Positions 1-64,000 of a stretch of DNA of 64,000 nucleotides are shown here, in pieces. Every line of letters starts with the position of its first letter. Position 1 is the stretch's first letter. A program made the translations under genes and the position numbers. The DNA is from Halorussus rarus (lineage in GTDB: Archaea > Halobacteriota > Halobacteria > Halobacteriales > Haladaptataceae). Below the pieces are notes generated by a model, which had not been told where the DNA came from, searched no databases, and saw nothing but the letters and a program-made list of their open reading frames with translations. The DNA is taken from assembly GCF_003369835.1 (NCBI RefSeq), contig NZ_QPMJ01000001.1, positions 868,001 to 932,000 on the forward strand. Reading direction: 5' to 3'.

Positions 1-2
1 CT

Positions 3-2372
3 GCCGAAGACGCGCCGGACGGCGAAGCAATCGGCGATGTCGACGAGGAGTCGACGGTCGAGGCCGACGCCGGAGCCGAACCCTCGCCGGACGCCGACGG
101 TGAGACCGACGAGGTCGTCGCGGACGGGGGAGCAGTTGGCGACGACTCGACTTCCGATCCCGAAACCGCGACCGGTGTCGTCGAGGAATCGGACTCACCT
201 GAATCGCCAGAGTCACCTGTGACCGGAGACGCCGACGCCGGGGCGGGCGAGGACGCCGACCTGCCGGACGCGCAAGACGACGAGGCCGACTTCCTCGAAA
301 CCGCCGACGAGGAGGCCGACGCGGACGACGGCCCCCGAATCCGGCTCGACGAGTACCTCGACCTGGACTTCGAGGCCGAGGGGTCGCTGCGCGAGCAGGT
401 CCGGGCCGCGGTCGAGGCCAAGATCGATGAGCTGGAGCCCGACGACGAGGGCGGTCTCGACGGCATCATGGTCCGGCCCGAGCCCGTGCTCATCGAGGAG
501 GACGACGAGACCCTCTCGGAGTACCAGACCGAGAAGCTGCTGTACTACCTCCGGCGGGACTTCATCGGCTACGAGCGAATCGACGGTATCAAGCACGACA
601 TCAACGTCGAGGACATCTCGGTCGACGGGTACAACTCCCCGGTCTTCGTCTACCACACCGACCACGAGCAGGTCATCTCCAACGTCTACCACGGTAAGGG
701 CGAACTCGACGACTTCGTGGTCAAGATGGCCCAGCGGTCGGGGAAAGGCATCTCGAAGCGCCAGCCGCAGGTCGACGCCACGCTGCCCGACGGCTCGCGC
801 GCTCAGCTGACGCTCGGCCGCGAGGTGAGCGACCACGGCACCAACTACACCATCCGGCAGTTCAAGGACGTGCCGTTCACCCCGGTCGACCTGGTGAACT
901 GGAACACCTTCTCGCTCGAGGAGATGGCGTTCATGTGGCTCGCCATCGAGAACCACAAGTCGCTCATCTTCGCCGGGGGGACGGCGTCCGGGAAGACCAC
1001 CAGCCTGAACGCGGTGTCGCTGTTCATCCCGAGCAACTCGAAGATCGTCTCCATCGAGGACACCCGGGAGGTCGAACTCCCCCAGCGCAACTGGATCGCG
1101 AGCGTCACCCGCCCGTCGTTCAGCGACGACGACAAGGGCGACGTCGACGAGTTCGACCTGCTGGAGGCGGCGCTCCGCCAGCGCCCCGACTACATCGTGA
1201 TGGGCGAGATCCGCGGCGAGGAGGGCCGCACGCTCTTCCAGGTCATGTCGACGGGACACACCACCTACACCACCTTCCACGCCGACACGGTCGGCGAGGT
1301 GCTCAAGCGGTTCACCACCGAGCCCATCAACGTCTCCAAGACCCTGTTCACCGCGCTCGACCTGGTCTCCATCCAGACCCAGACCCGGGTCCAGGGCAGC
1401 AAGGTGCGCCGGAACAAGTCGCTCACCGAGATCAACGAGTACAACGCCGAGAACGACGAGATCAACGTCCAGGACATCTTCCAGTGGCGCGCCGAGGACG
1501 ACGAGTTCATGCGCCTGTCGGGGTCGAACACCATGGACGAGATCATGTTCGACCGCGGATGGGACCGCGACCAGCTCGAACGCGAGATCCTCAAGCGCCG
1601 GGTCATCCTGGCGTACCTCATCAAGAACGGGCTCAACGAGTACACCCAGGTCGCCGCCACGGTCCAGGCGTTCATCAACGACCCCGACACCATCCTGACG
1701 CTGGTCGCCAACGAGAAGCTCGAAGAGAGCCTCCAGGACCTCCGGGAGATGGAGAGCGTCTCCATCGACGTCGACCCCAAGAAGGAGGAGATGGTGCCCC
1801 GGCCCGACCCCGGCCGGGAGACCTACGAGCTCTCGAAGGGCATCCTCGCCGAGGCCGAGGACCGGCTGCTCGACGACTACCGGGGCGCCGACGCCGACGT
1901 CGAGGGGCTGGCGGTCGCGCTGGCGGAGTCGGCCGAGCCGACCGACGCGCCCGCCGAGATCGAGGCCGAACCCGGCGCGAACGACGGGTCCGAGACCGAG
2001 TCCGGCGAGGCCGACCTCGACCTCGGCGAGGCCTTCGACGGCGACGGATCGGTCGCGGATCCGTACGGCGGAAGTCGGTTCGAGGACACCGAGTCGGTCG
2101 GCCCGGAGGACAGCGTCCGAAACGTCAACGACGCCGGAGAGCTCGGGAAGTTCCCGGAGGTCTACAACGAGGCCGCCGCAGACGACGATAGCGACGATGC
2201 GGACGGAGGAGCCGACGATGCGGACGGGGAGGTCGGAAGCGCCGACGGGGAGGTCGGCGACGCCGACGAGATCGACAGGGCCGGCGACGACGCGTTCGGG
2301 GACTTCGAGGCCGCGTTCGACGACGGCGACGGGAAGTCCACCGACGGCGACGGCGAGGAGGACGCCAGATGA
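3..2372 (+). CDS. Type IV pilus assembly ATPase (PilB/GspE-like), 5' end outside window
   Basis: The frame is open from the first base of the window, so the start lies upstream; the first 72 codons are an Asp/Glu-rich disordered tail. The product is the cytoplasmic secretion ATPase that powers assembly of archaeal type IV pili. A Walker A loop (GGTASGKTT) is encoded around 975-1001, an Asp/Glu box (VMGEIRGEEG) around 1198-1227 and a His box (STGHTTYTTFHAD) around 1249-1287, in the order of the VirB11/GspE family. The C-terminal ~250 residues are again acidic, with short repeats of the type ADGEVG near 2216-2260. It overlaps the next gene by 4 bp (ATGA), and the pair matches the pilB-pilC arrangement of Haloferax adhesion pili. 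Which pilB paralogue this is cannot be told. Confidence 0.93.
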   Translation, partial: AEDAPDGEAIGDVDEESTVEADAGAEPSPDADGETDEVVADGGAVGDDSTSDPETATGVVEESDSPESPESPVTGDADAGAGEDADLPDAQDDEADFLETADEEADADDGPRIRLDEYLDLDFEAEGSLREQVRAAVEAKIDELEPDDEGGLDGIMVRPEPVLIEEDDETLSEYQTEKLLYYLRRDFIGYERIDGIKHDINVEDISVDGYNSPVFVYHTDHEQVISNVYHGKGELDDFVVKMAQRSGKGISKRQPQVDATLPDGSRAQLTLGREVSDHGTNYTIRQFKDVPFTPVDLVNWNTFSLEEMAFMWLAIENHKSLIFAGGTASGKTTSLNAVSLFIPSNSKIVSIEDTREVELPQRNWIASVTRPSFSDDDKGDVDEFDLLEAALRQRPDYIVMGEIRGEEGRTLFQVMSTGHTTYTTFHADTVGEVLKRFTTEPINVSKTLFTALDLVSIQTQTRVQGSKVRRNKSLTEINEYNAENDEINVQDIFQWRAEDDEFMRLSGSNTMDEIMFDRGWDRDQLEREILKRRVILAYLIKNGLNEYTQVAATVQAFINDPDTILTLVANEKLEESLQDLREMESVSIDVDPKKEEMVPRPDPGRETYELSKGILAEAEDRLLDDYRGADADVEGLAVALAESAEPTDAPAEIEAEPGANDGSETESGEADLDLGEAFDGDGSVADPYGGSRFEDTESVGPEDSVRNVNDAGELGKFPEVYNEAAADDDSDDADGGADDADGEVGSADGEVGDADEIDRAGDDAFGDFEAAFDDGDGKSTDGDGEEDAR

Positions 2373-4393
2373 GCACCGGGAACGCCGCCTCGCCGGAGCG
2401 GTCGGCCGACTCGCTGGCCGACGCGTTCTACCCCCTGTTCGACTACCTGTTCGACGCCGACGGCGACTTCGTGGCCGACGTCGAGACAAAGCTCGCCGAG
2501 GCCCGGATGCCCGACACCGTCGAGCTGTACCTCTCTCGCGGGCTGGCCGTCGGCGTCCTCGCCGGCGTGGTCCTCTGGCTGCTCGGCACGCTCGTCGGCT
2601 ACGTCCTCTTCGTGACCGGCGTGGTCGAGGTGGGCGTGCTCATCGGCGTCCCGGTGCCCAACGAGACGGTTGCGTGGATCATCAGGACGTTCAAGATTCC
2701 CTCGCTGGTCGCGGTCAGCGGCCTGGTCTTCGGCGCCATCGGCTTCGGCATCGGCTTCGGCGTCGTCGTCGGCATCCCGTACATGCGCGCCAGCGAGCGC
2801 GAGCGCGAGATCAACATGCTGCTGCCCGACGCCATCTCGTTCATGTACGCGCTGTCGGTCGGCGGGCTCAACCAGCTCGAGATACTGGAGGCGATGGCGA
2901 AGGCCGACGACACCTACGGCGAGGTCTCCCGGGAGTTCCAGTCCATCGTCCAGGAGACCGAGTACTTCGACACCGACTACCGGACCGCCATCCGGAAGCG
3001 GTCGCTCGAGACCCCGAGCGACGAGCTCGGCCAGTTCCTGACCGACATGCTCTCGATCGTCAACTCCGGCGGGGACATGAGCGACTTCCTCGACGACAAG
3101 AAGGACAAGCACATGCGGACCGCCAAGCAGCAGCAGGAGATGACCTTGGAGACCCTCGAGCTGTTCGGCGAGATGTACATGACCCTCTCGCTGTTCCCGC
3201 TGCTGCTCATCATCATCCTGGTCATCATGTCGATGCTCGGCCAGGCCCAGGAGTCGATGCTGTACGCGACCGTCTACGGCCTGATTCCGCTGACGGGCGT
3301 CGGCTTCCTCGTGCTGGTCTCGACGGTCAAGCAGGACGACCCCGGCGACGGCTACCTCAATCCCTCGGACGGCGGCGACCGGCTGGAGGCCACCACCGGC
3401 GCGGGGCTGCTCCACCTCGGGCTGGTCGAGCGGTACGTCGGCGAGTTCTCGGTGTTCGACCGCATCAAGAGCCGCGAGGGGACCTACGAGACGGTCTCGC
3501 TGCTGAAGCAGCCCCACGTCTTCTTCCGGGAACACCCCCTGTTCATCCTGGGGCTGACGGTCCCGGCGTCGCTGGTATTGGTCGGCAACGCGGTCTGGAC
3601 CGGCGTCGCGCCCCGGACCTTCGACGGGATGGTCGCGAATCCCATCTGGGGCACGTTCATCTACGTCTACGTCCCGGTGTACGTCAACTTCCTGCCGTTG
3701 GCCGTCTTTCACACCTGGAACGTCCGGTCGCGGAACAGGGTCGTCGACAAGCTCTCGGACAACCTCCGGAAGCTGTCGTCGGCCAACGACACCGGGCTGA
3801 CCCTGCTGGAATCCATCCGGACGGTCGCCGACACCTCCTCGGGGAAGCTGGCCGACGAGTTCGACGTGGTCCACGCCAAGGTCGAGTACGGCATGAGCCT
3901 GAAGGCCGCGCTCATCGAGTTCAACAACCGGTACCACATCCCGCGACTGGCCCGGACGGTCAAGCTGGTCTCGAAGGCCCAGGAGGCCTCCAGCCAGATC
4001 TCGGCGGTGCTCTCGACCGCGGCCCAGGCCAGCGAGAACCAGGACGACATCGCCCGCGAGCGCAAGTCCCGCTCCCGGATGCAGGTGGTCATCATCATCA
4101 TGACCTACCTCACCCTGCTGGCGGTGATGGCCATCCTGAAGGTGAAGTTCCTCGACGTGATGGCCGGGCTCGCCGGCCAGGCCGCCTCGTCGGGCGGCGG
4201 CTCGGGCGCGACCCAGTTCGGCGGCGGCATCGACACCAACCTGCTGTCGATGCTGTTCTTCCACGCCGTGACGCTTCAGGCGGTCCTGTCGGGGTTCATC
4301 GCGGGCTACATCCGGGACGCCTCGCTGCTGTCGGGCGTGAAGTTCGCCGTCGTGCTGCCGACCGTCGCGCTCGTCGTCTTCTCGTTCATCTAA
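2369..4393 (+). CDS. Type IV pilus membrane platform protein (PilC/TadC, GspF family)
   Basis: 674-residue polytopic membrane protein whose ATG overlaps the stop of the ATPase gene. Two T2SSF-type halves are visible: the first cytoplasmic four-helix part follows hydrophobic segments near residues 55-85 and 105-135 and the second follows segments near 390-410 and 425-445, with further helices at 570-590 and 620-674. Duplicated F domains with a linker are typical of archaeal PilC proteins, which anchor the ATPase and the growing pilin filament in the membrane. A Gly-rich stretch (GGGSGATQFGGG) sits in the last external loop. Function is assigned from family and from its position directly after the ATPase. 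Confidence 0.92.
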   Translation: MSTGNAASPERSADSLADAFYPLFDYLFDADGDFVADVETKLAEARMPDTVELYLSRGLAVGVLAGVVLWLLGTLVGYVLFVTGVVEVGVLIGVPVPNETVAWIIRTFKIPSLVAVSGLVFGAIGFGIGFGVVVGIPYMRASEREREINMLLPDAISFMYALSVGGLNQLEILEAMAKADDTYGEVSREFQSIVQETEYFDTDYRTAIRKRSLETPSDELGQFLTDMLSIVNSGGDMSDFLDDKKDKHMRTAKQQQEMTLETLELFGEMYMTLSLFPLLLIIILVIMSMLGQAQESMLYATVYGLIPLTGVGFLVLVSTVKQDDPGDGYLNPSDGGDRLEATTGAGLLHLGLVERYVGEFSVFDRIKSREGTYETVSLLKQPHVFFREHPLFILGLTVPASLVLVGNAVWTGVAPRTFDGMVANPIWGTFIYVYVPVYVNFLPLAVFHTWNVRSRNRVVDKLSDNLRKLSSANDTGLTLLESIRTVADTSSGKLADEFDVVHAKVEYGMSLKAALIEFNNRYHIPRLARTVKLVSKAQEASSQISAVLSTAAQASENQDDIARERKSRSRMQVVIIIMTYLTLLAVMAILKVKFLDVMAGLAGQAASSGGGSGATQFGGGIDTNLLSMLFFHAVTLQAVLSGFIAGYIRDASLLSGVKFAVVLPTVALVVFSFI

Positions 4394-4395
4394 CC

Positions 4396-4956
4396 ATGCG
4401 CGCACAGACCACTCTCGACTTCGCCGTCGGAATGAGCATCTTCCTGGTCACGGTCGCGTTCGTCGTCACCTTCCTGCCGGGCATGTTCCAGCCGTTCGAG
4501 GGCGGCGACGGCCCCGCGGTCGTCGCGGCCGACCGGGTCGCCGACCAGCTCGGTCGGCGGCTTCTGGCCGCGGGCGCCGAGCCGTTCGTCCTCGACGCGT
4601 CGTGCACCGCGGCGTTCTTCGCGGACAGCGGTCCGCCGGCCGAATCGTCGCCGGCTGACTGCCGGTACGGCGGGACGACGCTCCGCGACCGGCTCGGTCT
4701 GGCCAACGACGCGGACGTGAACGTCCGGCTCGTTGGCGAGGACGCGGACGGCGACGGCGACCCCGACCTGCTCTGTTCCGACGGAGACGCCGACGGCGAC
4801 GGTGACGTCGTTATCGACGAGACCGGCGACCAGTCCTGCGCGACGACCTTCGAGGCCGGCGACGCCCCGCCGGACGACACCGGCTCGGTCGCGGTCGCTC
4901 GCCGGGTGGTCTCGATACAACACGGGGACGCGACCCTACTCGTGAGGACGTGGTGA
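4396..4956 (+). CDS. Pilin-like protein with Asp/Gly calcium-type repeats
   Basis: 186 residues, starting 2 bp after the pilC stop. The N terminus (MRAQTTLDFAVG, then a hydrophobic segment to about residue 30) looks like a class III signal in which the prepilin peptidase cuts near the R-A-Q boundary and the hydrophobic segment enters the filament core. The external part has two D-A-D-G-D-G-D runs around residues 115-140, the pattern of calcium-binding loops, and cysteines that could form disulfides. It belongs to the uncharacterised haloarchaeal families found after pilB-pilC; I do not assign a family number. Probably a minor pilin or an assembly factor. Confidence 0.8.
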   Translation: MRAQTTLDFAVGMSIFLVTVAFVVTFLPGMFQPFEGGDGPAVVAADRVADQLGRRLLAAGAEPFVLDASCTAAFFADSGPPAESSPADCRYGGTTLRDRLGLANDADVNVRLVGEDADGDGDPDLLCSDGDADGDGDVVIDETGDQSCATTFEAGDAPPDDTGSVAVARRVVSIQHGDATLLVRTW

Positions 4957-5561
4957 CCGTGCGGGCGCAGGCACACACCCTGGAGGGCGTCGTGGCCGGC
5001 CTCCTGCTTGTCAGCGCGCTGGTGTTCGCCTACCAGGTGACGGCGGTCACGCCGCTCTCGGGGAGCACGTCGAGCCAGCACATCGAGAACCAGCAGCGGG
5101 CCACCGCCGAGGGCGTCCTCCAGACCGCCGAGGAGTCGGGGGCGCTCCGGAGCGCGGTCCTCTTCTGGGACGCCACCAACGCGAAGTTCCGCGGCGCGGA
5201 CAACGGACAGCACTACACCGACCCGGGGACGCCGCCGAACCGGTTCCTCGACGCGCTGACCCGGGCGTTCGAGGACCGCGGCATCTCGGTCAACGTCCAC
5301 CTGGTCTACGTCGACTCGGACGGTCGGCGCCACCGCCAGCGGATGCTCTACCGGGGCGAACCGAGCGACAACGCGGCGACCGCGACGACAGCACTGACGC
5401 TGTACGACGACGACGTGCTCCGGGACGACCCCGACGGCGACGGCGTCGCCGACCGTACCGACACCGAGCTGTCCGGCAGTTCGTTCTACGCGCCCGACGC
5501 GGGGACGAGCAGCGGCGTCTACAACGTCGTCGCGGTGGAGGTGACAGTATGGCGCCAGTGA
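4953..5561 (+). CDS. Pilin-like protein, pil operon
   Basis: 202 residues from a GTG at 4953 that overlaps the previous stop (GTGA); an in-frame GTG at 4950 and another at 4959 are alternatives. The N terminus reads TVRAQAHTLEGV followed by a hydrophobic segment to residue ~28, again the short charged leader plus core helix of an archaeal pilin-like protein. The rest is hydrophilic and predicted extracellular. Its place between other pilin-like genes and the overlapping ends say it is made together with them. Exact role is unknown. Confidence 0.78.
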   Translation: MTVRAQAHTLEGVVAGLLLVSALVFAYQVTAVTPLSGSTSSQHIENQQRATAEGVLQTAEESGALRSAVLFWDATNAKFRGADNGQHYTDPGTPPNRFLDALTRAFEDRGISVNVHLVYVDSDGRRHRQRMLYRGEPSDNAATATTALTLYDDDVLRDDPDGDGVADRTDTELSGSSFYAPDAGTSSGVYNVVAVEVTVWRQ

Positions 5562-6934
5562 CCGACGCCGGCGGACGCGACCGGGGACAGCTCGTGCTGG
5601 TCGGTGCGCTCACGCTCGCGGTCTCGCTCGTCGCGGTGGCGGTCGTGCTCAACTCCGCCATCTACACCGAGAACCTGGCGAGCCGGAGCGACGACGCCGG
5701 GGTCGGTGCGGCGGTCGACGTCAGGGAGAGCGTCCGGGACGGCGTCGGCGGCCTGACCGACCGCGCGAACGAGAACCACGCGGGCGACGACTACGCCACC
5801 CTCTACGGGACTCGGCTCCCGACCGCGCTGGCCGACTGGCGACCGATGGCGGTCCGCCACCGGGCGGTCGCCGGCCGGACGTTCCGGGTCACCCGGGCGC
5901 GCGGGATGGAGGGGACCAGGATCGCCCAGGACGGCGTCGCCGAGTTCACGCCGCGGACCGCCGGTGCCGACCCGCTCGGCTACGCCGCTCCCAACTGGCT
6001 GGTGGCGGCTCCGGTCGAGGTCCGGCAGTTCCGGCTCGCCGAGGTATCGGCCTCGGACCTGACGGGCGCGAGCGCGCCCTTCGATCCGGAGACGGCGTCC
6101 GACGTCTTCTACGTCGAGGTTCGCGAGGCCACCGGCTCGAACGAGTGGCAGGTCGCGCTGTACGACGCGGGCGGCGGCGTCGGCGTGATGGTCCGCGACG
6201 AGGACCAGGAGTCGGCCGTGGGCTCCTGCGCCGCCGACGGCACGGCGACCGTCGACCTCACCGGGGCGACGGTCGACGGCCGGGCCTGCGAGCCCCTCTC
6301 GTTCCTCGACGAGGCGAACGGACCGGTCGCGGTCTACTACGTGAACGGCGACGACGTCGCGGGCACCTACGAGCTCACCGTCGACCGGGCCGGCCACCGG
6401 ACCGACGACCCGCTCAAGGACCGCGTCGACGACGCCAACTACGGCCTGCACTGTGAGGGACCGACCTACGCCGACGGCCCCGGAAGCGGGTCGCCCTACG
6501 CGACCGCGGCCGTCTACTCGGCCACCGTCGAGTTCCGGTACGACAGCGAGTCGGTCACCTACGAGACCGACGTGCGGGCCGCGGCGGGCGAACCCGGGCC
6601 CGGGGCGACCCGGCCGGTCGTCACCCATTTCAAAGTGACCGACCCGACGGCCGACGACGGCGCGTTCACCGTCGACTGGGCGGTCGCCGACCCGAACGGC
6701 GACCTGGACAGCCTGGAGATCGAACTCCTCGACACCGCAGGCACCGTCGTGGCGTCGACGACCCAGGGACTGAGCGGCGCCGAGGCCGGCCCGGGGTCCG
6801 CCACGCTCACCGACGCGGGAGCGGCCGATTCGACTTACGACGTGCGCATCACGGTCACCGACGCGGCGGGCAACGAGCGCGGCGCGACCGAGCGCCACGA
6901 CGACGACGGCGACGAGTCGGGGTGTCCGCCGTGA
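5549..6934 (+). CDS. Large pilin-like protein, pil operon
   Basis: 461 residues. ATG at 5549 overlaps the previous gene by 13 bp; a GTG at 5558 would give a 4-bp GTGA overlap like its neighbours and is equally possible. The N terminus has D-R-G-Q followed by a long hydrophobic helix (about residues 12-32), a type IV pilin-like leader. The last ~90 residues (from about THFKVTDPTADDGAFTVDW) resemble an immunoglobulin-like or fibronectin-like beta domain, so the exported part may reach out from the pilus. No catalytic motif is seen. Confidence 0.77.
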   Translation: MAPVTDAGGRDRGQLVLVGALTLAVSLVAVAVVLNSAIYTENLASRSDDAGVGAAVDVRESVRDGVGGLTDRANENHAGDDYATLYGTRLPTALADWRPMAVRHRAVAGRTFRVTRARGMEGTRIAQDGVAEFTPRTAGADPLGYAAPNWLVAAPVEVRQFRLAEVSASDLTGASAPFDPETASDVFYVEVREATGSNEWQVALYDAGGGVGVMVRDEDQESAVGSCAADGTATVDLTGATVDGRACEPLSFLDEANGPVAVYYVNGDDVAGTYELTVDRAGHRTDDPLKDRVDDANYGLHCEGPTYADGPGSGSPYATAAVYSATVEFRYDSESVTYETDVRAAAGEPGPGATRPVVTHFKVTDPTADDGAFTVDWAVADPNGDLDSLEIELLDTAGTVVASTTQGLSGAEAGPGSATLTDAGAADSTYDVRITVTDAAGNERGATERHDDDGDESGCPP

Positions 6935-7464
6935 GGGGCGCCTCGCAGCGGGGAGTCAGCCGGGGCGACACCGGCCGGCTGTTCGCCCGGGACGACCGCG
7001 GGGTCTCCACCGCGCTCGGCTACGTGCTGAACCTCACGGTGGCGACCCTGGTCGTCACCGGGCTCCTGGTCGCCAGCGGCGGCATCGTCGAGGACCAGCG
7101 CAAGCAGACCGTCCGGTCGGAGCTCCGGGTCGTCGGCCAGCAGTTCGCGGCCGACCTCTCGGCGGCCGACGAGCTCGCCGCGACCGCGAACGCGGGCGAC
7201 ACCGTCCGGATCGAGCGACGGCTCCCGCGGGAGGTCGCCGGCCGGTCGTACACCGTCGACCTCGTCGAACCCGGCCCGGGACAGCCCTGTCCGGGCGAGA
7301 CGTGCCTGGTGCTGACCGCGACGGGGTCGGACGTGACCGTGGCGCTCCCGCTCGCGCTGGAGATCTCGGTCGCGTCGTCGTCGACGAACGGGGGCCGGGT
7401 CAGTATTCGGTACGCCGACCCCGACGCCGACTCGACCTACGAGCTGGAGGTGGCGGATGACTGA
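6931..7464 (+). CDS. Pilin-like protein, pil operon
   Basis: 177 residues from the GTG at 6931 that overlaps the previous TGA; a GTG at 6922 would add three residues. The leader is long, ending in D-D-R-G-V-S, then a hydrophobic helix (about residues 27-50), as in archaeal prepilins cut by PibD after the Gly. The exported part is short, with one Cys pair (CPGETC). Tandem position with pilB and pilC supports a pilus role; no closer assignment is possible. Confidence 0.78.
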   Translation: MRGASQRGVSRGDTGRLFARDDRGVSTALGYVLNLTVATLVVTGLLVASGGIVEDQRKQTVRSELRVVGQQFAADLSAADELAATANAGDTVRIERRLPREVAGRSYTVDLVEPGPGQPCPGETCLVLTATGSDVTVALPLALEISVASSSTNGGRVSIRYADPDADSTYELEVADD

Positions 7465-8248
7465 ACGCGGGGTCAGCGACGTGGTCGGGTTCGTGCTGGT
7501 GTTCGCGCTGATCACCTCGACCGCGGCCATCGTCTACACCGTCGGGTTCTCCGGGCTCCAGGACGTCCGGGCCGAGGAGCGGCTCTCGAACGCCGAGCGG
7601 GCGTTCGACATCCTGGCGGACAACGTCGCCGACCTCCACCACAGGGGCGCGCCCAGCCGGGCGACCGAGATCAAGCTCTCGGACGCGACGCTGGGTTACG
7701 GGGACGAGACCACCCTGACCGTCGAGGTGGCCGGCGCCGGGTCGCCGACGCCGTCCTACAGCACCACCCTCGAACCGATCGCGTACGCGCCGGCGGACTC
7801 GCCGGCGCGACTCGTCTACGAGAACGGCGCCGTCTTCCGGGAGCGCCCCGGCGTCGGCGGCGTCGTCCGCCACGAGTCCGGCGCGATGTTCCGGGACGGC
7901 GCGACGCGGACGGCGGTGATTCCGCTCGTCCAGACGCGCAGGACGGGGACTGCCAGCGTCGGGGGCTCCTCGACCGTTCGCATCCGGACCGACAAGGCCG
8001 GGTCGGAGGTGCTCGGCGCCCACCGGACCCCGTCGAGCGACCCCGACGGTGACGGAACTGACGAGTACGAGGTCACGTACACGATGGAGACCACCCCGAC
8101 GCGCGCACAGCTGTGGGTGGCTGCCCTCAACGAGCGGATTCCGTGGACCGACGACGCCTGCGAGGCCCCGGACGACACCGTCATCTGCACCTTCGACGTC
8201 CAGCGGCTGTACGTCACCGCAGTCCGAGTCGACGTCTCGTTCACCTGA
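7457..8248 (+). CDS. Pilin-like protein, last gene of the pil operon
   Basis: 263 residues; ATG overlaps the preceding stop by 8 bp. The N terminus E-R-G-V-S-D-V-V-G-F then hydrophobic to residue ~27 is a pilin-type leader. The remaining part is beta-rich in appearance with a C-terminal Cys pair. It ends 9 bp before the stop of the convergent gene at 8258, so the operon stops here. It resembles the oppositely encoded pilin-like gene next door in length of leader and in the T-x-x-V-G motif. Confidence 0.78.
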   Translation: MTERGVSDVVGFVLVFALITSTAAIVYTVGFSGLQDVRAEERLSNAERAFDILADNVADLHHRGAPSRATEIKLSDATLGYGDETTLTVEVAGAGSPTPSYSTTLEPIAYAPADSPARLVYENGAVFRERPGVGGVVRHESGAMFRDGATRTAVIPLVQTRRTGTASVGGSSTVRIRTDKAGSEVLGAHRTPSSDPDGDGTDEYEVTYTMETTPTRAQLWVAALNERIPWTDDACEAPDDTVICTFDVQRLYVTAVRVDVSFT

Positions 8249-8257
8249 GGCGCGCGA

Positions 8258-9745
8258 CTACTTCGTCTCGACCTCGATCTCGTTCTCGGTGACGTGGAGG
8301 TACGTGATGTACCTGCCGCCGCCGCCGTACTCGATGGTGCCGTACGACGCGCCCTCGTTGACCGTGTCCCCTCCCTTGTCGGCGACGGTGAGATCGAAGC
8401 TGCCCAGCTCGGAGAAGTAGTGATTGAGGAGTCGGTCGAGCGACTCCTGATCGCCCGAGGCGTAGGACTTCGACTCCCAGTAGACGCCGTGGCCGCCGAG
8501 GCTCGCCGAGCCGTCGAGCGTGCTGCCCGACGGATTGAACTCCAGAGTCTCGCCCGAAGACAGCCCCTGGTACGTCAGCATCGGGTCGCCGGTCTCGACG
8601 TCGTGGATGCCGCCGGACTCGGCCGGGTCGTCGTCGGCGAAGTCCAGCACCATCCGGATCTCGTCGTCCCCGTCGGCGTCGAAGTCGCCGCACTCCGACT
8701 CGAAGGCGTCCGGCGCGTACCATCCGTGGTAGGTGTTCCCGTCGTCGGTCGAGTAGTAGACCGTCGCCGACGCCGTGATGCTGCAGTCGGAACCGCCGCT
8801 CTTGCGGACGTGGAGTTCGAACTCCGTGGCCCCCTCGTCGACGTACATCGACCACTTGAGGTTGGCGAAGTTCGCGCTGTCGGCGTCGTCGGGCCGGACG
8901 GTGACCCGGAAGTTCGACATCCCGTGACCGCCGACGCCCCGGACGTCCACCGAACTGTCCTCGCCCGGCATCTCGAAGAAGCCCGTGTCGCCCGTGCTGA
9001 TGAGTCTGACGACGACCGTCTGGTTGCCCTCGTAGGCGTCGACCTCGGCGGTCGTCCGCTCTCGGAAGTACGTCGCCCACCCCTCGTAGAACCGACTCTC
9101 GACGGATATCCGCACCTGTCCGTGCTCCGAGGGATTCGCGTATGCGGTCCCGTCTGGATACGTCCGGGACGCGTTGGGGTAGACGTGTTCCATCGCGGCG
9201 CCCGACGTCACCCGGACGGTCGAACTTCCCGAGGCGCCGCCGGAGCCGGTCACTCGAACCAGTGGGAACGTCAGCGTCGACCCGCGGTAGTGGAACTCCG
9301 GCGGCGACACCATCGACACGCCGCCGTTCCCGTCGCGTCGCCAGACGCCGCCTCCCTGGTAGACGAGTTCCGTGTCCCGGTTCTCGTACACCAGCGCCCC
9401 GAGGGTGGTCTCGTTGATGACTCTGTCGTTGCCGTTCCCGTCGTAGTTGACGTGCTCGATGGTCACCTTCCCCGCTCCGGGCTCGGGGTGTAACGTCCCG
9501 GTCGTTCCGCCGAAGTCGACCGTCTGGACGTCGGCGTCGCCGAGCGCCACCTTCGCCGCCCGGGAGTCGAAGACGGTCATGGCGAGTTCGGCCTGCCGGA
9601 GCTCGGCCGACGAACGGGTGTCTTCCAGCGACGCCCCGCCGTAGCCGAGGATGAGGCCGGTCCCGGCGACGGTGACGGCGAGCAGCAGCACGACGCCGAG
9701 CGTCTCGGTCTGGCCCCGGTCCGGCGAACCGCTCGCTCGCGACAT
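8258..9745 (-). CDS. Secreted pilin-like protein, convergent to the pil operon
   Basis: 495 residues from the ATG at 9745; the frame runs further upstream, but that part is unlike a haloarchaeal protein and a TATA-like box at 9771-9779 fits a start here. The leader D-R-G-Q-T-E-T-L-G followed by a hydrophobic helix (about residues 15-38) is a clear type IV pilin signal. The large exported part includes blocks typical of the haloarchaeal pilin-like proteins with many Asp, Gly and Ser. Transcribed on its own, so its level can differ from the operon that would assemble it. Confidence 0.8.
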   Translation of the reverse strand: MSRASGSPDRGQTETLGVVLLLAVTVAGTGLILGYGGASLEDTRSSAELRQAELAMTVFDSRAAKVALGDADVQTVDFGGTTGTLHPEPGAGKVTIEHVNYDGNGNDRVINETTLGALVYENRDTELVYQGGGVWRRDGNGGVSMVSPPEFHYRGSTLTFPLVRVTGSGGASGSSTVRVTSGAAMEHVYPNASRTYPDGTAYANPSEHGQVRISVESRFYEGWATYFRERTTAEVDAYEGNQTVVVRLISTGDTGFFEMPGEDSSVDVRGVGGHGMSNFRVTVRPDDADSANFANLKWSMYVDEGATEFELHVRKSGGSDCSITASATVYYSTDDGNTYHGWYAPDAFESECGDFDADGDDEIRMVLDFADDDPAESGGIHDVETGDPMLTYQGLSSGETLEFNPSGSTLDGSASLGGHGVYWESKSYASGDQESLDRLLNHYFSELGSFDLTVADKGGDTVNEGASYGTIEYGGGGRYITYLHVTENEIEVETK

Positions 9746-9770
9746 GTTTCCGCTTCGTTTCGGGCCGGAT

Positions 9771-9779
9771 AGCTTAAAT
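9771..9779 (-). promoter_or_regulatory. TATA-type promoter of the convergent pilin-like gene
   Basis: Minus-strand GATTTAAGC lies 26-34 bp before the ATG at 9745, the spacing of a leaderless haloarchaeal transcript. It supports choosing that ATG over the longer frame. Confidence 0.55.
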
Positions 9780-10046
9780 CTGATGGGCAATCGGACCGCG
9801 AATCTGCGGTCGGACGCCGCCCTTCCGGTTCGCTCGGCGCGGCCGATCGGTACCGGGCGTCGGAAGGAGTCCGTGGAATGGGTCCGCGAGTCGAGTCGTC
9901 CGGTCGGCGGGACGGAACCGCGGTCCGGATCATCTGGTCGGTGGAACGGACCGCAGGGTCGCCGGTGGCAGTCCGGTCCGTCGCCGGTCCCGTCTACCGA
10001 GGGGCCCGCCCACAACTGATACCCGCGTGTCGACAGTAGTGGACGT
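9780..10046. other. Gene-free stretch
   Basis: About 270 bp between the promoter of the pilin-like gene and the next small gene. Open frames here are only GC-driven and show no start signal or recognisable protein; I see nothing else in it. Confidence 0.5.
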
Positions 10047-10178
10047 GTGCCCAACATCTCGACAGTCGTGATGCTGCTCGGCGCCGGACTGTTCGTCCTC
10101 CCGATTCCGGGAACGTTCATCCTCGGCGGTCTCGTGATGTTCGTCGGTATCGGGGTGTACCTGCTCGCCGACCGGTAG
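10047..10178 (+). CDS. Small hydrophobic membrane protein (43 aa)
   Basis: GTG start; 43 residues forming two short hydrophobic segments joined by a P-I-P-G-T turn, and ending in L-L-A-D-R. Only the first two and last three residues are polar, so it must sit in the membrane. Very short proteins with this pattern are recurrent in haloarchaeal genomes, but none has a known function to my knowledge. The strong hydrophobic periodicity in an otherwise polar, GC-biased context is the main reason to call it. Confidence 0.6.
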   Translation: MPNISTVVMLLGAGLFVLPIPGTFILGGLVMFVGIGVYLLADR

Positions 10179-10283
10179 CCGACGCGACGCCGTCGAACCA
10201 GGACCGAAAATCGGCCGCCATCTGGTACTTTGGACTACCGGTAGACCTTTGTAGGGTCCACCCTGAGAGAGCATAGCTATCGA

Positions 10284-10613
10284 ATGAGCATGTCGAGAAA
10301 CAACATAGAGCCCGTGGAGATCGAGTCACCGTCCGGGGACGGCGGGGTCACCTCTACCTACGTCCTGGACATCAGCGATCACATGCTGGCGGGCGAAGTG
10401 TGCACCGGTCTGGCGATGGCGCTCTCGGAGATCGTGGAGCGCGATCCCGCCCGGATGACGCCCCTGAGCTCGGTCGTGGACTGCGACGCCCTCCAGATGC
10501 TGTTCCACACCCGACGCTACGGCGACCTCCGCGACGAGCTCTCGGTGTCGTTCCCGTACGACGTCTACGAGGTCACGGTCTACTCGAGCGGCCGCGTCGT
10601 CGTCCAGGAGTAA
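10284..10613 (+). CDS. HalOD1 output-domain protein
   Basis: 109 residues; ATG codons at 10284 and 10290 are both possible starts. The whole protein corresponds to the HalOD1 domain, a small alpha/beta output module found in haloarchaea alone or fused to receiver and PAS domains. The family signature is seen in the P-L-S-S-V-V-D-C-D-A-L motif near residue 60-70 and the final V-x-V-x-S-x-G-R-V-V-V strand. Function of the family is unknown; a role in signal output is inferred from its fusions elsewhere. Confidence 0.82.
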   Translation: MSMSRNNIEPVEIESPSGDGGVTSTYVLDISDHMLAGEVCTGLAMALSEIVERDPARMTPLSSVVDCDALQMLFHTRRYGDLRDELSVSFPYDVYEVTVYSSGRVVVQE

Positions 10614-10712
10614 GGGCGACGCGCGCCTGTATTTGTGGGCCGGACTCTCCAGTCACTCCTTTCGGGCGGATCCGGCGACAGTATTTCGACGGTGCGGCTG
10701 ATGCGGTAGCAC

Positions 10713-10966
10713 GTGTCAACCGTCTCGGACCGCTTCGACCGACGACTCGTCGGACTCGTCGCCGTTCTGGTGGGAGCGGCGGTGCTGCAGGTCGTCGCCG
10801 TCGGGGGACCGGCGACGACGTCCGACTGGTCGTCATCGGAACGGCGAGCATCGTCATGTCCTCGCGCTCGGCGCGGTGGCGTGGCTATCCGCGGCGGGAC
10901 GAGCGAGTCCGGCGGCGAACCCGGCCGACCGGGACCGCGGCGCCGCGCGGGCCGACCGGAATGAGA
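10713..10966 (+). pseudogene. Two-helix membrane protein broken by two frame shifts
   Basis: A GTG at 10713 opens a frame giving a polar start and a good membrane helix (RRLVGLVAVLVGAAVLQVV). After a run of five G at 10803-10807 the frame becomes polar, but the next frame continues with G-D-D-V-R-L-V-V-I-G-T-A-S-I-V. Near 10857 a second shift leads to V-L-A-L-G-A-V-A-W-L-S-A-A-G. Adding one base at each place gives a continuous small protein with two helices and a polar tail. It may be a decayed gene or two sequencing errors; the 3' limit is uncertain. Confidence 0.45.
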
Positions 10967-11032
10967 TAGTCCGACGGTCGTCGGTCCGCTCGCGGCCAAC
11001 AGTGATGTGGTCGGGCCGCGTACGTCCGCCGG

Positions 11033-11221
11033 ATGCGCGAACTCCTCGGACCGACCTATCGCAACCTCGCCGCGCTCGCCGTCGTCGGGGCGATTCTCGC
11101 CGTCGCGTTCGTCGCCGCCGACCCGCTGGTCCGGTACGCGGCGTGGCTGGTCGCGTTCGCGGTGTGGATGGCGTGGTTCGTGACCGTCGCGCGCGAGTGG
11201 ATCTCCCGGGCGGATTTCTGA
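11033..11221 (+). CDS. Small membrane protein (62 aa)
   Basis: 62 residues with two hydrophobic segments (about residues 12-29 and 33-52) and a polar tail ending R-A-D-F. The ATG gives a short polar N terminus (MRELLGPTYRN). No family recognised. It lies 149 bp before aIF1A on the same strand, but aIF1A has its own promoter, so the two need not be cotranscribed. Confidence 0.65.
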   Translation: MRELLGPTYRNLAALAVVGAILAVAFVAADPLVRYAAWLVAFAVWMAWFVTVAREWISRADF

Positions 11222-11340
11222 GACGCTCCGGGGTCGGTTCGGCGTCGCTCGTCCGACCCTGGTTCCCCCTACGACCGGGGTACGGACCGCAAACTCGCCC
11301 GTACGAACGGGCCCCGTCACTCCGTCCCACGATAGAACCG

Positions 11341-11348
11341 TTTAAAAG
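11341..11348 (+). promoter_or_regulatory. TATA box of the aIF1A gene
   Basis: TTTAAAAG ends 22 bp before the GTG at 11370, which would place transcription start at or next to the start codon, a leaderless mRNA as is common in haloarchaea. Confidence 0.6.
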
Positions 11349-11369
11349 TCCTCGCCACCTATCACGCTT

Positions 11370-11657
11370 GTGAGTGAAGAATCTGGACGACGGAACCTCC
11401 GCATGCCCGACGACGACGAGCAGTTCGCCATCGTGACGGAGATGCTCGGCAAGAACCGCGTGCGCCTTCGCTGCAACGACGGCGTTGAACGCATGGGCCG
11501 GATTCCGGGCCGCATGCGCAAGCGCATCTGGATCCGTCGCGACGACATCGTGCTGTGCGAGCCGTGGGACTGGCAGGACGAGAAGGCCGACATCGAGTGG
11601 CGGTACGACGGCTCCGCGCAGGACCAGCTCCGGCGCGAAGGTCACATCAACGTCTGA
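11370..11657 (+). CDS. eif1A: Translation initiation factor aIF1A
   Basis: 95 residues, the usual length of haloarchaeal aIF1A. The protein is an S1-like OB fold that binds the A site of the small ribosomal subunit during initiation. Family motifs are present in order: R-N-L-R-M-P, the V-x-x-M-L-G-x-N-R-V strand, [12 protein letters not shown], and the C-terminal [11 protein letters not shown]. The GTG at 11370 fits the TATA box. The last 30 bp including the TGA are repeated exactly just after the gene (see the repeat entry). Confidence 0.96.
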
Positions 11658-11692
11658 CTCCGGCGCGAAGGTCACATCAACGTCTGACTCCG
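11628..11692 (+). repeat. Perfect 30-bp tandem duplication over the aIF1A stop
   Basis: Bases 11628-11657 (the last nine codons and TGA of aIF1A) recur without change at 11658-11687, and five more bases match the next period. The duplicate is in frame and carries its own TGA, so readthrough would add only nine residues (LRREGHINV) again. Confidence 0.97.
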
Positions 11693-11867
11693 ACGAGGTC
11701 GACAACGGCGGCTGTTTCTCGCTGTCCGCTCGTCGGTAACCGATAGCCACCGCCGGGCCGAGTGGCGCGCGACGGTCACCGCATGCGGCGCACTGGCAAT
11801 TTCGATGACCCCGAGGACTGCAGACCGAACGTCGACTTCCCTACCCAATCACAATACATACAACGTG

Positions 11868-11882
11868 TATAATCGGATTATA
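11868..11882 (+). promoter_or_regulatory. 15-bp perfect palindrome, candidate operator before cobA
   Basis: TATAATC-G-GATTATA is a perfect 7+1+7 palindrome in an AT-rich pocket of an otherwise GC-rich sequence. A related half (AATCGGATAATC) follows near 11903. They lie about 60-140 bp before the cobA start and 80 bp before the micro-ORF at 11961. The stretch 11693-11860 holds no supported gene. A regulator-binding role is inferred only from symmetry and position. Confidence 0.45.
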
Positions 11883-11960
11883 GGTGTGGAATGGGATGCA
11901 ACAATCGGATAATCTGCACGCACACGAAATTTTTTACGGATGGTCGGCGATGCCAAGACG

Positions 11961-12014
11961 ATGACTACCGCAGCGCGCCTCGACCGCGACCGACTCCGGG
12001 AGGGAGCGAGGTGA
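11961..12014 (+). CDS. 17-codon ORF coupled to cobA (leader or frameshifted start)
   Basis: An ATG opens a 17-residue frame rich in Arg (MTTAARLDRDRLREGAR) whose TGA overlaps the GTG of cobA in GTGA. It may be a leader peptide allowing translational coupling, or the true N terminus of cobA separated by a one-base shift. The upstream AT-rich sequence (ATTTTTTACGG near 11929-11941) would serve as promoter for either. Such short frames can occur by chance in this DNA. Confidence 0.3.
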   Translation: MTTAARLDRDRLREGAR

Positions 12015-12850
12015 CCCTCGCGAGCGACGGCACCGTGTACCTGGTCGGCGCTGGGCCGGGCGACCCCGACCTGCTGACCGTCAAGGCGCGGCGCCTGCTC
12101 GACGAGGCCGACGTCGTCCTCCACGACAGGCTGGCCGGCGACGACGTCCTCGCGACGTGTCCCGACTCCGCCGAGGTCGTCGACGTGGGCAAGAAACCCG
12201 GCCCCGACGGCGAGCGGACCACTCAGGAGGAGATCAACGCCCTGCTCGTCCGGAAAGCGCGGAGCGGCCGCGACGTCGTCCGGCTCAAGGGCGGCGACCC
12301 GACGGTGTTCGGCCGGGGCGGCGAGGAGAGCGAGCACCTCGCGGCCGCCGGCGTCGACTTCGAGGTGGTCCCAGGGATCACGAGCGCCGTCGCCGCGCCC
12401 GCGGTGGCGGGCATCCCGCCGACCCACCGCGACTGTGCCTCGAGTCTGACCGTGGTCACCGGCCACGAGGACCCGACCAAGGCCGAGAGCGCGCTCGACT
12501 GGGAGTCGCTGGCGGGCAACGTCGCGGCCGGCGGGACGCTGGTCGTCCTGATGGGCGTGGGCCGGCTTCCCGACAACGTCGCGGCGCTCCGCGAGCGCGG
12601 CCTCGACGCCGACACGCCCGCGGCGATGGTCGAGCGGGCGACCCGCGAGGCGGAGTTCACCGTCACCGGCACGCTCGATACCATCGTCGAGCGCGCCCGC
12701 CGAGTCGGCGTCGACCCGCCCGCGGTCACCGTGGTCGGCGACGTGGTCGACGTCCGCGGCCGGGTCGCGGAGTACCTGCGGGGTGCGGGCGCGACCGGCG
12801 CCGTCGGCGGGGCCGAGCGCCCCGTCTCCGACAACAGGGGCGTCGAGTGA
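12011..12850 (+). CDS. cobA: Uroporphyrinogen-III C-methyltransferase
   Basis: 279 residues. SAM-dependent enzyme that methylates uroporphyrinogen III at C2 and C7 to precorrin-2, the precursor of siroheme and cobalamin. The SUMT signatures are present: V-Y-L-V-G-A-G-P-G-D-P-D-L-L-T-V-K-A near the N terminus, the R-L-K-G-G-D-P-x-V-F-G-R-G-G-E-E loop around residue 93, the V-V-P-G-I-T-S-A motif and the G-T-L-V-V-L-M-G segment. The GTG at 12011 starts the conserved core; the frame is open further upstream but that region is AT-rich and not conserved-looking. Next to a siroheme-dependent nitrite reductase it most likely serves that enzyme. Confidence 0.94.
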   Translation: MTLASDGTVYLVGAGPGDPDLLTVKARRLLDEADVVLHDRLAGDDVLATCPDSAEVVDVGKKPGPDGERTTQEEINALLVRKARSGRDVVRLKGGDPTVFGRGGEESEHLAAAGVDFEVVPGITSAVAAPAVAGIPPTHRDCASSLTVVTGHEDPTKAESALDWESLAGNVAAGGTLVVLMGVGRLPDNVAALRERGLDADTPAAMVERATREAEFTVTGTLDTIVERARRVGVDPPAVTVVGDVVDVRGRVAEYLRGAGATGAVGGAERPVSDNRGVE

Positions 12851-12950
12851 TTGACCGGGTCGGTGGCAGTACTTGCGGTGGAGGGGGCTGAATTATTTGA
12901 GAATCTGAAGACCGACGGCTGGCGCGCTCGCCCGCCCCTCAGAGCCATTG

Positions 12951-12999
12951 CCAGAAAATGACGTTCTAAAACTATCCAGGGATTATTTTCCCTTTCTGG
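12951..12999 (+). promoter_or_regulatory. Inverted repeats in the nitrite reductase upstream region
   Basis: The 317-bp gap 12851-13167 is AT-rich. It holds CCAGAAA (12951-12957) facing TTTCTGG (12993-12999), and inside it AGGGA (12978-12982) facing TCCCT (12989-12993). Such symmetry before an inducible operon suggests a regulator site or a terminator for cobA. No gene is supported in the gap. A GGAGGG ribosome-binding-like element lies about 10 bp before the ATG at 13168. Confidence 0.4.
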
Positions 13000-13167
13000 A
13001 ACCCCACTTGTTTCCTAGTATGCACTCTTCACGTGAGAAAGGAGAATATTAGGACGTAATAGCAGTAGCCTTTAGGAAGCGTTCATTTTCGATATCAACC
13101 GTGAATTCGTGTACATACGAGGAGCTAATCGAGCCCGTTCTAGACGTTCGTAAGTCGGAGGGCGGTC

Positions 13168-14934
13168 ATGGCTCATAAAAAAGAAGAGTACAAGCAGGGG
13201 CTGTACGGCGACGAGGTGCGGGAGAAGATACTCGAGTTCGCCGACCGGGGCTGGGACGCCATCCCGGAGGACGAGAAGGACGCGTGGTTCTCCCGGTTCA
13301 AGTTCTGGGGCGTGTTCCACCAGCGCAGCGGCCAGGAGAGCTACTTCATGATGCGGCTGACCAACTGCGGCGGCGTGCTCGACCCCGGCCAGCTCCGGGC
13401 TATCGGCGAGGTCGCTCGCGAGTACGCCGCCGGCCCGGTCGAGAACCCCGAGTTCGGCGACGCGTGGATCGACCTCACCACCCGTCAGTCGGTCCAGCTC
13501 CACTGGATCAAGCTCGAGGACGTCCCCGCGATCTGGGAGAAGCTCGAGTCCGTCGGCGTGAGTTCGCGCTCGGCCGGCGGCGACACCATGCGCAACATCT
13601 CGGGCTGTCCGGTCGCGGGCAAGGCCGAGGAGTACGTCGAGACCCGCAACCTGCTCGACGACATCCAGGCGGGGATTCGGGGAGACGACGCGCTCTGCAA
13701 CATGCCCCGGAAGTTCAACATCTCGGTGACGGGGTGTCGCCAGGGCTGCGCCCAGGACTCCATCAACGACGTCGGGCTCGAACCCGCCCACAAGTTCGTC
13801 GACGGGGAGGAGGTCAAGGGCTTCAACGTCCGGGTCGGCGGCGGTCTCGGCGGTCGCGAGCCCCGTCGGGCCCGGTCGCTCGACCTGTTCGTCCGGCCCG
13901 AGCGTGCCTACGAGACGGTCCGGGCGTTCGTCGAACTCTACCACGACGAGGGGAACCGACAGAACCGCTCGAAGAACCGGGCGCGCTTCTTCGTCGACGA
14001 ATGGGGCACCGACGAGATCCGCGACGCGCTCGCAGACCGACTCGACTTCGAGCTGGAGCGGGCCGGTACGAGCTTCCGCGGGGAGTACACCTACAACGCC
14101 GGCCGCCCGACCGAGCGCGGCGCCCACGACCACGTAGGCGTCTACGACCAGACGGACGGCCGCAACTACGTCGGCCTCTCGGTGCCGGTGGGTCGACTCG
14201 CGGCAGAGGAGGCCATCGAGCTCGCCGACCTCGCCGACGCCTACGGCTCGGGCGAGGTCCGGCTGACCCGCCGCCAGAACCCCATCATCACGGACGTGCC
14301 CGACGGGAACCTCGCGAACCTGCTGAACGAGCCCCTGCTAAAGAAGCACAAGCCCGAGCCAAACCCCTTCACCCGGGGCGCGATGGCCTGCACGGGCACG
14401 GAGTTCTGCTCGCTCGCGCTGACCGAGACCAAGGCCCGGACGGCCCGGACCCTGCGGTGGCTCCGGGACAACACCGAACTCCCGCCGGACGTCGACCGCA
14501 TCAAGATCCACTACTCGGGCTGCACGGCCGACTGCGGCCAGGCGATGACCGCCGACATCGGCATCCAGGGGATGCGCGGCCGGAAGGACGACGAGATGGT
14601 CGAGGCGCTCGACGTCGGCGTCGGCGGCGGCATCGGCGAGGAGCCGACGTTCATCGAGTGGGTCCGCCAGCGCGTCCCCGCCGACGAGGTGCCGGGGATG
14701 ATCCGCAACCTGGTCGAGGCGTTCGCCGCGCTCCGCGAGGAGGGCCAGACCTTCCGGGAGTGGGTCGACGCCACCGGCCACGAGACCATCGTGGAACTCG
14801 CCGAACCCGAGGAGGTCTCCGGGTACGACGACCCCTGCCTCCACGACGCCAAGCAGTCGTGGTACCCGTTCGACGACGGCGTCAGCCCCGCGCCCACCGC
14901 GGCCGACGGGACGCCCATCGAGGGGGGCGACTGA
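13168..14934 (+). CDS. nirA: Assimilatory ferredoxin-nitrite reductase (siroheme, 4Fe-4S)
   Basis: 588 residues; called nasD in Haloferax mediterranei. Reduces nitrite to ammonium with six electrons from ferredoxin in the cytoplasm. Two ferrodoxin-like half domains and two siroheme-binding halves follow in the family order (SGCPVAG near residue 148, then the second half). The four Cys that hold the 4Fe-4S cluster and siroheme are C408, C414, C452 and C456 (CTGTEFC and CTADC). The start ATG has a GGAGG element in front. It is the first gene of a run in which almost all ends overlap, and the methyltransferase that supplies its siroheme lies just upstream. Confidence 0.96.
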   Translation: MAHKKEEYKQGLYGDEVREKILEFADRGWDAIPEDEKDAWFSRFKFWGVFHQRSGQESYFMMRLTNCGGVLDPGQLRAIGEVAREYAAGPVENPEFGDAWIDLTTRQSVQLHWIKLEDVPAIWEKLESVGVSSRSAGGDTMRNISGCPVAGKAEEYVETRNLLDDIQAGIRGDDALCNMPRKFNISVTGCRQGCAQDSINDVGLEPAHKFVDGEEVKGFNVRVGGGLGGREPRRARSLDLFVRPERAYETVRAFVELYHDEGNRQNRSKNRARFFVDEWGTDEIRDALADRLDFELERAGTSFRGEYTYNAGRPTERGAHDHVGVYDQTDGRNYVGLSVPVGRLAAEEAIELADLADAYGSGEVRLTRRQNPIITDVPDGNLANLLNEPLLKKHKPEPNPFTRGAMACTGTEFCSLALTETKARTARTLRWLRDNTELPPDVDRIKIHYSGCTADCGQAMTADIGIQGMRGRKDDEMVEALDVGVGGGIGEEPTFIEWVRQRVPADEVPGMIRNLVEAFAALREEGQTFREWVDATGHETIVELAEPEEVSGYDDPCLHDAKQSWYPFDDGVSPAPTAADGTPIEGGD

Positions 14935-15230
14935 TGGCGGGCCGCGTGCTCGACGTGACCGCCTACACCACCCTCGACTTCGTCGAGGCGGCGACCCGCG
15001 GCGACGGCTGGCGCGAGGAGGGGACCGCGGTGCTCGACGTGCGGTCGCCGGTCGAGGAGCCCGACACCGTGGTCCTCGACTTCGAACCCGACCCCGCCTC
15101 TGTCGAGCGCGTCGAACCCCACGCCCACAGCGTCTCGCTCACGGCCGACCAGGCCCGGACGCTGGTCGAGGCGCTGGAGGAGGCGATCGACGACGAGGGG
15201 AGCGAGCGCCCCCGCCGCCTGCGGGGCTGA
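14934..15230 (+). CDS. Small conserved protein of the nitrate operon (probably DUF6360 family)
   Basis: 98 residues; ATG overlaps the nirA stop (TGATG). Soluble, acidic, with an N-terminal A-Y-T-T-L-D-F strand and a C-terminal helix (L-T-A-D-Q-A-R-T-L-V-E-A-L-E). I recall this type of protein as DUF6360, seen next to haloarchaeal nitrate assimilation genes, but I cannot confirm it here. No catalytic residues are evident; a chaperone or regulatory role for its neighbours would be guesswork. Confidence 0.8.
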   Translation: MAGRVLDVTAYTTLDFVEAATRGDGWREEGTAVLDVRSPVEEPDTVVLDFEPDPASVERVEPHAHSVSLTADQARTLVEALEEAIDDEGSERPRRLRG

Positions 15231-15243
15231 CCGGAGGAGACGA

Positions 15244-15342
15244 ATGACGACACAACAGAATCCGACTTCGACAGCGGCCGGTAGACCGCTCGCTTCCCGA
15301 ATCGACCGCCCCGACCCCGCTCGGGAGGTGACGCGGGCGTGA
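15244..15342 (+). CDS. 32-codon ORF coupled to nitrate reductase
   Basis: An ATG preceded by a strong Shine-Dalgarno-like GGAGGAGA five bases upstream opens a 32-residue polar frame (starting MTTQQNPTST). Its TGA overlaps the GTG of the nitrate reductase gene (GTGA). The good ribosome-binding site, rare in haloarchaeal sequence, suggests ribosomes load here and reinitiate on the reductase. The peptide itself resembles nothing I know. Confidence 0.5.
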   Translation: MTTQQNPTSTAAGRPLASRIDRPDPAREVTRA

Positions 15343-17459
15343 CCGAGTGGACCTCGACGACGTGCATGCGCTGCGCCGTCGGCTGCGGTCACGTCCAGCG
15401 CGGGGTCGACGTCGGTCACGGCCTCGACACGGTTCGGGGCGACCCGGCCCACCCGGTGAACCGCGGGCTGGCCTGCCAGCGGGGCGTCCGCGAGACCGCC
15501 GACCCCGACGGCGAGTGGCTCGCCAAGCCGCTGGTCCGGCGCGACGGCGAGCTCCGGAAGACCACCTGGGACCTCGCGCTGGCCCGCATCGTCGAGCGGT
15601 TCGGCCGGATCCTGGAGCGGAACCGGGACGGAATCGCCGTGCTCGGGAGCGGCCAGCAGACCAACGAGGCCGCCTACGCCCTCGGGAAACTCGCCCGCGG
15701 CGGCTTCGGCACCCGGTACTACGACGCGAACACCACCCTCTGCATGGCGAGCGCGGTGACGGCTTACTACGACGCGTTCGGCAGCGACGCGCCGCCGCCG
15801 ACCTACGACGACGTCCCCGAGGCCGACACCCACGTCGTCTGGGGCGCGAACCCCGCGGTCGCCCACCCGGTGATGTTCCGGTGGATCGCCGACAGCGCCG
15901 GCGGGGACGACGGCGAACTGATCGTCGTCGACCCCGTCGAGACCGAGACGGCGGCGGTCGCCGACGCCCACGTGGCCCTCGAACCGGGCGGCGACCTCGA
16001 CCTGGCCCGCGCCGTCCTCGCCCGCGCCGTCGAGACCGGCCGGGTCGACGAGGCGTTCGTCGACGAGGCGACCGCCGGCTTCGAGGAACTTCGCGCCGAC
16101 CTGCCTGACCCCGAGACGGCGGCCGAGCGCGCGGGCGTCGACGCCGAGGTCGTCGAGACGCTGGCGGCGGCCTTCGAGGAACCGACGCTGGTCTACTGGG
16201 GCATGGGCGTCAACCAGAGCACGCAGGGCACCGACACCGCGGGCGCGCTGATCGACCTCTGTCTGGCGACCGGGAACCTCGGGCCGGGGAGCGGGCCGTT
16301 CTCGCTGACCGGCCAGGCCAACTCGATGGGCACGCGGGTCTGCTCCTCGAAGGGGACCTGGCCCGGTCACCGCGACTTCGGAGACGCCGACGCCAGAGCG
16401 ACCGTCGCGGACGCCTGGGACGTCCCGGTCGAGCGCCTGCCCGACGACTCCGGGCCGGGTCCCGTCGGCACCCTCGACGCCGTCGCGGACGGCCCGGTCG
16501 AGGCGGTGTACGCCGTGGCGACCAACCCCGTCGCGGGCATGCCGGATGCCTCGGATGCGGCGGCGAAGCTGGACGACGCCTTCCTCGTGGTCCAGGACAC
16601 GTTCCGGACCGAGACCACCGAACTCGCCGACGTCGTGCTGCCGGCCGCGACCTGGGGCGAGTCCGACGGGACCGCGATGAACATGGAGCGGACCGTCTCG
16701 CGGGTCCGGCCCGCGACCGACCTCCCGAGCGGCATCCGGACCGACCTCGACATCGTCACCACCGTCGGGGACGCGCTGGTCGACGGGCTGTTCGGCGAGA
16801 ACACCGACCCGAAGTCGGTGTTCGCCGAGTTCGCCGCCCTGACCGCGGGGACGCCCGCCGACTGTTCGGGCATCGGGTACGACCGGCTCGATGCGGAGCT
16901 CGCGGTCCGATGGCCCGCACCCGACGCCGAGGTGAGCGGGGGCTACCGGTACCACCACGACGGCGAGTGGTCGTTCCCGACGCCCTCGGGGAGGGCCCGG
17001 TTCGCCGGCGGCACCGGCCGGGAGCTCCCCGAACCGCCCGACGAGGAGTACCCGCTCACCCTGACGACCGCGCGGGAGGCCGACGGCTACAACACGGGCG
17101 TGCGGAGTCGGGAGTCGCCCGACGACCCCGGGGACCTGGTCGCCCGAATCCACCCCGATACGGTGGCGGCGCATCTCGCCGACACCGGCGAGAATGACCT
17201 CGGCGAGAACGACTCCGGTGAGACCGACTCCGTCAGCGTCGAGTCCCGGCGCGGGAGCGTCCGGGCTCGGATCGAGGTAGACGAGGCGGTCCGCCCCGGC
17301 CTGGTCTGGCTGCCCGTCCACCACCCCGCGACCAACGAGCTGACGGTGCCGGCGACCGACCCCCGGTCGGACGAGCCGAACTTCAAGCAGTGCGCGGTGC
17401 GGCTGGTCGCCGCCCGCGAGGCGGTCGCGGTCGAGACCGCGGGGAGTGAGCTCGCGTGA
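15339..17459 (+). CDS. nasA: Assimilatory nitrate reductase, molybdopterin enzyme
   Basis: 706 residues. Reduces nitrate to nitrite in the cytoplasm using a bis-MGD molybdenum cofactor and one 4Fe-4S cluster. The cluster Cys are C9, C12, C16 and C46; C135 in TTLCMASAV is the likely Mo ligand as in Nas/Nap enzymes. The molybdopterin oxidoreductase core is followed by a C-terminal molydopterin-dinucleotide-binding domain (P-L-T-L-T-T-A-R-E near residue 570). No Tat signal, in keeping with a cytoplasmic enzyme. GTG start coupled to the micro-ORF. Residues about 615-635 hold a short repeat (GENDLGENDSGETDS) not needed for the fold. Confidence 0.95.
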   Translation: MTEWTSTTCMRCAVGCGHVQRGVDVGHGLDTVRGDPAHPVNRGLACQRGVRETADPDGEWLAKPLVRRDGELRKTTWDLALARIVERFGRILERNRDGIAVLGSGQQTNEAAYALGKLARGGFGTRYYDANTTLCMASAVTAYYDAFGSDAPPPTYDDVPEADTHVVWGANPAVAHPVMFRWIADSAGGDDGELIVVDPVETETAAVADAHVALEPGGDLDLARAVLARAVETGRVDEAFVDEATAGFEELRADLPDPETAAERAGVDAEVVETLAAAFEEPTLVYWGMGVNQSTQGTDTAGALIDLCLATGNLGPGSGPFSLTGQANSMGTRVCSSKGTWPGHRDFGDADARATVADAWDVPVERLPDDSGPGPVGTLDAVADGPVEAVYAVATNPVAGMPDASDAAAKLDDAFLVVQDTFRTETTELADVVLPAATWGESDGTAMNMERTVSRVRPATDLPSGIRTDLDIVTTVGDALVDGLFGENTDPKSVFAEFAALTAGTPADCSGIGYDRLDAELAVRWPAPDAEVSGGYRYHHDGEWSFPTPSGRARFAGGTGRELPEPPDEEYPLTLTTAREADGYNTGVRSRESPDDPGDLVARIHPDTVAAHLADTGENDLGENDSGETDSVSVESRRGSVRARIEVDEAVRPGLVWLPVHHPATNELTVPATDPRSDEPNFKQCAVRLVAAREAVAVETAGSELA

Positions 17460-18808
17460 CCAACAAGATCGAGCAGCTGGTCATCGCGACGGTCGGCTTC
17501 TTCTGGGCGTTCCTCATGTGGTTCTCGACCGCCGCGTTCAGTCCGAGCATCGGCGCGTTCTACGGGCTCACGACCGGCCAGCTCGCGCTGCTGGCGAGCT
17601 CGGCCATCTGGCTCGCGCCGCCGGGCCGGGTGCTGGCGGGCTGGGCGGCCGACCGGCTCGGCGCCCACAACGTCTTCGCGGTCATCCTGGCGTACTCCGG
17701 GCTGATGAGCATCGCCTCGTCGTTCGCGGCGTCCTACGAGGTGCTGTTCGTCGAGCGCCTCGTCGTGGCGTCGGCGGGCATCAGCTTCGTCGTGGGCATC
17801 CAGCACGTCGCCCAGTGGTTCGACGAGCACGAGATCGGCACCGCAGAGGGGCTGTACGCCGGCACCGGCAACGCCGGGGCGGGCGTCGGCGCGCTCGTAC
17901 TACCGCGGGTGTACGAGACCAACTTCTCGGACGCCTTCCTCCACCTGGGTATCGTGGCGCTGCTCATCGCGGTCGTCTACAAGTGGCGGGGCGAGCCCGC
18001 CCGCGACGTCGAGACCGCCGAGACCGTCAGGCGCAACGCCTCGCTGGGCGATACGCTGTTCGTCTGGACGCGCTACGCCGCCATCGGGCTGATGCTGGCC
18101 TACGCGATGTCGTTCGGCCTGGAGATCGCGATGAACTCCTGGCTGCCGAGCTACTACGCCGAGGGGTTCGACGCCGCGATCGGCGACCTCGGGTTCGCCG
18201 GGACCGCGGCCATCCAGACCGCGGCCATCCAGACCGCGGCGGGCACCTTCGCGGCGGTCCAGTCGTTCAACGCCTCGCTGTTCCGGCCGTTCTCCGGCTA
18301 CGTCTCGGACCTGTGGCAGCGCAAGGGGTGGACGCCCTACCCGTTCCTGTCGACGACCCAGGAGTACTCCCCGCGGGTCCACTGGTTGATGACCGCGCTG
18401 GTGCTCATCGCGGCGGCGATGGTCGCGCTGACGCTCGCCGGCCTGGCCGGCGCGCTGCCGGCGTCGGTCGTCGTGCTCGCCGTCTTCGGCGTCACCGTCA
18501 GCTTCGGCACCGGCGGCGTCTTCGCCATCGTGCCGGTGTTGTTCGACGAGCGACCGGGCACCGCTTCGGGGTTCATCGGGGGCGTCTCCACCAGCGGCGG
18601 CATCGTCTACCCGCTGGTGTACGGCTACGTCCCGAACATCCACCTGGGCTACGCGGTGGTCGCCGCGGTGTTCTTCGTCCCGTTCGTCCTGTTCTACGTC
18701 TGGGCGATGCGCCACGAGGACGACCCCCGCGAGCGCGGCATCGGGTCGGCCCGCCGGTGGCTCTCGGACGACGGGCAGTCCGCGACCGTCCCGGGAGGCG
18801 ACGACTGA
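17456..18808 (+). CDS. Nitrate/nitrite transporter (NarK type, MFS)
   Basis: 450 residues with about 12 membrane segments; called nasB in Haloferax mediterranei. GTG start overlaps the nitrate reductase stop. The NarK-type nitrate signature is recognisable in the S-x-x-F-G-T-G-G-V-F-A-I stretch in the second half, and a G-R-V-L-A-G-W-A-A-D-R-L-G loop between helices 2 and 3 is the standard MFS motif. A local direct repeat encodes A-A-I-Q-T twice (near 18207-18236). Between reductase and MobA, it must feed the pathway with nitrate. Confidence 0.94.
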   Translation: MTNKIEQLVIATVGFFWAFLMWFSTAAFSPSIGAFYGLTTGQLALLASSAIWLAPPGRVLAGWAADRLGAHNVFAVILAYSGLMSIASSFAASYEVLFVERLVVASAGISFVVGIQHVAQWFDEHEIGTAEGLYAGTGNAGAGVGALVLPRVYETNFSDAFLHLGIVALLIAVVYKWRGEPARDVETAETVRRNASLGDTLFVWTRYAAIGLMLAYAMSFGLEIAMNSWLPSYYAEGFDAAIGDLGFAGTAAIQTAAIQTAAGTFAAVQSFNASLFRPFSGYVSDLWQRKGWTPYPFLSTTQEYSPRVHWLMTALVLIAAAMVALTLAGLAGALPASVVVLAVFGVTVSFGTGGVFAIVPVLFDERPGTASGFIGGVSTSGGIVYPLVYGYVPNIHLGYAVVAAVFFVPFVLFYVWAMRHEDDPRERGIGSARRWLSDDGQSATVPGGDD

Positions 18809-18936
18809 TGGCCGAGTACGGCGCCTGGTACCGATGGGGCAAGGCGGTCCTCTACGCCGAGATGGTCATCGCAATCCTGCTCACGGTGTTCGCGCTCTAC
18901 ATGGCGTTCACCGGGCGAGCGGGGTTCCTCACCTGA
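18808..18936 (+). CDS. Single-helix protein after the nitrate transporter (42 aa)
   Basis: 42 residues: a short polar start with Y-G-A-W-Y-R-W-G-K, one membrane helix (about residues 13-34) and a short tail. ATG overlaps the transporter stop (TGATG). The coupling suggests it is made in step with NarK and could be a small accessory subunit. No family recognised. Confidence 0.72.
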   Translation: MAEYGAWYRWGKAVLYAEMVIAILLTVFALYMAFTGRAGFLT

Positions 18937-18938
18937 CG

Positions 18939-19036
18939 ATGCGGAGGGTGGCCCGCGCGACGACCCAGTTAGCGGTCCCCGTGACGATGCGGGCGGAGGT
19001 GGTGACGCGATGACGCGGCCGGAGGGTCCGACGTGA
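18939..19036 (+). other. Two overlapping micro-ORFs bridging to mobA
   Basis: ATG 18939 (two bases after the previous stop) gives 24 codons ending at 19013; its last bases form ATGA with an ATG at 19010, which opens eight codons ending at 19036; that TGA in turn overlaps the GTG of mobA at 19033. The stops and starts therefore form an unbroken chain from the transporter to mobA. Peptides are Arg-rich and not recognisable. They may only carry ribosomes along, or may be chance. Confidence 0.35.
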
Positions 19037-19650
19037 CGACGCGGGCGGGCGTCGTGGTCGCCGGCGGCCGGTCGCGGCGGTTCGGCGGCTCCGAGAAGGC
19101 GCTCGCCGAGTTCGACGGCGACCCGCTCCTGCGCCGGACCGCCGACCGGGTGAGCGCGGTCGTCGACGAACTCGTCGTGAACTGCCGCGCCGGGCAGGTC
19201 GACCCGTTCCGTCGCGCCCTGACGGACGCATCGTACGACCCGCGGTTCGCCGTCGACGCGGTGCCCGACCGCGGACCCGTGGCCGGGATGGCGACGGGTC
19301 TCCGCGCTGCCGACGAGCCCGTCGCGGTCGTGACGGCCTGCGACATGCCGACTCTCGACCCGGCGTTCCTGGCGTCGCTGTTCGCGGACGCTCGCGGCGC
19401 TACCGGCGCCGTCCCGACGTTCGACGGTCGCCGGCAACCGCTCGCCGCGGTCTACCGGGTCGAGCCGACCGTCGAAGCGTGCGTCGCCGCGCTCGACTCG
19501 GAGGCCGACGCGGGGTTCGGCGGCGTCCTGGACCGCCTCGACCCGGTCGTCGTTCCGGAGGCGACGGTCCGCGAGCGCACCGACGGCGCCACGTTCCGGA
19601 ACGTGAACGCCCGGTCGGACCTGCGGACGGACGAGGCGTCGCTCCGATAG
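19033..19650 (+). CDS. mobA: Molybdenum cofactor guanylyltransferase MobA
   Basis: 205 residues. Adds GMP to molybdopterin to give MGD, needed by the nitrate reductase in the same operon (nasC in Haloferax mediterranei). The nucleotidyltransferase signature A-G-G-R-S-R-R-F-G-G-S-E-K-A is at residues 10-23, and the metal-binding C-D-M-P motif at about residue 102. GTG start overlaps the micro-ORF. The stop is 51 bp from that of the convergent kinase gene. Confidence 0.93.
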   Translation: MTTRAGVVVAGGRSRRFGGSEKALAEFDGDPLLRRTADRVSAVVDELVVNCRAGQVDPFRRALTDASYDPRFAVDAVPDRGPVAGMATGLRAADEPVAVVTACDMPTLDPAFLASLFADARGATGAVPTFDGRRQPLAAVYRVEPTVEACVAALDSEADAGFGGVLDRLDPVVVPEATVRERTDGATFRNVNARSDLRTDEASLR

Positions 19651-19701
19651 GGCGCGGCCGACGCTGGCGGGGCAGGGCGTTGCGTCGAGAGAACGGAGGC
19701 T

Positions 19702-22170
19702 CTATTCGGTCAGTACGGTGACGTCGGTGATCTCGAGTCGAGTCCCGCCGTCGGTCCCCTCGGCGACGGTCACGTCCCACCCGTGGGCGTCGCAGACCTG
19801 CTTCACGATGGAGAGCCCGAGCCCCGTTCCGCCCTCCTCGGTCGAGTACCCCATCTCGAACACCTCGGTCCGCCGTTCCGGGGGGATGCCGCGACCGTCG
19901 TCCTCGACGAAGAACCCGCCGACGGACTCGTCCGTCGAGCCTCCGCTCGCGTTGCTCGCGGAGACATCTTCCAGGACGCCGACCCGGACCGTCACGTCGG
20001 GGCCGCCGTGCTCGACGGCGTTGCGGAAGAGGTTCTCCAGGAGCTGTCGGACCAGCCCGTCGTCGGCCCGGACGTCGCGGTCGGCGTCGACGGCGAGCGT
20101 CGCGCCCTCGGTCTCGACGTTCCGCCAGCACCGCTCGACCGTCTCCGCGAGGTCGACGGGGCCGGTCCGGGTCGCGGTCCGCCCCTGGCGGGCGAGCGTC
20201 AGGAGGTCGTCGATGAGGGTCTCCATCCGGTCGTGGGCCCGGGCCACGTCGTCGAGGTGCGGGCTCTCGCACTCCTCGCGGGCGAGCTCGAGCCGGCCCT
20301 GGGCGACGTTCAGCGGGTTGCGCAGGTCGTGGGAGACGATGCCGGCGAAGTCGTCGAGCCGCTCGTTCCGGCGGCGGAGCTCGCGCTCGCCTTCGAGTCG
20401 GTCGAGCGCCCGGGCGGCGTGGGAGACCAGCAGTTCGGCCAGTTCCCGGTCGTGCTCGTCGAACGCCCCGACGCGCTCGCTCACGGTCTGGAAGACCCCG
20501 TGGTCGCCGATAGGCACGCTGAGCGCCGCCCGGTACGGGCCCTGCGGGTTGGCCTCGTCTACCGACTGCACGTCGTCGTACCGGAACGACTCGCCGGCCC
20601 GGTAGGTCTTCCCGGCGATGCCCTCGTCGACCGACATCGGCGTCGCGGCGTCCGGCGGCAGGTCCTCGGAGATGGCCATTATCGGGAGGGTCCCGTCCTC
20701 TTCGAGGTTGACCACGCAGAGGTCGAAGTCGAGGATGGTCTCGGCGACGTCGACCGTGCGCCGGCAGATCTCCCGGCGCGTGTCGTACGACGTGATGTCG
20801 GTCGCGATGTCGTGGAGCTCCTTCAGGGCCGCCTCGTACGCCCGCTGTCGCCGGTTGTTGAGCAGCCGGAGGACCTGGTCGGCGAGTTCGCCCGCGAACC
20901 GGAGTTCGTCGTCGGTCCACTCGCGGGGCTCGCCGGCGTGCTCGTGGCAGAGGACCCCGACGACCTCGCCGCCCGATCGGACCGTGGCGTCGAGCATCGA
21001 GGTGATGCCGAGCCGGTCGAGGTACTCGTCGCGGAGCTCCGCGGTGCGCGGGTCGGTGCGGGCGTCGGTCGCGTCGACGACCCTGTGGCTCTCGAGCGCG
21101 TCGAAGTAGTCGGGGAGTTCGCTCGCGGTCAGTTCGGCCCCCGATTCGTGGGCGTCGGTCGCCCGCTCGTAGAGGTCGACGTTCCGGAGGACCGCGTTCC
21201 CGTTCTCGAACAGCCAGAGCCCGACGCGGTCGACGTCGAGGGCGTCGGCCGCCGCCTCGGTTATCGTCCGCGCGCCGCGGTCGAGGTCGCCCGCCGAGAT
21301 GTCGTCGTCGACCGAGAGGTCGATGACGGTCCGTCGCTGCTCGCGCTGGCGCTCGCGGGCCCGGTACTCGTCGGTGACGTCCCGGAAGACGATGACGACC
21401 CCGAGGACGTCGCCGTCCTCGTTCTCGATGGGGGCCGCGCTGTCGGCGATGAACCGCTCTGACCCGCCCCTCCGTTTGAGGACGGTCCCGTTCGCGAGCC
21501 CGACGATCCGCCCGGTGTCGAGGACCTTCTCGGCCGGGTTCGGCTCGGGGTCGCGGGTCTCCTGGTTCAGGATCTCGAACACCTCCGGGAGCGGGCGGCC
21601 GACCGCGTCGGCGGACGTCCACCCCGTGAGCTCCTCGGCGACGGAGTTCATCCGGGTGATACGGCCGTCGACGTCGGTCGTGATGACCGCGTCGCCGATG
21701 GACTCGAGGACCCGCCGCAGGTTCCCCTCCCGGCGTTCGAGCCGGTTCCGCGTGCGGTGGTGGTCGACCTCCTGGCGGACGGCCTCCGCGAGCACGCCGT
21801 ACTGGGCGGTCGGGTCGCCGCCCTTCCGGACGTACCGGTCGGCGCCGAGGTTTAGCGCGTCTATCGCGACCTCCTTGCGGCCCTTCCCGGTGAACAGCAC
21901 GAACGGGACGTCGCTCCCGCGCTCCTCGCGGACGGTCTCCAGGACCGCCAGGCCGTCCATCTCGGGCATCTGGTAGTCGCAGACCACGACGTCGAACTCC
22001 CGGCGGTCGAGCAGTTCGAGGCCGCGCTGCGGGGACGCGGCGGTCTCGACGCCGAGCCGCGGATTCTCGGTCTCGAGGAACTCCCGCGTGAGCTCGAGGA
22101 GCTGCTCGTCGTCGTCGACGTAGAGGACCGAGATCGGAGAATCCGACGGGGATGATTGCCTGTCCGACAT
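19702..22170 (-). CDS. Receiver-PAS-GAF-GAF sensor histidine kinase
   Basis: 822 residues, no membrane segments, so a soluble sensor. Domains in order: receiver (about 13-130, phosphoacceptor D65 in VVVCDYQMPEMDG, with D19-D21 acidic pocket), PAS (about 150-270), GAF (about 300-440), second GAF (about 455-585), HisKA with H614 in SHDLRNPLN, and HATPase with N-box (LFRNAVEH), DDGRGI and G-T-G-L-G-L. Both partners of phosphotransfer are on one chain, typical of haloarchaeal bacterio-opsin-type sensors. It is divergent from the halogenase-like gene and convergent with mobA. The signal sensed is unknown. Confidence 0.93.
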   Translation of the reverse strand: MSDRQSSPSDSPISVLYVDDDEQLLELTREFLETENPRLGVETAASPQRGLELLDRREFDVVVCDYQMPEMDGLAVLETVREERGSDVPFVLFTGKGRKEVAIDALNLGADRYVRKGGDPTAQYGVLAEAVRQEVDHHRTRNRLERREGNLRRVLESIGDAVITTDVDGRITRMNSVAEELTGWTSADAVGRPLPEVFEILNQETRDPEPNPAEKVLDTGRIVGLANGTVLKRRGGSERFIADSAAPIENEDGDVLGVVIVFRDVTDEYRARERQREQRRTVIDLSVDDDISAGDLDRGARTITEAAADALDVDRVGLWLFENGNAVLRNVDLYERATDAHESGAELTASELPDYFDALESHRVVDATDARTDPRTAELRDEYLDRLGITSMLDATVRSGGEVVGVLCHEHAGEPREWTDDELRFAGELADQVLRLLNNRRQRAYEAALKELHDIATDITSYDTRREICRRTVDVAETILDFDLCVVNLEEDGTLPIMAISEDLPPDAATPMSVDEGIAGKTYRAGESFRYDDVQSVDEANPQGPYRAALSVPIGDHGVFQTVSERVGAFDEHDRELAELLVSHAARALDRLEGERELRRRNERLDDFAGIVSHDLRNPLNVAQGRLELAREECESPHLDDVARAHDRMETLIDDLLTLARQGRTATRTGPVDLAETVERCWRNVETEGATLAVDADRDVRADDGLVRQLLENLFRNAVEHGGPDVTVRVGVLEDVSASNASGGSTDESVGGFFVEDDGRGIPPERRTEVFEMGYSTEEGGTGLGLSIVKQVCDAHGWDVTVAEGTDGGTRLEITDVTVLTE

Positions 22171-22195
22171 TCAGGATATCTTTACCGAACAAGCT

Positions 22196-22204
22196 CGTAA
22201 ATAT
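22196..22204 (-). promoter_or_regulatory. TATA-type promoter of the histidine kinase gene
   Basis: Minus-strand ATATTTACG lies 26-34 bp before the ATG at 22170. Between it and the halogenase start is a 165-bp AT-rich spacer holding an inverted repeat (GGCGTCCC at about 22252-22259 facing GGGACGCC at about 22279-22286). Confidence 0.5.
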
Positions 22205-22367
22205 GTTTCCAAAATTACCGCGAATGATGTTGGAAATAAAGAGTGTGCACGGGCGTCCCTCGATTTCGAGAGGCGCGCGGGACGCCGCCCGTGTCACTGC
22301 GGGATGCTACCGCGGCACTGAACCGTCGAAGCTATTATTGTCCGCGGGTATCCGCGATGTAGTAGTC

Positions 22368-23906
22368 ATGAACGGCACGGTAGACGACGTGACCATCGCG
22401 GGCGGGGGCGACGTGGGGCTGCTGACGGCGCTGGCCGTCCGGCGGATGAACCCGGGCGTCGACGTGTCGGTGGTCGACGACTTCCAGCAGGCGGTGCCGC
22501 AGGTCGGCAAGAGCACCTACCGGGAGATACAGACCATCCTCCACGGGTCGCTCGGCATCGACGAACCGCGGTTCGTCTCGGAGGTCAAGCCCGTCTGGAA
22601 GGCGTCGGTGTACTTCCGGGACTGGTGTGACTCCCCCGAGTTCCAGTACCCGTTCGACCCGCCGGACAAGTACCCCGACGCCGACACGCCGAACGCGGTC
22701 GAGCACTACTACCACCACTACGACGAGCTCTACGACAGCCCCGACCACCTGACGAAGTGCGAGCAGTTGGTCGCGCAGGGCAAGTCGCCGTGGTTCTACG
22801 GGCCCGACGGCGACCTCGACCGGTACGACAAGGTCGCCTACCACCTCGACACCCAGCGGTTCAACGGCTTCCTCCGGGAACTCTGCCGGGAGCGCGGCAT
22901 TTCATTAATCGACGACGAGATCACGGCCGTCGAGACGACGGGGTCGCGCGTCGACCGCGTCCGGAGCAAGCAGCAGAGCTACGAGGCCGACCTGTTCGTC
23001 GACGCGACGGGGTTCAACCGCGTGCTCCGACGGGAGCAGGACGTCGCGTTCCGGGACTTCGGGTTCCCGCTCGACGCGGCGCTCAACGTTCGGATTCCCC
23101 TGTCGCTCGACGACGTCGTGCCCGCCACCGTCATCGAGACCGGCGACCAGGGCTGGTTCTGGCAGATCGACACCTACGACGACCGCGACCTGGGGTACGT
23201 CTTCGCCTCGGAGTACGCCGACGACGAGGCGGCCCTCGCGGAGTTCCGGGAGTTCGTCGCGTCGGTGGCCCCCGACGGCGCCGACCCGGACATCTCCGCG
23301 GACGACGTCGACCGCTACGACTTCTCGTCGGGCTACTACGAGCGTGCCTGGGTCGACAACTGCCTGGCCATCGGGAACGCCCAGGGGTTCGTCGAACCGC
23401 TCCAGTCGACCGCGCTCACCGCCAACGCCTCGCTCGCGCTCCAGTTCGCCAACCTCCTCTCGTCGCACGGCCGCGTCGCCGACGACGCGCTCCGGGACGC
23501 GTTCAGCACCTCGGTCGCCCGCACCTGGGAGTCCATCCACGACTTCATCGGCGTCCACTACGAGTACGCCTCGGGCGACACCGAGTTCTGGGAGGACGTC
23601 CGGTCGGCGGTGGGCAGCCCTCGGACCGAACTCGTCGCCGACGAGTTCGACCGGTACGGGTACGACTGGACCGTCGACACCGCGGACGCCACCCACCTGG
23701 CGGAACTCAAGATCTTCGCGCTACCGGACTTCTACACGGTCATGCGGAACATGGGCGCCACCTCGGAGTTCTACGAGGAGCACGACTTCGACGTGAGCGA
23801 CGACGTTGTTCGTGAGAGAGACGAGTTCTACGAGGACGTGCGTGAGCAGGTCGAGCGGGACCACCTGACGGTGAAGCAACTGTACAAGGGTGTTATGGAC
23901 TTCTGA
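22368..23906 (+). CDS. Flavin-dependent halogenase-like protein (tryptophan halogenase family)
   Basis: 512 residues from the ATG at 22368; a TATA-like TATTATT at 22333-22339 supports it over the longer frame. The family uses FADH2, O2 and halide to make hypohalous acid, held by a Lys, and halogenates a bound substrate. Seen here: FAD loop A-G-G-G-D-V-G near residue 11, K78 in PVWKASVYF at the place of the catalytic Lys79 of PrnA, and W-F-W-Q-I at 263-267, the W-x-W-x-I motif without its final Pro. In VEPLQST, Q346 replaces the Glu of the usual VEPLEST. The enzyme may use another mechanism or be a hydroxylase or other monooxygenase. Substrate unknown; no biosynthetic cluster surrounds it. Confidence 0.85.
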   Translation: MNGTVDDVTIAGGGDVGLLTALAVRRMNPGVDVSVVDDFQQAVPQVGKSTYREIQTILHGSLGIDEPRFVSEVKPVWKASVYFRDWCDSPEFQYPFDPPDKYPDADTPNAVEHYYHHYDELYDSPDHLTKCEQLVAQGKSPWFYGPDGDLDRYDKVAYHLDTQRFNGFLRELCRERGISLIDDEITAVETTGSRVDRVRSKQQSYEADLFVDATGFNRVLRREQDVAFRDFGFPLDAALNVRIPLSLDDVVPATVIETGDQGWFWQIDTYDDRDLGYVFASEYADDEAALAEFREFVASVAPDGADPDISADDVDRYDFSSGYYERAWVDNCLAIGNAQGFVEPLQSTALTANASLALQFANLLSSHGRVADDALRDAFSTSVARTWESIHDFIGVHYEYASGDTEFWEDVRSAVGSPRTELVADEFDRYGYDWTVDTADATHLAELKIFALPDFYTVMRNMGATSEFYEEHDFDVSDDVVRERDEFYEDVREQVERDHLTVKQLYKGVMDF

Positions 23907-24026
23907 GAATCAATTAAGAGCCGGCGAATCTCAATCCCCACTATGATCTCTATTGACGGATTAAATTATATTTAAATCTGCAAAAGGGTTTTATCTTCTA
24001 TCTTCTTATACTATTTTACAGCTCGT

Positions 24027-24665
24027 ATGACTGACTATCAACATGTGATGTATGCTTCTAAAAGCGCAGTAAAGCAAGCCTATTCCGAGTTATACGGTGA
24101 TGTTGAACAAATAGAGATAGAGCGTGGGTCGCGTGTTATGGGGTCTGTTCGTGGTAAACTCGGCTCATTTTTCTCGTTCATTTCTAGCACCGTTTCTGGT
24201 GAGGTGACAAAATCTGAGATTCACAGTATAAACTTCGATGATGACATGCTAAAGGCCAAAAAGCTAGCCAATGAAATTCTCTCTGACGAGGAGATACCGA
24301 GTCTTTCGGAGGTTAGTGAGGAAGGTCTTGACCTAAGTCAGCTATATCGGTTTTCTTGTGAAGTTTCTACGAAGCCCTTTGAAAGCGATGTGGATGGAGA
24401 GACCTATATTGAAGTCGCAGGGCAAATTGGTGATGTGAAGTTCCGCGGTGAAACCTCAACCGATAATTGGGGAAGTCGAAGTCACGTTATTCAGTCTGTC
24501 CGCGCAGCAAAGTACGGTGAAACGTATCCATACCAGGGCTTGCTTTGGCCGATTCAGCGAACCGGCCATTCAGAGCATGCTGAAGAGTATGATGTACAGT
24601 TCTTGCTGATTTGTAGTCCTGAAAGGGAGTTACGAGATCGGTGGTACAATCAAATGAATCCATGA
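24027..24665 (+). CDS. AT-rich accessory gene of unknown function (212 aa)
   Basis: 212 residues, soluble and unrecognised. Base composition is strikingly AT-rich compared with both flanks, with A/T-ending codons (AAA, GAA, TAT, TTT) almost absent elsewhere. Visible features: an N-terminal strand Q-H-V-M-Y-A-S-K, a basic-hydrophobic stretch (R-G-K-L-G-S-F-F-S-F-I), and a conserved-looking F-R-G-E-T-S-T-D-N-W-G segment near residue 140 followed by a hydrophobic strand V-Q-F-L-L-I-C-S near the end. TATA-like sequences lie at 23989-23998 and 24005-24012. It sits beside tRNA-Ala. The composition and place point to horizontal acquisition; defence or accessory function is a guess. Confidence 0.75.
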   Translation: MTDYQHVMYASKSAVKQAYSELYGDVEQIEIERGSRVMGSVRGKLGSFFSFISSTVSGEVTKSEIHSINFDDDMLKAKKLANEILSDEEIPSLSEVSEEGLDLSQLYRFSCEVSTKPFESDVDGETYIEVAGQIGDVKFRGETSTDNWGSRSHVIQSVRAAKYGETYPYQGLLWPIQRTGHSEHAEEYDVQFLLICSPERELRDRWYNQMNP

Positions 24666-24690
24666 TCAGGGGACAGAATTTTGGGAGAAT

Positions 24691-24740
24691 GACTCGTCGG
24701 GACTGAGCGAACGCGGTTTGTTCGCGAAGGTCGACGAGTC
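24691..24740. repeat. Hairpin built from copies of the tRNA-Ala 3' end
   Basis: GACTCGTCG (24691-24699) pairs with CGACGAGTC (24732-24740), and inside it GCGAAC (24707-24712) pairs with GTTCGC (24720-24725) around the loop GCGGTTT. The left arm plus three bases (12 bp, 24691-24702) is identical to 24775-24786 within the tRNA-Ala 3' arm. The hairpin also could end transcription of the upstream gene. Confidence 0.7.
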
Positions 24741-24772
24741 CACGACTGACCGAGTGAAACGAGGGAAGGAAG

Positions 24773-24844
24773 TGGACTCGTCGGGATTTGAACCCGAGGC
24801 CTTCCCCGTGCCAGGGGGATGATCTACCGCTGATCTACGAGCCC
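24773..24844 (-). tRNA. tRNA-Ala (anticodon GGC)
   Basis: 72 nt on the minus strand. Acceptor GGGCTCG pairs with CGAGTCC (one G-U), D stem GATC/GATC with AGCGGTA loop, anticodon stem TCCCC/GGGGA with loop CTGGCAC, five-base variable region and T arm TCGGG-TTCAAAT-CCCGA, then discriminator A. CCA is not encoded. Anticodon GGC reads Ala GCC, the dominant Ala codon here. No intron. Confidence 0.97.
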
Positions 24845-24874
24845 TCGAACGCATCCCAACGTTGTCCGGGGGTA

Positions 24875-24884
24875 CTGATAAACC
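24875..24884 (-). promoter_or_regulatory. TATA-type promoter of tRNA-Ala
   Basis: Minus-strand GGTTTATCAG ends 31 bp before the 5' end of the tRNA, a normal archaeal TATA box position. Confidence 0.6.
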
Positions 24885-25116
24885 TCTCGGAATCCGACCA
24901 CCTGGAGAGGGTACGACACCCGCGGCGGAATCTTACCATTTAACTACCTCCGCCCACTCCGTACCGAGTACGGGAACAGCACAGCCGCAAATCTGACTCG
25001 CCGGGCGCTTGCTCGGCTCGGGATTGCGGACGTGCGCCGCGTCTCACCGACGTATTTGCACGCCGACGCTCTCTGCGTCAGCGATAAGCGGCCTGTGCAG
25101 TTCCAATCCGATAACC

Positions 25117-25581
25117 ATGGCACGAATGCACACCCGCCGCCGCGGGTCGTCCGACTCGGACAAGCCCGTGGCAGACGAACCGCCGGAGTGGAGCGACGTA
25201 GACGAGGACGCCATCGAGGACCGCGTGGTCGAGCTGGCCGAGCAGGGCCACAGCCCGAGCGAGATCGGCCTGAAGCTGCGCGACGAGGGCGTGAAGGGCA
25301 CGCCCGTCCCCGACGTGAAGCTGGCGACCGGCAAGAAGGTCACCGAGATCCTCGAGGAGAACGACGCCGACGGCGACATCCCGGAGGACCTCCGCAACCT
25401 GCTCGAGCGGGCCGTCCGCCTGCGCGAGCACATGGACGAGAACCCCCAGGACGCCCAGAACAAGCGGGCGCTCCAGAACACCCAGTCGAAGGTCCGCCGG
25501 CTCGTCGACTACTACCGCGGCGACGAACTCGACGCGGACTTCTCGTACTCCTACGAGACCGCCAAGGAACTCCTCGAGTAG
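25117..25581 (+). CDS. rps15: 30S ribosomal protein S15 (uS15)
   Basis: 154 residues, the normal archaeal length, with the archaeal N-terminal extension (MARMHTRRRGSSDSDKP). It binds 16S rRNA helices in the central domain of the small subunit. The motif L-R-D-E-G-V-K-G-T-P-V-P-D-V-K near residue 55-70 and C-terminal R-R-L-V-D-Y-Y-R are diagnostic. The ATG at 25117 is chosen because the family begins M-A-R-M-H; the frame is open upstream. First gene of a conserved run with a RecJ-like gene, pcc1 and rps3ae. Confidence 0.96.
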   Translation: MARMHTRRRGSSDSDKPVADEPPEWSDVDEDAIEDRVVELAEQGHSPSEIGLKLRDEGVKGTPVPDVKLATGKKVTEILEENDADGDIPEDLRNLLERAVRLREHMDENPQDAQNKRALQNTQSKVRRLVDYYRGDELDADFSYSYETAKELLE

Positions 25582-26823
25582 ATGTCCACCTCGGGTCGAA
25601 GCGGAACCGACGGGCCAGCCCCCTCTGCCGGCGACGTGGCCGCGGGCCTGCGCGAGGCCGACTTCGTTCGCGTCCTCGCGCGCGCCGACGGCGACTGCCT
25701 CGCGGCCGCGGGGCTGCTCGCGGGCGCCCTCGCCGAGCGCGGCGTCCCCTACCAGATCCGGGTCGGGCGCTTCGGCGAGACGCTCGCCCGCCCCGGCGAT
25801 GACGCCGGAGCCGACAGCGACGAGACCGACGGACGCGGACCGGCAGACCCCGACGACACCACAGTCGGCATCGGCCTCGACGACGCCGCGGACGTCAGCC
25901 TGCCGGGCGAGGCGGCGCCGGCGAGCGTGACCGCGTTCGACGCGGCCCGCGACCTCGGCGCGTCGCCCGACCCCGTGCTGGCGCTCGCCGGCGCGGTCGC
26001 CGCGGGCCACCCCGCGGGCGCGGGCGAGAGCGCCCACGTCCTCGAACAGGCCGGCGAGTCCGCGATCGAGCGCCGGCCCGGCGTCGGCGTGCCGACCGAC
26101 GACCTCGCCGACGGCCTGGCCCACTCGACGCTGGCCCACGCCGAGTACTCGGGCGACCGCGAGGCCGCCCAGGCGACGCTGGCCGAACTCGGCCTGCCCG
26201 CCGAACTCGACGAGTCGGCCCACCGCCGGGTCGCCTCCGAGTACGCGCTGGCGGTCGCCGGCGCCGAGGGCGCGACCGACCGCGCCGCGGAGTCGGTCGA
26301 GCGCGCGCTCCGACCCCACGCGATCACCGACGACGAGTCCGACGACCGGAGCTCGGCCGGCCCCTTCGCGACGGTCGAGGGCTACGCCGACGTGCTCGAC
26401 GCCGTCGCGCGCGAGCGCCCGGGCACCGGCGTCGCCCTGGCGCTCGGCCACGGCGCGCGGACCGACGCGCTCGACGCGTGGCGCGACCACGCCGCGCGAG
26501 CACACCGGGTCCTCCGCGAGGGGACGACCGGGCGGTACGACGGCCTGCTCGCGCTCCGGACGGAGGACGCGCCCGTGGAGACGGTCGCTCGGCTCCTCCG
26601 GGACTTCCGGTCGCCCGAACCCGTCGCGCTGGTCGTGAGCGAGTCCGAAGCCGCCGCGGCGGCGGTCGCGGACGCCGACGGGCGCGTCGGGCCGGCGATG
26701 ACCGACGCCGCGCGCGCGGTCGGCGGCACCGGCGGCGGCGCGGCCGACCGCGGCTACGCCCGCTTCGACCCCGAGACAGAGGCCACGGAGTTCCTCGCCG
26801 CGTTCCGGGAGGCCAGACCGTGA
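25582..26823 (+). CDS. RecJ-like protein without visible DHH catalytic motif
   Basis: 413 residues, starting directly after the S15 stop. In haloarchaea the gene between rps15 and pcc1 is commonly annotated as RecJ-like exonuclease, and the layout here agrees: an N-terminal alpha/beta part (residues ~15-110), a helical middle and a C-terminal part with G-H-G-A-R-T-D-A and G-G-T-G-G-G like the DHHA1 glycine loop. The Asp-His-His motif and its partner aspartates are not found, so nuclease activity is doubtful. A non-catalytic partner role, like archaeal GAN/Cdc45-type proteins, is possible but not shown by the sequence. Confidence 0.72.
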   Translation: MSTSGRSGTDGPAPSAGDVAAGLREADFVRVLARADGDCLAAAGLLAGALAERGVPYQIRVGRFGETLARPGDDAGADSDETDGRGPADPDDTTVGIGLDDAADVSLPGEAAPASVTAFDAARDLGASPDPVLALAGAVAAGHPAGAGESAHVLEQAGESAIERRPGVGVPTDDLADGLAHSTLAHAEYSGDREAAQATLAELGLPAELDESAHRRVASEYALAVAGAEGATDRAAESVERALRPHAITDDESDDRSSAGPFATVEGYADVLDAVARERPGTGVALALGHGARTDALDAWRDHAARAHRVLREGTTGRYDGLLALRTEDAPVETVARLLRDFRSPEPVALVVSESEAAAAAVADADGRVGPAMTDAARAVGGTGGGAADRGYARFDPETEATEFLAAFREARP

Positions 26824-27134
26824 CCGGTCGGCAACCCGATGCCGGGGAGGCTGCCGGCCGGCCCGGCGCGGACGAGCAGACCGGTCGCTCGGCGACCATC
26901 CGGACCGAGGTCGACGACGCCGCGGTGCTGGCGGCGTCGGTTCGCCCGGACAACACGCCCGAGATCGACACTCGCGCGAAGGGCGGCGTCGTCGAGACGT
27001 CGATCGAGCGCGGGACGACCGGCGGCCTCCGGACCACGGTCGACGACTACGTCGTGAACCTCGCGGTGGCGCAGGAAGTCGTACAGGCAGCGAAACGATT
27101 CGAAGCAGACCACACAGACGAAACCCAATCATGA
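26820..27134 (+). CDS. KEOPS complex subunit Pcc1
   Basis: 104 residues from a GTG that overlaps the previous stop (GTGA). Pcc1 is the dimerisation subunit of KEOPS, which makes the t6A modification of tRNAs. The signature S-V-R-P-D-N-T-P-E-I-x-T near residue 40 and T-T-V-D-D-Y-V-V-N-L-x-V-A are present. The first ~25 residues are a polar extension without counterpart in short Pcc1 proteins. ATG of the next gene overlaps its stop (ATGA). Confidence 0.92.
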   Translation: MTGRQPDAGEAAGRPGADEQTGRSATIRTEVDDAAVLAASVRPDNTPEIDTRAKGGVVETSIERGTTGGLRTTVDDYVVNLAVAQEVVQAAKRFEADHTDETQS

Positions 27135-27766
27135 GCGAACGATCCGTATCCAAGCAGAAGCAGGAGAAGCGGTGGTACACCATCCACGCTCCCGAGCAGT
27201 TCGACCGACAGGAGCTCGGTGGCACCCCCGCGGACGAACCGGACAAGGTGCTCGGCCGCAACGTCGAGACCACGCTGGGCGAGCTGAAGGGCGACGCCAG
27301 CGAGAACAACACCAAGCTCACGTTCAAGATCAACGACGTGGGCAGCGACTCGGCGTACACCGAGTTCATCAAGCACGAGCTCACCCGCGACTACCTGCGG
27401 AGCCTCGTGCGCCGCGGCGCCTCGAAGGTCGAGGCGTACGTCACGGTGCTGACGACCGACGACTACCGCGTCCAGGTCCAGCCGGTCGCGTTCACGACCA
27501 AGGACGCCGACGCGAGCCAGGAGAAGGCCATCCGCGAGACGATGGTCGACATCGTCGAGGACGCCGCCGAGGACCGGACCTTCGAGGCCCTCATCGACAG
27601 CGTGGTCGAGGGCCGGCTCTCGTCGGCCATCTACGGCGAGGCCAAGACCATCTACCCGCTCCGCCGCGTCGAGGTCCAGAAGGCGACGCTGGAGGCCCGC
27701 CCCGAGGAGGTCGCCGCCGAGGAGGAGACCTCCGTCGACGTCGACGAGGAAGAGGTCGAGGTCTGA
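27131..27766 (+). CDS. rps3ae: 30S ribosomal protein S3Ae (eS1)
   Basis: 211 residues. Archaeal/eukaryotic small-subunit protein at the platform near the mRNA exit. Family motifs: W-Y-T-I-H-A-P near residue 15, G-R-N-V-E-T-T-L-G-E-L, the D-Y-L-R-S-L-V-R-R-G core, and K-T-I-Y-P-L-R-R-V-E before an acidic tail typical of haloarchaea. ATG overlaps the pcc1 stop by 4 bp. Confidence 0.96.
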   Translation: MSERSVSKQKQEKRWYTIHAPEQFDRQELGGTPADEPDKVLGRNVETTLGELKGDASENNTKLTFKINDVGSDSAYTEFIKHELTRDYLRSLVRRGASKVEAYVTVLTTDDYRVQVQPVAFTTKDADASQEKAIRETMVDIVEDAAEDRTFEALIDSVVEGRLSSAIYGEAKTIYPLRRVEVQKATLEARPEEVAAEEETSVDVDEEEVEV

Positions 27767-27843
27767 GCGCGGACGTCGGAACTCGATTCAGAACCCGAAC
27801 GGTCGGGCCGATTCGATTCTCGTTTTATCCGAGCGCCGAGTCG

Positions 27844-28269
27844 CTACTCCGTCACGATTATCTTGCCGACCATCCCGCTCGGCTCGTGGGGGATGCAGAA
27901 GTAGTGGTACTCGCCGGGGATCTCGAAGGTCCGCTCGTACGTCTGGCCCGCGTTGATGCGCCCCTCGAAGCCGTCCATCCAGCCGTCGCGGGCGGCCTGC
28001 TCGGAGTCGAAGCCGCCCGATGCGAAGTAGGTCGCTTCGTCGGGGATCTGGTTCTCGTAGGCGGTGACGGTGTGGCGGCGGTTGCCTGTGTTGGCCCAGA
28101 CGACCGTCTCGCCCGCCCGGACTTCGAGCTCCGGGGGCCGGAAGAACGCCGCACCCATGCCGATGTCGTAGTCGCTCGGTGCGTCGCCCCCGCCCCCGAG
28201 CGCGGTGCAGCCGGCCAACCCAAGCGATCCGACGCCCGCGGCTCCGGCGAGGAACGTTCGGCGGTCCAT
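27844..28269 (-). CDS. Halocyanin-like blue copper lipoprotein
   Basis: 141 residues from the ATG at 28269 (an ATG at 28278 would add three). A twin-arginine signal (MDRRTFLAGAAG) ends in the lipobox L-A-G-C21, so the mature protein is folded before export and anchored by lipid. Cupredoxin copper ligands are H66, C125, H128 and M133 (R-H-T-V and C-I-P-H-E-P-S-G-M). Halocyanins carry electrons at the outer membrane face in place of cytochrome c. A minus-strand TATA-like CCTAAATCG at about 28289-28297 fits a near-leaderless transcript. Confidence 0.93.
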   Translation of the reverse strand: MDRRTFLAGAAGVGSLGLAGCTALGGGGDAPSDYDIGMGAAFFRPPELEVRAGETVVWANTGNRRHTVTAYENQIPDEATYFASGGFDSEQAARDGWMDGFEGRINAGQTYERTFEIPGEYHYFCIPHEPSGMVGKIIVTE

Positions 28270-28414
28270 GCCCGACACTCGGCACGCGAGCGATTTAGGT
28301 CATGCGGAACTGCACCGGCCGGCGGTCGGGACGGTCCGGTCGCCGGACCTGTCCGGCGGGCGAGAGTCGGCCGGATATAAAGACGTATGAACGGCCGTCG
28401 CACACGCGACACGT

Positions 28415-29155
28415 ATGGAACCCCGGTTCGTGGGTCGGCTCGGTCTGGCCGACGCGGTGACGGTCGCCAACGCCGCGGTCGGCTTCCTCGCGGCCGCGGT
28501 CGCGACCGTCGACCCGGGGCTGGCGGCTCAGCTCGTGCTGCTCGCGGCGGTCGCCGACGGCCTCGACGGCGTGGTCGCCCGCAAGGTGGGGTCGACCCCG
28601 GCGGGCGAGTACCTCGACTCATTGGCCGACGTCGCCTCGTTCGGGGTCGCGCCCGCCATGGTGGTGTTCGAGCTCGCCCGCCAGCGCTGGGGGCTGGCCG
28701 ACCCCTCGCCGATGGCGGTCGTCGCGTTCTGCGTGCCCGCCGTCTTCGTGGCGATGGCGGTGGTCCGGCTCGGACTCTACACCGCCTACGACGTCGGGAA
28801 CGGCCACACCGAGGGCGTCCCGAGCACGCTCGCGGCGACGGTGCTCTCGGCCGCGGTGCTCGCCGGCGTCGCGAACGCTCCGGTTCTGGTCGCGGCCACG
28901 GCCGTCTTCGCGTACCTGATGGTGACCCGCGTGACCTACCCCGACCTGTTCGCCCGCGACGCGGTGGCGATGGGCGGCGTCCAGGCGCTGGCCATCCTCG
29001 CCCCCGCGGCGTTCGACCGCGCGTTCCCCAGACTGCTGCTCGCGGCCGCGCTGGCGTACCTGCTGCTCGGACCGCGGTACTACTGGCGCGAGACCGACCG
29101 CGACTTCGAGGAGCGCGACGTGAGCCCGCGCGAGGTGGAAGGGAAACGCTCTTGA
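28415..29155 (+). CDS. pssA: CDP-archaeol L-serine transferase (archaetidylserine synthase)
   Basis: 246 residues, integral membrane enzyme of polar lipid synthesis: transfers serine to CDP-archaeol. The CDP-alcohol phosphotransferase motif D-x2-D-G-x2-A-R-x7-G-x3-D-x3-D is complete at residues 48-72. About six to eight hydrophobic helices follow, and the C-terminal tail is polar. A TATA-like GATATAAAG at about 28373-28381 would give a short leader. Serine as acceptor is inferred from the family; other alcohol acceptors cannot be excluded. Confidence 0.86.
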   Translation: MEPRFVGRLGLADAVTVANAAVGFLAAAVATVDPGLAAQLVLLAAVADGLDGVVARKVGSTPAGEYLDSLADVASFGVAPAMVVFELARQRWGLADPSPMAVVAFCVPAVFVAMAVVRLGLYTAYDVGNGHTEGVPSTLAATVLSAAVLAGVANAPVLVAATAVFAYLMVTRVTYPDLFARDAVAMGGVQALAILAPAAFDRAFPRLLLAAALAYLLLGPRYYWRETDRDFEERDVSPREVEGKRS

Positions 29156-29180
29156 GGTGTACGCACCGAGTTTTGCACAT

Positions 29181-29216
29181 ATGAGTCCGGTAAGCCTTGC
29201 GGGGTGGGTCGAATGA
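29181..29216 (+). other. 11-codon ORF coupled to the HEAT-repeat gene
   Basis: An ATG opens eleven codons (MSPVSLAGWVE) ending in ATGA with the ATG at 29213. It may help start translation of the next gene or be chance. Confidence 0.3.
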
Positions 29217-30523
29217 GCGACGAGGAAGCCGAGGAGAACGAGGCCGAGGAGCCGGAAGAGGAGGTCGAAGAGTCGGAGGCCGAGGAGACGGCCGTCGAAC
29301 CGGCGCTCACCGAGGAGGACATCGAGGCCGAACTGGACGCGGCCGAGGAGGACCTGGAGGCCGCCGAGACCGAGGCGGACCTCGACGAGGTGGAGGCCGA
29401 ACTCGACGACGTCGAGGCCGACATCGAGCGCGCCGACCTCCCGGAGCCCGACGAGGACGACGAGGAGGCCGAGGACCCCCGCGAGCGGTTCGAGGACCGG
29501 CTGGCCGACCTCCGGAGCGACCTCGAGGAGGCCCGGGGCCCCTACGCCGAGGACGTCGTCGAGGACGTCACCGCGGCGGGCACCACCATCGAGGACACCG
29601 AGTGGACCGACACCGGCCGCGAGGAGCTGGCCGACGTGGTCGACGCGTTCGTGGCCGACGTCGAGGAGATTCTCGACACGAGCGTCGGCGTGACCGTCTC
29701 GCCCGAGGTCGAGGACCTCGTAGATGCGCTCGAGGAGACCGCGGTCGTCGTCGGCGAGGCCGGACTCGACCCCGACGACGACGCCGAGACCATCGCGGAG
29801 TTGGAGGAGGCCACCGCCGACCTGGAGGCGGGCGTCGAGGACGCCGAGGAGTGGGACGACCTCGAGACGCGCGAGCAGCTCCAGGCCCAGGGGTTCTACG
29901 AGGCGCTCGAGCACCGCAAGGACTACCCGCCGGAGTGGCACGCGCTGAAGGTCTGGGAGAAGCGCGGCCGCGCCGACATGATCCTGCTCGGCCTCGACAA
30001 CTTCCAGTCGAACTTCATGGAGGAACACTGCCTCGAATCGCTCGAGCGGATGGGCCACCCAGACTCGCTCGACGCCATGGTCGAGCGCGCCGGCCGCCGC
30101 GACAAGCCCGCCATCCGCATCCTCGGCAAGATCGGCAGCGAGGAGGGCCTCGACGCGGTGCTCGACTACATCGACTCCGACCCCGGCCTCGCCAGGCCCG
30201 CGCTAAAGGCGGCAGGCGAGATCGGCAGCGAGGAGGCGACCCAGCCCGTCGCGGACCGGCTCGCGGCCGACGACGCCTCGGTCCGGAGTCAGGCCGCCCG
30301 CGCGCTCGGGCTCCTCGGCGACACCCGGGCCATCGATCCGCTGGCCGACGTGCTCGAAGACGACGACGCCGACGAGGTCCGGGCCAGCGCGGCCTGGGCG
30401 CTCAACCAGATCGGCACCGAGCGCGCGCTCGAGGCCGTCCGGCCCTACGCCGACGACCGGGCGTACCTCGTGCAGGTCGAGGCCGAGAAGGCGGCCGACG
30501 GTCGGTCCGAAACCCCGGCGTAA
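29213..30523 (+). CDS. HEAT-repeat protein with acidic N-terminal coil
   Basis: 436 residues from the ATG at 29213 (a GTG at 29204 is in frame). Residues 1-115 are extremely Glu/Asp-rich with heptad-like E-A-E-x-D-L-D spacing, probably a coiled coil. After a middle helical part, from about residue 245 come HEAT/PBS-lyase repeats (G-K-I-G-S-E-E-G-L-D, G-E-I-G-S-E-E-A-T-Q, A-L-G-L-L-G-D-T-R-A, A-L-N-Q-I-G-T-E-R-A), a superhelical scaffold for protein contacts. No enzymatic motif. Function unknown. Confidence 0.85.
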   Translation: MSDEEAEENEAEEPEEEVEESEAEETAVEPALTEEDIEAELDAAEEDLEAAETEADLDEVEAELDDVEADIERADLPEPDEDDEEAEDPRERFEDRLADLRSDLEEARGPYAEDVVEDVTAAGTTIEDTEWTDTGREELADVVDAFVADVEEILDTSVGVTVSPEVEDLVDALEETAVVVGEAGLDPDDDAETIAELEEATADLEAGVEDAEEWDDLETREQLQAQGFYEALEHRKDYPPEWHALKVWEKRGRADMILLGLDNFQSNFMEEHCLESLERMGHPDSLDAMVERAGRRDKPAIRILGKIGSEEGLDAVLDYIDSDPGLARPALKAAGEIGSEEATQPVADRLAADDASVRSQAARALGLLGDTRAIDPLADVLEDDDADEVRASAAWALNQIGTERALEAVRPYADDRAYLVQVEAEKAADGRSETPA

Positions 30524-30656
30524 TCGCTCCGTACCTCGCTTTCAGTACTACATTACTCGCTGCGCGCCCGTCGTAGTACGACGATACCGGCTTGCGCCGT
30601 CTCGTAGCCACACCATAACAAAGCCACCCCTTTTCGTCGTATTACGTAGGCGAACT

Positions 30657-30812
30657 ATGGTGTTCGATACGCAAACGCTCGGACTCTGCCCGAACTGCGG
30701 GGAAGCCATCACCAGCGACTACCTCCTCATCGAGTACGAGTCCGAGGGTCGCCCGGCCCGCTTCGCGGAGTGTCCCGACTGCCGGGACGTGGTCCACCCG
30801 TCAGCCGAGTAG
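30657..30812 (+). CDS. Small zinc-ribbon protein (51 aa)
   Basis: 51 residues with two CxxC knuckles (C-P-N-C and C-P-D-C) 28 residues apart, a zinc ribbon. The pattern fits a recurrent family of short haloarchaeal zinc-finger proteins. Its 3' end overlaps that of the next, convergent gene by 12 bp. Function unknown; nucleic-acid or protein binding is possible. Confidence 0.72.
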   Translation: MVFDTQTLGLCPNCGEAITSDYLLIEYESEGRPARFAECPDCRDVVHPSAE

Positions 30813-31043
30813 CGCGGCGACGAACTGCACCGCGAACGCGACGATGAGCAGGAACGCGCCGATGCGACCGATCCACGTGTGCTCGGTCACCTCCATCGGC
30901 GAGATGTCGACGCTGTAGTCGTTGTACTCCTCGCTGTACTCGACGTAGCTCGGTAACTGGAAGAACTCGAAGAACAGCAGCGCCGCGCCGAGCGCTCCCA
31001 GCGCGTAACCCGACAGTTCGAGTGCCGACACGAGGTCTACCAT
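30801..31043 (-). CDS. Two-helix membrane protein (80 aa)
   Basis: 80 residues from the ATG at 31043: helix at about residues 8-28, a polar acidic loop with several Tyr (Y-V-E-Y-S-E-E-Y-N-D-Y), then a helix at 60-78. The longer frame upstream reads as low-complexity and is not part of it. No family recognised. The start faces the phospholipase-like gene, 79 bp away. Confidence 0.7.
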   Translation of the reverse strand: MVDLVSALELSGYALGALGAALLFFEFFQLPSYVEYSEEYNDYSVDISPMEVTEHTWIGRIGAFLLIVAFAVQFVAALLG

Positions 31044-31122
31044 ACCCACACCGGCGAACCTGTCGAGCAAAAAGCCACCGGTCGCCGAGGGTTTAAGACC
31101 GAAGCCGGGACCAACTCCGCCC

Positions 31123-33006
31123 GTGCCCCGCTCCGCGCCAGATCTGCCGGTGCTCGCGGCGGTCCTGCTCGCAGTCGTCGCGCCGGCGACCGTTCCGGCG
31201 GCGGTCGACGCAGACGCGTCACCGATGCTGGCCGGAGACGGCGCAGGAACGACTTCTGGGACTCCGGAGACTTCGAGGGCCGCCCGCCTCGCGCCGACCA
31301 CCACTCCGTCACCCGGCTCTCGACCCGCCCAGAACACCACCACGACTCCGCCGAACGCCACGACGCCCGGCATCGTCGCCGTCTACCCGAACCCGGCGAC
31401 CGACGGCGACGCCGGGGAGTTCGTCGTCATCCGAGTCCCCGAGCGAACGAATCTCGCGAACTGGTCGCTCGCCGACGACGATTCCGCGGCCCGCCTGCCG
31501 AACGCGACCGTCTCCGGCCGCGTCGCGGCGTCGACCGACCCCGAAACCGCCCGAACCCTGACCGACGCGCCGGTCGTGAGACTGACGGGCGACCTCCCGC
31601 TCGCGAACGCCGGCGAGACCGTTCGGCTGGTCGAGCGGCAGACGGGTGCGAGCGGCGCTGAAACGAACGAAAACGCGACTATCGGCGAGACGGTGACCTA
31701 CGAAGACGCGCCAGAGGGCGAGCGCTGGCACCGCGTCGAGAACGGAGGGCGGAAGTCGGGAAGCCAGGCCACTCGTTCCGGATGCTCCCCGAACCAGACT
31801 GACCTCGACTCCTGCTGGCGGTGGACGCCGCTCGGTGCGACCGACTTCGACGTCCTCCGGACCGACCGAACGACGACTCGCGCGTTCGTGCTCCCCGACT
31901 CGCCGGACGTTCCCGTCGAGACACTTCGAGGGGCCGACCGGCGGGTCCTGCTGGCGGGATACTCCTTCACGTCCGGGCGGGTCGCAGACGCGCTTGCGGC
32001 GGCGAGTCGGCGGGGCGTCTCGGTCCGGGTGCTGGTCGACGCCGCGCCGGTCGGCGGGCTGCCCCGGCGCGAGGCCCGACTCCTCGACTCGCTGGTCGCC
32101 CGCGGCGTCGCGGTCCGGGTCCTCGGCGGGTCGCGGGCCCGCTACGACTTCCACCACCCGAAGTACGCCGTCGTCGACGACCGTGCGCTGGTGACGACCG
32201 AGAACTGGAAGCCAGCCGGCACCGGCGGCCGCTCGAGTCGTGGCTGGGGCGCGGTCGTCCGGAGCGAGTCGGTCGCCGGCCGCCTGGCCGCGGTGTTCGA
32301 TGCCGACGCCGGGTGGCGGGGCGCGACCACGTGGTCCGAGTTCCGCCGCGGGCGGGTCTTCGAGCCGGCGGACGCCGGACCCGCGGACGGCACGTACCCG
32401 TCCCGGATCGCGCCGACCGTCGTGAACGCGTCGTCGAGCAGCGTGCTCGTCGCCCCGGACAACGCGGAGAGCGCCCTCCTCGACCTGCTCGGCGGCGCGG
32501 ACGAGTCGATCCGGGTCCAGCAGGTCTCGGTCGGCGGCCGTCGTCACTCGCTGCTTCGGGCGACGCTCCGGGCCGCCCGTCGGGGCGTCGAGGTTCGAAT
32601 CCTCCTGAGCAGCGCGTGGTACGTCGAGGAGGACAACCGGGCGCTGGTCGAGTGGCTGAACCGTCGCGCCGAAACCGAGGACCTCCCGCTGGAGGCCCGG
32701 CTGGCGGACCCCCGCGGACGTTACGAGAAGATCCACGCCAAGGGCGTCGTCGTGGACGGCGACGCAGCCGTCGTCGGCAGCTTGAACTGGAACAACCACT
32801 CCGCGCGGGCGAACCGGGAGGTCGCGGTCGTGTTACGCGGCCGGGAGGCCGGCGGCTTCTACGCCGGCGCGTTCGACGCCGACTGGCGGGCGAGTGCGGA
32901 GGGTCGCGGGAGCGGTCGGGTGCCGGTCGGTCTGCTCGCGGCCGTGGCGGTGGGCGCGCTCGCGGCGATACTGTACTCGCGGCGGGAGGTGGCGTTCGAG
33001 AAGTAG
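31123..33006 (+). CDS. Secreted phospholipase D-like protein with lamin-tail-like domain
   Basis: 627 residues. An N-terminal signal peptide (helix about 8-27), a Thr/Pro-rich linker, a lamin-tail-like beta domain (about 80-185: I-V-A-V-Y-P-N-P, E-F-V-V-I, N-L-A-N-W-S-L), then two HKD half-sites: H345 in HPKYAVVDD and H538 in HAKGVVVDG, both H-x-K-x4-D. A C-terminal helix (about 600-620) followed by basic R-R-E anchors it. So the two-HKD catalytic domain lies outside the cell. Members of the superfamily cut phosphodiesters of lipids or DNA; the substrate is not evident. GTG start. Confidence 0.87.
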   Translation: MPRSAPDLPVLAAVLLAVVAPATVPAAVDADASPMLAGDGAGTTSGTPETSRAARLAPTTTPSPGSRPAQNTTTTPPNATTPGIVAVYPNPATDGDAGEFVVIRVPERTNLANWSLADDDSAARLPNATVSGRVAASTDPETARTLTDAPVVRLTGDLPLANAGETVRLVERQTGASGAETNENATIGETVTYEDAPEGERWHRVENGGRKSGSQATRSGCSPNQTDLDSCWRWTPLGATDFDVLRTDRTTTRAFVLPDSPDVPVETLRGADRRVLLAGYSFTSGRVADALAAASRRGVSVRVLVDAAPVGGLPRREARLLDSLVARGVAVRVLGGSRARYDFHHPKYAVVDDRALVTTENWKPAGTGGRSSRGWGAVVRSESVAGRLAAVFDADAGWRGATTWSEFRRGRVFEPADAGPADGTYPSRIAPTVVNASSSSVLVAPDNAESALLDLLGGADESIRVQQVSVGGRRHSLLRATLRAARRGVEVRILLSSAWYVEEDNRALVEWLNRRAETEDLPLEARLADPRGRYEKIHAKGVVVDGDAAVVGSLNWNNHSARANREVAVVLRGREAGGFYAGAFDADWRASAEGRGSGRVPVGLLAAVAVGALAAILYSRREVAFEK

Positions 33007-33043
33007 GTGGGATTGCGGGTCGCTCCGGAACGCACTCGGTCGC

Positions 33044-34948
33044 TCAGTCGTCCTGTTCGTGGCCGACGGTCGTGCTCTGGAGCTCCTCGTCTATCTCGGC
33101 GTCGGCCATCTTCTCGACCAGGGCGTCGAGCACCTCCTCGCGCATCCCCGGCACGAACTTGATGGAGCCGACGACGAGGTGGCCGCCGCCCGAGACGCCG
33201 CCGCCCACGACCTCCTCGTTGAGCTCCGAGACCATCTCGGGGATGTCGAGGCGCACGCCGTCGCTCCGGAGGACCGCGAAGTCCGGCCCGTAGCCGATGG
33301 TGATGACCGGTTCGCCGGTCTCCTCGACCTTCCGGTCGTGGATCTCGCCGGTGGTCTTGCCCGGCGCGGGGTAGGTGAACCGGTGGGCGTGGTTCTCGAC
33401 GTCGATGCGGTAGAGGTGGGCGTCGCTGTCGAGGCGCTCGTGCTCGACGTGGGGCATGGCGGCCTCGAGCTGGTCGTCGACCTCGGACTCGGCGGTCTCC
33501 GAGAGGAACGAGACCAGCTCGCGGTGGCGCTCGTCGCCGTCGCCGTTGCCCACGTTCAGCACGTCGTTGATGAGGTTGCGGCCGGCGTCGTACTTGAGCC
33601 AGTGGGCCTCGTAGTCGAGCGCCTCGCCGATCTCCCGGATGAACGACTCCTCGTACCCCTCCGACTCGGCGAGCTCGACGTAGTCGGTCATCGCGTCGGC
33701 CTTCGACCGGTCGCAGACGCCCGCGACCGCGGGGACGTGGCGGAGCTCCTCGGTGATCGGCGGCCAGATCATCCGGGCGAGCTCGACGCACATCATCCCG
33801 GTCGTGATGCGGTAGTCCTCGTCGTAGAGGTACGGATTGACGTGGTTGTCGACGTAGGGCTCGACCGCCTCGGGGTCGGGGTGGTGGTGGTCGACGACCA
33901 CGATGGGGATGTCGTAGTGCGCGAGGTTCTTGTACGCCGGGACGTCCTCGGCGGTGCTGCCGTTGTCGAGCATCAGCAGGAGCGGGAGCTTCTGGCCGTG
34001 GCGGGCCTGATCCTCCAGCGCGAAGTTGAGGTCCCGCGTGACGTCCTCCATCTCGTAGAACGGCGCCTTGCTCGGCAGGCGCTTGAACAGGTGGCGCTTG
34101 GCCTCGGGGTTCTGGTGGGTGTCCTCGATGAACCGCTCGAGGGCGTACTGGACCGGAATCGAGGCGCACATCCCGTCGCCATCGGCGTGGTGGCGCACCC
34201 GGATCGGACGGCTCTCGAGCACGGTCCGGCGGAGCTGCTTGGCGACCTTCTCGAGGTCGGGGAACATCTGGGTCAGCGCGGGCCACTCGACGAGGGGCTC
34301 GGTCTCGTGGGGCTCGGCCCGCTCCTCGAGAGCGGCCTCGAGGCGTTCGCGGACGTCCGCGGCGTCGTCCTCGGTCAGCACGTCGAGGTTGTCGACCTCG
34401 ACCTGGAGGGAGTTGTCCCGCTCCTCGACGAGGCCGGTGATGCGGACCACGTCGTCGATCTCGACGTCGGGGTAGGCCCGGACGCCGGCCTCCTCGAACG
34501 CCGCGCAGGGGACGACGCCGGTCTCGTCGCTGACGTGGAAGATGGTCGGGCCGCCGGTCTGCTTGATCTGGACGACCTCGCCCTCGAGGTGGACGGTGTC
34601 GCCGACGGCGTCGCCGAGTTCGCCCGCGTCCGAGACGTCGTAGTCGTGGTCGACCGCGACGGTCTCGTACTCGTCGAGTTCGACCGGGTCGAAGCTCAGG
34701 TCGCCGTTCTCCAGTATCTCGGTCAGTTCGACCACGAGGTCGTCGCCGACCTCGTAGCTGCCCTCGTAGTTCGACTCGTGGGCGAGTCCGGAGACCGATT
34801 GGGAGAGGTCGACGAACACGCCGTAGTCGACCACGCCGTTGACGGTGGCGTGGTAGTAGTTACCCTCTTCGACGTCCTCGAGGGTGCAGTCCGGGTCGAG
34901 GTCGTAGACGACGGTGTCGGCCTCGCCGGAGGTGTCGGTAGATGCCAT
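33044..34948 (-). CDS. DHH-family phosphoesterase with S1 and OB domains (RecJ-like)
   Basis: 634 residues. S1-like RNA-binding domain at about 28-85, an OB-fold nucleic-acid domain at about 110-190, then the DHH nuclease: H-H-A-D-G-D-G at 253-259, a metal Asp in L-M-L-D-N-G at 325-330, and D353-H354-H355, and a DHHA1 domain with G-G-G-V-S-G-G-G-H near residue 580. Order and motifs match the archaeal RecJ-like proteins that degrade single-stranded DNA or RNA. A TATA-like CTTAAAAT on the minus strand at about 34974-34983 fits a leaderless start. Confidence 0.92.
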   Translation of the reverse strand: MASTDTSGEADTVVYDLDPDCTLEDVEEGNYYHATVNGVVDYGVFVDLSQSVSGLAHESNYEGSYEVGDDLVVELTEILENGDLSFDPVELDEYETVAVDHDYDVSDAGELGDAVGDTVHLEGEVVQIKQTGGPTIFHVSDETGVVPCAAFEEAGVRAYPDVEIDDVVRITGLVEERDNSLQVEVDNLDVLTEDDAADVRERLEAALEERAEPHETEPLVEWPALTQMFPDLEKVAKQLRRTVLESRPIRVRHHADGDGMCASIPVQYALERFIEDTHQNPEAKRHLFKRLPSKAPFYEMEDVTRDLNFALEDQARHGQKLPLLLMLDNGSTAEDVPAYKNLAHYDIPIVVVDHHHPDPEAVEPYVDNHVNPYLYDEDYRITTGMMCVELARMIWPPITEELRHVPAVAGVCDRSKADAMTDYVELAESEGYEESFIREIGEALDYEAHWLKYDAGRNLINDVLNVGNGDGDERHRELVSFLSETAESEVDDQLEAAMPHVEHERLDSDAHLYRIDVENHAHRFTYPAPGKTTGEIHDRKVEETGEPVITIGYGPDFAVLRSDGVRLDIPEMVSELNEEVVGGGVSGGGHLVVGSIKFVPGMREEVLDALVEKMADAEIDEELQSTTVGHEQDD

Positions 34949-35248
34949 TCTTGTTCGGGGTTTCGGTTCGGCCGATTTTAAGGGTTTGCAACTGGATTCG
35001 TGAGCGCAGAACCGACGATTTGACCCGAGTCTCCGGCGGAATCGACTCCGACGAAGGTACCGGACTTTCGTTTCCGAAAGCCCCCGGCCGCTTGCGGTCG
35101 CTGAACGACATATCCTCGGCTCGTTTACACTCGTCTCGGATAGGGGTCGCTCAGACGACTGAAGTGAACGCGATCGACCGGCCCCTTTCAGCCCTGCCTA
35201 GCGGTGGTTGCTGGACCGGTCGACGCTCGGTGGCCTGTTCCACTTCGG

Positions 35249-35283
35249 CGCGCGCTGGCGCGTCATGTCGCGCCAAGCGCGCG
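35249..35283 (+). repeat. Strong 14-bp hairpin in a gene-free region
   Basis: Arms 35249-35262 and 35269-35283 pair over 14 bp with a single bulged A (35275) around a six-base loop. It is the first of three hairpins in the gene-free stretch 34990-35530; I see no tRNA, rRNA or 7S RNA there and no ORF I would support. Confidence 0.8.
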
Positions 35284-35307
35284 AGGTCTGCACGAGGGGT
35301 AGCGAGT

Positions 35308-35337
35308 GCAGGCTCGTCAGCGCGTGCTCTGACGGTG
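35308..35337 (+). repeat. Dispersed intergenic palindrome, copy 1
   Basis: Begins GCAGGCTCGTCAG and ends GCTCTGACGGTG; the same ends, with five to six different bases between, recur on the opposite strand at 40868-40898. Its CGTCAG/CTGACG arms form a hairpin. Confidence 0.7.
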
Positions 35338-35343
35338 GAGGCT

Positions 35344-35366
35344 CGTCGGACGCGGTTTGTCCGACG
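35344..35366 (+). repeat. 8-bp hairpin with GCGGTTT loop
   Basis: CGTCGGAC (35344-35351) and GTCCGACG (35359-35366) pair perfectly around GCGGTTT, the same loop as in the hairpin at 24707-24725. Confidence 0.75.
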
Positions 35367-35531
35367 GCGTTCAGGCGACCGCGACCGGGCAGGGGCTTTC
35401 GAGGAGGACACCACTGTGGTTCCGAGTTTGACTCCGAGAGCGGTTCGACACAGCCAATCAAAGTATTACGAAGAGGTACCACTCTTGACGGCACGGGCAA
35501 CCTCCCCACCTTCCCCTCCCGGTTCGCAACC

Positions 35532-35537
35532 TTTAGA
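35532..35537 (+). promoter_or_regulatory. TATA box of the JAMM gene
   Basis: TTTAGA ends 24 bp before the ATG at 35562, consistent with a leaderless transcript and with this start. Confidence 0.5.
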
Positions 35538-35561
35538 ACGCGCCCGCCCGGAGTTTCCACC

Positions 35562-36068
35562 ATGCGGTTGTTCCGGTCGAGCGAGATACTCGGCATCGCC
35601 GAGGACGCCCTCCAGTTCGGGCTCGCGGCGTCCGAGGACGCCCACCCCCACGAGTACATGGGCTTCCTCCGGGGCGAGGACGCCCGGTCGCTCGGGCTCG
35701 AGCGCGAGGGGACGGTCATCACCGACGTGCTGGTCATCCCGGGCACCGAGTCCAACCCCGTGAGTGCCACGGTCAAGACCAGCATGATCCCCAACGACTT
35801 CAACTCCGTCGGGTCTGTCCACTCCCACCCGAACGGCGTCCTCAAGCCGAGCAAGGAGGACCTCGCCACGTTCGGCAAGGGGAAGGTCCACATCATCATC
35901 GGCTACCCCTACGACGACGAGGACTGGCAAGCGTTCGACCGGGAGGGCGAGCCCACCGAGCTCGACGTCCTCGACGTGTCGCTGCCCGAGGGCGAGTCGT
36001 TCTTCGACTTCACGCAGGCCGACATCGACGCCGAACTCGACTACGACCTCCGCGAGGACCCCGAATGA
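35562..36068 (+). CDS. JAMM/MPN metallopeptidase (Mov34 family)
   Basis: 168 residues. The zinc-peptidase motif is complete: E31 in H-E-Y-M-G-F-L, then H87-S-H89 followed ten residues later by D100. Archaeal single-domain JAMM proteins (HvJAMM1 type in Haloferax) remove SAMP ubiquitin-like modifiers from proteins and may help to recycle sulfur carriers. This protein could have that role, but the family also contains members of unknown substrate. Its stop overlaps a micro-ORF that leads into the FAD synthase gene. Confidence 0.88.
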
Positions 36069-36148
36069 CCGGGCCGGCTCGCGACCGGCGACGCTGGACT
36101 CCGAACGACCGACGAGACCACAGCATGACCGACGAGGACTCACCATGA
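36065..36148 (+). CDS. 27-codon ORF bridging the JAMM and FAD synthase genes
   Basis: ATG overlaps the JAMM stop (ATGA) and the TGA overlaps the ATG of ribL (ATGA). The peptide is polar and Arg/Asp-rich with no homologue I know. The double coupling fits ribosome relay between genes; a chance ORF is the alternative. Confidence 0.4.
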
Positions 36149-36579
36149 CGCACGTCATCGCACAGGGCACCTTCGACCTCCTCCACCCCGGCCACGTCCA
36201 CTACCTCCGGGACGCCGCCGCGTTCGGCGACCGGCTCACCGTCATCGTCGCCCGCCGGGAGAACGTCACCCACAAGGAGCCGCCGATTCTGCCGAACCGC
36301 CAGCGCCGGGACGTCGTCGCCGCGGTCGACGCGGTCGACGACGCCGTCGTGGGCCACCCCGAGGACATCTTCGCGCCCATCGAGGAGCTCGACCCCGACG
36401 TCATCGTCCTGGGCCACGACCAGCACCACGACGAGGCCGCCATCGAGGACGAGCTCGCCAACCGGGGCGTCGACTGCGAGGTCCGGCGCGCCAGTCCGCG
36501 CGAGCCCGAGTACGACGGCGAACTGCTCTCGACCGGCCGCATCATCGACCGGATCCTCGAGGAACGGGGCGACCGCTGA
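36145..36579 (+). CDS. ribL: FAD synthase (cytidylyltransferase fold)
   Basis: 144 residues. Archaeal RibL transfers AMP from ATP to FMN giving FAD. The nucleotidyltransferase motif G-T-F-D-L-L-H14-P-G-H17 is at the N terminus, and the second motif, [11 protein letters not shown], is at the C terminus (in place of I-S-T-S). Small size and N-terminal motif match archaeal RibL rather than glycerol-3-phosphate or choline phosphate cytidylyltransferases, though these cannot be fully excluded. Confidence 0.88.
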
Positions 36580-36647
36580 CGCCGCTTTCGTAATTCGCAG
36601 TACTGAACCGAAAACAGAGTCCGAAAACCGAGCTCGACCGTCTGATT

Positions 36648-36683
36648 CTACAGCGAGTCCTAGGCCTACAGCGAGTCCCAGGC
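36648..36683 (-). repeat. 18-bp tandem duplication over the stop of the NDH-like gene
   Basis: Bases 36666-36683 encode the last five codons and the stop; 36648-36665 is the same sequence with one change (C to T on the plus strand). In frame, the second copy turns the Trp codon into a stop. A weak third copy lies inside the gene at 36684-36692. Confidence 0.92.
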
Positions 36684-37835
36684 CTTCAGCGCGCGCGGCA
36701 GCGAGCTGATGTCGGCGATCCAGCGGGCCGCGACCGCCTTCTTGAGGAACTGGGCGGGGTAGGAGTTGAACGTCCGGATCGGGACCGAGACGCCGCCGGC
36801 CTTCACGTCGTGGGCGACCGCGTTCTCGCCGATGGAGATGAGCGTCCCCTTGTCCTCGTAGGTCCAGGTCTTCAGCGGCTGGTCGTTGATCGCCCGGGCG
36901 ACGTTCTGGCCCGCGACCTCGGCGGCCTGCCAGGCGGCCTGGGCGGTCGGCGGCGCGGGGTCGTCGCCCTGGTCGATGACCGCCGAGTCGCCGATGGCGA
37001 ACACCCGGTCGTCGCTGGTCCGGAAGTCCGACTCGCAGGTGACCCGGTTGTGCTCGTTGTCGAGGTCGCAGTCGTCGAGCGCGTCCTGGCCGGTGATGCC
37101 GCCGGTCCAGACGAACACGTCGTACTCGAGCGGGTCGCCCTCGTCGAAGTGGATGGCGTCCTCGGTGGCCTCGGTGATGGGGTCGTCGGTCATGATCTCG
37201 ACGTCGGCCTCCTCGAGGTGGCGCCGGACCGTCCCCTGGAGCTCTGAGTCCTGGCCGGGCATGATCTCCTCGAGGGCCTCCACGAGGTAGATGTCGACGG
37301 GCGCGCGGTGCTCGTCGCGGAACTCCGCGACCTCGCCCGCGCTCTGGATGCCCGAGAGGCCCGCGCCGCCGATGACGACCTGGGCCGGGTCGTTGCGCGA
37401 GGCCGTCGAGGCGGCCTCCTTCACCTGCTCGTGGATCTGGTGGGCGTCGTCGAGGCCCTTGAGGGTCAGCGCGTTCTCCTCCATCCCCGGGATGCCGTAG
37501 TAGGCGGTCTGGCTCCCGAGCGCGACCAGCAGGTAGTCGTAGTCGATTGCGTCGCCGTCGTCGAGTTCGACCGTCTGGTCGTCGGTGTCGACGCCCTCGA
37601 CCCGGGCCTGCACGAACCTGGTGCTCGGGGCGGCGATGTCGCCGACCGGGATGGTGATGTCGTCCTCGACGCTCGGGTCGCTGATGACCCGGTGGGCCTC
37701 GTGGAGGACGAGGTGGTAGTTGTGCTCCGATATCCACGTCAGCTCGGCGTCCGCGTGCTCGAGCTCGTCTTCAAGCCGCTGGACCGCGCCTGCACCGGCG
37801 TAACCCGCGCCGAGCACGACGACCTTCTCAGTCAT
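36666..37835 (-). CDS. NAD(P)/FAD-dependent oxidoreductase, NDH-2-like
   Basis: 389 residues from the ATG at 37835; upstream residues of the open frame are not family-like. Pyridine nucleotide-disulfide oxidoreductase fold: FAD loop V-V-V-L-G-A-G-Y-A-G near the N terminus, the NAD loop V-V-I-G-G-A-G-L-S-G-I-Q-S around residue 155, and F-A-I-G-D-S-A near residue 285. A hydrophobic or amphipathic C terminus (A-R-W-I-A-D-I-S-S-L-P-R-A-L) may dock on the membrane as in type II NADH dehydrogenase. Sulfide:quinone oxidoreductase is a close alternative, but the paired Cys of that enzyme are not visible. Confidence 0.87.
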   Translation of the reverse strand: MTEKVVVLGAGYAGAGAVQRLEDELEHADAELTWISEHNYHLVLHEAHRVISDPSVEDDITIPVGDIAAPSTRFVQARVEGVDTDDQTVELDDGDAIDYDYLLVALGSQTAYYGIPGMEENALTLKGLDDAHQIHEQVKEAASTASRNDPAQVVIGGAGLSGIQSAGEVAEFRDEHRAPVDIYLVEALEEIMPGQDSELQGTVRRHLEEADVEIMTDDPITEATEDAIHFDEGDPLEYDVFVWTGGITGQDALDDCDLDNEHNRVTCESDFRTSDDRVFAIGDSAVIDQGDDPAPPTAQAAWQAAEVAGQNVARAINDQPLKTWTYEDKGTLISIGENAVAHDVKAGGVSVPIRTFNSYPAQFLKKAVAARWIADISSLPRALKAWDSL

Positions 37836-38068
37836 ACCGAGAACTCCGAAGTCCTCGGATACAAAGGCTTTGAAAGACGCACCGGATGAGTGTGAGTGTC
37901 TCCCAAGTGGGGTCGGAGAAGAGGGGATAAACGAGATCTGAAGCATCGGGCGTGCGATTCGGCGGCGAGCGCGCCCGGGCAGTGGTTCTCCATCCGATCG
38001 GGTCCGGGCGGCGGTCCGCCCGCCGACGAGGTGCCGCCCCGTCCGCAGCCCGGACGAACGACCGCGAG

Positions 38069-38602
38069 TTAGTGCTCCGGCTCCTCGGCCGGCGCTTCCA
38101 TCGAGTCGATCTTCAGGATGACGATGTTGCTGGTGTCGTCCTTGCCGTCGACCGTCCCCTCGATGACGAGCTTCGACAGCGGCGTGGGACCGACCCGGAC
38201 CGAGTCGCCCTCGTGGAACTCGCGGACCGACCCGCGGACGTGGATCTCCGCGCGGCAGAGCTCGGGGTGGTGGACGCTGGCGAGGTCGATCTCCTCGACG
38301 TTGGCCTCGTCGACCTCCTCGCCCTCGAGGAACAGCGGCACCTCGGCCTCCTGGTCCATGTCCTGGACGCCGAGCGCGTCGAAGGCGTTGGCGGTCGGCT
38401 TGTACCCGCCCTTCGGGCCCGGGACGCCCTCGACGAGCTGGAGGGCCTTCAGGCTCTGCATCTGGTTCCGGATGGTGCCGGGGTTGCGGTCGACTTCATC
38501 GGCGATGTCCTCGCCCTTGACGGCGTCCTCGGTCTCCCGGTGGAGGTCTACGAGCGCGCGGAGAATCTTCTTCTGGCTCGCGGTCAGTTCGATTGACGAC
38601 AT
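38069..38602 (-). CDS. Winged-helix transcription regulator (Rrf2-annotated haloarchaeal family)
   Basis: 177 residues from the ATG at 38602, with TATA-like ATTTAAGG on the minus strand 25-32 bp before it. N-terminal winged helix (about residues 5-65: L-T-A-S-Q-K-K-I-L, then I-A-D-E-V-D-R-N-P-G-T-I-R-N-Q-M as recognition helix), a linker, and a C-terminal beta domain (H-H-P-E-L-C-R-A-E-I-H-V). The family is very conserved in haloarchaea and usually annotated Rrf2, but it has no Fe-S Cys cluster. Targets unknown. Confidence 0.85.
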   Translation of the reverse strand: MSSIELTASQKKILRALVDLHRETEDAVKGEDIADEVDRNPGTIRNQMQSLKALQLVEGVPGPKGGYKPTANAFDALGVQDMDQEAEVPLFLEGEEVDEANVEEIDLASVHHPELCRAEIHVRGSVREFHEGDSVRVGPTPLSKLVIEGTVDGKDDTSNIVILKIDSMEAPAEEPEH

Positions 38603-38836
38603 TAGTAAAAGGTTGGCAACTGACTGCCTTAAATGCGGCGGACCGGGTGACACAGCCGCCCGAACGTACAGTTCCGGTATCCTTCAGTTGACGCTTTCCA
38701 ACCGGCCGATGGAGCGGAACCGGTTCGGCGGCGACGACTGAGCGGCGTCGATTCGGAGGGTCCGACGGCGACGACACCGACTCGACCGCGTCGGCGGAGC
38801 GATACCGATTTGACGGTGGCGCCGGTGAGTCGACGT

Positions 38837-39766
38837 ATGCAGGACAAACGTGTGCTCGTGACCGGCGGCGCGGGCTTCATCGGGTCGAACCTGGCGAACT
38901 ACCTCGCCGAGGACAACGACGTGATCGCGGTCGACGACCTCTATCTCGGCACTCCCGAGAACCTCGACGACGCGGTCGAGTTCCGCGACGTCAGCGTGCT
39001 CGACGACGACCTCCCGACCGAGGGCGTCGACGTCCTCTTCCACCTCGCCGCGCTGTCGTCGCTCACGATGCACGAGGAGAGCCTCGAGGGGCTCCGGCGC
39101 GGCGCCCGGGTCAACGTCGAGGGGTTCGCCAACACCGTCGAGCAGGTCCGCCAGGACGGCTGCGACACCGTGGTGTACGCCACGACCTCCTCCATCTACG
39201 GCGACCGGACCGAGCCCTCGCCCGAGAGCATGGACGTCGAGGCCCGCACCGGCTACGAGGCGTCGAAGCTCGCCCGCGAGCGCTACGGCGAGTACTTCGC
39301 CAACGCCCACGACATGCACGTCTCGGGGATGCGCTTCTTCTCGGTGTACCAGGGCTACGGCGGCTCGGAGGGCCACAAGGGCGAGTACGCCAACATCATC
39401 TCGCAGTTCGCCGACGACATCGCTAACGGCGAGTCGCCGGTCATCTACGGCGACGGCACCCACACCCGCGACTTCACCCACGTCTCGGACGTCGTCCGCG
39501 GGCTCGAACTCGCGGCCGACCACCGGCTCACGGGCATCTACAACCTCGGCACCGGCGAGTCCTACAACGCCAACGAGGTCGTCGAGATGCTCAAGGCCGA
39601 ACTCGGCTCGGACGTCGAACCCGAGCACGTCGAGAACCCCATCGACGACGACATGTTCGTCCACGACACGATGGCCGACCCCTCGAAGATGAAGGAGGCC
39701 ACCGGCTGGGAGCCCCGGATATCCTTCGAGGAAGGGCTGAAGGAGGTCTGCGCGCCGTACAAGTGA
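38837..39766 (+). CDS. NAD-dependent sugar epimerase/dehydratase
   Basis: 309 residues from the ATG at 38837. Extended short-chain dehydrogenase: NAD loop [10 protein letters not shown] near residue 7, catalytic S-S-I-Y-G and Y-x3-K in G-Y-E-A-S-K, and the sugar-binding [12 protein letters not shown] motif typical of UDP-glucose 4-epimerases and dTDP-glucose dehydratases. Likely acts on nucleotide sugars for glycosylation of surface proteins. The exact substrate is not predictable. Confidence 0.9.
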
Positions 39767-39854
39767 CCGCCTGATTCCGGTCCCCGAGGGTCGTCGCCCC
39801 GGCTCCCCGCGGCTGTCGCTCGCAAATCTCGCCCCGAACCGAAATCACGTCTTC

Positions 39855-39860
39855 TTTACC
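39855..39860 (+). promoter_or_regulatory. TATA-like box of the arginase gene
   Basis: TTTACC lies 23-28 bp before the ATG at 39883, consistent with a leaderless transcript. Confidence 0.45.
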
Positions 39861-39882
39861 GCGGGTCGCCGAACTCCCGTCC

Positions 39883-40806
39883 ATGAACCGAGAGGTGCGA
39901 CTCATCGGTGCGCCGATGGACCTCGGCGCGGACCGACGCGGCGTCGACATGGGACCGTCGGCCATCCGGTACGCGGGCCTCGCGACCGAACTCGACGCGG
40001 CGAACGTGACCGGGGTGACGGACACGGGCGACCTGTCGGTCCCGCACGCCGAGGAGCGGGACCCGGACGCCGAGCAGCCCAGCGAGGGGTCGGCCAAGTT
40101 CCTGCGGGAGACCGCCGACGTCTGCGGCCGCCTCGCCGACGAGGTGGCCGACGCGCTCGACGCCGGCAGCTTCCCGCTGGTGCTGGGCGGGGACCACTCC
40201 ATCGCCATCGGGACGGTCCGCGGTGCGGCCCGCGACGCTGACCTCGGCGTGGTGTGGTTCGACGCCCACGGCGACTTCAACACGCCGAAGACCTCGCCGT
40301 CGGGCAACGTCCACGGGATGCCGCTGGCGGCGGTCCTCGGCATCGGCGACTTCGCCGGCACCGAGTGGGCCAACGCCCCGAACCTCCGGGAGGAGAACGT
40401 CGCCATCGTGGGGCTCCGAAGCCTCGACGGCGCCGAGCGCGAGGCCATCCGCGAGAGCGGCGTGACCGCCTTCACCATGTCGGACATCGACGAGCGGGGC
40501 GTCGCCCCCGTCGTGGAGGACGCCCTCGACGTCGCGGCCGACGGGACCGAGGGCATCCACGTCAGCCTCGACATGGACTGGCTCGACCCGCGGGAGGCTC
40601 CGGGCGTCGGGACGCCGGTCCGGGGCGGTGTCTCCTACCGGGAGGCCCACACCGCGCTGGAGATGGTCGGCGAGCGCCACGAGGGCGAGGACGTCCTCCG
40701 GTCGCTGGAGGTGGTCGAGGTGAACCCGATCCTGGACGAGCACAACGTGACCGCCGAACTGGCGACCGAACTCGCCGCCAGCGGGCTGGGGAAACGCATT
40801 CTGTAG
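39883..40806 (+). CDS. rocF: Arginase
   Basis: 307 residues. Mn-dependent ureohydrolase turning arginine into ornithine and urea. Metal ligands lie in G-G-D-H-S (about residue 101), D-A-H-G-D-F-N (about 127) and D-M-D-W-L-D-P (about 230), and [11 protein letters not shown] is the arginase substrate loop. Trp in the third motif replaces the common Gly. Length and the [10 protein letters not shown] start are those of arginase rather than agmatinase. Confidence 0.9.
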
Positions 40807-40867
40807 AACGACCTTTTCCAGCGGTCGGCGCACGAACGCGCCTCCCTTGCAAAAGCTCGACCAAAAA

Positions 40868-40936
40868 CACCGTCAGAGCGAAGCTCTGACGAGCCTGCGT
40901 TCACTTCGCTCGCGGCGAAACGGCGCTCCGCGCCGT
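40868..40936. repeat. Dispersed intergenic palindrome (copy 2) and a second hairpin
   Basis: CGTCAGAGC (40871-40879) pairs with GCTCTGACG (40883-40891) around GAA; on the minus strand 40868-40898 matches copy 1 at 35308-35337 at both ends. Downstream, ACGGCGC (40920-40926) pairs with GCGCCGT (40930-40936). The 222-bp gap has no supported gene. Confidence 0.75.
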
Positions 40937-41028
40937 ACGCTCGCGATCGAGGTGGGAGGAGTAGTTCGCGAGCGGAACTCCCGCCGAACCGATACGCCGA
41001 AGTTCCCGCCCCGAGCGCGTTCCGATAG

Positions 41029-41694
41029 ATGACCGAGTACGACGCGGTGCTGTTCGACAACGACGGCGTACTGGTCGAACCGCCCTCCGACGAGGCCCTG
41101 CGGGCGGCCGCCGAGTCGGCCTTCGCGGCGGTGGGCGTCGACCGTCCCGAAGAGAGCCACCTCGCCGAGATAATCAGGGGCGTCACGCCCGATAGTCTCC
41201 GGGAGGTCTGTTCGGTCTACGGCCTCGACCCCCACGAGTTCTGGGCCGCCCGCGACCGCCACGCCTCCGAGGTTCAGGTCGCGGAGTTCCGCGACGGCGA
41301 CCGCGACCGCTACCCCGACGTGGCGGCCATCGAGGAGCTGGCCCACGACTTCGGGGTCGTGAGCTCGAACCAGCACGAGACCGTCGAGTTCATCCTCGAC
41401 TACTACGGTATGAGCGACCTGTTCGGCACCTACTACGGCCGCGGAATGGGCGTCGAGGACCTCGAACGGAAGAAGCCCGACCCCCACTTCCTCGACCGCG
41501 CGCTCGACGACCTCGGGGCCGAGACCGCGCTGTTCGTCGGCGACAGCAAGAGCGACGTCGAGGCCGCCCGGCGCGCGGGGCTCGACTCCGTCTTCGTCCG
41601 GCGGGACCACTGCGCCGACGTCGAGCTGTCGGTCGAGCCCGACTACGAGGTCGCCGACCTTCACGGCGTCGCCGAGATCGCGGGCGCGAGGTAG
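41029..41694 (+). CDS. HAD superfamily hydrolase (phosphatase-like)
   Basis: 221 residues. Class I HAD: nucleophile motif L-F-D10-N-D12-G-V-L, Ser motif V-V-S-S-N near residue 108, the K-K-P-D-P-H motif near 145 and acidic G-D-S-K-S-D-V near 165. The cap helices (residues ~18-85) resemble phosphoglycolate phosphatase-like proteins. Haloarchaea have many paralogues, so the substrate is open. Confidence 0.88.
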   Translation: MTEYDAVLFDNDGVLVEPPSDEALRAAAESAFAAVGVDRPEESHLAEIIRGVTPDSLREVCSVYGLDPHEFWAARDRHASEVQVAEFRDGDRDRYPDVAAIEELAHDFGVVSSNQHETVEFILDYYGMSDLFGTYYGRGMGVEDLERKKPDPHFLDRALDDLGAETALFVGDSKSDVEAARRAGLDSVFVRRDHCADVELSVEPDYEVADLHGVAEIAGAR

Positions 41695-41755
41695 CGACTG
41701 CTGGCGGTCGACGTCCGGACGTTTGCGAAATAAAAAAGGTGGGTAGTTCGACCGG

Positions 41756-44245
<2,490 letters not shown>

Positions 44246-44246
44246 A

Positions 44247-46570
<2,324 letters not shown>

Positions 46571-46603
46571 CCCTTATCCCCGTACGGCCCCCAGTTGCGA
46601 CGC

Positions 46604-47551
46604 ATGGTACACGGACATCGCGAGCGGAGTATCTCCGACGAGCAGCGCCGGGAGTTCCTGAAGGCGCTCGGCGTCGGCGGCGCGGTCGCCGCCGGGGGTG
46701 CGACGCTCGACGACGTGCGGGAGGCGGTCGGAACCGGAGCGTCGGAAGAACTCGCGTCGGTGGGCGAGGCGATACGGAGCGACCTCGCAGGCGAACTCGA
46801 CGCAGAACTGCTGGCGAGCGGTCACGAGGACGTCGCCGCCGCGGCCTCGGGGCTGACGGCGGTCCCCGAGCGCGGCCTCCCCGGAATGGACGAGGGGCCC
46901 CGCGAGGAGTTCGCGGCGGTCGCGGAGGCGGCCCGGCCCGTCTACGACCACCTGGGCGAGGTCGGCTTCTTCGAGAGCACGACCGAGCGGCTGCCCGAGT
47001 TCACGCCGACGTTCATCGAGGACAGCGTCCGGCGGTTCGTCGTGAGCGACGGGCTGGCGGGGTCGCTGTCGGACCTCGGCTTCGACCAGCAGGAGCTGGT
47101 CGACCTGCTGGCGACGACCGTCAACCACCGCGAGCGCATCGGCGATCGTCACTGGGTCTCGACCGACGAACTCCCGCGCGAGGAGCTGGAGTTCGGCGAG
47201 TACGTCCCGCCGATGACGAAGGCCGCGGCCGGCGGCGTCCTGCTGTGGCTCGAGGACTTAGACGACCACGTCTGGACGAACGCGGTGCTGCTGACCGACG
47301 ACATCCTGGCCGACGCCGCGTGGGACGCCCGCGGGATGGCGGCCGGGTTCGACCTGATGGTCGACGGCGCCCGCCGCGTCGCCGACGGCGACTCGCACGG
47401 CGCCGACACCGGCGACGACGAGCTCGCCGGCCTGCTGTCGAGCGGCTTCGCGCTGCAGGCCATCTCGCAGAACCTGCTGCCCGAGGACGCCTACTGGATC
47501 GACGAGTCGGCCCGCGCGCAGCGAGACAACGACCTGGAGATTCCCAACTAA
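46604..47551 (+). CDS. Tat-signal protein encoded with the quinoprotein
   Basis: 315 residues. Begins with a twin-arginine motif R-R-E-F-L-K-A-L-G-V followed by a weakly hydrophobic stretch with Ala/Gly, so probably exported folded. The rest is helical and acidic with no metal or cofactor motif I recognise (S-T-T-E-R-L-P-E-F-T-P, L-L-A-T-T-V-N-H-R-E). It starts from its own TATA-like box, and the next gene begins one base after its stop, so the pair is one transcript. Possibly the small exported partner that carries the signal-less quinoprotein. Confidence 0.75.
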   Translation: MVHGHRERSISDEQRREFLKALGVGGAVAAGGATLDDVREAVGTGASEELASVGEAIRSDLAGELDAELLASGHEDVAAAASGLTAVPERGLPGMDEGPREEFAAVAEAARPVYDHLGEVGFFESTTERLPEFTPTFIEDSVRRFVVSDGLAGSLSDLGFDQQELVDLLATTVNHRERIGDRHWVSTDELPREELEFGEYVPPMTKAAAGGVLLWLEDLDDHVWTNAVLLTDDILADAAWDARGMAAGFDLMVDGARRVADGDSHGADTGDDELAGLLSSGFALQAISQNLLPEDAYWIDESARAQRDNDLEIPN

Positions 47552-47552
47552 C

Positions 47553-49658
47553 ATGCCCGCCGATATCGACCCCGAGAACGAGGAGATCGAACCGGAGGAG
47601 CGACCGCACTACATCGACACCGGCCCCGAGGCCCGCGGTGAGGACGAGCACGTCCGGTACAACATCCAGGAGGCCGCGGCCACCGAGTACCGGTTCGCCG
47701 GGCGGATCGCCGGCTGGGAGGCGCGCGCCCCGTCGCGACTCGAGGGCCAGGTGAACCCGACGCTCGAGCTGGAGGCCGGCCAGACGTACAGCGTGGTCTG
47801 GGAGAACGTCGACGGTGCGCCCCACGACTTCGTCATCCAGGACGCCGACGGGAACCGGATCGTGGGGACCGAGGTGTACGCCTCGCAGGGCGAGACGGTG
47901 ACGCTGTCGTTCCAGGCCACCGAGGAGATGTCCCGGTACATCTGCACCGTCCATCCCAACTCGATGGTCGGAGACGTCCAGATCGCGGGCGAAGGGCCGA
48001 GTCCCGGCGGCCAGCAGGAACCGATCCAGCAGCCGCCCGGCCCCGGAGCCGCGGAGGGCGACGTCCCCGAGCTCTCGGTGACGACTAACATGCTCCGCGA
48101 GGACCGCGACCGCCGCGACTCGTGGCTCAGCTACGACAAGGGGCTGGGTCAGCGGGGGTACACGCCCGCCGACCGGCTCGACGCCGACAACGTCGCGAGC
48201 CTCGAGCAGAAGTACACCATCCCGACCGACAGCGCGGGGATGGAGACGAACCCGGTGATCGTCCCCTCGGACCCGCCGGTGATGTACTACACGACGAGCA
48301 ACCTCTCCATCGTCGCGGCCAACGCCAGGAACGGCAAGAAGTACTGGCAGTTCAAGTACGCGCTGCCGGAGGACGCGGTGGGCCAGACCGGCCGCAACCG
48401 GGGCGTGGCGGTGTGGAAGGACAAGGTGTTCTTCGCCACGACCGATTCGTACCTGGTGGCGCTCGACCGCTACACCGGCGAGAAGGAGTGGGAGACCCTG
48501 ATGCTCACCGAGCGCCAGCAGCAGGAGATGGACCGGCCCGAGCGGATGTCCATCAGCCAGGCGCCCATCGCCTACGACGGCCGGATACTCGTCGGCATGT
48601 CCGGCGACTTCGGCGGCTGGTGCGTCGCCTCCTCGGTCGACGCCGAGTCGGGCGACGTCCAGTGGACGGTCAACATGGCACCGGAGGACGCCTGGGTCGG
48701 GGACAGCTGGCGGTTCGCGAGCAACGCCCCGTGGATGAACCCCTCGGTCGACCCCGAGACGAACACGGTGTTCTACTCGGTGGGCAACCCCTGTCCGATG
48801 ATGAACGGCATCGTCCGGCCGGGCCCGAACAAGTACTCGAACTCCATCGTCGCGGTCGACATCGACTCGGGCGAGATCAACTGGGCGAGCCAGCAGATAC
48901 CCCACGAACTGTGGGACTACGACAGCCACGCCACCCCGACCGTCTTCGACCTCGAGGTCGACGGCGAGACCCGCCGCGCGGTCTCGACCGACCAGAAGGC
49001 CGGCTGGACCTACGTCTACGACGCCGAGACCGGCCGGCTGCTCGAGCGCACCGCGCCGTGGACCAAGCAGGACCACGAGTGGGCCGACCACTTCCTGGCG
49101 CTCCCGCCGCGGGGCGAGGAGAACGCCGGGACCTGCTGGCCCGGCACCATCGGCGCGACCGAGTGGCCGCCGTGCGCCTACGATCCCGACACCGGCATGC
49201 GGTACGTCGCCGCGGTCGAGGCGGCCCAGCGGGTCTCCTACGACCCCGACTGGGAGTACGAGACCCAGGGCGACATCACCCTCGCCGAGGGCGGGTCGCG
49301 GCTCGCCTCGGAGGACACCACCCACAACGCGTACGTCCAGGCGGTCGACCCCGCGAGCGGCGACCTCGCGTGGCGGACCGAGCTCCCGGACGTCAACCCC
49401 GAGTGGTCACACTGGCGCATCTGGCCCGGCGGCACGACCGCCACCGGGGGCGGCGTCCTGTTCGTCCCCTCGTCGGGCGGCCACGTCTACGCGCTCGACA
49501 CCGAGACCGGCGAGCGCATCTGGAGCGCCGAGACCGACGCCGACCGCATCACCCCGGCGCCGGTGGTGTGGGACGACCCCACCGAGGGGACCCAGTACGT
49601 GGCGGTCGCGGCCGACGACGAGATAACCGTCTGGTCGTCCGGCGGCTTCGAAGAGTAA
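47553..49658 (+). CDS. Cupredoxin-fused PQQ-dependent dehydrogenase
   Basis: 701 residues. Residues ~65-148 form a blue copper domain with ligands H91, C131, H134 and M138 (A-P-H-D-F; C-T-V-H-P-N-S-M). After a Pro/Gln linker comes an eight-bladed quinoprotein propeller (about 185-700): H-E-L-W-D-Y-D-S-H-A-T-P, W-P-P-C-A-Y-D-P, and G-G-T-T-A-T-G-G-G-V-L-F as in PQQ alcohol or glucose dehydrogenases. The vicinal Cys pair of methanol dehydrogenase is absent. The N terminus is highly charged with no signal peptide, though such enzymes act outside the cytoplasm. The fused copper site may accept electrons straight from PQQ. Confidence 0.85.
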   Translation: MPADIDPENEEIEPEERPHYIDTGPEARGEDEHVRYNIQEAAATEYRFAGRIAGWEARAPSRLEGQVNPTLELEAGQTYSVVWENVDGAPHDFVIQDADGNRIVGTEVYASQGETVTLSFQATEEMSRYICTVHPNSMVGDVQIAGEGPSPGGQQEPIQQPPGPGAAEGDVPELSVTTNMLREDRDRRDSWLSYDKGLGQRGYTPADRLDADNVASLEQKYTIPTDSAGMETNPVIVPSDPPVMYYTTSNLSIVAANARNGKKYWQFKYALPEDAVGQTGRNRGVAVWKDKVFFATTDSYLVALDRYTGEKEWETLMLTERQQQEMDRPERMSISQAPIAYDGRILVGMSGDFGGWCVASSVDAESGDVQWTVNMAPEDAWVGDSWRFASNAPWMNPSVDPETNTVFYSVGNPCPMMNGIVRPGPNKYSNSIVAVDIDSGEINWASQQIPHELWDYDSHATPTVFDLEVDGETRRAVSTDQKAGWTYVYDAETGRLLERTAPWTKQDHEWADHFLALPPRGEENAGTCWPGTIGATEWPPCAYDPDTGMRYVAAVEAAQRVSYDPDWEYETQGDITLAEGGSRLASEDTTHNAYVQAVDPASGDLAWRTELPDVNPEWSHWRIWPGGTTATGGGVLFVPSSGGHVYALDTETGERIWSAETDADRITPAPVVWDDPTEGTQYVAVAADDEITVWSSGGFEE

Positions 49659-49792
49659 GTCCGGACCGGCGCTTCCCGTCGGTTCGCCGAAGATTTTCCG
49701 CGGCTCTCGTATTCGCGACTCGGCCGCCCTCGGGAACCGGGTTCGGTTACGTATCGCTCTGCGGAGAGAAACCGGAAGCGGCCGGAGAACGA

Positions 49793-50539
49793 CTACGCCG
49801 ATTCCGCAACCGTCGCGGCGCCCGCTCTCGCCGCCTGGGTCGCCTCGGTCGTTGCGGTCCCGTTCGTCGCGGGCCCTTCGGCGAGCGAGACCCGGAACGA
49901 CCGGACCGTCTCCACGCTGGCGTTGCCGACCGTGATGGCCGGCGACGAGGCGTTCACCGGGGCGTCGCCCGCGACGTTCCCCGGGTTCGAGAGGTTCAGG
50001 CCCGCGGCCGACTGCACCGTCACGCTCTCGACGACGACGCCGTCGACCGTCCGGTTCCGGATGCCGACCCGCCGAACCGACCGGTTCGTCACGTTGAAGC
50101 CGCCGCCGAAGGGGACGCCGAAGGCCGAGAGCAGCTGGCGGCTCCGTATCGTCGCGTCCCTGATGCGCACGTCCGAGAGGTTCGCCCGCCGGACGTGGAC
50201 GCGCTCGAGCGAGACGTTGGCGAGCGTCACGTTCCGCTGCTGACCCATCTGGCGGACCGTCAGGTTCCGGACCACCACGTCGGTGGCGGTGACGTCGCGG
50301 AGCGCCACCGTCTCCGCCGAGAGGTTCCGCACGCCGACCCCCTGTCCGGACTGGGCCCGCGCATCGGCGGCGGAGATATCCGAACCGGGCGACTCGAAAT
50401 GTATATCGTCGTGCTCTGGGACCGGTGTCTGCGACCGGTCGTCCGGTCCGGCCGGGACTGTGGCTCCGGCCGCGAGCGGCGCGGCGACTGCGAGCGCGAT
50501 GGCGGCGACTACCAGCGTCGGGTATTCGCTGTCGAGCAT
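49793..50539 (-). CDS. Secreted sequon-rich repeat protein, paralogue of the next gene
   Basis: 248 residues with a signal peptide (hydrophobic about 9-27). The body is a series of short units of the type V-R-N-L-T-V and L-x-N-V-S-L-E, suggesting a beta-helix or stacked strands, with about ten N-x-S/T glycosylation sites. TATA-like GATTTAAGG on the minus strand lies 25-33 bp before the ATG at 50539. The segment around R-N-R-T-V-D-G-V-V-V-E-S matches that of the divergent neighbour, so the two are paralogues. No enzymatic motif; a surface or adhesion role is inferred. Confidence 0.75.
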   Translation of the reverse strand: MLDSEYPTLVVAAIALAVAAPLAAGATVPAGPDDRSQTPVPEHDDIHFESPGSDISAADARAQSGQGVGVRNLSAETVALRDVTATDVVVRNLTVRQMGQQRNVTLANVSLERVHVRRANLSDVRIRDATIRSRQLLSAFGVPFGGGFNVTNRSVRRVGIRNRTVDGVVVESVTVQSAAGLNLSNPGNVAGDAPVNASSPAITVGNASVETVRSFRVSLAEGPATNGTATTEATQAARAGAATVAESA

Positions 50540-50806
50540 TCACGGACAACCGCACGCAGACGCCCTTAAATCGGCGTCACCGTTGCGCGGGCGCGGCGGC
50601 GTCCGCCCGGCGGTAGTGAGTCGTTCCCCGGAGACCGGAGGCGGACCCTCCCCCCGACCGCGGCCGGCCGACCGGATTAACCCCGGTGTAACGTCCCGGC
50701 CGGAATCGAAACGCCGCTGTAATTCGAAACGGAGCGGAATGCCAGCGCCGGGTCGTCACAACGGACTCGGTCGTTTATCCGCGGGCTCGGCGTACCGAAG
50801 CGCGGA

Positions 50807-51814
50807 ATGAACGACACACTGGCGATACTGATGGCACTGGTCCTCGCGCTCACCGGCGGGGTGGCCGGGTTCCTCGGCGGCGCCGGCCCCGCCCAGTCGG
50901 GAGCGGGAACCGGTGACGCCGCCCTTCAGGAGACGACGACGGCGCAGGCGGAGACGACGCAGGCACAGGCGACGACGATGCGAGCCGAGACGACCGCGTC
51001 CCAGCAGTCGCAGGCCGACAACGGGACCCAGCAGGCCCAGTCCTCCGACGCGGCGCAGGGCTCCGGGACCCACGTCGAGGCCCGGAACGTGACCGTCGAG
51101 CAGCTCACGCTGCGTAACGTCACGGTCACGAACGCCCAGTTCGACCAGCTGACGCTGGTGAACGCCTCGGGCGAGAACGCGACCGAGCGGACCTACAGCG
51201 ACGTCACGGTCCGGCAGATCGCGTCGACCGGGTTCGCGACCGACCTGACGGTCGAGAACGTCACCATCAGGAACGAGTCGCTCGCCGAGGCGCTCATCGA
51301 GGAGACCGGCCGAGTCCGCATCGAGACCCGGCTCGTCATGGACGAAGCCGTGCTCCAGAACCGGACCGTGAGCGGGCTCGCGGTCGAGAGCGCGACCGTC
51401 AACGTCGGCGCGACCGAGAACGTCTCGGTGTCGCGGGACGGCGGGGCGGCGGCCACCGGCGGCGACCAGTCGGCGGGCCAGCCCGCACTGGCCGCCGAGA
51501 CCGCGGTGGTCGAGAACTACTCGCTGACCCGGCTCGAGCTGTCGGGGGTCTCGCTCGGCCAGGCCGGTGGGAACGAGACCGCCGAGGCCGCCGAGACGAC
51601 CGCCGACGCGGCCGGAACCACCACCGCCGCCGGGCAGACGACTTCGGCGGAGGGGACTACCACGGCCCAGCAGACCACCGCGACCGACGAGGCCCAGACC
51701 ACGGCCGGCGGCCAGACGACCACGCCGACCGAGACGACGCCGGCGGAGGCCCGGAGCGGCGCGACCGACGACGAGACGACCACCTCGGCCGACGGGAACC
51801 AGACCGAGGGATGA
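50807..51814 (+). CDS. Secreted Thr-rich sequon protein, divergent paralogue
   Basis: 335 residues: signal peptide (about 5-25), Thr/Gln-rich linker, a repeat domain (about 95-255) with R-N-V-T-V units and many N-x-S/T sites, and a Thr-rich C-terminal tail likely to be O-glycosylated. N-R-T-V-S-G-L-A-V-E-S-A-T-V aligns with the partner encoded on the other side. TATA-like TTTATC lies 28-33 bp before the ATG. There is no C-terminal membrane anchor or sorting motif, so it is released or held by other means. Confidence 0.75.
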   Translation: MNDTLAILMALVLALTGGVAGFLGGAGPAQSGAGTGDAALQETTTAQAETTQAQATTMRAETTASQQSQADNGTQQAQSSDAAQGSGTHVEARNVTVEQLTLRNVTVTNAQFDQLTLVNASGENATERTYSDVTVRQIASTGFATDLTVENVTIRNESLAEALIEETGRVRIETRLVMDEAVLQNRTVSGLAVESATVNVGATENVSVSRDGGAAATGGDQSAGQPALAAETAVVENYSLTRLELSGVSLGQAGGNETAEAAETTADAAGTTTAAGQTTSAEGTTTAQQTTATDEAQTTAGGQTTTPTETTPAEARSGATDDETTTSADGNQTEG

Positions 51815-51949
51815 CGACTCGCTGAGGGGACCCGTCGCGCCGGACGGGAACCGCTCAGGACGAGACGAGAGTGGGGGTCGGCGGGCGCGCCGACCCCTCG
51901 TCCGCCCGAACCATTATACGGCTGATAGCCGAACCTCCTGTGGGACAAC

Positions 51950-53167
51950 ATGGGGGAGACACGACGACAGTTCCTTCGAGCGACGGGTGTTTCGGCGGTC
52001 GGACTGGCGGGCGCGGTCGGCGGGGCGGCCGGCCAGTCGGACGGGGTCAGTCTGCTGCTCAACTGGAAGCCCAACGGGCTCCACATCCCCTACTACGCCG
52101 CGAGGGCGCGGGGGTACTACGAGGAGCAGGGCGTGAACCTGACCCGGATCAAGAGCGGGCAGGGGTCGGACTTCGCGGCCAAGCAGGTCGGCCTCGGCAA
52201 CGCGCCGCTCGCCGTCACCGGCGCCAGCCAGGTGCTCAACATCAACACCAGGGGGTTGAATCCGCAGTCGGTCGGGGTCGTGATGCAGCGGAGCCCGGTC
52301 GTGGTGTTCACGACGAGCGACGCCTTCGGCGGGCCGATGGACCGCGTCGACCAGCTCGCCGGGAAGACGGTCGGCACCGGCCCCGGCATGGTCCGGATAC
52401 TCACGAAGCTACTGCTTGAGCGGAAGGGCGTGCTCTCGGAGGTGGAGCTGGTCGACACCGGCTTCGACACGGTCCAGCAGCTGCTCAGCGGCAAGATCGA
52501 CGCCGCCGGCGGGGTGTTCGCCGACGCGGTGACCGCGCGCCGGCAGGCGGGCGAGGTCTACTCGATTCCGGTGGCCGAGACCATCCCCTCGTACGGGCAC
52601 GTCGTGGCCGCCAACTCACAGTTCGCGGCCGACAACCCAGAGACGGTACGGGGCTTCCTGAACGCGACCGCCCGGGGCGCGGCGTGGGCGACCGACAACC
52701 CCGAGCGGGCGACAGACCACCTGGTCGAGGCCAACCCGGCCATCTCCGAGACCGCGGACGTCCAGCGCGCCAAGTGGGTCGAGATGGCCGGCGACTACGT
52801 GCTGTCGGACGCGGTGCGCCGGCGCGGCTGGGGGTGGAGCGACGCCCAGCCGTGGCAGACGATGTACGAAGCGCTCCGGGACGCGGAGCTCCTCGGCGGC
52901 GAGACCGACCCGACGTCGGTCTGGACCAACGACTACCTCGACACGGAGTACGAGTACGTCGGGCAGTACGCGTCGCAGGTCACGCCGCCGGAGTCGACCG
53001 CCACCGGGACGATGGCAGGCGGCGCCGGCGCGACCGGGACCACCGCGGCGGGCGCGTCCGGGACGACGACCGGCACCGCGACGGGCAGCGACGCCGGAAC
53101 GACCGCGGCCGGCGGCACTTCGGAGCCGACGACCGTCGAGACGACGGCGGCGAACGGTTCGAACTGA
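51950..53167 (+). CDS. ABC importer substrate-binding protein (NMT1/SsuA type)
   Basis: 405 residues with a Tat signal (R-R-Q-F-L-R-A-T-G) but no lipobox Cys. The binding domain (about 30-340) begins L-L-L-N-W-K-P-N-G-L-H-I-P-Y-Y-A-A, as in the NMT1/THI5-like group that binds pyrimidine, sulfonate or other small organic compounds. A Thr/Gly-rich tail (about 345-405) is typical of haloarchaeal exported proteins. The TATA-like ATTATACG at 51913-51920 lies about 30 bp before the ATG. Permease overlaps its stop. Confidence 0.88.
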   Translation: MGETRRQFLRATGVSAVGLAGAVGGAAGQSDGVSLLLNWKPNGLHIPYYAARARGYYEEQGVNLTRIKSGQGSDFAAKQVGLGNAPLAVTGASQVLNINTRGLNPQSVGVVMQRSPVVVFTTSDAFGGPMDRVDQLAGKTVGTGPGMVRILTKLLLERKGVLSEVELVDTGFDTVQQLLSGKIDAAGGVFADAVTARRQAGEVYSIPVAETIPSYGHVVAANSQFAADNPETVRGFLNATARGAAWATDNPERATDHLVEANPAISETADVQRAKWVEMAGDYVLSDAVRRRGWGWSDAQPWQTMYEALRDAELLGGETDPTSVWTNDYLDTEYEYVGQYASQVTPPESTATGTMAGGAGATGTTAAGASGTTTGTATGSDAGTTAAGGTSEPTTVETTAANGSN

Positions 53168-54027
53168 TGGACGGCTCGGGGTCGCGGGCGTCCGGGTCGC
53201 GCTCGTCGGCGTCGGGGACGCCCGCGTCGGACGCGACGTCGCGCCGGCAAGACATGCGGACCCGGACGTCGGCCGCGACCCGGGCCTCGGGGCTCGCGGC
53301 GCGCGCCGCCCCGGCAGTCGTCACCGCAGTGCTCGCAGTGGTCGCGTGGTGGGCCGCCGCCCGGACCGCCGACGTGCCGGCCGTCGTCCTTCCGAGTCCA
53401 GTCGACGTGGGCGCGGCGTTCGCAGCCCACTGGCGAATCCTGCTCGAAGCCGCCGGCGTCACCGCGCTCACCGCGGGTCTCGGCGTCGTCGCGGGAGCGC
53501 TCGCGGGCGGGGCGCTCGCGGTGGCGATGGCCGCCTCCGAGACGACCCGTGCGGTGGTCAGGCCCTACGTGGTCGCGCTCCGGGTGGTCCCGCTGGTCGC
53601 GGTCGCGCCGCTGCTGTTCCGGTGGTTCGGCGACGGAGTGGGGGCCCGCGCCGCGCTGGCGGCCACGCTGGCAGTGTTCCCGGTGACGATCGCGACCTAC
53701 CAGGGGCTTGCCGCGACGCCCGACGAGTTCGTGGCGCTCGCTCGGTCGGTCGGCGCTTCGCCGGCGACGCAGTACCTCCGGGTGCGGCTCCCGGCGGCGG
53801 CCCCGCAGGCGTTCGCGGGCCTGAAGGTCGCTGCCGCCGCGAGCGTGGTCGGCGCGGTGGTCGCGGAGTTCCTGACCCTGACCGCGGGCGTCGGCTACCG
53901 GGTGTTCCGGGCGTCGACCCGGCTCCAGACCGCCCGGATGCTCGCCGCGCTGGGAGTGCTGGCGCTGCTGGGCGTCGGCTTCTACCTGGTGCCAGCGCTT
54001 GTCGAACGCCGATTCGACTGGGGGTAG
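53167..54027 (+). CDS. ABC importer permease A (SsuC/TauC type)
   Basis: 286 residues; ATG overlaps the stop of the binding protein. An unusual Ser/Arg-rich N terminus of ~45 residues is followed by five to six membrane helices and the coupling-loop motif G-A-S-P-A-T-Q-Y-L-R-V-R-L-P-A-A, the E-A-A-like loop that docks on the ATPase. Highly similar in plan to permease B, encoded on the other strand 29 bp away. Confidence 0.87.
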   Translation: MDGSGSRASGSRSSASGTPASDATSRRQDMRTRTSAATRASGLAARAAPAVVTAVLAVVAWWAAARTADVPAVVLPSPVDVGAAFAAHWRILLEAAGVTALTAGLGVVAGALAGGALAVAMAASETTRAVVRPYVVALRVVPLVAVAPLLFRWFGDGVGARAALAATLAVFPVTIATYQGLAATPDEFVALARSVGASPATQYLRVRLPAAAPQAFAGLKVAAAASVVGAVVAEFLTLTAGVGYRVFRASTRLQTARMLAALGVLALLGVGFYLVPALVERRFDWG

Positions 54028-54055
54028 CGGACGGGGCTGCAGGAACGCGAGCGGT

Positions 54056-54823
54056 TCACCGCCAGTCGATCCGGTTCTCGACCGCGACGACGGCGCCGTA
54101 CACCGCCATGCCCTCGGCGAAGAGGACGACGACCGCCGCCAGCACCACGTCGGTCTGGACGTTCTCGGCCCCGATGAGGACGAGGTAGCCCAGCCCCTCG
54201 TCGGTCAGGATCCACTCGGCCACCACCGCGCCGACCGTCGCGAGCGCGGCCGACTGCTTGAGGCCGGCGAACACCGAGGGCAGCGCGGCCGGCACCCGGA
54301 CGAACAGGAACGTCCGGACCGGGCCGGCGTCGACCGACCGGAGCAGGTCGAGGTACTCCTCGGGGGTCCCGTCGAGCCCCGACGCCGAGCTCACGTACGT
54401 CGGGAAGAAGGCGACGAGCGCGACGAACCAGAGCGCGGTGCCCGCGCCGGTCCCCAGATACACCAACAGTAGCGGCGCGACCGCGATCTTCGGCAGCACG
54501 CGCGCGGTGACCAGATAGGGGTAGAGCGCTCGCCGGAGCAGCGTCGAGTGGACCGTCACCGCGGCCGCGCCGAACCCCGCGAGCACGCCGGCCGCGCCGC
54601 CCCCGAGCACGGTCCGGAGGGTGACGAGCCCGTTGTGCGCGTAGAGCCCCGGCCGGGAGGCGAGCCGGTCGGCGACCGCGACCGGCGATGGGAGCAGGTA
54701 CGGCGGGACGCCGAGCAGCGCGACCACCGCCCACCAGACCAGAACGCCGACGGCGAGGCCGCCCGCCGGCAGCGAGACCCGCGCGGCCGGAATCCGGTCG
54801 GCGTAGCTCACCGGCGCCCGCAC
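54056..54823 (-). CDS. ABC importer permease B (SsuC/ThiX type)
   Basis: 255 residues, GTG start, 31 bp after the ATPase gene on the minus strand. Six hydrophobic segments and an EAA-type loop (R-S-V-D-A-G-P-V-R-T-F-L-F-V-R-V-P-A-A-L-P-S). Its helices and loop resemble permease A, so the complex may hold a heterodimer of permeases, or each permease may serve another binding protein. Confidence 0.87.
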   Translation of the reverse strand: MRAPVSYADRIPAARVSLPAGGLAVGVLVWWAVVALLGVPPYLLPSPVAVADRLASRPGLYAHNGLVTLRTVLGGGAAGVLAGFGAAAVTVHSTLLRRALYPYLVTARVLPKIAVAPLLLVYLGTGAGTALWFVALVAFFPTYVSSASGLDGTPEEYLDLLRSVDAGPVRTFLFVRVPAALPSVFAGLKQSAALATVGAVVAEWILTDEGLGYLVLIGAENVQTDVVLAAVVVLFAEGMAVYGAVVAVENRIDWR

Positions 54824-54854
54824 CTCCGGAGCCGGAACTCGGTCGTCGCGGGCC

Positions 54855-55667
54855 TCATCGCAGCTCGTACCCCTCGTGGAGCGCGGTCCGGACCCGCGCG
54901 ACTTGCTCCTGGAACGCCGCGGTGCCGTACACCGACTCGTCGCGCGGTCGGGGGAGTTCGACGTCGAACACGCCGGCGACCTCGCCGGGCTGGTCGCTCA
55001 TCACCACGCACCGGTCGGCGAGGAACACCGCCTCGGGCACGCTGTGGGTGACGAACAGCACCGTCTTGCGCTCCTCGCGCCACACCCGCCGGACCTCGAC
55101 GCCCATCTCCTCGCGGGTGAGCTCGTCGAGCTCGCCGAACGGCTCGTCCATCAGCAGCACCGAGGCGCCGAGGTGGAGCGCCCGGGCGATGGCGACCCGC
55201 TGACGCATCCCGCCCGAGAGCTCGGCGGGCCGGGCGTCGGCAAATCCCGAAAGGCCGACCGTCTCTAGCAGGTCCATGGCCCGGTCGCGGTCGGCCGACT
55301 TGCCGGCCATCCGCCGGAGGAAGGTCACGTTCTCGAGCGCCGACTTCCAGGGCAGCAGCGCGTGGCGCTGGAAGACGAAGCCGAACTCGCCCTCCCGGCG
55401 AGCGGCGTCGGGCGGCCGGCCGGCGACCCGGACGTCGCCCGCGGTCGGTTCCTGGAGGCCGCCGACCGTCCGGAGCAGCGTGGTCTTGCCGCAGCCCGAC
55501 GGGCCGATGACCGTGACGAACTCCCCCTCACCCACCCGGAGGTCGACGTCCGCGAGGGCGCGCACGGCGTCGAACTCGACCGTCACGCCGTCGAGCCGAA
55601 TGGCGTCGTCGCGTCGCTGGTCGGCCGACTCGCCCGCCGCGCGCACGCCGGTCTCGTCGTCTACCAT
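54855..55667 (-). CDS. ABC importer ATP-binding protein (SsuB/TauB type)
   Basis: 270 residues. Walker A G-P-S-G-C-G-K-T-T, Q loop, signature L-S-G-G-M-R-Q-R, Walker B L-L-M-D-E-P-F-G-E-L-D and the His switch V-T-H-S-V. The polar N-terminal 25 residues are a haloarchaeal extension. It is the only ATPase gene among two permeases and one binding protein in the neighbourhood, so it probably powers both. Confidence 0.93.
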   Translation of the reverse strand: MVDDETGVRAAGESADQRRDDAIRLDGVTVEFDAVRALADVDLRVGEGEFVTVIGPSGCGKTTLLRTVGGLQEPTAGDVRVAGRPPDAARREGEFGFVFQRHALLPWKSALENVTFLRRMAGKSADRDRAMDLLETVGLSGFADARPAELSGGMRQRVAIARALHLGASVLLMDEPFGELDELTREEMGVEVRRVWREERKTVLFVTHSVPEAVFLADRCVVMSDQPGEVAGVFDVELPRPRDESVYGTAAFQEQVARVRTALHEGYELR

Positions 55668-55886
55668 CGAGTTCGTGGGACGTAACGGCGCCGAGACATA
55701 GGTGGTTTTCGCCCGGCAGGGCCGAGCGGCGCGACGCCGTCGAACGCGACGCGCTCCCCCTGTCCGAGCCCGGAGACGTTCACGCGCCGGGAGCGATGCG
55801 ATTCGCCCACCCCCGGCCGATTTCGGATCCGGGTTTATAAGGTAGTTGCCAAAGCGGGTTTACGCGGGACACCCCAACGACCACCC

Positions 55887-56585
55887 GTGCCTTCTGCACT
55901 GTTTGTCGTGAGCGAAGAGGGGTACTGGGGAGAGGAGTGCGTCGAGCCGCTGCAGACGCTCGACGACGAGGGGTTCGACGTCACGGTCGCCACGCCGAGC
56001 GGGTCGCCGCCGGTCATCGACCCGACCTCGACCGACCCGGACGCGCCGTTCGTCGACGAGGAGACCGCCGAGCGAGTCACGGAGGTCCACGAGAACGACG
56101 AGCGACTGAACGACCCGGTGGCGGTCGCGACGCAGGACGCCGCCGACTACGACGTCGCGGTGTTCCCCGGCGGCCACGGCACCGAGTGGGACGTCAATCA
56201 GGATACACACGCCCGTCAGCTTCTGCGCGAAACCCTCTCGGGAGACGACGGCAAGGCGATGGTCGTCTGTCACGCCGTCGCCCTGCTGGCCTTCGCCCGG
56301 GACGAGGACGGCGAACCCATCGCAGCCGACCGGAACGTGACCGGGTTCCCGAACGAGTGGGACGAGGACATCGTCGACGACAACGACGTGCTGCCCGACG
56401 GCCGCAAGATGCCCTACTGGGTCGAAGACGAGGTCAGGGCCGCGGGCGCCAACTGGGACGCCGAGGTCGACTCGGACGCGAGCGTCACCGTCGACGGCGA
56501 CCTCGTGACCGCCCGTGGTCCGGAGTCCTCCCGCGAAGGCGCGAGGACGCTCCTCGACGAACTCGGTGTCGAGACGTCGGCCTGA
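55887..56585 (+). CDS. DJ-1/PfpI family protein
   Basis: 232 residues from a GTG; a TATA-like TTTATAAGG lies about 50 bp upstream, leaving a short leader. Nucleophile elbow V-V-C-H-A-V-A-L near residue 130, and an N-terminal acidic residue E-E in S-E-E-G-Y-W-G, as in Hsp31-like members that act as glyoxalase III or deglycase. Length and the G-G-H-G-T-E-W-D segment match the Hsp31/YajL-related branch. Chaperone versus glyoxalase activity cannot be decided. Confidence 0.88.
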   Translation: MPSALFVVSEEGYWGEECVEPLQTLDDEGFDVTVATPSGSPPVIDPTSTDPDAPFVDEETAERVTEVHENDERLNDPVAVATQDAADYDVAVFPGGHGTEWDVNQDTHARQLLRETLSGDDGKAMVVCHAVALLAFARDEDGEPIAADRNVTGFPNEWDEDIVDDNDVLPDGRKMPYWVEDEVRAAGANWDAEVDSDASVTVDGDLVTARGPESSREGARTLLDELGVETSA

Positions 56586-56607
56586 CGGGGCGGCCGCGCC
56601 GTCCCGC

Positions 56608-57339
56608 TCAGCGTCCCGGGTCGAGCCGCCGACTCGGCGACGTCGTCACGTCGACCCCCGGGCTGTAGTAGCAGACCGGGTCGCCCTCGGGACGGGCGAA
56701 CCCGTCGGCACGGAACAGCGTGTTCTCCCGGACGTCCATCTCCGCCTCGGCCAGCGGCCAGCGCGGGTGGTCGACGTCGGCGTACCGGATCGCGCCCGAC
56801 TGGGCCTCGGTGTAGAACCGGTAGCGCTCGGTCAGGAACTCCGCGAGCGACCCGGACTCGGACCGGAACGGCCCGCCGGTCGGCCCGTAGGTCGCCGAGA
56901 AGTGGACCGGCCGCGCGCCGGGATGGCGCCGGCGACTCTCGAACCGGACGGCGTCGCCGGAGTCGGTGCAGTCGATGTCGGCCCAGTAGTACGGCAGGGC
57001 GTGGAGCAGCCGGGCTCCGAGGACCGCGGCCGGGCCGACGCCGGGCAGACCGTCGGCGTCGAGGTTGAAGAAGTAGACCCCGGGCGTCCGGTCGTCGAAC
57101 CGCGACGGGTCGGGCCGGACGTACGTCCGGAGGTTGAGCTCCGGGAGCCGGAAGCCGAGCCCCCGGGGCAGCAAGCGGGGTCGGAGGTCGACGTTGACGA
57201 ACGGCACGACCGAGAGGTACGCCCGGCCGTCGTGGGTGTCGACCTCGAGCGCGTCGGGAATTCGAGGTTCGACGGTCGCCGGGTCGACCGACCAGTTGGC
57301 GAACAGGACGTCGCGCCAGCCCATCGCGAGCGAGAGCAT
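56608..57339 (-). CDS. DUF2071 (YqjF-like) protein
   Basis: 243 residues. The start M-G-W-R-D-V-L-F-A-N-W-S-V-D-P and the P-F-V-N-V-D-L-R-P and N-L-R-T-Y-V-R segments mark the DUF2071 family, related in fold to acetoacetate decarboxylase. A catalytic Lys as in that enzyme is not evident. Starts 4 bp after the small membrane gene on the same strand. Function unknown. Confidence 0.85.
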   Translation of the reverse strand: MLSLAMGWRDVLFANWSVDPATVEPRIPDALEVDTHDGRAYLSVVPFVNVDLRPRLLPRGLGFRLPELNLRTYVRPDPSRFDDRTPGVYFFNLDADGLPGVGPAAVLGARLLHALPYYWADIDCTDSGDAVRFESRRRHPGARPVHFSATYGPTGGPFRSESGSLAEFLTERYRFYTEAQSGAIRYADVDHPRWPLAEAEMDVRENTLFRADGFARPEGDPVCYYSPGVDVTTSPSRRLDPGR

Positions 57340-57343
57340 GCGG

Positions 57344-57580
57344 TCAGTCGCTCCCCGTCGCAGACGCAGCGGGGTCGTCGGCGTCCGGGATCTCGGTGAA
57401 ATCGCGACGCTCGACCGCCCCGGCGATTCCGTAGGCGACCCAGCTCGCGGCGGCGGCGACGGTCCCGGCGACCAGCCCCGCCCGGAGGCCGGTCCGCCGG
57501 TCGCGGACCGCGCACCCGACGAGGTACGCGACGACGAACGAACTGACCCAGCTCAGGACCGCGCTGGCGGCTCTGCTCAT
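57344..57580 (-). CDS. Small membrane protein (78 aa)
   Basis: 78 residues with two hydrophobic segments (about 8-26 and 32-54) and an acidic tail. It resembles short DUF5518-like haloarchaeal membrane proteins in plan only. Four bases before the DUF2071 gene start, so cotranscribed. Confidence 0.65.
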   Translation of the reverse strand: MSRAASAVLSWVSSFVVAYLVGCAVRDRRTGLRAGLVAGTVAAAASWVAYGIAGAVERRDFTEIPDADDPAASATGSD

Positions 57581-57711
57581 ATCGGTCTCTTCGGACAGCA
57601 GGACAAAAAGCTACGTCCTCCTCGGCGCGCCGACCCGGTTCTCACCGCCACACCCCCGGGGTTCGACCCGGCGGAGGGGGTTGCACGACCCTCGCCCCGG
57701 GCCGCGGCCGG

Positions 57712-58587
57712 TCACTCCGGGAAGTCCGCGAGCGCGGGCTCAAACTCTCGGAACCCGTAGTACGTGACGAGCACCGCGCCCAGTCCCGTCGCGACGAGGA
57801 CGAACTGGACGGCGGTGCCGACCAGCGGAACCCGGCCGAGCAGGTCGACGGCGACGACGACGAGCGCGGCGCCGGCGGCCGCGGCGAGGTCCGGGCGGTC
57901 GCCGGGGAGCGCCCGGCCGACCAGGTAACCGTAGGCGACGTAGGCGTAGGCGACGGTGAGCAGACCGACCGCGAGACCGAAGAGGCTGACCGGGATGAGG
58001 ACGAGCGTGAACGCCATGAAGACGAACAGCGCCAGCGCGGTCGCCCCGGTGAACGCCCCCACCACGCCGCTGACGACCGGGTGGTGGACGACCGAGTCGC
58101 CGACGTTCCGGAGCAGCGCGGGCTCCCGACGGGCGAGGAGGCCGGCCGCGAGCGCGAGGACGAGCGCCCGCAGTGCGAGGAAGCCGTACTCCCGGGCGGG
58201 CGAGGGCTCCTGTTGCACTATCGGAACCGTCGTCCGCGTTCCGACCGTCGCGCCCGGTGCGACCGAGGCGTTGCCCGCGATGGTCCGGAGCTCCCCGGCG
58301 ACCGCGCCGGTCCCCACGACCGTGACGTTCCCGGCGAGCTGGTCGACGTCGCCGTCGAGTCGCCCCCGGATCCGGAGGTCGCCGCCGACGACGTAGACGG
58401 GGCCCGAGACGTTCTCGTTCGCGGGAACGGTCACCGTTCCGCCGCCGACCACCAGCACGTCGTCGATCTCCGTGATCTCGCGGTCGCCCTCGAAGACGAC
58501 CTCCATCTGCTCGACGCGCTCGCCGCTCAGCGACAGCAGCAGGACCACGACCACGAGCAGCGGCAGCAGTTCGACGGGGTCGGTCAT
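57712..58587 (-). CDS. Polymer-forming (bactofilin-like) domain membrane protein
   Basis: 291 residues from the ATG at 58587. A short N-terminal helix, then a beta-helical stretch of repeated hydrophobic-Gly strands (about 40-110: V-V-G-G-G-T-V-T-V, V-Y-V-V-G-G-D-L-R-I-R-G, G-N-V-T-V-V-G-T-G) like the polymer-forming cytoskeletal domain, and four C-terminal membrane helices (about 135-270). The beta part probably faces outside. ATG overlaps the stop of the MFS gene (ATGA). Confidence 0.8.
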   Translation of the reverse strand: MTDPVELLPLLVVVVLLLSLSGERVEQMEVVFEGDREITEIDDVLVVGGGTVTVPANENVSGPVYVVGGDLRIRGRLDGDVDQLAGNVTVVGTGAVAGELRTIAGNASVAPGATVGTRTTVPIVQQEPSPAREYGFLALRALVLALAAGLLARREPALLRNVGDSVVHHPVVSGVVGAFTGATALALFVFMAFTLVLIPVSLFGLAVGLLTVAYAYVAYGYLVGRALPGDRPDLAAAAGAALVVVAVDLLGRVPLVGTAVQFVLVATGLGAVLVTYYGFREFEPALADFPE

Positions 58588-59885
58588 CCGGCGCTCGCCT
58601 CCCGGGCGGCCGCGACGAGGCGCCGGAGGTACACCGCCGCGACCAGCCCCGCGAACAGCAGGAGCGCCAGCGCGTTCACGAGGTTGAGGTGGGACAGCAG
58701 CGTCACCTCGGCCGCCTCGAAGTAGAGCGCGACCGCGGTGCTGAGGAACGTCGCGACCCAGCCCGCGAGCCCCACCCCGAGCGCGGTGTGAGCTCCCACC
58801 GTGTCCGGCGTCGAGAGGTCGGGCCAGAGCGCGAAGTTGAGCGTGGTGTAGAAGCTGACCGCGACCGCGTACACCGCCGAGTTGAGCGGGGAGGCTCCGC
58901 CCGACGCGAGGCCGGGGAACCACGCCGCCACGCGAACGTCGGTCGTGTAGAACAGGTGGGTCAGCGAGAACAGGCCGAACACCCACGCGAACAGCCAGTT
59001 CCGGTCGAAGTTCGCGTAGAGGACGCCGGCCACGAGCGCGCCCAGCACGTGGACGACGCCCAGGAAGAGGTGGTCGGCGAAGTCGGGCGACCGCCACGCG
59101 CCCCGGACCAGCGCCGGCGTCTCGACGATGCGGAGGAAGCCCAGGCTGTCGACGAAGAAGACGCCGAACATCAGCGCGACCGGCCCCCAGAAGGCGACGC
59201 TCCGGGTCCGGACCGGGCGGGGGCGACAGAACCGGCCGACGCCCCACTCCTCGTGCTGGTCGGCGAGCCCCGCGAGCAGCCGGTTCGCCGGCCCGACGCG
59301 GCCCGACGCGAGGACCCCGAGCGCGAGCGCGCCGGGGACCATCGCCGCGACCATGATCGCGGCGAACGATTCGATGCTCCAGTCGAGCGGGTAGACGTTC
59401 GCCGCGAAGTAGGCGAGGGCGGTGGTCGCGGCCGCGACGTAGCCCCGGTCCTCGACCGGCACGAGGTCGACGGTGAGACCGAACGAGGCCGGAATCCCGA
59501 CGCCGAGCGCGACCGACGCCGCGACGATCCACGCGCCGAACGCCGGGACGGTCCTGATGGCGGGGGCGCCCGCGGTCAGGACCGTCTGGAGCGCGACCAC
59601 GCCGAACAGCAGCCGGAGCTTGACGAGCAGGTCCGCGCTCCAGCCACGGCGGTCCATCGTCACCCCGGTCGCGACCGCGACGCCGAACGTCAGCAGCGCG
59701 AGCGCCGCCATCCACACCGAGACCTGGGTCTCGGTCATCCCGACCAGCCGGGTCCCGAGGTCGAGCAGGCCCAACTGGACGAACGTGACGTTGTAGTAGT
59801 AGCCGGCCGCGAGCAGCGCGACGAACAGGCCGTACCCGACCGCCGGCGTCCACCGGCGCTCCCGGAGGAATCCGAAGAGTCGCAT
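58584..59885 (-). CDS. MFS-type transporter
   Basis: 433 residues with about 12 membrane helices. G-V-T-M-D-R-R-G-W in the loop between helices 2 and 3 corresponds to the MFS loop motif. No substrate signature. The middle loop holds a polar region (D-Q-H-E-E-W-G-V-G). Coupled to the polymer-forming-domain gene, which suggests a joint role in the envelope. Confidence 0.85.
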   Translation of the reverse strand: MRLFGFLRERRWTPAVGYGLFVALLAAGYYYNVTFVQLGLLDLGTRLVGMTETQVSVWMAALALLTFGVAVATGVTMDRRGWSADLLVKLRLLFGVVALQTVLTAGAPAIRTVPAFGAWIVAASVALGVGIPASFGLTVDLVPVEDRGYVAAATTALAYFAANVYPLDWSIESFAAIMVAAMVPGALALGVLASGRVGPANRLLAGLADQHEEWGVGRFCRPRPVRTRSVAFWGPVALMFGVFFVDSLGFLRIVETPALVRGAWRSPDFADHLFLGVVHVLGALVAGVLYANFDRNWLFAWVFGLFSLTHLFYTTDVRVAAWFPGLASGGASPLNSAVYAVAVSFYTTLNFALWPDLSTPDTVGAHTALGVGLAGWVATFLSTAVALYFEAAEVTLLSHLNLVNALALLLFAGLVAAVYLRRLVAAAREASAG

Positions 59886-60031
59886 CCGACAGTCAGATCG
59901 ACGCGTTCACCCTTCAAACCCCGCATCGAGAGGGGTCGTGGACGCGTCCGGTGACGGCGGGGCGCCCCGATTTCGTATATCCAAAGCCGGTTTGTTAATG
60001 GTTTTTACTTCCGCTCTGGCACCGAGAAGCC

Positions 60032-60037
60032 TTTAAC
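60032..60037 (+). promoter_or_regulatory. TATA box of the top6B-top6A operon
   Basis: TTTAAC ends 27 bp before the ATG at 60065, so transcription should start close to the start codon. Confidence 0.5.
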
Positions 60038-60064
60038 ATCCACGCGGCTACGGGGTACCACAGA

Positions 60065-62473
60065 ATGCCATCTATCCAGTCGACGCTCGGCGAGGAGGAG
60101 GGGATCGCCGAGGAACTGGCCGAGAGCCAGCGCCAGATCTCCATCGCCGAGTTCTTCGAGAAGAACAAGCACATGCTCGGGTTCGACAGCGGGGCCCGAG
60201 GGCTAGTGACCGCGGTGAAGGAGGCGGTGGACAACGCGCTGGACGCGACAGAGGAGGCCGGCATCAAGCCCGACATCTACGTCGAGATCGACGACTCGGG
60301 CGACTACTACACCCTGATCGTCGAGGACAACGGGCCCGGCATCACCAAGGAGCAGGTCCCCAAGGTCTTCGGCAAGCTGCTGTACGGGTCGCGGTTCCAC
60401 GCCCGCGAGCAGTCCCGGGGCCAGCAGGGTATCGGCATCTCCGCGGCGGTCCTCTACTCCCAGCTCACCTCCGGCAAGCCCGCCAAGATCACGAGCAAGA
60501 CCGAAGGCGGCTCCGAGCAGTACTTCGAGCTCATCATCGACACCGACGAGAACGAGCCCGAGATCAAGGACGAGTCCGACACCCCGCCCGCGGGCAAGCA
60601 CGTCAACGACACCCACGGGACCCGCATCGAGCTGGAGATGGAGGCCAACATGCGGGCCCGCCAGCAGCTCCAGCGGTACGTCAAGCATACGGCGGTCGTC
60701 AACCCCCACGCCCGCATCGAGTACCGCGAGCCCGGCATGGACGAGCCCCAGCAGTTCGAGCGGGCCGAGGGCGCCGAACTCCCGGCCGAGACCGAGGAGA
60801 TCCGCCCGCACCCCCACGGCGTCGAGCTCGGCACGGTGCTGAAGATGCTCGCGAGCACCGACTCCCACAGCGTCTCGGGGTTCGTCCAGGAGGAGTTCAC
60901 CCGAGTCGGCCGCAAGACCGCCGACTCCATCCTCGACAACTTCCGCGACCGCCACTTCGGCCGGGAGGCGTCGTGGCGGCCGCCCCAGAACCACGAGAAG
61001 GCCGACCTCGCGCGTGCGGTCGCGAACGCGGTCTCGAACAAGGGCAAGGACGCGACCGCGGCGTTCGGCGACGAGGTGGCCGAGAAGGTCGTCGCCCGCG
61101 ACCGCGTCGCCCACCACGAGCTCGTCGAGATCGTGGCCGAGACGGCCGAGGATGTCGGCGAGGACCACGGCGCGACGTTCGGCGACACCGTCCAGGAGAA
61201 GGCGGTCGCGGCCGCGTGGGCCGAGCTCACCGACGACCGGACCGCCGACCTCTACCGGCTGGTCGACAAGGCCACCAGCACCCGGAAGGACGATGAGACC
61301 GTCCACGGCATGGCCGAGCGCCTCGCCAAGCGGTTCGAGAAGGGCCGCGAGCGCGACCGCGCGACCCACGACGAGGTCCGAACGTACGTCGACAAGGCCG
61401 CCGACCAGACCGAGGAGTACGACGACGCGACGATGGGCGACACCGCCCGCGAGAACGTCGTGATGGAGGTCTGGAACACGATGGTCACGATTCCCGACGC
61501 CGTCCCGAAGGTCCGGGAGTTCGTCGACGACCGGGACATGTCCAGCGACCTGCTGGCGGCGATGACCGAGACCGACATCATCGCGCCGCCGACCAACTGC
61601 CTGTCGCCCATCACCGACGAGCTCGTCGAGGCCGGCCTCCGGAAGGAGTACGACGCCGACTTCTACGCGGCCTCGACCCGCGACGCCGACGTCCACGGCG
61701 GCGACCCCTTCATCGTGGAGGCCGGCATCGCCTACGGCGGCGAACTCGAGGCCGACGGCCAGTCCGAGGTGCTCCGGTTCGCCAACCGGGTCCCGCTCGT
61801 CTACCAGCGCGGGGCCTGCGCGACGACCGACGTCGTGAAGTCCATCGGCTGGCGCAACTACAACCTCGACCAGCCCGGCGGCTCGGGCATCCCGAAGGGC
61901 CCGGCGGTCATCATGGTCCACGTCGCCTCGACCAACGTCCCGTTCACCAGCGAGAGCAAGGACGCGGTGGCCAACGTCCCCGAAATCGAGGACGAGATCG
62001 AGCTCGCCATCCGGGAGGCGGCCCGCGAACTCAAGTCGTACCTCAACAAGCGCAAGTCGCTGCAGAAGCGCAAGAAGAAGCAGAACGTCATCGCCTCCAT
62101 CCTGCCGAAGATGGCCGAGAAGCTGGCCGACGTGACCGAGCAGGGCGAACCCGAGTACGAGGACGCGCTGGCCCGCATCATGAACAACGTGCTGGTCGAG
62201 CGCGAAGTCGAGGACGGGAAGGTCCGCCTCGTGATCGAGAACCACACCAGCACCAACGAGTCGCCGGAGGTGACCGACATCGTGACCGCCGAGCCGACCG
62301 CCCTCTCGGACGGCGCGACCGCGGTCGACATGGACGGCGAGTGGTTCGTCAAGTGGTCGCCGACCGTCGAGAGCGGCGACGAGGCCGTCCTCGAGTACGA
62401 GATCGACGGCGACGCGGAGTTCGACGTCAGCATCGACGGAGTCGAAGACCCCAAACTCACCATCAACCAATGA
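60065..62473 (+). CDS. top6B: DNA topoisomerase VI subunit B
   Basis: 802 residues. GHKL ATPase: E-A-V-D-N-A-L-D-A near residue 57, D-N-G-P-G-I and G-Q-Q-G-I-G-I-S, then the H2TH domain and transducer (A-Y-G-G-E-L near 560, I-G-W-R-N-Y). Compared with Sulfolobus Top6B (about 530 residues) it has an insertion at about 320-475 made of three to four repeats of ~42 residues. The C-terminal ~80 residues form an extra beta domain. Uses ATP to pass one duplex through another together with Top6A. Confidence 0.96.
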
Positions 62474-63561
62474 GCGCAGACAACGAAGCCGAAGCCCAGG
62501 AGAAGCTCATCGACCTCGCCGCGGAGTTCTACGACCAGTTCCAGCGGGGCCAGATCCCCGAGATGTCGGTCCCCACCCGGACCAAGAGCAACATCGTCTT
62601 CGACGAGGAGGAGGACGTCTGGGTGTACGGCGACCGCGAGAGCACCCGGAGCGCAAACAGCGTCCGGGGCGCCCGTAAACTTCTCAAGGCGATATACACT
62701 ATCGACTTCCTCTCCGAGCAGCTCGACCAGGACCGCTCGTCGACCCTGCGTGAGCTCTACTACCTCAGCGAGAGCTGGGACGTCGACGAGGCCCAGTTCA
62801 ACTCCCAGGACGAGTCGAACCAGCTGGTCGAGGACCTGGAGATCGTCTCGGAGGTCACTCGCGAGGACTTCCACATGCGCCCGGAGGAGTCGGGCGCGAA
62901 GGTGATGGGGCCGCTACTGCTCCGCGAGCAGACCAATCGGGGCGACAGAGAGATTCACTGCCAGGACGACGTGGGGCAGGGTGGCTATCAGATTCCGAAC
63001 AACGTCGACACCATCGAGTTCCTCGACAACGACGCCGACTTCGTGATGTGCGTGGAGACGGGCGGCATGCGCGACCGGTTGGTCGAGAACGGCTTCGACG
63101 ACGAGCACGACTGCATCGTCGTCCACCTCGGCGGCCAGCCCGCGCGGGCGACCCGCCGGCTGACCAAGCGCCTCCACGACGAACTAAACCTGCCGGTAAC
63201 GGTGTTCACTGACGGTGACCCGTGGTCGTACCGCATCTTCGGGTCGGTGGCGTACGGCTCCATCAAGTCGGCCCACCTCAGCGAGTACCTCGCCACCCCG
63301 GAGGCCGAGTTCATCGGCATCCAACCCGAGGACATCGTGGAGTACGACCTGCCGACCGACCCCCTGAGCGACTCGGACGTCAACGCCCTCGAGAGCGAGC
63401 TCGAGGACCCGAGGTTCCAGACCGACTACTGGGAGGAGCAGATCGAGATCCAGCTCGACATCGACAAGAAGTCCGAGCAGCAGTCGCTGGCGTCCCACGG
63501 TCTCGACTTCGTGACCGAGACGTATCTACCCGAACGCCTCGAGGAGATGGGCGTCCTCTGA
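62470..63561 (+). CDS. top6A: DNA topoisomerase VI subunit A
   Basis: 363 residues; ATG overlaps the top6B stop (ATGA). Spo11-like subunit that cuts DNA: catalytic Tyr in L-R-E-L-Y-Y-L-S near residue 100, Toprim Glu in V-E-T-G-G-M and Asp pair in D-G-D-P-W-S-Y. The N terminus is acidic as in other haloarchaea. Its last codons ([10 protein letters not shown]) are echoed in the spacer after the gene. Confidence 0.96.
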
Positions 63562-63629
63562 GGGCTCGCATCGAGATGGCGTTCGGGTCGATGCAACCCG
63601 AACGCCTCGCGGAGATGGGCGGCCTGTAA
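63528..63629 (+). repeat. Copy of the top6A 3' end 34 bp beyond its stop
   Basis: Bases 63528-63561 (last ten codons plus stop) recur at 63596-63629 with 30 of 34 identical, again ending in a stop codon (TAA for TGA). The copy would read P-E-R-L-A-E-M-G-G-L in a different frame from top6A. Confidence 0.93.
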
Positions 63630-63675
63630 CCCGCGGCCGCGACCCTTTTGAACTGGTTCGTCGTATCCCGCGCGT

Positions 63676-63885
63676 ATGGCACTCAGCGCGCGCAACCGGC
63701 TCGCGGGAACGGTCGAATCGGTCGAGAGAGAGGGACTGATGGCGGAGGTCGCCGTCGAGGTCGACGACGGCCAGACGGTCACGGCGGTCATCACCGCCAG
63801 CTCCGCCGAGCGCCTCGGCCTCGAGGAGGGCGAGGAGGTCAGCGCGGTCGTCAAGGCGACTGAAGTGATGGTGGAGAACCGGTAG
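63676..63885 (+). CDS. Mop/TOBE-domain molybdate-binding protein
   Basis: 69 residues forming one complete TOBE/Mop domain: A-R-N-R-L-A-G-T-V, then V-T-A-V-I-T and E-G-E-E-V-S-A-V-V-K-A-T-E-V-M-V. Free-standing Mop proteins assemble into oligomers that store or sense molybdate or tungstate; as Mo cofactor is needed by the nitrate reductase in this window, that metal is a fair guess. Confidence 0.88.
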   Translation: MALSARNRLAGTVESVEREGLMAEVAVEVDDGQTVTAVITASSAERLGLEEGEEVSAVVKATEVMVENR

Positions 63886-63927
63886 CTCCCGGTATCGAAC
63901 CGCACCAGGGAGTCCGACGACCGCCGC

Positions 63928-64000
63928 CTACAGTTCCCGCTCGACCTCGGCGGTCGTCGCCTCCCCGCGCGCCCCCTCGAACGCGAAGTCGTCGGTGAAG
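63928..64000 (-). CDS. 3' end of a leftward gene, product unknown
   Basis: An open minus-strand frame enters from the right edge and ends at a TAG (63928-63930). The 23 residues seen are acidic with E-G-A-R-G-E-A-T-T-A-E-V-E-R-E-L at the end. It converges on the Mop gene, 42 bp away. Too short to identify. Confidence 0.5.
   Translation of the reverse strand, partial: FTDDFAFEGARGEATTAEVEREL

Follow-up and report, generated by a model that had tools for sequence, protein, structure and literature searches.

A signal-less, cupredoxin-fused quinoprotein of Halorussus rarus and its constant gene neighbor, a predicted helical partner and candidate Tat carrier

Hydrogenase-2 has one subunit that bears the Tat signal for signal-less partners. 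Among quinoproteins, PedH and XoxF are exported with a signal of their own and use cytochrome c. PaoABC of E. coli is a Tat hitch-hiking complex (PMC4273604), and the FAD glucose dehydrogenase of Burkholderia cepacia forms a gamma-alpha complex with a hitchhiker gamma subunit (PMC6719666). Haloarchaea secrete proteins mainly by way of Tat (PMC2910488). We analyzed a 64,000-nucleotide stretch of the H. rarus genome (the window), and within it two adjacent genes, A and B. In the public records A is annotated as a hypothetical protein and B as a dehydrogenase or PQQ-binding-like propeller protein. We found no description of the A-B pair in the open-access literature, most subscription journals being outside the scope of the search. 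The features of the pair are as follows.

46604-47551, + strand: gene A, predicted all-helical partner protein of 315 aa, no Pfam family beyond a weak TAT_signal match
46628-46702, + strand: Tat-type signal segment of A, residues 9-33, SISDEQRREFLKALGVGGAVAAGGA, with RR at 46646-46651
47553-49658, + strand: gene B, quinoprotein dehydrogenase with an N-terminal cupredoxin, 701 aa, no signal peptide
47553-47678, + strand: B residues 1-42, acidic tail predicted to be disordered, no signal
47679-47990, + strand: B residues 43-146, cupredoxin domain with putative copper ligands H91, C131, H134 and M138
48075-49643, + strand: B residues 175-697, PQQ-dehydrogenase beta-propeller
48915-48923, + strand: B D455-Y456-D457, putative catalytic Asp and the extra Asp of lanthanide-dependent PQQ dehydrogenases

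The preliminary description of this DNA had read B as a blue copper domain joined to a PQQ propeller on one chain, and as a quinoprotein without a signal lying one base behind a Tat-signal protein. Both readings held up. The PQQ family PF01011 matched B with an E-value of 5.6e-60, and all four type-1 copper ligands were assigned by motif. The AlphaFold model of B had a disordered tail (residues 1-42), a beta-sandwich of low to moderate confidence (43-146) and a propeller (175-697). When the model was compared with solved structures by Foldseek, the best matches were PQQ alcohol dehydrogenases, lanthanide-dependent PedH being first (E 7e-40), and TIGR03075 (PQQ alcohol dehydrogenase) matched B under its cut-off. 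Pfam Cupredoxin_1 scored far under its cut-off on B, and the domain shared 58% and 52% identity with two further cupredoxins encoded in this genome. As identified by its ligands and these identities, the N-terminal domain of B is a cupredoxin. The cupredoxin with 58% identity belongs to a Tat-signal protein (L042, C1:988601-991918 of the same genome), in which it is followed by a long unassigned domain.

The stop codon of A and the start of B (47553) are separated by one base. A signal on an upstream start of B had been named beforehand as evidence against the preliminary reading; such a peptide was ruled out, since no ATG, GTG or TTG lies in frame upstream of 47553. Residues 1-60 held no hydrophobic stretch either, the best 16-residue Kyte-Doolittle mean being -0.07. 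An N-terminal signal was found in 0 of 107 B, and the five bacterial relatives covered had hydrophobic, signal-like starts.

The sequence SISDEQRREFLKALGVGGAVAAGG sits near the start of A, where RREFLK and a hydrophobic segment make up a twin-arginine signal; RREFLKALGVGGAVAAGG corresponds to residues 15-32 of the gene A product. NCBIfam TAT_signal_seq (TIGR01409) scored 17.5 bits on A relative to a cut-off of 16.7, while Pfam TAT_signal was under its own cut-off, and no cleavage site was evident behind the segment. The predicted structure of A was all helical (mean pLDDT 89.9, pTM 0.90). Since the Tat segment was confidently modelled as a helix (residues 12-21, pLDDT block mean 92), as was the homologous segment of A proteins lacking the motif, it could in principle be structural. 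A fold search of the PDB gave no match to A at E <= 0.001, and viral fold relatives were not significant. No Pfam family was common to 64 members of A, Tat-signal matches apart. We also considered A as a small subunit of the gluconate, sorbitol or glucose dehydrogenases and rejected this for lack of a convincing match by sequence or fold; FAD-SLDH gave a single stray match (E 0.084) in one of the 64 members. One pattern-based scan for A, of limited sensitivity, returned 38 loci, all of them in Halobacteria.

We then determined how constant the pairing is among 392 Halobacteria genomes, using a threshold of E <= 1e-40 for B. The genome of the window has three full B homologues with A before each. 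In the sample, A lay upstream on the same strand in 103 of 103 B places, a count that covers the best three candidates per genome and beside which remoter propellers without A may exist. Conversely, B followed directly downstream on the same strand in all 107 full-length A, four B under the threshold included, so that the preliminary suggestion of a pair always adjacent in other genomes was borne out and none of these A homologues stood apart from a quinoprotein neighbor. A matched 73 of the 392 genomes, a few by weak partial matches alone (E 2e-4 to 7e-4). In one locus (L101, genome G163) the B behind an intact A is only 206 aa long and is apparently a broken copy. The distance matrices of A and B correlated with r 0.90, and swapping paralogues within genomes lowered the correlation to 0.771 or less in 999 trials, indicating that each A tracks its own B and not only the species. 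One Halorussus pair (C1:13582-16118 in the genome of the window, L086; also L077 and L106) lies between a nusA-like gene and the genes for ribosomal proteins S12 and S7, thus within a row of RNA polymerase, ribosomal protein and EF2 genes.

The Tat motif was far less constant than the pair. RRxFL with a hydrophobic Gly/Ala segment was present in 46 of the 107 full-length A, which are all 46 members of what we term the RR set. It was missing from the other 61, in which the homologous start is mostly hydrophilic and B is still kept; the mean hydrophobicity of the segment was 1.57 with RR versus 0.21 without. A proteins with RR have almost no Cys and those without the motif about one, and B is poorer in Cys in the RR set overall, the five Cys of the window B notwithstanding. 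In a tree rooted with bacterial enzymes, the motif-less pairs were nested, forming clade 5 with 5 rows and clade 7 with 55 in the large tree, and the label required two changes. As the motif is found to either side of the root, the simplest history would be two losses. Because the pair is kept in 61 of 107 cases without the motif, carrying a signal cannot be the basic job of A, some function independent of its export signal exists in the family, and the idea that A is merely a signal carrier was rejected. As read from the sequences, A is an obligate partner first and an export carrier secondarily.

The account that we consider probable is that A binds B and stabilizes it before export, within the cytoplasm, and that the signal of A directs the complex to Tat in the RR lineages. 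The physical complex, its export, and its cofactor, substrate and electron route are what we infer for the pair. The constant adjacency and the pair-specific co-evolution bear indirectly on binding of A to B. A and B would form one complex, B folding in the cytoplasm together with A, whose general job would be that of an obligate folding or stability partner. In the RR lineages, including the window, the Tat machinery would recognize A and export the complex of A and B in folded form. Once outside the membrane, B would use PQQ acquired from its surroundings to oxidize an alcohol, aldehyde or sugar. Electrons would pass from B to the fused cupredoxin (a separate cupredoxin in related clades) and from there into the respiratory chain. 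Twice, A would have lost its Tat segment and itself been retained. TatC is present. Seven B of genomes G191 and G241 (one genus), all with an RR partner, end in PGF-CTERM-like tails made up of a Thr/Glu/Asp-rich linker, GPGF or GPGL, an Ala/Gly-rich hydrophobic stretch and a KKR-like basic end. These tails fell under the curated cut-offs, with TIGR04126 at 22.1 and 18.6 bits in two (cut-off 24.5) and PF18204 at 16.2 in a third (cut-off 18.8). An archaeosortase is encoded in both genomes, and no such tail was found in B of the 61 motif-less pairs. The hitch-hiking proposed in the preliminary description thus gained from the motif-bearing pairs, by their tails and the cupredoxin fusion, and lost as a family-wide statement: it is right in direction for the window pair and does not describe the whole family, the signal being present in fewer than half of the sampled pairs.

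The catalytic site was compared in methanol dehydrogenase numbering, transferred by alignment. All 105 B retained Trp243, Asp303, the extra Asp and Lys331, and 104 of them Asn261. In the window B, Lys replaces Arg331, and the metal ligand Glu177 is Asp; in groups 1-2 this position is Asp, Tyr, Asn or Glu. The vicinal Cys pair above PQQ is missing in the window B and in groups 1, 2, 4 and 5 and present in groups 3, 6 and 7. The PQQ pocket predicted for the window B is atypical. All 105 B have the D-x-D signature, which aligned like that of XoxF (wdyd) and PedH (wdfd) as opposed to the calcium methanol dehydrogenase (wdfa). D-x-D is found in lanthanide enzymes and D-x-A/S/T in calcium enzymes (PMC11996626). 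B is probably a PQQ dehydrogenase of the lanthanide type. As to whether the genome encodes PQQ synthesis, a check proposed in the preliminary description, pqqC was not found: it was over the cut-off in 0 of 392 Halobacteria, while the same search was positive on a Rahnella plasmid. The pqqE and pqqB models gave matches in the genome of the window under the cut-off only, as in unrelated control genomes. Because pqqC was not found in Halobacteria, PQQ for B would have to come from the surroundings or by another route.

The lack of pqqC also fits a different reading, compatible with hitch-hiking, in which the propeller of B is empty or of a non-PQQ kind and serves in structure or sensing. The variable Glu177 and the lost vicinal Cys pair of groups 1-2 point the same way, as does a match to the acido-empty-quinoprotein group A family (TIGR04528, E 2.3e-73), though its 247.6 bits are far under the cut-off of 650. 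However, TIGR03075 outscored this family on B, most ligands are kept, with Trp243, Asp303, the extra Asp and Lys331 conserved throughout the 105 B and Asn261 in all but one, and many bacteria use PQQ that they do not make themselves. We regard an empty propeller as unlikely.

Somewhat less likely still is that A is a dedicated foldase or structural subunit, that its RR helix fits the Tat consensus by chance and that the pair is cytoplasmic family-wide. Such a reading would account for the 61 motif-less A and for the Tat segment being predicted as a helix. It would also account for clades 7b and 7c, where no cupredoxin was detected, 27 of 33 loci have ferredoxin genes nearby and 28 of 33 a gene for a CDC48-type ATPase, and B is richer in Cys (median 8 and 5). 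These neighbors fit an intracellular version of the pair, but shared synteny alone may explain them. Against a cytoplasmic pair in the RR set stand the RRxFL motif and hydrophobic segment in every one of its 46 A and the PGF-CTERM-like tails on seven B. Blue copper domains would be unusual in the cytoplasm, and the nearest relatives of the fused cupredoxin in the genome (L042 and L043) carry their own Tat signals. A double cupredoxin beside another pair (L064) also has one.

Export of B by a third, Tat-signal protein (a cupredoxin), with the signal of A redundant or a relic, would suit clades 7a and 5, in which A is motif-less and the next same-strand gene after the pair has a Tat signal (23/23 and 5/5) and encodes a cupredoxin in 26 of 28, but it is very unlikely, since no separate cupredoxin gene adjoins the window pair, whose cupredoxin lies in B, and most loci of groups 2 and 3 are without a Tat-signal cupredoxin neighbor.

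Export by way of A remains our preferred reading for the window pair, and the surrounding genes bear on its electron acceptor. A cupredoxin-GSDH gene is nearby in 17 of 17 group 4 loci, and a c5-family cupredoxin in 9 of 9 loci of group 6 and 23 of 23 of clade 7a, in the latter directly downstream on the same strand. Since a cupredoxin is either fused to B or mostly encoded next door in groups 4, 5, 6 and 7a, the acceptor, which the preliminary description had called unknown, is probably not so. Its proposal of a two-gene redox unit was not sustained: A has no cofactor motif and no conserved Cys, and the pair therefore looks like a dehydrogenase with an assembly or export partner. Other genes also recur at these loci. 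Adjoining the window pair (51950-54734) are a gene for an NMT1/SsuA-type substrate-binding protein with a Tat signal and transporter genes, a candidate importer of cofactor or product; binding proteins of this family are encoded at 44 of the 107 pair loci. Two related proteins without a Pfam family (49793-50539, - strand, and 50807-51814, + strand) were seen only in the five window-type loci. Sodium/calcium exchanger genes lie near 26 of 107 pairs, often two close together (L097:10266-11366, L104 and others).

A broader picture can be drawn, of a haloarchaeal branch of lanthanide-type quinoproteins that invariably depends on a helical partner with a new fold, with Tat hitch-hiking ancestral and lost twice and one branch now a cytoplasmic PQQ-type enzyme working with ferredoxin, all without pqqC, the known gene of PQQ synthesis; taken as a whole we find it doubtful. 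With export through A, an archaeal copper-linked quinoprotein family, with a partner that matches no solved fold, would join the few Tat hitch-hikers described. Two natural losses of the signal that leave the pair intact would allow the need for a partner in folding to be told apart from the need for one in export, a distinction that is difficult to draw in known systems. The pair also raises the question of how PQQ is supplied to a lanthanide-type enzyme in organisms without pqqC.

Compared with the described systems, A resembles the gamma subunit of the B. cepacia enzyme in being small, helical and furnished with a twin-arginine signal; there, the catalytic subunit depends on it to fold and to be secreted. 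The two complexes differ in that the B. cepacia catalyst is a GMC flavoprotein and its acceptor a haem c subunit. A also differs from the known small subunits in that no sequence or fold match to them was found and that it persists without the motif in most homologues. Like PaoABC and hydrogenase-2, the A-B pair has the Tat signal on one member and a partner without a signal, but in those complexes the signal is on a redox subunit. PedH (PDB 6zcv and 6zcw) is the solved structure nearest to B by both sequence and fold, and D-x-D is shared with PedH and XoxF. Unlike these two, B has no signal, Lys in place of Arg331, an altered Glu177 in groups 1-2, and a cupredoxin instead of a cytochrome. Whereas the domain fused in B has no Tat signal, the Tat-exported haloarchaeal cupredoxins (L042, L043 and the gene after the L064 pair) each bear their own, and they share with B the same domain and its H, C, H and M ligands.
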